28,331 nt of DNA from a bacterium (GTDB lineage: Bacteria > CLD3 > SB21): the NCBI GenBank assembly GCA_013360215.1, contig JABWCP010000035.1, positions 1-28,331 of the forward strand. The letters are read 5' to 3'. Positions 1 through 28,331 of this stretch are shown piece after piece (within the stretch, counting starts at the first letter, position 1; the number at the start of each line of letters is the position of its first letter). Made by a program: the position numbers and the translations under genes. The notes under the pieces are model-generated. The model ran no database searches. It saw only the letters and a program-made list of their open reading frames with translations, and had not been told where the DNA came from.

Positions 1-627
1 GGTAAATTGATACACCATCCGAATGTCGTGAAAATATACGGAGCGGGATCGAGCGAAACGCGTCGGTTCATCACGATGGAAATGGTGGAAGGCAAGACAT
101 TGAAGCAGTTAATTCGTGAAAAAGGCGCGTTACCTGTGGATGAAACTCTGCGAATGGCACTTCATATTGCCGAGGGGTTGAAAGAGATTCACAGGCATGG
201 TGTTGTTCATCGCGACCTCAAGTCGGAGAATGTATTACTGCGTTCAGCCGGAAGTTTGGTGATCATGGATTTTGGGTTGGCTCGGATTAAAGGTATGACA
301 TCGGCGGCGGCGAGAGATCAACTTGTGGGTACGCTAGCGTATATGAGTCCGGAGCAGAGCCTTGGTAAAGAGGTAGATCATCGTTCAGATATATATAGTT
401 TTGGCGTGATCATGTATGAGATGCTATATGGAGAGATGCCTTTTATTGCGAATAATGAGATGGAGTTGATATTGGCGATTCACAACGAGACCCCGCCACG
501 ACTGGTAGCGGCAGTGCAGACTCCATACTCGGAACTTATCCGAATATGTCTCGCTAAAAGTCCAGAACAACGCTTTGGGGATGTGCAAATGCTAATGAAT
601 AACCTTGGAACATTGAGAGTGAAATAA
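1..627 (+). CDS. Ser/Thr protein kinase, C-terminal part (gene begins before the window)
   Basis: This is the catalytic part of a Hanks-type (PknB-like) kinase that phosphorylates Ser/Thr on partner proteins. The reading frame is open from base 1, so the N-lobe (glycine loop and Lys) lies outside the window. Seen in order: HPNVVKIYGAG (start of strand 4), the hinge region MEMVEG, the catalytic loop HRDLKSENVLL, the metal-binding DFGLA, an activation segment, the SPEQ motif (an APE equivalent), and the DHRSDIYSFGV helix. All key catalytic residues in the visible part are present, so the kinase should be active. It ends soon after the C-lobe with no extra sensor domain at the C-terminus. The stop codon is only 32 bases before the flavoprotein gene, so the two are probably co-transcribed, but any functional link is inference. 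Confidence 0.9.
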   Translation, partial: GKLIHHPNVVKIYGAGSSETRRFITMEMVEGKTLKQLIREKGALPVDETLRMALHIAEGLKEIHRHGVVHRDLKSENVLLRSAGSLVIMDFGLARIKGMTSAAARDQLVGTLAYMSPEQSLGKEVDHRSDIYSFGVIMYEMLYGEMPFIANNEMELILAIHNETPPRLVAAVQTPYSELIRICLAKSPEQRFGDVQMLMNNLGTLRVK

Positions 628-659
628 TATTTTACTTCTTTTGAAGGAGTTCGTAAAAA

Positions 660-1226
660 ATGGATAAAATAAAACAAATTACAATAGCAAGCGGAGGAGT
701 TATTGCGACATCATTTCTACCCTTGTACCTATACGCATTAAGAATCGAATATAACATACAAGTTAATGTAGCGTTGTCGCCGGAGGCATTAAATTTTGTT
801 ACACTTCCTTCGATGCGTGCTATTAGCGGTGGTGTAGTGTATACTAAAAATGTGCAATTTGATTCAAATAACTTGCCTTTACACATTACACTATCACAAT
901 CCGATTTGTTAATATTATATCCAGCCTCAGCAAGAATAATAGCGCAATGTGCTACCGGCGAAATTAATTGTTGTGTTACAAGATTATTTGCATTTACACC
1001 TAAAGAAAAAATTATAATATGTCCGATATTGCACCCACAAATGGAGCGTCAATTATATCAACCGCATATAACAAAGCTTGAATCTTTGGGTTGTAAAATT
1101 ATAGGTTCAATCGAAGAAGCTCCGAATTGGGTACAAATTCAGAATTTTTTTATAAAAAAGTTACGACTAAAAGCAAGAGATGGAAATTTAAGAAGCCATT
1201 TACTGTCTTCGTTAATTATGGGATAA
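660..1226 (+). CDS. HFCD-family flavoprotein resembling EpiD/LanD peptidyl-cysteine decarboxylases
   Basis: This 188-residue protein has the layout of homo-oligomeric FMN-containing Cys decarboxylases (EpiD/MrsD, Dfp, DmrB). Seen: an N-terminal beta strand with SGGVIA (residues 11-16), the likely active-site His75 in HITLS, the PAS of a PASANT-type motif (residues 88-92, PASAR), and CPILHPQME (121-129) where the family has PxMNxxM, followed by a KLESLG segment. The length equals that of LanD enzymes and is much shorter than bifunctional CoaBC. Oddities: the Asn of PASANT is Arg, and the Asn of PxMNxxM is His. These residues matter for substrate handling in EpiD, so oxidative decarboxylation of Cys is a hypothesis only. 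The start is supported by AAGGAG ten bases upstream. The 3' end overlaps the facing MfnF-like gene by 15 bases. A DmrB-like flavin reductase is an alternative. Confidence 0.75.
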   Translation: MDKIKQITIASGGVIATSFLPLYLYALRIEYNIQVNVALSPEALNFVTLPSMRAISGGVVYTKNVQFDSNNLPLHITLSQSDLLILYPASARIIAQCATGEINCCVTRLFAFTPKEKIIICPILHPQMERQLYQPHITKLESLGCKIIGSIEEAPNWVQIQNFFIKKLRLKARDGNLRSHLLSSLIMG

Positions 1227-2330
1227 TACGGGCGGTAATCTTCGTTTTAGAAATAGCTCAGTGGCTTTGTGGCAAGCACCATAAGCTGAACTCATAATAG
1301 CCATTTCTTCGCTTATTAAGAGTTTAGCGATATGGATATTTTCTTTTTTTATGCCTGTTTTCATTAATGCCGGCATACATAGTGTCTCCCCTCCCAAGCC
1401 AAAAACAATAGCCTGTTTGCATTTACTAAAACCTTTTTTTGCCTTTCTGATCTCCACACTAAGTAGATCAATAGCCGCAACATAAAATTGGTTAGCAATA
1501 TCCTGCCACTCTTTTGTGGAAAAGAAAGTGGAATCCATATCTATGGTATCCGCTATAGCTCTTATAGCATCTTTTTTGGAACCTAAAGCTCCAAATAGGG
1601 ATAACTGATTGCTTAATTCGGTTGAAAGAAGTTCCAATAATGTGGAAATGGATTGAAACGTAACACCTCTTGGAATTACGTGAAATTTATTACCTTTAAT
1701 TCTAACTTCTTTTAGAAGATACTCCAAAGGAGTGGTTTGAGTGCCAATCCATATCAGTCGTCCCGATTGAATTCTCTTGTAATGAGTTTGTGAAACTTTA
1801 GAATCGGGGGGGATGATTTTTCCGTTAATCAGTTGAAAAACTGCAGTGGTCGATCCGCCCATATCTAACACGAGACCGCTGAAAAAGGGAGGGGTTAGGC
1901 GTTTTGCCAAATGAGCGGTACCGACCGAATTTGTGAAGAAGAAATTCTGAAGACTATCGTCGGATAGAGAACTGATTCTGGAAGTTAGAACAACTGATGT
2001 ATCTTGTGTAAAAAGATACGTGTTAGTCTTAGGCAAAAGAGCTTTTAAAACTGACGCTGTATGTTTAACGCCTTCTGAAAATGTCTGATACGAATAGCCT
2101 GAGCTTATTCCTGCGACTAAACTACATATCTTTTTTTGGTAGCCGACTCCTATGTTATCAATCAGTAGATTTCGAATATATCGTTCGAAATTAGACGACC
2201 GATCATATTTTGTAAACCCTGTATGATCAATATTGCAAGTGCACCACTTTATTTGTCGGGACTCACAATCATAAATAAAAACCTTGATTTTGCTGTTGCC
2301 GATATCTAGTCCGATGCATTTATTGCCCAT
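1212..2330 (-). CDS. ASKHA-fold protein resembling MfnF / H4MPT-linked C1-transfer family or hydantoinase A
   Basis: This 372-residue soluble protein has the two phosphate-binding loops of the ASKHA (acetate/sugar kinase, Hsp70, actin) fold: GLDIGNSKIKV (residues 7-17) and LVLDMGGSTTAVF (153-165). An adenosine-site-like segment, VFGLGGETLCMP, is at 309-320. The stretch GRLIWIGTQTTPLEYLL (190-206) resembles the GELVYTGV-RTP segment that I recall from the MfnF/'H4MPT-linked C1 transfer' family. MfnF makes a C-N bond during methanofuran synthesis; that activity is not implied here, because no other methanofuran or H4MPT genes are present. The gene is the last of a three-gene operon, ten bases after the Cys-terminated peptide. 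No strong Shine-Dalgarno site is seen, so it may be translated by coupling. An ATP-dependent role on the peptide or on a small molecule joined to it is inference. Confidence 0.6.
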   Translation of the reverse strand: MGNKCIGLDIGNSKIKVFIYDCESRQIKWCTCNIDHTGFTKYDRSSNFERYIRNLLIDNIGVGYQKKICSLVAGISSGYSYQTFSEGVKHTASVLKALLPKTNTYLFTQDTSVVLTSRISSLSDDSLQNFFFTNSVGTAHLAKRLTPPFFSGLVLDMGGSTTAVFQLINGKIIPPDSKVSQTHYKRIQSGRLIWIGTQTTPLEYLLKEVRIKGNKFHVIPRGVTFQSISTLLELLSTELSNQLSLFGALGSKKDAIRAIADTIDMDSTFFSTKEWQDIANQFYVAAIDLLSVEIRKAKKGFSKCKQAIVFGLGGETLCMPALMKTGIKKENIHIAKLLISEEMAIMSSAYGACHKATELFLKRRLPPVLSHN

Positions 2331-2340
2331 ATTATAGCTA

Positions 2341-2568
2341 TTAGCATCCTACACCACCAGCAGAATCCAAAAGTTCTAGCACACCAAAATTACTTGCAAA
2401 AAGTAAAAAAGAGCTTTGGGTCATAGTCTTAAATAGTTCGGCTTGTTGCGTTGTTATTTTCACCCCTTTTTTATGGGCAGCTTTTTCAGGGTGAGACAAT
2501 AGAAGAGTACGAAATTTATCATCGGAAACAGCGCAATTAAGAAGATCGGATAAATTATTTTTTTTCAT
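2341..2568 (-). CDS. 75-residue putative RiPP precursor peptide with C-terminal Cys
   Basis: This small peptide starts at MKKNNLSDLL and ends in GGVGC. The start at 2568 is set by a perfect GGAGG five bases upstream; a longer reading from 2646 has no such site and would lie wholly inside the deoxyribosyltransferase-like gene. Residues 6-48 look like a helical leader (FRTLLLSHPEKA, then a Gly and TTQQAELFKTM). That pattern is shared with nitrile-hydratase-like and Franean1_4349-type RiPP precursors and related small proteins. Residues 51-75 form a hydrophobic stretch (SSFLLFASNFGVLELL), then DSAGGVGC. Only two Cys are present, Cys12 and the terminal Cys75. The terminal Cys beside an EpiD-like flavoprotein gene suggests C-terminal modification. 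The start overlaps the end of the upstream gene by 14 bases. No protease or dedicated exporter gene lies next to it. Precursor status is inferred. Confidence 0.6.
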   Translation of the reverse strand: MKKNNLSDLLNCAVSDDKFRTLLLSHPEKAAHKKGVKITTQQAELFKTMTQSSFLLFASNFGVLELLDSAGGVGC

Positions 2569-3091
2569 AAGTCCTCCATGATAATGGATTGAGGTTAAGA
2601 GATTGTGTAAGAAAAGATTTTTGAATAATTTTATCGTAGATCTCAAAAATTTTATCAGTCAAATCATGAGAATCATTCGTAAATAGTATAGGAATTGTAG
2701 TAAGCATGGTATCCCTTAGTGCTGCATCATAGATTGCTTTATCTAAACAAAGTAATCCATTTAAATTACCTTTAACCATCCAGTTTTGGAAAAAACGACA
2801 ATTTGCCTGAACAATTCCAATCAATGGTTTGTTTCTAGCTGCATACCAACCTGCTTCACTTGCGCAATCGATTCCAAAGGCATCTAATAGGATAATACCT
2901 GCGTCGGAGTTCTCCATTTCACTAATACATTGTTCATAAATTTTCTTGGGAAACTGAGAATGGGGTATATCTGGAAAGGTGAATTCTTGAGGAAGAATCA
3001 GTGATATTCGTTTCTCATCCAACTTTGATTTAAAATGAGAATTTATAGGCGCGTTTATGATACTTGCTGACAGGTATAAATTTAGTTTCAT
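2555..3091 (-). CDS. Nucleoside 2-deoxyribosyltransferase-like protein
   Basis: This 178-residue protein resembles the nucleoside 2-deoxyribosyltransferase family, enzymes that cleave or exchange the N-glycosidic bond of (deoxy)nucleosides or nucleotides. Seen: an N-terminal strand LYLSASI (residues 5-11), a conserved-type Asp63 and Asp70 in SDAGIILLD, and the segment GIDCASEAGWYAARNKP (73-89). The last matches the family's D-G-T-x-x-E-x-G-x-A pattern, with Glu79 the expected nucleophile. The rest is less conserved. It is the first gene of the minus-strand operon, with a promoter at 3150-3178, and its last codons overlap the start of the peptide gene. In other systems such folds hydrolyse CMP-type nucleotides (MilB, BlsM) or act as deoxyribosyltransferases. 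A role in making or removing a nucleoside on the peptide is speculative. Confidence 0.65.
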   Translation of the reverse strand: MKLNLYLSASIINAPINSHFKSKLDEKRISLILPQEFTFPDIPHSQFPKKIYEQCISEMENSDAGIILLDAFGIDCASEAGWYAARNKPLIGIVQANCRFFQNWMVKGNLNGLLCLDKAIYDAALRDTMLTTIPILFTNDSHDLTDKIFEIYDKIIQKSFLTQSLNLNPLSWRTYEKK

Positions 3092-3149
3092 TCTGTTTGT
3101 ATAAGTTGAGAAACTTAGAGCTTATAAAACATATATATATGTAATAAAG

Positions 3150-3178
3150 AATGTAATGTCATGTTGCTCTTTTGTCAA
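3150..3178 (-). promoter_or_regulatory. Sigma-70-like promoter of the peptide operon
   Basis: On the minus strand, TTGACA (3178-3173) is followed by exactly 17 bases and TACATT (3155-3150), a very good -35/-10 pair. A start near 3143 would give a leader of about 50 bases. A 14-base perfect AT palindrome, ACATATATATATGT (3129-3142), falls at or just after that start and might be an operator or simply AT-rich initial sequence. The nearest downstream gene on this strand is the deoxyribosyltransferase-like gene starting at 3091. Confidence 0.6.
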
Positions 3179-3307
3179 CAAAAAAACACATGTATACCAA
3201 TTGCTTATTTCAATAAATCAATGAAGATTAAAATTTTCAAAATCCCTTGCGAAGCGGGCTATTTCTTTTAAATTAAAATCATAACACTTACGGTTCCTCA
3301 CGGGTAT

Positions 3308-5050
3308 ATGATCAAAATTTATGAAAGCCTGCAGGATTTGCAGGTCAAAATAGACGAAACGTTCAAAGAGCTATCGCAGGGATTTAATAAAGTCAACGGC
3401 GCGATCACGCAAAAAAACCTTCCCGCCGCCGAATCCGCACTCAATGATCTTTTTAAAGCGTTTATGTCGCGTACCCGTGCGATAAACGCCCAGTCGGCGT
3501 CGGTCGGCGCGGACATCAAAAAAATAGAATCCCAGTGCGCTGAAATATCCGCCGAAAAAGAACAATTCAAAGCGTTGTATAATTCCGGCATCGCGATGAC
3601 GACGCAAGGCGAATTGCAGGGACTGATCACATTTGCGATGGATCAGATGACCTATCATCTTCGCGCGGAACGTGGTTTTCTGATTTTGGTGGATGAGCAC
3701 GGAGAACGCGAATACTTTGTCAGTAAAAATTTTGACGGACAAAATATAGACGACCCGGCCGCCGAAGTGAGCACCAGCGTAATTCAAAAAACATTGGATG
3801 CGTTACAACCGATCAAGGTGGACGACGATACACTATCCGAGAGCATCATGAAACAAGGTAGTTTTGTGCGCCTCGGGCTTCGTGCCGTGATGTCGGTGCC
3901 GATCATTTTCAGGAAAAAATTACTCGGTGTGGTCTATCTTGACCGGCGGGAAGAAACCAAAGGTTTTTCGGATAACGACTTGGCTTTTCTGATGGCATTT
4001 TCCCGGCAGATTGCTTTTCGGGTTAATGAACTCAAGGAACAACAGCATGTTCATACCGAATACGAACGCCGTGATCGCAATCGCTTACAATCGTTGCGAG
4101 AAAAATATAATTTTTCAGAAATCATCGGCAAAAGCGAACGGTTGGTCAAAGTACTTGAATTGGCCGGTAAGGTAGCATCTTCTGAGGTTACTGTTTTGAT
4201 CCAAGGCGAGAGCGGTACGGGTAAAGAATTGATCGCCCGTGCCATTCATTTTAACAGCGACCGGTACGAACATAAATTCATAGCTATCAATTGTGGTGCG
4301 ATTCCTTCGGAACTTCTCGAATCGGAATTATTCGGATACGAATCGGGTGCATTTACCGGTGCCGTCAAAACCAAAATTGGAAAATTTGAAGCGGCGCATC
4401 GCGGAACCTTGTTTTTGGATGAAGTAGCCGAGTTGTCTATGAACCTTCAGGCCAAAATTTTACGTGTTCTGCAAACCAAAGAACTCGAACGTCTTGGCAG
4501 TACGGAAACGCGCAAAATCGACCTGCGCATTATATCGGCCAGCAATAAAAACCTCCAGCAGATGGTGCGGGAAGGTAAATTTCGTGAAGATTTATATTAC
4601 CGTCTCAAAGTCGTAGAGATCGAATTACCGGCGTTACGAGAACGGAAGGAAGATATTCATCTTCTGGTTAGTTTTTTTGTTCAGAAATACGGCGAACAAC
4701 GGATTCAGTCGGTCAGCGAAGATGCGATGGATATTTTAGAAAACTACGCATGGCACGGCAATATCCGTGAATTGGAAAATGTCATTCAACGTGCGATCAT
4801 TCTTTCGTCCGGCGCGCAGATCGAAGTGCAGGATTTACCTCCGGAGATTGTTTCCAAAACGGAAAGCGGATATAAGGTAGACAAAGATTTGTCGCTCGAA
4901 GACGCGGAAACGGATTTTCGGCGATGGTTCGTGTTACGCGCACTGCGGAAAAGTAACAACAATAAATCCAAAGCCGCTGAAATGCTTGGCATCAACCGCA
5001 CCCACTTTTTTCGTATGCTCAATCAACTGGGCATATCCGACTCAGAATAG
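3308..5050 (+). CDS. Sigma-54-dependent transcriptional activator (GAF-AAA+-Fis HTH)
   Basis: This 580-residue bacterial enhancer-binding protein opens promoter complexes of RNA polymerase-sigma-54 using ATP. Domains seen: an N-terminal helical stretch (1-85, probably coiled coil), a GAF sensor domain (about 90-240), and a central AAA+ domain (about 270-495). The AAA+ domain has Walker A GESGTGKE (300-307), the sigma-54 contact loop GAFTGA (347-352), Walker B TLFLDE (367-372) and arginine-finger region FREDLYYRL (425-433). A Fis-type helix-turn-helix (about 550-575) has the typical SKAAEMLGINRTHFFR. All catalytic motifs are intact. No receiver domain is present, so the input is probably a ligand, redox or protein signal sensed by GAF. 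A strong -24/-12 promoter lies 150 bases downstream, an obvious candidate target. There is no clear Shine-Dalgarno site before the ATG. Confidence 0.95.
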   Translation: MIKIYESLQDLQVKIDETFKELSQGFNKVNGAITQKNLPAAESALNDLFKAFMSRTRAINAQSASVGADIKKIESQCAEISAEKEQFKALYNSGIAMTTQGELQGLITFAMDQMTYHLRAERGFLILVDEHGEREYFVSKNFDGQNIDDPAAEVSTSVIQKTLDALQPIKVDDDTLSESIMKQGSFVRLGLRAVMSVPIIFRKKLLGVVYLDRREETKGFSDNDLAFLMAFSRQIAFRVNELKEQQHVHTEYERRDRNRLQSLREKYNFSEIIGKSERLVKVLELAGKVASSEVTVLIQGESGTGKELIARAIHFNSDRYEHKFIAINCGAIPSELLESELFGYESGAFTGAVKTKIGKFEAAHRGTLFLDEVAELSMNLQAKILRVLQTKELERLGSTETRKIDLRIISASNKNLQQMVREGKFREDLYYRLKVVEIELPALRERKEDIHLLVSFFVQKYGEQRIQSVSEDAMDILENYAWHGNIRELENVIQRAIILSSGAQIEVQDLPPEIVSKTESGYKVDKDLSLEDAETDFRRWFVLRALRKSNNNKSKAAEMLGINRTHFFRMLNQLGISDSE

Positions 5051-5133
5051 CTCTGTTATAGCTCTCTCTTTCCCTTCCCAAGCCCCATTTCTGAAATCGC
5101 GTAGCATTTTTGCGACCATTTACACATTTCGGT

Positions 5134-5172
5134 CTGTCGTATTATTGTAACACATTTTACGATTTATGACAG
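5134..5172. promoter_or_regulatory. Candidate upstream activator site (imperfect inverted repeat)
   Basis: CTGTCGTA (5134-5141) and TACGATTTATGACAG (5158-5172) contain inverted elements CTGTC/GACAG and TCGTA/TACGA with unequal spacing. They lie 30-70 bases upstream of the -24/-12 promoter, where a sigma-54 activator could bind. The symmetry is weak, so this is only a candidate. Confidence 0.25.
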
Positions 5173-5201
5173 CGTGAGGTTGATTTTTTTAATGTTAATT
5201 T

Positions 5202-5218
5202 TTGGCACAGCAATTGAT
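5202..5218 (+). promoter_or_regulatory. Sigma-54 (-24/-12) promoter
   Basis: The sequence TTGGCACAGCAATTGAT fits the consensus YTGGCAC-N5-TTGCW: the -24 element is exact, the spacer is five bases, and the -12 element reads TTGA rather than TTGC. Transcription would start near 5229, just before the GTG start at 5251. A gene for a sigma-54 activator ends 150 bases upstream, which supports the call. Confidence 0.7.
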
Positions 5219-5250
5219 AAACCTACAATACCATTATCAGGGATTTCATA

Positions 5251-5460
5251 GTGAAAAAAAAGGTTCTCATTTTTAATCAAGACATTGATGAATTATCAGC
5301 TATACGCCAGGTATTGGTTCGGGAAGGGTATGAAGCGATAACGGCATCCAACTGGGATACGGCGACTAAACTTTTCGCCAGCCTTGAGATTGACTATGTG
5401 CTTATGAATGGTAAATCCGGCGATATTCAGCGCGTTTTACAAAGCGCACTCAAGATGTGA
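5251..5460 (+). CDS. Short receiver-like protein lacking the phospho-acceptor Asp
   Basis: This 69-residue protein starts at a GTG codon. Its N-terminal half reads like a response-regulator receiver domain: KKVLIFNQDIDELSAIRQVLVREGYEA, then DTATKLFASLEIDYVLMNGKSG. In a normal receiver the acidic pair would be where NQD sits, and the acceptor Asp would sit in DYVLMN, where an Asn is found. The domain stops after strand 3 and lacks the Thr/Lys half, so it cannot be a functional phosphorelay receiver. It is either a decayed remnant or a small protein that binds a partner as a receiver mimic. Its own sigma-54 promoter and strong terminator argue for expression as a single-gene unit of about 310 bases. 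The RNA itself might also matter. Confidence 0.6.
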   Translation: MKKKVLIFNQDIDELSAIRQVLVREGYEAITASNWDTATKLFASLEIDYVLMNGKSGDIQRVLQSALKM

Positions 5461-5506
5461 TCAAGTATTCGTACTGCAGCTTTAAAAAGTTGCTCGTGCG
5501 TGAGGA

Positions 5507-5538
5507 CCGCGCGGTTCTAATGGCCGCGCGGATTTTTT
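5507..5538 (+). terminator. Rho-independent terminator of the short receiver-like gene
   Basis: Arms CCGCGCGG (5507-5514) and CCGCGCGG (5524-5531) can pair around a nine-base loop, followed by ATTTTTT. The stem is eight G-C pairs. Confidence 0.85.
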
Positions 5539-5626
5539 GAAAAGTATGTTGGATATCATAGACAAACGTAAAGCCGTAAGGTAAATTTCGATCATAAGTA
5601 ATCATTAAAATCAATGGGAGGATTTT

Positions 5627-6451
5627 ATGAAACATCTAATGACAGGGGCTTGTATTTTGGTGTTGGTTGCGTTGACTTCATGTGGTGGTGATGATGCCGC
5701 CAAACCGGAAGAATTCGGAACGCAGGAAGAAGCCCTCACGGCTCTGAATGCAAATAAATCGAATATGTTGCTGGCTTTGGATGCCGCGGAAGGAGCAATT
5801 GATGCGGCTTCAGGTTTTGGATTAGACAAACGTTCCGCGTATAATTCCAAGAAACTTAACCGTGCAATGACTTATACGTACGACGCATCTACGGGTTGGT
5901 GGACGGACGAGTATACCAATTCATCCGGCGGGTATAATTATGATTACACATGGAACATTCGTTTTACACCACGCGATGCTAATGGGTATTCGACGGATGA
6001 AACTTCAAAAATGGAATATAAATACGATTATCTTTATAACGGGGCAAACACATATTATTCATATGACATGGATCTGGGTGCCGATATGACGTTGACGGGC
6101 GTCAATGCGTATCGTGCAGCGACCGGAAATCTTGTATTAAATGGTACGAATGCAATCAGTTATGTTTGGGATTATTCGTACCTCACGTATGATTACACGT
6201 ATGATTATAGTCATAAATATACCTATAAGTCTCTAGAGATATCACCCGATGGTGACTATCCTGAAGGCGGTTCGGTCAGTTTCACCATTCGTTCCAAGTT
6301 TGAAGGTGAGATAGGTGAAGAAGGTGGTGATGCATTGAATTATTATGTCGCCGGAAAGATAACGTTCGACGGAGACAATACGGCGCTGCTCGAATTCGGC
6401 GGTTTTTCTTTTATTCTTAATTTGGATACCAATGAAGTAACACCGGCATAA
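5627..6451 (+). CDS. Tyr-rich lipoprotein of unknown function, copy 1
   Basis: A 274-residue lipoprotein. A Lys-containing N-terminus and hydrophobic run lead to a lipobox LTSC with the lipidated Cys at residue 19, followed by GGDD. No Asp directly follows the Cys, so outer-membrane sorting is likely if the cell is Gram-negative. The mature part has a helical Ala-rich region (about 30-75), then a beta-rich, Tyr/Asp-rich region with NRAMTYTYDASTGWW, RFTPRDANG and KMEYKYD. It ends with KITFDGDNTALLEFGGFSF. I do not recognise the family. The alternating aromatic pattern suggests a beta-barrel or lipocalin-like fold on the cell surface (inference). It is a paralog of the next gene, with the same length and layout. 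GGGAGG seven bases before the ATG fixes the start. Confidence 0.85.
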   Translation: MKHLMTGACILVLVALTSCGGDDAAKPEEFGTQEEALTALNANKSNMLLALDAAEGAIDAASGFGLDKRSAYNSKKLNRAMTYTYDASTGWWTDEYTNSSGGYNYDYTWNIRFTPRDANGYSTDETSKMEYKYDYLYNGANTYYSYDMDLGADMTLTGVNAYRAATGNLVLNGTNAISYVWDYSYLTYDYTYDYSHKYTYKSLEISPDGDYPEGGSVSFTIRSKFEGEIGEEGGDALNYYVAGKITFDGDNTALLEFGGFSFILNLDTNEVTPA

Positions 6452-6480
6452 ATTTCCCCTTTCTTATTGGATTACAACCA

Positions 6481-6518
6481 AACCGCTTCGGTTCGTCATA
6501 GAGCCGGGCGGTTTTTTT
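6481..6518 (+). terminator. Rho-independent terminator after lipoprotein copy 1
   Basis: AACCGC-TT-CGGTTC pairs with GAGCCG-G-GCGGTT around a short loop, followed by seven T. The same element, nearly base for base, follows copy 2. Confidence 0.85.
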
Positions 6519-6593
6519 ATGTAGATTTTTATTGGCTTCAGGCAACTCTTATCGTACCTTGCCCATATAGCCATAAAAACAAGGGAGGTAATT

Positions 6594-7418
6594 ATGAAAA
6601 AAGTAATGCGATTTTTGGTAGTAGCCATGAGTACGTTCATGACCTCGTGCGGAGGTGATGATGAACTCAAACCTGAAAAATTTGCAACCCAGGAAGAAGC
6701 CATGACGGCTTTTTCCAACAATCAATATAACATGCAAGATGCTTATCATAGCGTGGGTGATGCGATTGATTATACAGGCGGTGTGAGTGTGGGTGCGGTT
6801 AAAACCGAAAAAAAGAAAAAAACGAACCGTGCCATGACGTGGGCATATGACGCGTCAACCGGTTGGTGGTCTGATGCAAATCAATATAGCGGCGAAGGCT
6901 ATAATGAAAGTTATGAGTGGAAAATAAGATACTCTCCTCGCGACGCCAATGGTCAACCGACCGAAACTACGGATAAAATGGAGTATAAATATGATGTGGA
7001 CTTAGAGTCCGGCACATCCGGTAATATGCTAGAACTTTCGACGGATCAAGATATAACGCTAACCAATATTGATGAATTTAATGCCGAAACCGGTAATCTG
7101 ATTATCAATGGCTCAAATAATTTGTCTTGGAAGATGGCTTATGCGTACGAATTGTATTCGTATTCATACGAATACGTTCACAAATATAAATACAATTCGA
7201 TCGCCGCATCCCCGACCGATTCGTATCCGCAAAGCGGTTCGGTTAGTTTTACAATCAAATCGAATTTTGAAGGAGATGGGGTAGAAGGTGATCCGGAAGC
7301 TCTTAATTACTACATCGAAGCTAAAATCACTTTTGATGGTGATAACACGGCGATATTAGAATTTGGCGGATACAGTTTTACGCTCAATTTGGATAGCTTT
7401 TCGATAACGCCGATCTGA
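6594..7418 (+). CDS. Tyr-rich lipoprotein of unknown function, copy 2
   Basis: A 274-residue paralog of the preceding lipoprotein. The signal peptide ends in a MTSC lipobox with Cys19, again followed by GGDD. Shared blocks: the KPEKFATQEEAMTAF region near residue 27, NRAMTWAYDASTGWW, the SPRDANG and KMEYKYD blocks, the SGSVSFTIKSNFEG-like block, and KITFDGDNTAILEFGGYSF near the end. The middle diverges more, including a charged KTEKKKK stretch at about 65-71 that copy 1 lacks. An excellent AAGGGAGG site precedes the ATG. Because copy 1 ends in a terminator, this copy must have its own promoter in 6519-6593, so the two may be expressed differently. Function unknown. Confidence 0.85.
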   Translation: MKKVMRFLVVAMSTFMTSCGGDDELKPEKFATQEEAMTAFSNNQYNMQDAYHSVGDAIDYTGGVSVGAVKTEKKKKTNRAMTWAYDASTGWWSDANQYSGEGYNESYEWKIRYSPRDANGQPTETTDKMEYKYDVDLESGTSGNMLELSTDQDITLTNIDEFNAETGNLIINGSNNLSWKMAYAYELYSYSYEYVHKYKYNSIAASPTDSYPQSGSVSFTIKSNFEGDGVEGDPEALNYYIEAKITFDGDNTAILEFGGYSFTLNLDSFSITPI

Positions 7419-7442
7419 TTTGGATTTCATATTTTTTCGATT

Positions 7443-7478
7443 AACCGCTTCGGTTCGCACAGAGCCGGGCGGTTTTTT
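7443..7478 (+). terminator. Rho-independent terminator after lipoprotein copy 2
   Basis: AACCGCTTCGGTTC pairs with GAGCCGGGCGGTT around a four- to five-base loop, followed by six T. It differs from the 6481-6518 element mainly in the loop. Confidence 0.85.
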
Positions 7479-7501
7479 ATTTTGTATCAAAGAATCATGA
7501 G

Positions 7502-7519
7502 ATGTAGTAGATTCTACAT
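7502..7519. repeat. Short inverted repeat upstream of the amidohydrolase gene
   Basis: ATGTAG (7502-7507) and CTACAT (7514-7519) are separated by six bases, 30 bases upstream of the amidohydrolase start. This could be an operator or be chance. Confidence 0.25.
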
Positions 7520-7548
7520 TTTGAGAGAAAAACGGAGATCGGCGTTTT

Positions 7549-8769
7549 ATGCGTTTATTTTTGTCTGACTGGGTCTTACCCGTGGTGTCCCCACCGATTC
7601 GCTATGGCGGCGTTGTTACAGATCAAGGAAAAATAATCGCCGTAGGTGAAGCTTCTACACTTCAAGATAAATTTCCTTCCATCGAAGTCGAACGGATGAC
7701 AAATACGGTAATCATGCCGGGTTTGGTCAATTCGCACACCCACATCGAACTGTCAATGATGAAAGACGCCATTCCTGATGGACTTCCTTTTGCTGAATGG
7801 GTGTACCGTGCTATCACGGGACGTTTTACTTATACAACTGAAGCTATTCGGGATGCAGCATCGCTAGCTGTACAAAGTATGATCCAAAACGGCACTGTGG
7901 CTGTAGGCGATATCGCCAATAATTCCGATATTTCACAACCGCTTTTAGAAAACTCCACGATGTGGGCTGTTATCTTTCACGAAGCAACGGGGTTTCAGTC
8001 GGCTGTAGCACAGGAAAAATTTACCGAATTTTCCCGTAAAGCATGGCAGCCCGGCACAGAACGCGTGCGTCATGCGTTGGCCCCGCATGCGCCATACTCA
8101 GTATCACGCGCACTATTTTCCGAAATTCGCGCATTCAATCGTAGCGGCCGTCTGACAACGATGCATTTGGCAGAATCGCACGATGAGGTGGTCTTTATAC
8201 GAACCGGCGAGGGTCCGATGCGGGAAATGATCGAAAAACTCGGGCGGTGGGATGATACGTGGGAAGCGCCCAAAACCACACCTGTAAAATACGCCCACGC
8301 TTTGGGTATGCTGATGCCGGGTATGCTGGCTGTGCATGTAGTGCACACGGATGATGAAGATATTCAACTGATGAAACAATATCACATCTCGGTATGCACA
8401 TGCCCGCGAAGCAATGTAAAAATCAATGTCGGCGGAACGGCGCCGATCAGAAAATATCTCGATGCGGGAATCAATGTATGCATCGGCACGGACAGTTTGG
8501 CAAGTAATGATGATCTGGATGTGTGGAACGAAATGCATGCTTTGCAAAAACAGCATGCCTCTGTGAAACCAGAAGAAATAGTTCGTATCGCTACGTTCAA
8601 CGGCGCCAAAGCCCTAAGTCTTGATAATGTGATCGGCACGATCGAAACCGGGAAAGCCGACGCCCTCATTGCGGTGACTTCACGCGAATCCGTGTCGGAA
8701 CCGTACGGTTTCCTGACCGGCGGAAAATCGACGTTTGACTCAGTACGACCGTTGTTCGCCCATTCTTGA
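7549..8769 (+). CDS. Metal-dependent amidohydrolase, candidate aminofutalosine deaminase
   Basis: This 406-residue enzyme belongs to the ATZ/TRZ/SsnA branch of the amidohydrolase superfamily, which deaminates or dechlorinates heterocycles. Metal and catalytic residues are visible: HTH at 63-65 in NSHTHIELS, His206 and Glu209 in MHLAESHDE, His263/His266 in AVHVVHTDDE, and Asp315 in GTDSLASNDD. CPRSN (285-289) is also typical. The APHAPYSVS and HLAES patterns resemble aminodeoxyfutalosine deaminases of the menaquinone futalosine pathway. The close relatives MtaD (methylthioadenosine/S-adenosylhomocysteine deaminase) and guanine deaminase remain possible. The next gene makes DAHP, the entry to chorismate, from which futalosine-route menaquinone is built; this is suggestive only. 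CGGAG upstream supports the start. No other mqn gene is in the window. Confidence 0.8.
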   Translation: MRLFLSDWVLPVVSPPIRYGGVVTDQGKIIAVGEASTLQDKFPSIEVERMTNTVIMPGLVNSHTHIELSMMKDAIPDGLPFAEWVYRAITGRFTYTTEAIRDAASLAVQSMIQNGTVAVGDIANNSDISQPLLENSTMWAVIFHEATGFQSAVAQEKFTEFSRKAWQPGTERVRHALAPHAPYSVSRALFSEIRAFNRSGRLTTMHLAESHDEVVFIRTGEGPMREMIEKLGRWDDTWEAPKTTPVKYAHALGMLMPGMLAVHVVHTDDEDIQLMKQYHISVCTCPRSNVKINVGGTAPIRKYLDAGINVCIGTDSLASNDDLDVWNEMHALQKQHASVKPEEIVRIATFNGAKALSLDNVIGTIETGKADALIAVTSRESVSEPYGFLTGGKSTFDSVRPLFAHS

Positions 8770-8820
8770 TCGGTGTATTTTTTTTGCATAGATTGTGGCA
8801 ATCGAAAGGTGATTTTATTT

Positions 8821-9840
8821 ATGATGATTGTAGTGATGCATCGCGATGCATCGGTTTCGGATATTTCGACCGTCCTGCATATTATCGAAGAGAGCGGTTG
8901 CACGGCGCATGTCAGCAAAGCGGAAGAAAAAACCGTCGTCGGTGTTGTCGGCGATGATCGCGGTATCGTGAGTGAAAAAATTCAAACCTTACAAGGGGTT
9001 GAAAAAATATTTGCGACATCTAAACCGTACAAATTGGCCAGCCGTGAGTGGAAAAAAGAAAATACGCTGGTACGTGTAGGACAGGTTACATTCGGCGGTT
9101 CGGACGTCGTACTTATCGCCGGTCCCTGCGGCGTCGAAAGCGAGCAGCAAATTTTAGAAATAGCGCAGGCCGTCAAAGAAGCCGGGGCGCACATTTTGCG
9201 CGGAGGGGCGTTTAAGCCTCGCACTTCGCCATACAGCTTCCAAGGATTAGGTGAACGCGGTCTCGAATTGCTTGCTTTGGCGCGCGAAAAAACCGGTATG
9301 CCGATTGTGACTGAAGTGGTGACGCCCAATCAGGTCGAACTTGTCGCTAAATATGCCGATATGCTGCAGATCGGCGCACGCAATTCGCTTAATTATTCAC
9401 TTCTGCAAGAAGTCGGCAAAACTAATAAGCCTGTATTGCTCAAACGCGGCATGATGTCGCATCTGGAAGAATATATGATGTCGGCCGAATACATTTTAGC
9501 CAACGGTAATTATAACGTAGTATTGTGTGAACGCGGAATTCGTACGTTTGAAACGTCCACACGCAATACGATGGATATTGCTGCGATTCCCGTGCTTAAG
9601 TCGTGGACGCATCTTCCGGTGATAGCCGATCCGAGTCATGCCACCGGCAAACGTTCGCTGGTACAACCGGTAGCCAAAGCGGCCGTCGCCGCCGGTGCGG
9701 ACGGCCTCATGATCGAGGTGCACCATCATCCTGAACATGCCTTATCGGACGGTCCGCAAGCCGTACTGCCTGATGAATACGCCGCATTGGTTCGCCAATT
9801 GCGACAAATCAGTTCTGTACTCGGACGCTCGATCGCCTAA
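8821..9840 (+). CDS. aroF: 3-deoxy-7-phosphoheptulonate (DAHP) synthase, type I-beta
   Basis: Condenses phosphoenolpyruvate with erythrose 4-phosphate, the first step of the shikimate pathway. From this start the protein has 339 residues: an N-terminal ferredoxin-like domain (about 1-70) as in Thermotoga-type I-beta enzymes, then the TIM barrel. Seen: GPCGVES (101-107), [16 protein letters not shown] (127-142), [20 protein letters not shown], and [11 protein letters not shown] with a metal-ligand His, and the C-terminal [15 protein letters not shown]. The N-terminal domain may give feedback control by aromatic amino acids, as known for the family. The reading frame is open back to 8773, but AAAGGTG about ten bases before the ATG at 8821 and the start of similarity there make that the better start. 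It lies 51 bases after the amidohydrolase gene. Confidence 0.93.
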
Positions 9841-9868
9841 ACGCAATTTATTTCATAACCGTTTGTTC

Positions 9869-10450
9869 ATGAAAGTATCCACCGTGACGACGCGTTATTC
9901 CCATCTTGAAGAATCTTCATTGTCGAGTGAAAAACTCGTGGACGGCCATCTGCTCAAGGCCTGGCGCGATGTCGTAAAGTTGCCCGACGGCAAAACAGGC
10001 ATTCGCGAATATATTCGCCACCCCGGCGCGGTGATCATGTTGCCGTTGTTTGAAAACGGTGATACCATGCTTATTCGTCAATTTCGATTTCCACCGAAAA
10101 AAATATTTTGGGAGTTGCCGGCCGGTAAATTAGACGGACCGGAAGATCCGCTGGTGGCAGCGCAGCGCGAACTGATCGAAGAAACAGGATGGTCGGCTTC
10201 GCACTGGACGCGCGTCGGCTCGTTTTATCCCTGCATCGGATACAGCGATGAGCGAATGATCTTGTATATCGCCGAAGATCTCACACCGGCGGAGTCCGCA
10301 CATGATGACGACGAATTTATCGAACGGTTTCGTATGCCGCTCGGCGATGCATTGCAAAAAGTATGGTCCGGAGAAATAGATGATATGAAAACCATAGCCG
10401 CGCTTTTGCTGGCCGAACATACGCTACGCAACAACTCTAAAACGAGGTGA
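9869..10450 (+). CDS. Nudix hydrolase, probable ADP-ribose pyrophosphatase
   Basis: Hydrolyses nucleoside diphosphates linked to another group; this subtype usually cleaves ADP-ribose to AMP and ribose 5-phosphate. The 193-residue protein has a perfect Nudix box starting at Gly86: G-x5-E-x7-REL-x-EE-x-GW, with Arg100, Glu101, Glu104 and Glu105 as the metal-binding set. Before it are the typical ADP-ribose-class segments AVIMLPL, LIRQFRFP and WELPAGKLD. After the box comes FYPCIGYSDERMILYIAEDL, also typical of that class. An upstream reading inside aroF exists, but MKVSTVTTRY at 9869 fits the family length. It follows aroF by 28 bases and is followed by the unknown gene after three bases, so the three probably form one operon. 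Confidence 0.88.
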   Translation: MKVSTVTTRYSHLEESSLSSEKLVDGHLLKAWRDVVKLPDGKTGIREYIRHPGAVIMLPLFENGDTMLIRQFRFPPKKIFWELPAGKLDGPEDPLVAAQRELIEETGWSASHWTRVGSFYPCIGYSDERMILYIAEDLTPAESAHDDDEFIERFRMPLGDALQKVWSGEIDDMKTIAALLLAEHTLRNNSKTR

Positions 10451-10453
10451 TGT

Positions 10454-11251
10454 ATGGGTACATTTGACCGCGATGACAAAGAAGGTTGGCGCGAACGGGA
10501 AGGTGATGAAGAAGAACCTTGGAAAAAAGCACACGAAAACTGGAAAAACGATTCCCGCTTATCCGATGATGTTCCGGCTACCCGCGAAACCTCTCCGTTT
10601 TGGACAGAAGAACGCTGGGAACATTTTATTCAGGAAACAGACAAAGACGGGCTTCAGGTTATCAAGTACTACGAACGGTACTGGAATCATCAGGATCGTG
10701 ATGTCATGGTCGAAAACGCTATGGCACTTCATTACGTACGGGAAGCGTTCAAGCATATCCATCCGGAAAATCATAAATCTTTTTACGTGCATTATTTTTT
10801 AGAACCGGAATGTGCTTTGATGAAACTGCCGGTGCAAAGCAGCGGTCATTTTCTTGAAGCGAAATTGCGAACGGTGTCTGATATTCAGGCGTACCGGTTA
10901 GCGCGTGATTTCGCGCGGTTTGCATACCGTTGGCTAAAAGATCTGCCGGATGAATTGCGAATGGAAAAAGTCTCAGAAAGTTTTACTTCCAATATACTCA
11001 ATGTTTGCACCAAACTTTCCGGCGGCCATGTGATGGGATACCAACCGTGGACGATGGGCGGTCAAATCGTATTGACCAAACGCGCATTACGTTCGATCAA
11101 TCGCTGTATGGAAATTCTTTTTACCGTCAAAGATCAGTGGGCGCTGGATTACGATCAGTATCTGCAGCTAGACGAAATCGGTCTCGAAACACGCGGTGCC
11201 GTAGCGTTGCGTCTTCAGGACTTGCGTGAACAATTCAAATCGTCTTTTTAG
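10454..11251 (+). CDS. Unknown 265-residue protein downstream of the Nudix gene
   Basis: I do not recognise this protein. The first 45 residues are highly charged and probably disordered (DDKEGWREREGDEEEPW). The rest looks soluble, mainly helical and aromatic-rich, with WTEERWEHFIQ, IKYYERYWNHQDRDV, HYVREAFKHIHPENH and FARFAYRWLKDLPDE. Then come CTKLSGGHVMGYQPWTMGGQ and a helical C-terminus (LDEIGLETRGAVALRLQDLREQ). No signal peptide, membrane segment or metal motif is evident. GAGGTGATGT before the ATG gives a good ribosome site. Only three bases separate it from the Nudix stop, so co-expression is likely. The last 17 bases overlap the convergent ABC exporter gene. Confidence 0.75.
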   Translation: MGTFDRDDKEGWREREGDEEEPWKKAHENWKNDSRLSDDVPATRETSPFWTEERWEHFIQETDKDGLQVIKYYERYWNHQDRDVMVENAMALHYVREAFKHIHPENHKSFYVHYFLEPECALMKLPVQSSGHFLEAKLRTVSDIQAYRLARDFARFAYRWLKDLPDELRMEKVSESFTSNILNVCTKLSGGHVMGYQPWTMGGQIVLTKRALRSINRCMEILFTVKDQWALDYDQYLQLDEIGLETRGAVALRLQDLREQFKSSF

Positions 11252-12929
11252 AAATTTCAATCAATTGTCCCTCATCCAGTTCAAACATCCGATCTGCCCA
11301 CTGGCGCACGGCCGGGCGGTGGGAGACGATGATTCGCGTTTTATCTGAAAATAAACGGGTCATCGTTTCGAGAAGTGCTTTTTCAGTCGCCTCATCCAAA
11401 GCCGATGTGGCTTCATCCAAAAGTAAAATTTCCGGTTTACGCAAAACAATGCGTGCCAAAGCAAGCCGCTGACGTTCACCGCCGGACATGGTCCATCCTT
11501 TTTCTCCGATGATGGTATCCAAACCGTCAGGTAATGTTTTAATCCATGCGTGCAGTTGAACATGCATGAGCGCTTCGATCACTTGTTCATCGCTGACATG
11601 AATTTGATCGTACACGACATTGTCTCTTACCGTTGCATGCATGATCAGCGGTTCTTGTGTCATGAGCCCGAAAAGTTTTGCACGTGTAGCGTGCGAAATT
11701 TGTGTTACAGGGATACCGTCAAGCGTGATGCGGCCGCGTTGTGGCGCGTACAAACCGATGATCAAATCCAAAATAGTGCTTTTACCGGCGCCGGTTTTGC
11801 CTGTGATGACAATGCACTCGCCCCTCCGAATAGTTATATTCACTTTATTTAAAATCGCGGTGGTGCGATGTGCAAAACAAGTTTCTTCCAAACAAAGTGC
11901 GTTCGTGAAAGAAGTGTTATCTTTCGTCGGTGATGTTTCTTCGGACGGCGTAATCGGTTTGTTTTTGTATTCGTCCCACAACGTACGGGCTTCGGATAAA
12001 AACATACGCCCGCGTGCGATATGCCGCGCCGGATCAATGATCGAGAACGCGGCGGCGATAAATAATACAAAACCGCCGGGACCATACATAAATTCGCCTT
12101 CCATCGTCCATGAGCCAATCGTCAAAAGGAGCGTTACACCCACGCCCACACCGGCCATTTCTACCGCGGCCAGTACGATCGCTTGCAACCGATCACGACG
12201 GGTTGCCGCATCGCTCCGACGGTGTTCCAGTGATGAAAAACGTTTCGCTTCGTACACGGCGCTGTGAAATAGTCGAATCAATTTGAAAGCTTGCAGCTTA
12301 TGCCAGACATCCGACTGGATTTCGGATTCGCGCTCGTGTAAAAAAAGCGTCCATCGTGCTGTGTATTTTTGCAAGCGATGTTGCAATAACGTAATACCCG
12401 GAATCAATACAAGGCTCAATAAGGTGATCTTCCAGCTGAGTATAAAAAGCACTACGGAATAGAGTACAAGTAAAGGAAAATGCTGGCAAAGAGAAAAAAT
12501 CCATTGCATCCATGCGCGTACCATAGTTTCAGATGTGGTGATCAGGCGGTGATGCATCGCGCCGTGATTTTCTGCGAGAAATGCGCCGTAAGGCATGCGC
12601 AGCAGTTCATGTATTCGAAATTCGCGAAGCGCTGTGATAAGTTTTTGTTGTAACCGTGCGCCGATGGATTGGAATGCGATGTAGGCGAAGTTTTTTATTA
12701 AAAAAACAGCAAAAGTCGCCCCGCATAATATCCATAAAGCGGTGGTGCGATCTATGACGGGAAAAGAAATAAGCGGTGTAAGGGGAGTATGCGGACTGAA
12801 AACGAGATTGACGAACGGCATAACGATAGCCACACTGACAACCGAGCTCAACGCATATACGGTAGCCCAAAATACAAAGGCTAAATACGATGACAGGTAA
12901 GGGCTAATAAAAAAACGATACATGATCAC
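11235..12929 (-). CDS. ABC exporter, fused membrane and ATPase domains
   Basis: A 564-residue half-transporter, expected to work as a dimer in the inner membrane. The N-terminal 320 residues hold the membrane domain with about six segments (for example 14-48, 66-88, 148-185 and 252-302). The ATPase domain has Walker A GKTGAGKST (377-385), Q-loop Gln425 in MTQEPLI, signature MSGGERQRL (481-489), Walker B ILLLDEATSALD (501-512) and the switch His537 in IIVSHRP. All are intact. It resembles MsbA/MdlB-type lipid or drug exporters; the substrate cannot be told. Its ATG overlaps the stop of the phosphatase gene by four bases (ATGA), indicating translational coupling in a three-gene operon with a membrane glycosyltransferase, so export of a glycolipid is conceivable. 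Confidence 0.93.
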   Translation of the reverse strand: MIMYRFFISPYLSSYLAFVFWATVYALSSVVSVAIVMPFVNLVFSPHTPLTPLISFPVIDRTTALWILCGATFAVFLIKNFAYIAFQSIGARLQQKLITALREFRIHELLRMPYGAFLAENHGAMHHRLITTSETMVRAWMQWIFSLCQHFPLLVLYSVVLFILSWKITLLSLVLIPGITLLQHRLQKYTARWTLFLHERESEIQSDVWHKLQAFKLIRLFHSAVYEAKRFSSLEHRRSDAATRRDRLQAIVLAAVEMAGVGVGVTLLLTIGSWTMEGEFMYGPGGFVLFIAAAFSIIDPARHIARGRMFLSEARTLWDEYKNKPITPSEETSPTKDNTSFTNALCLEETCFAHRTTAILNKVNITIRRGECIVITGKTGAGKSTILDLIIGLYAPQRGRITLDGIPVTQISHATRAKLFGLMTQEPLIMHATVRDNVVYDQIHVSDEQVIEALMHVQLHAWIKTLPDGLDTIIGEKGWTMSGGERQRLALARIVLRKPEILLLDEATSALDEATEKALLETMTRLFSDKTRIIVSHRPAVRQWADRMFELDEGQLIEISKKTI

Positions 12930-15382
12930 ACGATACGAATCACGATCATGGTCATATCGTCATGCTGCGGATGCTGTCCCACAAAACTACGAATCTCCTT
13001 TTGCAGCGCATCAATCATGGCAGACGAATTTTGGCCTGATACGTTGAGTAACGTTTGTTGAAGTCGTGCCTCGCCGAATTCTTCACCATGTTTGTTCATG
13101 GCCTCAGAGAAACCATCCGTAAAAAATACGAAGACATCGCCGGAGGAAAAAGCTATCGTGGTTTCTTTGAGCTTTTCTGCAAACGTATCGTTTTGCGTCA
13201 AGCCGATAGCCATGCCGTCCGGTACGAGCGAATCCATCTGCGAAGCACCGTTGCGTAAACGATACACGGGGTTATGACCGGCGCGCGCGATCGTGACAGT
13301 GTTTTTGGAGAAATCAAAAATACCATACACCATACTGATAAAACGGCCGCGCTCTACCTGCGTGCAAAAAATATGATTGACCCGTTCTAAAGTTTCACGC
13401 GCCGAATGACTGGTGATCGGCGCTTGTGTTTGCAAAATGCCTTTGACCAATGTCATATAAAAAGCGGCCGAAACGCCTTTGCCGGCGACATCCCCGATGA
13501 CCACGCCAAGTTTATTTTTATCGTCAAACGCTACAAAATCATAATAGTCTCCGCCGACTTCATGGGCGGGTTCGCATAGACAAGCTATATCGCAGCGATC
13601 GTTGACCGGTACGGTGCGCGCGAGCAGTTTGGTCTGAATCGTTCGTGCGATTTCAAATTCGCGATTCATGCGCTGCTTGGATTCCATTTCTTTGACGTAT
13701 TCCGGGACATAGTCCAGCGTATCGTCGCCACTGTCACGGCTCCACAGCGCGATGAGCGCGAGTGTCAGAAACGAACATAAATAGACGCCGACGATCACCA
13801 TGCCAGGAATGTCCGATGTGTAATACAAAAAACCGGATTCGGAAATAAGGTAGGCCAGGCTAGCTGATACGGACAACGTCAGAAAATCGTAATATAATAA
13901 AATCGTACCGTAAATGATCCCTATCAATAAACCGACAAGAAGACGCGGTTCCCACGGTGAAACGGTATCAAAAATGTATGGCTGCAAAATGCCGACCAAT
14001 GCAGCTATGCCGATGACGGCGGCCGGGTTTTTCCAGCGCTTGCGAAGAGCGGACAGCGGAAGCAGGTAAAACAAATGATGGTGTATGAGAACGGTCCATA
14101 TCGAAGCGCCGATCAAAAACAAGGCCCCGTATCCGTCGTATTTGTCCGTACTTTTGGTGTTAAGTAGAAACGAAGTGCCTGGCATAAAATACAGAATAAG
14201 TGTGATAGCGCCAATCGTAATGCCTGTCCATGCCATACCGAGTGTTAAACTGCGGCCCCAGCGACGATTGATTATTTTACCGCGACGAATAGCTTCGAAA
14301 GTACGATAACTTTCAGGCCAAAAGCGATATACTTCCGAAGCGGTCACGGCAATAATACCTGTCGTCATGATAAAGTACCAACCGCCGGCAATTAACACGA
14401 CAAAGGAAAGTGTCCAAAAACCGGAGGCTAGTAGCTGTACGCCGATCATCAATGCAAAGCTGACGGCACTGAGAATACCAAAAAAACTTCCGACTTTAAA
14501 ATCAATGGCGCCGCGTTTGAACTGACGAAAGAATAACACAACGACCATAAGGGAGAATAAAATAAAAAAGATCATGCCCAGCGTGTTGGTCGTTTCACGT
14601 TCCCATCGATTTTCCGGATCAATAAACCCGGCTGGATAAAGCCATTCGCGTTCAAAATTAGCAATACGGTAATTTTCAATGCGAAGCTTCACGCGTTCGT
14701 ATACTTCATCCGTCGGAGCAATGCCGGTAAAAACAAACTCCATCACCGGTTTTTTCCCCGTGATCGAACCTTGCACATCGGATTCTCTGAAATCATCCGG
14801 TGAGCGCCCCGCCCATTGACGCAAAAATTCGCGTGCCATGCGCCGTGCACTGTCCAGGTCAAATCCTTCGGTTGCGGCTAAGGATGGATGCGTGGTTTCC
14901 AAATCCGTTACGGGTGAAGTATCCTGTTTTGCTTTGGTATAACGATAGCCGACGATATTCCCCAGGCGATCAAGTTCGATCAAGACGCGTTCGGTTTTTG
15001 CAGAAGAGTTCCCTTCGGTACGTCCGCCGAATTGGATATTAACTTCATCAATACGTAACCATTCCAACTGTCGGGTATACACCAATGATTTGTTGCGCAG
15101 GTGTTTGTTGGCTTGTTCCAGACCGAATTTTTCCTGAAGGTATTCGAGTTGTTTTTGGTTAACTCGGATACTGGCACGCAAAGTGAGCGAATCCATAGAG
15201 CGCGGTGCTTTGGCCCATCCGCTGCTCATCCACTGCTGTGACTTGGCTATGGCGGCTTCTTCACTGATCATGCCGCGCATGGCCGATTCCGGATAGACTT
15301 TGGGATAAAGTAGTATAAAGACAACTAAGCCGATAACACCGGCTATGATGATAATCCAATCTTTAACGGATAACGTTCTCAT
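12926..15382 (-). CDS. Membrane-anchored SpoIIE/RsbU-type PP2C protein phosphatase
   Basis: An 818-residue sensor phosphatase. Layout: membrane segment at about 9-27, a long extracytoplasmic region (30-265), seven or eight membrane segments between about 267 and 546, a helical linker with REFEIARTIQTKLL (574-587), and a C-terminal PP2C/SpoIIE domain (about 595-818). The metal Asp residues are in GGDYYDF (610-616) and GDVAGKG (630-636), and in FFTDGFSEA and HDDMTMIVIR near the end. Such enzymes dephosphorylate anti-sigma-factor antagonists and so switch on a stress sigma factor or another output. No antagonist or anti-sigma gene is next to it. The large extracytoplasmic domain is unusual and I cannot assign it. 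It is coupled by ATGA overlaps to the glycosyltransferase upstream and the ABC exporter downstream. Confidence 0.9.
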   Translation of the reverse strand: MRTLSVKDWIIIIAGVIGLVVFILLYPKVYPESAMRGMISEEAAIAKSQQWMSSGWAKAPRSMDSLTLRASIRVNQKQLEYLQEKFGLEQANKHLRNKSLVYTRQLEWLRIDEVNIQFGGRTEGNSSAKTERVLIELDRLGNIVGYRYTKAKQDTSPVTDLETTHPSLAATEGFDLDSARRMAREFLRQWAGRSPDDFRESDVQGSITGKKPVMEFVFTGIAPTDEVYERVKLRIENYRIANFEREWLYPAGFIDPENRWERETTNTLGMIFFILFSLMVVVLFFRQFKRGAIDFKVGSFFGILSAVSFALMIGVQLLASGFWTLSFVVLIAGGWYFIMTTGIIAVTASEVYRFWPESYRTFEAIRRGKIINRRWGRSLTLGMAWTGITIGAITLILYFMPGTSFLLNTKSTDKYDGYGALFLIGASIWTVLIHHHLFYLLPLSALRKRWKNPAAVIGIAALVGILQPYIFDTVSPWEPRLLVGLLIGIIYGTILLYYDFLTLSVSASLAYLISESGFLYYTSDIPGMVIVGVYLCSFLTLALIALWSRDSGDDTLDYVPEYVKEMESKQRMNREFEIARTIQTKLLARTVPVNDRCDIACLCEPAHEVGGDYYDFVAFDDKNKLGVVIGDVAGKGVSAAFYMTLVKGILQTQAPITSHSARETLERVNHIFCTQVERGRFISMVYGIFDFSKNTVTIARAGHNPVYRLRNGASQMDSLVPDGMAIGLTQNDTFAEKLKETTIAFSSGDVFVFFTDGFSEAMNKHGEEFGEARLQQTLLNVSGQNSSAMIDALQKEIRSFVGQHPQHDDMTMIVIRIV

Positions 15383-16791
15383 GCCACAGGCTCCCCGGGA
15401 TGCGATTGAAATTTACGAATCAGATACCATGTGAAATGGATGATCATGACGGCGTAAAACGGAATGTATTGCCAGAGTTTGATTTCAGGTCGTTCATACC
15501 AATGTGCGCCAAATAACGAGCCGACCAATGTATCGTACGACATAAATACCAAACCGGTAAAAAGCACCCAGGCCGGATTGGGATAAAAACATAAAAAAGG
15601 AATAATCCAAATCACGTACCATGGATGTACGGTCGGACTCACTATGAGGATGGCAGCGATGATCAAAAACGCATAATATATACGGCGTTTTGTCTGTACC
15701 GCATACGATTTGGTAAAATTGATCCCGTACAATATCATAATAAATAAAGTGAGGCTTATTCCTATCGTTAGGCGCGCCGCAAGCCGTGCGGGGTTGTCCG
15801 TAGAAATACCCCAGGCTGTCGTGAGGGATGAATCCAAGCGTGTTTTAAAAAAATTTTCCACGACGGTGTATAACGATGCATTGAATTCCCATGTTTCAGA
15901 AAAAATCTTAAGCGAACCAAACTTAATCGCATCCACATCTGAATAACCAGTATATAATAATAATACCGTACCTGCAAAGATCGCCGTTATGGCTAATACA
16001 TTTTTCCACCGCGAACGTATATCTTCCATAAATGGGAGCAAGGGCAGTGTGAGATATTTGGTGCAGAAGGACAAAGCTAACGGCAGAGCGGATAAAATCG
16101 TTTTTTCACGCAGGGAAAACCAAAACGCAAGGAGCATAAAAAATATACCGATGGCGTCCATGTGCCCGTTGCCTGAAAATTCAATGATCGCCAGAGGATT
16201 CCATGCATATACCGCGATCCAACCCAACGGTAACTCGAAGTGACGGAGCAACGCCATGATGAGAAAAATAATGCCGATATCAAACAACAGAACCATCAGC
16301 TTCATTGCAAGAACGGACTCGGATATCCAGGATGTAATGCGAAATAAAACCTGTGCCGCCGGAGGATAAATGGTTTGTAATTCTTTATGATTGATTTGGG
16401 GGTAAATCACACTATCGCGAATGCCATACAGATTTCCCGACTCCGGCGCATAAGCGTAAGGGTTAACGGCGTGATTAGATACACGGCCGTCCCAAATATA
16501 GCGGTATATATCGTCCGACAAAACCGGATCGGAAAATAGCAATGTCAATCGAAACACGATCGCCGTTCCAATAATCCACTCCGGTGAAAAAAAAGTTTTA
16601 CCCCAATAAAAGCGCACATACAACACCGTCAGCAGGTAAATTCCGAATGCGATGCCGAAATGCCAATAAAGCGACTCGAAGTCATTGCGTAATGAAGTGA
16701 TGCCCGAAATGCGAACCATGCAAAATTCGATCGCGGCGGCAAAAATAAAAAGTAACGGAAAAGTAAAACGGGATAAAAACGAGGATAACAT
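15379..16791 (-). CDS. Polytopic membrane glycosyltransferase (GT87/mannosyltransferase-like)
   Basis: A 470-residue protein with about ten membrane segments of the GT-C type, which use polyprenyl-phosphate sugars. Seen: the acidic loop motif LSDDIYRYIWDGR with a double Asp at 93-94 after the second or third segment, the downstream loop motif NPYAYAP and the TIYPPAAQ motif, and conserved AWNPLAIIEFSGNGHMDA. The pattern matches bacterial alpha-mannosyltransferase-like proteins. The frame is open back to 16968, but that extension is hydrophilic, lacks similarity and would overlap rqcH; the Met at 16791 starts directly before the first membrane segment. First gene of an operon with the phosphatase, linked by an ATGA overlap. 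The acceptor is unknown. Confidence 0.8.
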   Translation of the reverse strand: MLSSFLSRFTFPLLFIFAAAIEFCMVRISGITSLRNDFESLYWHFGIAFGIYLLTVLYVRFYWGKTFFSPEWIIGTAIVFRLTLLFSDPVLSDDIYRYIWDGRVSNHAVNPYAYAPESGNLYGIRDSVIYPQINHKELQTIYPPAAQVLFRITSWISESVLAMKLMVLLFDIGIIFLIMALLRHFELPLGWIAVYAWNPLAIIEFSGNGHMDAIGIFFMLLAFWFSLREKTILSALPLALSFCTKYLTLPLLPFMEDIRSRWKNVLAITAIFAGTVLLLYTGYSDVDAIKFGSLKIFSETWEFNASLYTVVENFFKTRLDSSLTTAWGISTDNPARLAARLTIGISLTLFIMILYGINFTKSYAVQTKRRIYYAFLIIAAILIVSPTVHPWYVIWIIPFLCFYPNPAWVLFTGLVFMSYDTLVGSLFGAHWYERPEIKLWQYIPFYAVMIIHFTWYLIRKFQSHPGEPVA

Positions 16792-16875
16792 AAAGGCGTT
16801 GTCTTCTAAGGCAAGAGGTTGTAATTTGTCGGGCAATTTAAGAAACAGACTCCGAAAGGCAAATAGTAAATTCCC

Positions 16876-18537
16876 ATGATCAGCAATCACCACAGCATCG
16901 CACGTTGGGTCATGGAAGCACGCTCCGTATTGGTATCCGCGCGTATCATGGAGATTTTTTGTCAGCAAAAAAATCTTTTACAGATCGGATTGGTTACACC
17001 TTCCCGTCAGTCATTGGTTTTGGAAATATACTGCGACCGTCAACCGTATATCGTTTGGCGTTCTAGTTATTCGCGCAAAAACAAAAATTCGATGGATCTT
17101 TTTCCAATGATGATTGGTCTTCACATCCGCGACATTGTCATGGACAATACCGACCGACGGGTGATTCTATCCTTTGAAAATGGTTGTCGTTTGGTAGCAC
17201 AATTCTATGGATCGGCGAATGTGTGGGCGACGGATGCATCGGGTGTAATAACCGGATCGTTTAAAAATGAGCGCGCGGTGCACGAATCGTCCATGAAAAT
17301 AGAGCCGGGTGGGGCAGATATGCGGCGGTACACGCAGGATGCCGTGGATGTGTTTGAAAGTGTGGCGCTTTTCCGTGAAGCGTTATCCGGCGGATTTGGA
17401 CATTTGAATAAAATTCTGACGCTTGAGTTTTTGCACGCTGCATCATTAAGCGATATAACAACGGCACGCGAAGCATGGCGAAACTTTATCAATGCGATCT
17501 ATGACGGTGCGCCGCGTATTTATACCGACCATGGCGATTTGAAGTATTTTTCATTGTTGCCGCTGACGCATCACCTGGGGCGAAACCCGCATTGGAAAGA
17601 AGAATTATTTACGTCAGTTAATGATGCGTTCTTAGCCTATGTCCAGTTGCGCTTCTTTGCTGAACGTCTTCAGAAAAAACGAGAAGATCTGCTTCGCGCG
17701 AGCCGCCAGCGGATTAAGAAAAACGAACATTTGATCATGGCGCTGCAAGAAGATGCCGAAAAGGCTGCGACGTTTGCGGCGTACGAACAAAAAGCGCATC
17801 TTTTGAATATTCATTTGCGTGACGTGCATCGGGGAATGGATAAAATAGTCGTTACCGATGTGTATGATGAGGCGCAAAATGAAATCGAAATAAAGCTCGA
17901 TCCGATTTTATCGCCGCAAGCCAATGTTGAAAAATACTTTGCGCAATCCAAAAAACTCAAACAGTCTGTGGTGAAAATCGCCGAACGCATCCTTACGATC
18001 GGGAAAGAAAATGATACTTTACGGCAAATCGAAGCGCAATTTGCCGATGCGCATGCGATAGATCGAAAAGCGTTAGAAAAAAAATACGATGAATTTGTAC
18101 GTAACGGTTGGATCAAAAAAACAGAATCCTCCAAACCGACGCGCGCCGCGGATCAGGAAATGCCCGTTTTTCGCGAATTTCGGGTGCATGGCAACTGGCG
18201 GGTTTTTGTCGGACAGAATGATATTAAAAACGACGCACTGACGTTTCGTTTCGCAAAAAAAGATGACTTATGGTTTCACGCGCGGGGCGTGGCGGGTTCG
18301 CATGTCGTACTCAAACGCGACGGACGCTCGGATAATCCGGGCCAACGTGCAATCGAAGCCGCCGCTCAGATTGCTGCGTTTTTCAGCAAAGCCAAAACGT
18401 CATCGCTGGTGCCGGTCGCGTACACGGAACGAAAATATCTTCGCAAACCCAAAGGCGCCAAACCCGGTATGGTTGTGCTTGAACGGGAAGAAGTTTTAAT
18501 GGTGCCGCCGGTGGAGCCCCGCGAAATAGCCGTCTGA
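16876..18537 (+). CDS. rqcH: RqcH / NFACT-family ribosome quality-control factor
   Basis: In bacteria RqcH binds split 50S subunits with stalled peptidyl-tRNA and adds C-terminal alanine tails that mark the chain for degradation. This 553-residue protein has the usual order: NFACT-N (about 5-190), with the Asp-Arg pair at 93-94 (NTDRRVILSF) that corresponds to residues needed for tailing, and the GSANVWATD strand. Helix-hairpin and coiled-coil regions (about 265-400) follow, and then the C-terminal NFACT-R domain (about 430-545) with FREFRVHGNWRVFVG, DDLWFHARGVAGSHVVL and YLRKPKGAKPGMVVL. All signature blocks are present. Older names are FbpA or fibronectin-binding protein. Transcribed divergently from the glycosyltransferase, with 84 bases between starts. 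No Shine-Dalgarno site is obvious. Confidence 0.88.
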   Translation: MISNHHSIARWVMEARSVLVSARIMEIFCQQKNLLQIGLVTPSRQSLVLEIYCDRQPYIVWRSSYSRKNKNSMDLFPMMIGLHIRDIVMDNTDRRVILSFENGCRLVAQFYGSANVWATDASGVITGSFKNERAVHESSMKIEPGGADMRRYTQDAVDVFESVALFREALSGGFGHLNKILTLEFLHAASLSDITTAREAWRNFINAIYDGAPRIYTDHGDLKYFSLLPLTHHLGRNPHWKEELFTSVNDAFLAYVQLRFFAERLQKKREDLLRASRQRIKKNEHLIMALQEDAEKAATFAAYEQKAHLLNIHLRDVHRGMDKIVVTDVYDEAQNEIEIKLDPILSPQANVEKYFAQSKKLKQSVVKIAERILTIGKENDTLRQIEAQFADAHAIDRKALEKKYDEFVRNGWIKKTESSKPTRAADQEMPVFREFRVHGNWRVFVGQNDIKNDALTFRFAKKDDLWFHARGVAGSHVVLKRDGRSDNPGQRAIEAAAQIAAFFSKAKTSSLVPVAYTERKYLRKPKGAKPGMVVLEREEVLMVPPVEPREIAV

Positions 18538-18809
18538 TTTATGGCGGCCTAAGCGAATATTTTTTTGTAAAATCTCTGTTAGTTTTATTCCTCCGATTGT
18601 ATTAAATTGAAGTGCTTCTTTAAAAGACCACAAGCCTGCTATGCAGCGCGTTATTCAAATATTTCCCGATCAGCCGTCACCCCTATCTAGCGACGCTATT
18701 AAAAAATACGTGCGTTGCTGCACCGTCGCGTTTTTTAGTCGCGGTAAGTTGCGGTATGTTTGTCCGCATACCGACGGGGTTTATTACATTTTACAGTGGA
18801 GAAATATCT

Positions 18810-19697
18810 ATGAGTGAAATTCACATTGATGCTTTGTTGCCGGCGGAGATGGCTACACGCGCCGAATATCTCGGTGTACGAAAAGCTGAAATGCCGGCTT
18901 TAAAAATGTTTACCTTGGCCATCATGGCCGGGGCGTTTATTTCGTTGGGGGCGATCTTTGCAACGACAGTCTCTGCCGGTGGTGTGGCAATCACGGCGCC
19001 GGACGGAGCGACTTCGCTTAGTACCGGACTGCCTTACGGCGTCACACGGTTATTGGCCGGGTTTGTTTTTTGTCTCGGCCTGATTCTGGTTGTCGTTGGC
19101 GGGGCTGAACTTTTTACCGGAAACAATCTCATCGTCATGGCGTGGGCCAGCCGCAAAGTGACGTCGTACGCACTGTTGCGCAATTGGGTGATCGTATATG
19201 CGGGAAACCTTATCGGCGCATTGGGTACGGCCGTTCTCATGTTGTGGAGCCGCCAATATACCTTTGGTTCCAACAGCATCGGTCTATCGGCTTTTAAAAT
19301 CGCCGCCGGGAAATGCAGTTTGGAATTTTGGCAAGCGATGGTATTGGGCATTTTGTGCAACGCGCTGGTCTGCCTTGCGGTGTGGCTCACTTATAGCGCG
19401 CGCAGTACGATGGATAAAATTGCGGCCATTATTTTTCCGGTTACGGCTTTTGTCGCAGCGGGTTTTGAACACAGCATCGCTAATATGTATTTTGTTCCCT
19501 ATGTGCTTTTGATTCAAACATTCGATCCGTCCTATGTCGCAAGCATTTCGGATAAAATGCCGGGCATGTACAATCTCAATTGGCCGAATTTTATTACGAA
19601 TAACCTCATACCGGTGACGATCGGCAATGTGATCGGGGGAGCTGTTTTAGTTGCGGCGGTGTATTGGTCGGTTTTTTTACGTAATAAAGATAAGTAA
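18810..19697 (+). CDS. Formate/nitrite-family (FNT) channel
   Basis: A 295-residue inner-membrane channel of the FocA/NirC family, which forms pentamers and passes formate, nitrite or related small anions. Six membrane segments are visible, with the family's blocks LAIMAGAFISLGAIF, GLILVVVGGAELFTGNN, RNWVIVYAGNLIGAL, GILCNALVCLAVWL, AGFEHSIANMYFVP (central His) and IPVTIGNVIGGAVLV. The reading frame begins at 18756, but GTGGAGA nine bases before the ATG at 18810 marks the start, and MSEIHIDALLP fits FocA N-termini. The substrate cannot be decided from these motifs, and no pyruvate formate-lyase or nitrite reductase gene is nearby. A Lrp-like RAM protein follows after 68 bases. Confidence 0.9.
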   Translation: MSEIHIDALLPAEMATRAEYLGVRKAEMPALKMFTLAIMAGAFISLGAIFATTVSAGGVAITAPDGATSLSTGLPYGVTRLLAGFVFCLGLILVVVGGAELFTGNNLIVMAWASRKVTSYALLRNWVIVYAGNLIGALGTAVLMLWSRQYTFGSNSIGLSAFKIAAGKCSLEFWQAMVLGILCNALVCLAVWLTYSARSTMDKIAAIIFPVTAFVAAGFEHSIANMYFVPYVLLIQTFDPSYVASISDKMPGMYNLNWPNFITNNLIPVTIGNVIGGAVLVAAVYWSVFLRNKDK

Positions 19698-19765
19698 ATC
19701 GGTTGGCTTAAAGGGAACCATCGCGCTTATCGTGATGCTACCCATTCAAATCGTAAGGAGTATGT

Positions 19766-19996
19766 ATGAAAGCGTATGTTCTCATCAAAATAAAATCCGG
19801 CGAAGTCAAAGATGTAGTACGTCAGCTTCGCCGAATCGAAGGCGTGATGGAAGCGCATATGACCTTTGGTCCGTATGATGCCGTGGCTGCCGTGGAATCG
19901 CAGGACATCGCACGACTTGGCGCTATTACCGCGACGGCAATACAACCGATACCGGGTGTCGAACAAACGTTAACGTGTATTGCCGTGGATGTGTAA
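19766..19996 (+). CDS. Stand-alone Lrp/AsnC ligand-binding (RAM) domain protein
   Basis: A 76-residue protein consisting of only the alpha-beta sandwich RAM domain that senses amino acids in Lrp/AsnC regulators. Seen: AYVLIKIKSGEVKDVVRQL, then IEGVMEAHMTFGPYDAVAAVES and a final strand LTCIAVDV. The typical G-x-x-D ligand-side motif (GPYDAVA) is intact. There is no helix-turn-helix. Such proteins form dimers or octamers and may modulate partner proteins or bind ligands. GTAAGGAG six bases before the ATG is an excellent ribosome site. Transcription may run on from the FNT channel gene. The role is not known. Confidence 0.85.
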   Translation: MKAYVLIKIKSGEVKDVVRQLRRIEGVMEAHMTFGPYDAVAAVESQDIARLGAITATAIQPIPGVEQTLTCIAVDV

Positions 19997-20045
19997 ATGA
20001 GACTTATCAGCTAAGCCTTTAGCGTGGGTACAGATGCCGGATTTG

Positions 20046-20092
20046 CATGCAAAAACGAAATTGATAAAATACTCAGTTTTTTCGTGTGCATG
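20046..20092. terminator. Weak inverted repeat between convergent genes, possible terminator
   Basis: CATGCAAAAACGAAA (20046-20060) can pair imperfectly with TTTTTTCGTGTGCATG (20077-20092) across 16 bases. It lies between the converging RAM and VOC genes, with A-runs and T-runs inside the arms, as expected for a weak two-way terminator. Confidence 0.35.
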
Positions 20093-20105
20093 ATCTGATT
20101 TATTA

Positions 20106-20720
20106 TTATTTAAGTTCTGACAAAATAAGTTTTTTCTGTTTAAATGTATTTCTCATTGCCTTTTCTCTTATTTTAGGATCTTCGCTGTTAATAAGATCAA
20201 AATATTCCACGGGTACTACCTGCCACGATAAACCGTATTTGTCTTTGCACCAGCCGCAAGATCCTTCTTCTCCGCCGTTGGTAGTCAACGCATTCCAATA
20301 ATAATCTACTTCGGCTTGGTCTTTGCAATTGATAACGAATGAAACCGATTCGTTAAACTTAAAGTATGGGCCTGCGGCTAAAATACTAAATTCTATATCA
20401 CCAATTTCCATAATCGCAGTTTCGAAACCGTCTTGCCCGCCTGGCACATTTTCTTGCGGCGGATTCTTATATTGCCGATAGTCTTTCATTTTGCCGTCTT
20501 TGAAAATGGAAAGGTAATAATCGACAACGGCTTTTGCGTCTTTATCAACCCAAAGGCAAGGTGTTATTTTTTGTGTTTTCATAGAGTGTTCGCTTGTTAA
20601 AATTTTGTTATCAGCGGAATCAATTTTACTTATAGGACTTGAATTCGGTTGCGGATTTCCGCAACTCAGGGTATTAACAATTAATAAAGCAATCCCAATT
20701 TTAAGTCCATGCTTTTTCAT
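20106..20720 (-). CDS. PhnB-like VOC-fold protein carrying a lipoprotein signal
   Basis: This 204-residue protein has an N-terminal signal peptide with lipobox TLSC (Cys20), a linker rich in Pro/Ser/Asn, and from residue 47 (MKTQKITPCLWVDKDAKAV) a complete PhnB/3-demethylubiquinone-methyltransferase-like glyoxalase-fold domain. This domain is normally cytoplasmic and often found beside AHSA1/ArsR genes. Blocks seen: YYLSIFKDGK, IEFSILAAGP, FVINCKDQAEVDYYWNAL, GEEGSCGWCKDKYGLSWQVVP. Ordinary members begin where residue 47 begins, so the signal is an added 46 residues. It starts five bases after the AHSA1 stop and is the last gene of the five-gene operon. If the signal works, the domain is displayed outside the cytoplasm; an alternative start at 20582 would give the cytoplasmic form. 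Confidence 0.82.
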   Translation of the reverse strand: MKKHGLKIGIALLIVNTLSCGNPQPNSSPISKIDSADNKILTSEHSMKTQKITPCLWVDKDAKAVVDYYLSIFKDGKMKDYRQYKNPPQENVPGGQDGFETAIMEIGDIEFSILAAGPYFKFNESVSFVINCKDQAEVDYYWNALTTNGGEEGSCGWCKDKYGLSWQVVPVEYFDLINSEDPKIREKAMRNTFKQKKLILSELK

Positions 20721-20725
20721 ATACG

Positions 20726-21220
20726 TTATTTTTTTAAATTTGATAATAAGTTTGATAATTCGTTTAATGTCATAGTGAAACCTTCTTTGAAGCCCATCTC
20801 TATCATTTGTTCCATGCGTTCGAGCGAATCGTTTTGAATTGTAATGCTGACTTTGGTTGTTTCTTTATTTTCGCTGAAATTCAAATTCCAATTTGAGCCC
20901 GGCAAAAAAGAGTTTTCATCTTTATCTGCAAAAACACTGAAAAACTTGAAATTGGTTTTGGGGCTAATGGAAGTATAATCCTGAATATGCCAGTTTTCTT
21001 GTCCTTCCGGGCTTACCATAGCATAAAATCGGCGCCCTCCTACTTTGAAGTTCATATACTTTGTTTTTGAAGCGTAAGGTTTCGGCGCCCACCATTGGTC
21101 AAGAATTTCTTTCTTTGTAAAGGCGTCCCAAACAAGTGAAAGCTCAGCATCAAATTCTTTTTCCACGAATACAGTTTTGGTTGATTTGTCAACCTTAAAG
21201 TCAAATTGCAAATTATTCAT
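20726..21220 (-). CDS. SRPBCC/AHSA1-domain protein 1
   Basis: This 164-residue START-like domain protein of the AHSA1 group forms a hydrophobic pocket and is small, soluble and cytoplasmic. Typical blocks: [56 protein letters not shown], and the closing [21 protein letters not shown]. Paralog of the gene at 21534. Its ATG overlaps the ArsR stop by four bases (ATGA), so translation is coupled. In many bacteria ArsR-AHSA1 pairs occur together; a ligand has rarely been found, and none can be assigned here. Confidence 0.9.
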
Positions 21221-21537
21221 TTTCTTTTCCTTTTCATGGTTGAGAGTAGATTATCAAGTTGACTAAACCGGCTTTCCCATATTTTTCGATATTGTTCCAG
21301 CCAATCGTCAATTTCTTTCATTTTTTCGATTTCCAAAGAGTAGAAAATTTCTCTTCCTTTGTATTCTTGTTTTACCAGTTCGCATTCGGTTAATATCCGC
21401 AGGTGTTTGGAAACGGCCTGGCGTGTCGAATTAAAATTTTCCGCAATAGCATTGGGTGTCATCGCTTGCAGCGCGATGAGGCCGATGATGGCTCTTCGGG
21501 TCGGGTCGGCAATAGCCTGAAATACATCGCGTCTCAT
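21217..21537 (-). CDS. ArsR-family winged-helix repressor
   Basis: A 106-residue regulator. Seen: [17 protein letters not shown] at the N-terminus, a recognition helix region [20 protein letters not shown] (residues 36-55), and the wing [12 protein letters not shown], followed by a C-terminal dimerisation helix with a Trp-rich end. No metal-binding CxC motif is present, so it belongs to the non-metal subgroup that accompanies AHSA1 proteins. It overlaps both neighbours by four bases (ATGA at 21534-21537 and 21217-21220). It probably represses its own operon through the GCAAC-N6-GTTGC element at 22475-22490. Confidence 0.92.
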
Positions 21538-22031
21538 AGGTTTTTCTTATTCATTAATTGAGTTAATTGTTCGAGGCACAGAGTAATACCTTGTTCGAAG
21601 CCCATTTCAACCAGTTTATGAATGTCCGCTTCGGAGGCATAGGTGGTTTTGAACTCGACTTTGGTTCCGCTTTCCGTTTTAGTGAAAGCGATTCTTCCTT
21701 TTGAAATGGGAAGTTCGCCATTCAAATTACCATTTTCATCGCAAAAAAAGTCTTCCATGTCAATGAAGTGGTGAAGATCAATCGAAATATAATTCATGCG
21801 CCCCCAATGCTTCTGATTGTCGGGGCCTACCATGGCATACAGCCAATACCCTCCGGGTTTAAAAAGCATTGTTTTGGTTTCGGCTCTCCATGGAGAAGGT
21901 CCCCACCACTGATCCAATAATTCTTTCTCTGAAAAGGCGCGCCAGACATTAGGTAATGGGGCATTAAATTCTTTTGTTACGAGGATGAATTTTTCTTTCA
22001 GGTTTTTAATTACGTTGACAGGATTACTCAT
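21534..22031 (-). CDS. SRPBCC/AHSA1-domain protein 2
   Basis: This 165-residue START-like protein is a paralog of the AHSA1 protein at 20726. Shared blocks: [74 protein letters not shown]. It differs from its paralog in the middle ([18 protein letters not shown]). The ribosome site GGGAG nine bases before the ATG is the strongest of this operon. It lies 34 bases after the DoxX-like gene. The cavity-forming fold is known; the ligand is not. Confidence 0.9.
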
Positions 22032-22065
22032 AATTACTCCCGGGTTTCTTCGTTGTGAATAAAAA

Positions 22066-22449
22066 TTACTTAATCATGGCTATGTATTTTTCGCGGTTAT
22101 CGTAAATAATAAAGAGGTTGATCGTTAACAATAGAAGCGCGATCGGTAATCCGGAAGGCGCCACGGTAATGTGTGTCATTACAATGCCGATCATCACGGG
22201 GAAAATAATGATAGCGCCGAGCGGCCTGAATTTTGAAATGATAAAAAGAATTCCTCCTATGATTTCAGCCGTAGCCACAAGGGGTAAAAGCCATCCGATT
22301 TCCAAAAACGCGGCAGACTGTTTTACCATCTTTTCAGGTAAATCGGGTGGAACGGGTATGTAATTGAGAAATTTATTCAGCCCGGCGTTGATAAACATCA
22401 ACCCGAACAAGAGACAAACCGCAAAAAATACTTTTGACCTCATATACAT
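22066..22449 (-). CDS. DoxX-like four-helix membrane protein
   Basis: About 127 residues with four membrane segments: an N-terminal segment with the VCLLFGLMFINAGLNKF motif, a central segment LLPLVATAEIIGGILFI, then LGAIIIFPVMIGIVM and LPIALLLLTINLFIIY. The NAGLNKF motif and loop spacing are typical of the DoxX/DoxD-like superfamily, which often sits in small stress operons. The reading frame extends to a TTG at 22467, but ATG codons at 22449 and 22443 are better starts; I chose 22449. First gene of the operon, 25 bases after the putative operator. Function unclear. Confidence 0.8.
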   Translation of the reverse strand: MYMRSKVFFAVCLLFGLMFINAGLNKFLNYIPVPPDLPEKMVKQSAAFLEIGWLLPLVATAEIIGGILFIISKFRPLGAIIIFPVMIGIVMTHITVAPSGLPIALLLLTINLFIIYDNREKYIAMIK

Positions 22450-22474
22450 GCTTTCACGTGTGTACAAAAAACGT

Positions 22475-22490
22475 GCAACTTATTGGTTGC
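22475..22490. promoter_or_regulatory. Putative ArsR operator
   Basis: GCAAC (22475-22479) and GTTGC (22486-22490) form a perfect inverted repeat with six bases between. A further GGTTGCGCAA lies at 22510-22519. This sits directly upstream of the DoxX-AHSA1-ArsR operon, where an autorepressor would bind. Confidence 0.55.
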
Positions 22491-22749
22491 AATATAAATG
22501 AAACTATTCGGTTGCGCAAGTTTTTTTTTCAAATAAAGTTGTGAAAAGGATAATCCATTTTCATCGCCTGAGTCAGCGATAGTTTAAAAGCATGTAGTTT
22601 ATACGCTTCTATTGTGTCGTTTCGATTATAGGACGGTATGTCTTGGTATCGGTCATAATGAACGAATTGTATTTAAAAAACTTCTTCGCTTTTATCAGTC
22701 AAAATGCATTAACTTTGTGGGATTATCGTTTACACAAACCTACCTGTTT

Positions 22750-25700
22750 ATGATACGCTCCATCAAAAAACTCCTCGTCGCCAATCGCGGTGAAATTGCG
22801 ATTCGCATTTTTCGTGCGTGCAGCGAAATCGGCATTGAAACCATTGCCGTTTATACATACGAAGACCGCTATTCCCTGCACCGATACAAGGCTGACGAAG
22901 CGTATCAGATCGGTGCGGACGACGATCCGCTGAAGCCTTATCTGAATATTGATGAGATCATTCACCTTGCGAAAAAGGTCGGAGCGGATGCGATTCATCC
23001 CGGTTACGGTTTTCTTTCTGAAAATGATCAATTTGTCAAAGCGTGCGAAGATCACGGGATTATTTTTGTCGGGCCTAATTCGGAAATCATGTACAAACTC
23101 GGTAATAAAATAGCTGCCAAGATAGTCGCGCGCGAAAATAACATTCCGATCATCGAAAGTAATCGGGAGATTTTGAAGGATACGTCCGTGGCCGAACGGG
23201 AAGCGCAGCGCATCGGATATCCGGTGATGATCAAAGCGGCGGCGGGCGGCGGCGGACGCGGTATGCGCGTTGTTCGTAATGCAGACGAGCTACGGGCGCG
23301 GTTTGATGAAGCACGGGGCGAAGCGCGCAATGCGTTTGGTGACGATACGGTGTTTATCGAAAAATTTATAGACGATCCCAAGCACCTGGAAGTGCAGATC
23401 GTTGCGGATCATTTCGGCAATGTCGTTCATCTGTTTGAGCGTGACTGCAGTGTGCAGCGGCGTTTCCAGAAAGTCGTAGAAATAGCTCCGGCGCTTACCG
23501 TCAGCCGCGATGCCCGTGAACGTCTCTATCACTATGCCGTACAAATCGCAACCGCCGTGGGTTACCAGAATATCTGTACCGTGGAGTTTCTCCTCGACAA
23601 AGAAGAGAATATTTATTTCATCGAAGTCAACCCGCGCATTCAGGTGGAACATACCGTGACGGAAATGATCACGGGCGTGGACTTAGTCAAAACGCAAATT
23701 CTTATTGCACAGGGATATCCATTGAGTGATCCACGGCTTAAACTGGACGATCAATCGCGTATTTATTACAACGGCTATGCGATCCAGTGCCGCATTACGA
23801 CGGAAGATCCGAGTAACGAATTCAAACCCGATTACGGTACGATCTTGGCCTACCGCAGTGCGGCAGGTTTTGGTATTCGATTGGACGGAGGCAGTATCGG
23901 GCCGGGTATTCGTATCAGTCCTTTTTTTGATTCGATGTTGGTCAAAGTCTCCGCGTGGGGTTTGTCTTTCGAGGAAACGTGCGATCGTATGTACCGTACA
24001 TTGATCGAATTTCGTATCCGTGGCGTCCGCACTAATATTCCTTTTCTGGAAAATGTCGTGCGTCATCCGATTTTTCGTGAAGGCCGTGCAACCGTCAATT
24101 TTATCAAGGATCACCCCGAACTGCTGCAGTTTGTCAAACGCCGCGATCGTGCGACGCGTATTTTGCGTTATATCGCCGATGTCGTTGTCAACGGTAATCC
24201 TGATGTCAAAATACGCGATGACAAAAAAGTATTCATCAAACCGCGTATTCCGGCGTACGACCGTTACGGTGATTTCCCCGACGGGGCCAAACAAAAATTA
24301 GACACTCTCGGCCCGGAAAAGTTTGCCCGATGGGTGATGGATCAACCGAAGGTGATGTTTACCGATTGTACGATGCGGGATGCGCACCAGTCGTTGCTTG
24401 CTACACGCATGCGCACGTACGACATTATGCGCATCGCGGAAAGCTGGGCAAAACATCATTCGAATATGTTTAGCATGGAAGTGTGGGGCGGTGCGACCTT
24501 TGATGTGGCGCTGCGTTTTTTGCATGAAGATCCGTGGGATCGTTTGCGTCAGATGCGGCGCGCGATGCCCAATACGCTGCTGCAGATGTTGATTCGCGGT
24601 GCCAACGCCGTCGGCTATACGGCTTATCCTGACAATCTGATCGAACGCTTTATCATCGAGGCAGCGCGGGAAGGCATTGATGTTTTCCGCATTTTTGATT
24701 CGCTCAACTGGACGGAAGGCATGAAGCTGAGTATCGAAACCGTCAGGGATAAAACCGGTGCGCTCGCTGAAGCGTGCATTTGTTACTCCGGCGATATCCT
24801 CGATCCGAAGCGCAACAAATATTCACTCACATATTATGTCGAACTCGCCAAAGAACTCGAACGTATGGGCGCGCATATTTTGGCAATCAAAGACATGGCG
24901 GGATTGCTAAAGCCGTACGCGGCGGACGTTTTGATACGCGCGCTTAAAGACAATATCGGCATTCCCATTCACCTTCATACGCACGATACGTCATCCGTGC
25001 AGGCGGCTACGTACGTCAAGGCTATCGAAGCCGGCGTAGATGTAGTGGATGTCGCGCTCAGCGCATTATCCGGCACGACGTCCCAGCCCAATTTTAATTC
25101 GATCGTGGAAATGTTGCGTCATACGGAACATCAGGTGGATGTGGATATGACTTCGCTTAACGCTTTTTCCAATTATTGGGAGGCTGTACGCGATATTTAT
25201 TATCCCTTTGAAACGGATCTTAAAGCCGGAACGGCCGAAGTATATAATCATGAAATCCCCGGCGGACAATACAGCAATATGCGCCCGCAAGCGATCTCAC
25301 TGGGTCTCGGTGAAAAATGGGAAGAAATCAAACAAACGTATCATGATGTAAATATGCTCTTCGGCGACATCATCAAAGTAACACCTTCATCCAAAGTGGT
25401 CGGCGATCTGGCGCAATACCTCGTAGCTAATAATATGACCGCCGCCGATGTTTTGATGAAAGGTGAAACGATGTCCTTTCCCGAATCTGTGGAAGGATTT
25501 TTTATGGGGCATCTGGGACAACCGTACGGTGGTTTTCCGGAAAAACTGCAAAAAGTCATTATCAAAAATAAAACGCCTCTGACCGATCGTCCGGGCAAAC
25601 ACCTGCCACCGGTGGATTTTGATAAAGAGTTTGAAGCATTCAAACAGCAGTTTGATGCAAATCTTTCGATTACGGATTTTTTGTCATACAAATTTTATCC

Positions 25701-26196
25701 CAAAGTGTTTACCGATTATTTTGAAAATCAGCAAAAATGGGGTCAGGTCTCTGTTATTCCGTCTGAAATATTCTTCTTCGGTATGAAACCCAACGAAGAA
25801 GCCATCATCGAAATCGCTCAGGGCAAAAGTATCATCGTACGGCTTTTGTCGGTGAGCCAGGCGGATAAAGACGGAAATCGCAAGGTGTTTTTCGAACTCA
25901 ATGGGCAAGCCCGAACGATCACCGTACAGGATCGTTCTCTTAATGTGAAGCGCGTACAAAACCGAAAGGCCGATGCGTCCAAACCGGGTGAATTGGCTTC
26001 GCCTTTGCCCGGCATGTTGTCTAAAGTTTTAGTCAAGCCCGGGGATACAATCAAAAAATCACAACCGCTATGTATCATTGAGGCGATGAAAATGGAGACG
26101 ACCGTTACGGCCGTTCAGGACGGTGTAGTCAAAGAAATCATATTGGGGGTAAAGACCATCGTAGAAAGTGGCGATTTGCTGATGATTTTGGGATGA
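22750..26196 (+). CDS. pyc: Pyruvate carboxylase
   Basis: Carboxylates pyruvate to oxaloacetate with ATP and biotin, refilling the TCA cycle. This 1148-residue protein has all three parts in one chain, as in classical PYC. They are: N-terminal biotin carboxylase starting at [15 protein letters not shown] with the ATP loop [10 protein letters not shown] and [14 protein letters not shown]; the carboxyltransferase TIM barrel with [28 protein letters not shown], and metal-ligand HLHTHDT; and the C-terminal biotinyl domain with EAMKMET, where the biotinylated Lys is residue 1114. The length equals the usual one. The frame is open back to 22612, but similarity begins at [15 protein letters not shown], so the ATG at 22750 is used; no good ribosome site precedes it. 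It is convergent with the response regulator, 29 bases apart. Confidence 0.95.
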
Positions 26197-26225
26197 TTTG
26201 TAGGTGCGGAAAATAAATCGGATAC

Positions 26226-26942
26226 TTAGGCTGTGAGTCGGCAGCTTTCGAGAATAATATTTTCAGTGGATGTTTTGACGGTGGGTGTGATCGCCGATAC
26301 GTCATCGGATAAAAACTGAACGGTCCCGCGCTTCCAACCGGAAATCGTAAGCAATGCTTTTTCATCTTTATCATCACCGACCGTCGCGCTTAAAATTTCA
26401 CCGTTACGAACAATGATCTTTCCTTCCGGATAAAATTGCCGCACGATCGTAAGCGTCCCTGTTTTTTTCTGAAGATATAAGTATTGCAACGTTTCGATAA
26501 AACTCAATTCACCCAAATCGCTTTTGAAAGTATCGGAGTTTTGTGAGCGGATTTCTTCGATTTTGCGGATATGTTTGAGGATTTCATTGACCTTGCCGTT
26601 GATCGTATCGCGATTGATTTCCGATTTGATCAAATACTGATCTGCGCCCATACGGAAGCCGCGTTTCTGTGTAATATCCGAATCCATCGAAGTAAGGAAA
26701 ATAAAAGGCACCATCGGGACATCCGAACCGGTTCGGACTTGCTGGCACATGGCGATACCGTCAAGTTTGGGCATCATCACATCGGAAATAACGATGTCCG
26801 GTTTGTCGGTTTTGATTTTAGCGAGGCCTTCTTCGCCGTCCATCGCATGAAGAATGGTAAACGCCGATTGCTCCAGATTCATCGTCAGGAGTTTGGAAAT
26901 ATGCGGATTATCGTCAACGATCAGAATGACGGTCGGCTTCAT
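26226..26942 (-). CDS. Response regulator: receiver plus PATAN/DUF4388 domain
   Basis: A 238-residue protein. The receiver (1-125) starts ILIVDDNPHISKLL with the acidic pair Asp10-Asp11, has the acceptor Asp54 in ISDVMMPKLDG, the Thr/Ser switch in FLTSMD, and Lys in YLIKSE. All residues needed for phosphorylation are present. A helical linker follows, then at about 145-238 a domain with GELSFIETLQYLYLQKKTGTLTI, GKIIVRNGEILSATVGD and GWKRGTVQF. This matches PATAN/DUF4388 domains, which mediate protein interaction in gliding, EPS and signalling systems. There is no DNA-binding or enzyme output. The frame runs back to 27200, but similarity begins at MKPTVILIVDD; the ATG at 26942 is therefore used. 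No kinase gene is adjacent. Confidence 0.88.
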   Translation of the reverse strand: MKPTVILIVDDNPHISKLLTMNLEQSAFTILHAMDGEEGLAKIKTDKPDIVISDVMMPKLDGIAMCQQVRTGSDVPMVPFIFLTSMDSDITQKRGFRMGADQYLIKSEINRDTINGKVNEILKHIRKIEEIRSQNSDTFKSDLGELSFIETLQYLYLQKKTGTLTIVRQFYPEGKIIVRNGEILSATVGDDKDEKALLTISGWKRGTVQFLSDDVSAITPTVKTSTENIILESCRLTA

Positions 26943-27104
26943 GAAAAAATTGATATATAATAAATAATAGTGAAAGCGATGAACGAACCCGCGGGAAACT
27001 ATACGGAGTCGTTCACAAAAACAAGCAAATTTTGGTGCCATGCACACTTGCATTTCAGACAAAATACTCTCACTTTTCGTGCGAAATCTTACCGGGAAGC
27101 GAAT

Positions 27105-28097
27105 ATGCCGCTTATTGACGGCTTTGGCCGTTCCATAGATTATCTTCGCGTGTCCGTCACCGACCGATGCAATTTTCGTTGTGTGTATTGTATGCCGCAC
27201 GATGGCGTTCAGTTTATGCCGCGTGAGGAATTGCTGACTTACGACGAACTCGAACGTATCATCGGTGTTTTTGTAAATCTGGGCATTGAAAAAATTCGCA
27301 TCACCGGCGGTGAACCCACGGTTCGCAAAGATATCGTCGAATTGGTACGGCGTATCGGGAGTTTGCCGTTACGTTCGTACGCGATGACAACCAACGGTTA
27401 TTTGTTGGACGAACTGGCCGAACCATTGCGCGCTGCGGGATTACAGCGCCTCAATATCAGTTTGGATACGATGCACCGCGATCGTTTTCAAAAAATGGCA
27501 CGATTTGACGGATATGAAAAAACGTGGCGCGGTATCCGGAAGGCTGCGGATTTGGGGTTTGCACCGATCAAACTGAATATGGTGGTCTTGCGCGGGATCA
27601 ATGATGATGAAATTTTTGATTTCGTGGAACTTGCTCGGGAACGCTCATGGCACGTGCGTTTTATCGAATACATGCCTTCTTCGGGTGATCTCGGTAACAC
27701 GTTTGATGCATCGCACATTATTCGTACGGACGAATTGAAACGTATCGTGTCTCTGAAGTATGCGTTGATCCCGATCACGGAAGCCGTGCAGTCCGGCCCG
27801 GCTAAAATGCACGCGATCGAAGGATTTGCAGGGAAAATCGGGTTTATTGACCCGTATGCCGAACATTTTTGTGCGGCATGCAACCGTATCCGCCTCACGG
27901 CGCTCGGTAAACTCAAATGGTGCCTTTTTTCCAACGAAGGTCTCGATATCAAATCATTTATTCGTTCCGGTAAATCCGATGCCGAACTCGAAGCGTGGAT
28001 TCGTGAGCGTATTGTTCGCGATAAACCGGAGCACCATCCGATCGCCATTTCAGATATGATTCGCGCGAATACTGTTTTTTCACAAGTCGGCGGATGA
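27105..28097 (+). CDS. moaA: GTP 3',8-cyclase MoaA (molybdenum cofactor synthesis)
   Basis: A radical SAM enzyme that starts molybdopterin synthesis from GTP together with MoaC. The 330-residue protein has the N-terminal SAM cluster motif CNFRCVYC (Cys22, Cys26, Cys29), GGEP, TNGYLL, and the C-terminal second [4Fe-4S] motif C-A-A-C-N-R-I-R-L-T with a third Cys 14 residues later (KWCLF). It ends in the Gly-Gly dipeptide typical of MoaA (SQVGG). The frame is open back to 26970, but MPLIDGFGRSIDYLRVSVTDR is the family start. It is divergent from the response regulator gene; starts are 162 bases apart. No other moa gene is in the window. Confidence 0.95.
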   Translation: MPLIDGFGRSIDYLRVSVTDRCNFRCVYCMPHDGVQFMPREELLTYDELERIIGVFVNLGIEKIRITGGEPTVRKDIVELVRRIGSLPLRSYAMTTNGYLLDELAEPLRAAGLQRLNISLDTMHRDRFQKMARFDGYEKTWRGIRKAADLGFAPIKLNMVVLRGINDDEIFDFVELARERSWHVRFIEYMPSSGDLGNTFDASHIIRTDELKRIVSLKYALIPITEAVQSGPAKMHAIEGFAGKIGFIDPYAEHFCAACNRIRLTALGKLKWCLFSNEGLDIKSFIRSGKSDAELEAWIRERIVRDKPEHHPIAISDMIRANTVFSQVGG

Positions 28098-28128
28098 TGT
28101 GCTAAGTGTTAGATTGGTTTTAGATCGT

Positions 28129-28140
28129 GAGCTTAAGCTC
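28129..28140. repeat. 12-base perfect palindrome upstream of the glpD-like gene
   Basis: GAGCTTAAGCTC lies between moaA and the next gene, 41 bases before its ATG. It is a possible operator for a dimeric regulator, or chance. Confidence 0.3.
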
Positions 28141-28181
28141 TTCTCTTGCCGGTATATCAAAAAATCCATGACACGCCTTAC

Positions 28182-28331
28182 ATGAAAAAACCTTCCATTC
28201 TCGTCATTGGCGGAGGCATCAATGGTGCCGGCGTTGCACGCGATGCGGCTTTACGTGGATATCACGTCCGACTTTTTGAAAAAAACGATTTTGCTTCAGG
28301 CACAAGCTGGACATCCAGCAAGCTGATTCAC
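28182..28331 (+). CDS. glpD: Glycerol-3-phosphate dehydrogenase, N-terminal 50 codons (cut by window end)
   Basis: The 50 visible codons hold the FAD-binding beginning of a GlpD/GlpA-type flavoenzyme that oxidises glycerol 3-phosphate to dihydroxyacetone phosphate and passes electrons to the quinone pool. The Rossmann motif is ILVIGGGINGAGVARDAALR, where GGGINGAG is characteristic, followed by FEKNDFASGTSWTSSKLIH, which matches the conserved DFASGTSS-x-SSKLIHGG segment. Visible residues agree closely with that family, so assignment from this part is good; GlpD cannot be told from GlpA with only this end. It has its own 84-base gap after moaA. Confidence 0.75.
   Translation, partial: MKKPSILVIGGGINGAGVARDAALRGYHVRLFEKNDFASGTSWTSSKLIH

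Follow-up and report, generated by a model that had tools for sequence, protein, structure and literature searches.

The biosynthesis of thioamitides, kintamdin and class Va lanthipeptides involves an HFCD flavoprotein that modifies the terminal Cys of the precursor; kinase-fold partners help to guard the resulting enethiol or to close it into a ring (PMC9415263, PMC12291118). The locus compared with these systems here lies in a window of 28,331 bp, the entire contig C35 of a 3.72-Mb genome. The host lineage is thinly sampled, and the genomes for comparison include only eight from its own family or class. An earlier note on this DNA placed four small genes in the window and read them as a possible RiPP pathway. 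All four are intact ORFs at the positions it gave (660-3091), one on the plus strand and three on the minus strand:

628..3307: AT-rich extent of the cassette; the Ser/Thr kinase gene ends at 627 and the sigma-54 activator gene starts at 3308
643-649, plus strand: ribosome-binding site GAAGGAG of the HFCD gene
660..1226, plus strand: HFCD flavoprotein (PF02441), 188 aa
1212..2330, minus strand: ASKHA-fold protein, remote MfnF/TIGR03123 homologue, 372 aa
2341..2568, minus strand: candidate precursor peptide, MKKNN...LLDSAGGVGC, 75 aa from the ATG
2555..3091, minus strand: nucleoside deoxyribosyltransferase-like (NDT-like) protein (PF05014), 178 aa
2573..2577, minus strand: ribosome-binding site GGAGG of the peptide gene, within the end of the NDT-like gene
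3150..3178, minus strand: promoter-like TTGACA-17-TACATT, upstream of the three minus-strand genes (consensus match only)

The minus-strand genes are transcribed in the order NDT-like, peptide, ASKHA. The peptide gene begins inside the NDT-like gene, sharing 14 bp with it; the GGAGG stands four bases 5' of the peptide ATG, and a gap of 10 bp separates the end of the peptide gene from the start of the ASKHA gene. The HFCD gene, on the strand opposite to the other three, is arranged tail to tail with the ASKHA gene, their 3' ends overlapping by 15 bp, and may be read together with the upstream kinase gene. Shuffled versions of the region contain promoter-like sites such as TTGACA-17-TACATT just as often.

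The G+C content of the cassette is 35.6%, against 45.8% elsewhere. Three of five same-family genomes (L071, L073, L075) lack the cassette at this point: a kinase gene of the same kind directly precedes the sigma-54 gene there, at a distance of about 100 bp. The sigma-54 activator orthologues share 62-69% identity, and the kinases only 38-41%, a level at which their orthology is likely rather than proven. The four genes are best seen as a single insertion in the host genome, and the cassette looks like a recently inserted, horizontally acquired element. A second block of lower G+C (33-42%) is present in the window at 20106-22467, consisting of four small PhnB-, AHSA1- and DoxX-type-looking genes; the three that were tested have no NCBIfam match. 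The window also contains tandem paralogous putative lipoproteins of 274 aa at 5627-6451 and 6594-7418 (SCGGDD..KPE.F.TQEEA), the first of them without an NCBIfam match.

The 75-residue peptide ending in GGVGC, described as such in the earlier note, is a real ORF with a strong ribosome-binding site. Residues 6-60 match the NCBIfam model NF038399 (Os1348/Os17, NHLP clan) with an E-value of 2.1e-9 and 37.3 bits, so that a leader recognisable as that of a RiPP is present at a score just below the curated cut-off of 40 bits. Weaker matches extend to TIGR04509, TIGR03793 and PF14407 (NHLP and Frankia peptide models). Together with the ribosome-binding site, this leader match, which the earlier note had missed, makes the assignment of the peptide as a candidate precursor more than a guess. 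Residues 61-75, FGVLELLDSAGGVGC, fall outside the NF038399 model and terminate in SAGGVGC. A C-terminal Cys is found in just one of 288 long ORFs from the fetched loci, and a Cys-terminated peptide beside an HFCD gene is therefore not expected by chance. The NHLP-clan match is not proof of a RiPP precursor, since Os1348 folds as a stable dimer in the crystal and may function as a whole protein (PMC7726476). Peptides of the Os1348 type are encoded in 34 of the 386 genomes searched, counting the window's own; in the loci read, none of them shares the C-terminal end or lies beside HFCD, ASKHA or NDT-like genes. Beyond this leader family, no homologue of the peptide was found in the 386 genomes.

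The HFCD call made from the open reading frame is confirmed by PF02441 (E 3e-8, above cut-off). The best solved relative is TvaF of the thioviridamide system (6jls, E 6e-8), followed by CoaBC (2e-5) and CypD (2e-3). As in a peptidyl-cysteine decarboxylase, HFCD family membership is combined with a catalytic His, His75, which is conserved together with Met128 across 21 of 21 compared HFCDs. The PXMNXXMW motif expected of such an enzyme reads PILHPQME, its Asn replaced by His, and PASANT reads PASARI. Oxidative decarboxylation by AtHal3a requires His90, Asn142 and Met145, and the subsequent reduction requires Cys175 (PMC9604783). The Asn-to-His change need not be fatal, because it is also seen in 3 of the 21 HFCDs, including one CoaC encoded beside CoaB. 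The CoaC flap LACGxxGxGR, carrier of the reducing Cys, is absent from the HFCD sequence, which fits an enzyme whose reaction ends at the enethiol.

In the tree, the HFCD is placed with TvaF (99/79) outside the CoaC/CoaBC rows (93/96), at a point where long branches meet: TvaF is included only as a fragment, the end branch of the HFCD is very long, and the alternative is not rejected (AU p 0.196). Among the NCBIfam models, none of which comes near its cut-off, CoaBC (51 bits) scores above CypD (34 bits), and the best matches of the HFCD in other genomes are CoaC/CoaBC, with identities up to about 36%. On balance, the comparison leans towards a protein closer to TvaF than to CoaBC, but on a long branch and with an uncertain placement. 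The host genome encodes a second HFCD on contig C19, a CoaBC-sized ORF, which indicates that the cassette HFCD is an extra gene and not the housekeeping enzyme.

Where stand-alone HFCD genes in other genomes were examined, they proved to be CoaC, with CoaB or a similar gene next to them. On the Pseudomonas sp. K-62 plasmid pMR68 (L082, NC_019309.1, 7998-9890), a 178-aa flavoprotein without a CoaB domain or flap motif is encoded behind a mercury-resistance operon and adjoins a hypothetical protein, possibly ATP-grasp-like. In the tree, this flavoprotein branches apart from the CoaC rows, as do the cassette HFCD and TvaF. It was rejected as a relative of the cassette because its neighbours are not ASKHA-like and the mercury operon is adjacent.

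The resemblance of the ASKHA protein to MfnF stands as a remote match, with scores far below the cut-offs of both models (TIGR03123, E 6e-18, 65.1 of 244.1 bits; NF040623 for MfnF, E 1e-15, 57.6 of 520 bits). Aligned with 34 MfnF-family proteins over nearly its full length, it shows about 24% identity, and when it is included in a profile, that profile finds 3c0b, an archaeal structure of the MfnF family. The phosphate motifs DIGNSKIK and DMGGSTT are present, and the nucleotide-site residues Asp9, Gly11, Lys16, Asp156, Gly158, Thr161 and others are kept. The MfnF motif TxTxELxD is missing, along with Asp163, Asp183, Glu191, Tyr194, Arg199 and more. With these MfnF-invariant residues lost, the protein is, on the evidence of its residues, an ATP-type ASKHA protein and not MfnF. 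MfnF consequently does not serve as a guide to function, as the substrate motif is missing and the bond type was misstated: MfnF was said to make C-N bonds but forms an ether bond (PMC11365854), and its NCBIfam product name says phenoxymethyl.

The deoxyribosyltransferase-like call is upheld, the protein matching PF05014 (E 1e-8) with 35.6 bits against a gathering cut-off of 28.8. Its Glu79, within DCASEAGW, occupies the expected position of the catalytic Glu of PF05014.

Co-occurrence of the genes in other genomes, whose absence the earlier note named as a refuting condition, did not emerge: no second cluster was found among 386 genomes searched by sequence, among 84,980 species scanned with a single ASKHA motif, or among plasmids and phages. 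Conservation thus lends the RiPP reading no support, and within the reach of the motif used, a precursor and enzymes kept together across genomes were not seen. The motif, a degenerate DNA pattern for ASKHA residues 186-202, was designed to skip normal MfnF, and drifted relatives would escape it; its 21 matches in the 84,980 species are all MfnF variants or chance, with no relative among them. No ASKHA relative beyond ordinary MfnF was found in the 386 genomes across the domain or in 397 around another centre, no NDT-like relative was found in the 386, and plasmids and phages yielded no cassette relatives apart from CoaBC-like HFCDs. Viral scans with ASKHA, NDT and HFCD motifs gave no match, nor did those with two alignments holding artificial decoy rows for motif steering. 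A single-sequence ASKHA scan of genome contigs likewise gave no match, its patterns being uninformative. A weak match in G121 was discarded because it crossed the artificial junction within the concatenated query. In the literature, no described system with this gene set was found. The cassette is real, coherent and unusual, but a singleton.

No leader peptidase, exporter, dehydratase or cyclase is recognisable in the cassette. The one clear C39 exporter of the genome sits away from it, in a grasp-with-spasm RiPP locus (L110, G000:C18:1-14000, 2199-9242). This locus consists of an ATP-grasp maturase (TIGR04192), a SPASM partner (TIGR04193), the C39 peptidase/ABC exporter (best TIGR03796, under cut-off) and an HlyD-like protein. 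Two similar secreted-looking proteins are encoded at 636-1958 and 4453-5754 of L110.

We hold the chances to be evenly balanced that the cassette is an orphan minimal RiPP-like pathway whose flavoprotein acts on the terminal Cys. The earlier proposal of a RiPP pathway working at the C-terminus gains from the NHLP-clan leader, the terminal Cys and the TvaF-nearest flavoprotein, and loses from the lack of conservation and the failed MfnF clue. The packing of the three minus-strand genes, with their overlap and 10-bp gap, counts in favour of a pathway. AlphaFold single-sequence models have a mean pLDDT near 35 and are useless here. In the proposed pathway, the 75-aa NHLP-clan peptide would be the scaffold, mostly leader, with the last 15 or so residues as substrate. 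The HFCD would bind FMN and oxidatively decarboxylate the C-terminal Cys75 to an enethiol (-46 Da), then halt without reducing the product, a stop that we propose from the absence of the CoaC flap. The unstable enethiol would subsequently be capped or cross-linked. As the cassette has no kinase-fold partner, lyase or cyclase, only the ASKHA and NDT-like proteins come into question for handling the enethiol. The former would supply an ATP-using step, and the latter would act through glycosyl or nucleoside chemistry, for example by S-glycosylating the enethiol via an NDT glycosyl-enzyme. We infer that the peptide is the HFCD substrate and that its Cys is decarboxylated; what happens to the enethiol afterwards, be it capping, phosphorylation, glycosylation or ring closure, is a guess, as is the sequence of the steps. 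The bolder version, a new RiPP class in which the ASKHA and NDT-like proteins would conjugate the HFCD enethiol on an NHLP-clan scaffold with ATP and a sugar or nucleoside donor and so yield a peptide-nucleoside or S-glycosyl enethiol, seems unlikely.

The ATP motifs kept in the ASKHA protein also suit an AviCys-type route, in which this protein would act as a kinase phosphorylating Ser69 or an upstream Thr/Ser, elimination would leave a dehydro residue, and the Cys75 enethiol would close the ring, much as in class Va lanthipeptides but with the ASKHA kinase replacing LanK/LanX. Candidate residues precede Cys75 (Ser69, and Thr/Ser at 48, 50, 52, 53 and 59), and class Va and thioamitide pathways pair an HFCD with kinase-fold partners. 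The route nevertheless finds no lyase or cyclase candidate in the cassette and leaves the NDT-like protein without a role, and ASKHA homologues of this branch are not known as protein kinases. We judge it decidedly improbable; the LanK/LanY dehydration pair and LanX, by which class Va would be recognised, are not among the cassette genes.

Alternatively, the peptide could be the carrier of a small-molecule pathway, its terminal residue being modified and released as a modified cysteine or nucleoside conjugate, much as 3-thiaglutamate is built on TglA. The very short segment after the GG (VGC), the small-molecule enzyme types to which the MfnF-like and NDT-like proteins belong, and the scaffold precedent of TglA (PMC9016710) accord with such a pathway, to which the cassette, having neither a peptide aminoacyl-tRNA ligase nor a peptidase, gives us reason to assign only a slim probability. 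The crystal dimer of Os1348 points in another direction, to a locus with no peptide pathway at all. In that case the peptide would form an Os1348-like helical dimer, and the enzymes would have unrelated tasks in cofactor or nucleotide metabolism or in defence, joined by the insertion of foreign DNA. An AT-rich, inserted cassette and a gene set not conserved elsewhere agree with this. The tight overlapping order of three genes and the Cys-terminated peptide beside the HFCD gene argue against it, and PADLOC returned no defence match of note for the cassette; we consider it unlikely.

If the orphan RiPP-like pathway exists, its significance lies in the fate of the enethiol. In the compared RiPP systems, the HFCD enethiol enters a ring with a dehydrated residue, and a cassette without a dehydratase or cyclase would point to a different fate. 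To our knowledge, an MfnF-type ASKHA protein would here also be seen for the first time in a setting other than the synthesis of C1 cofactors. The four-gene cassette is small enough to be tested whole in E. coli.

In conclusion, the cassette shares features with several described systems and departs from each of them. The HFCD has its family, His75 and Met128 in common with CoaC/CoaBC, but it is without the LACGxxGxGR flap and has no CoaB domain or neighbour. With MfnF (NF040623, 3c0b/3cet), the ASKHA protein has the family and the nucleotide-binding residues in common, but it is without most of the residues conserved in 90% of MfnF proteins and without the ATP-grasp and amino acid kinase genes that accompany MfnF. 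The leader family of the peptide is shared with the Os1348 cluster of Pseudomonas sp. Os17 (NF038399), which, unlike the cassette, begins with an acetyltransferase and adjoins efflux genes (PMC7726476). Like the thioamitide, kintamdin and class Va systems (TvaF/TvaE, KinI/KinH, RosD/RosX), the cassette joins a TvaF-related HFCD to a Cys-terminated precursor and few enzymes. It differs from those systems in its NHLP-clan leader and in having ASKHA and NDT-like proteins but no APH-like kinase, lyase, LanX cyclase, YcaO or exporter.
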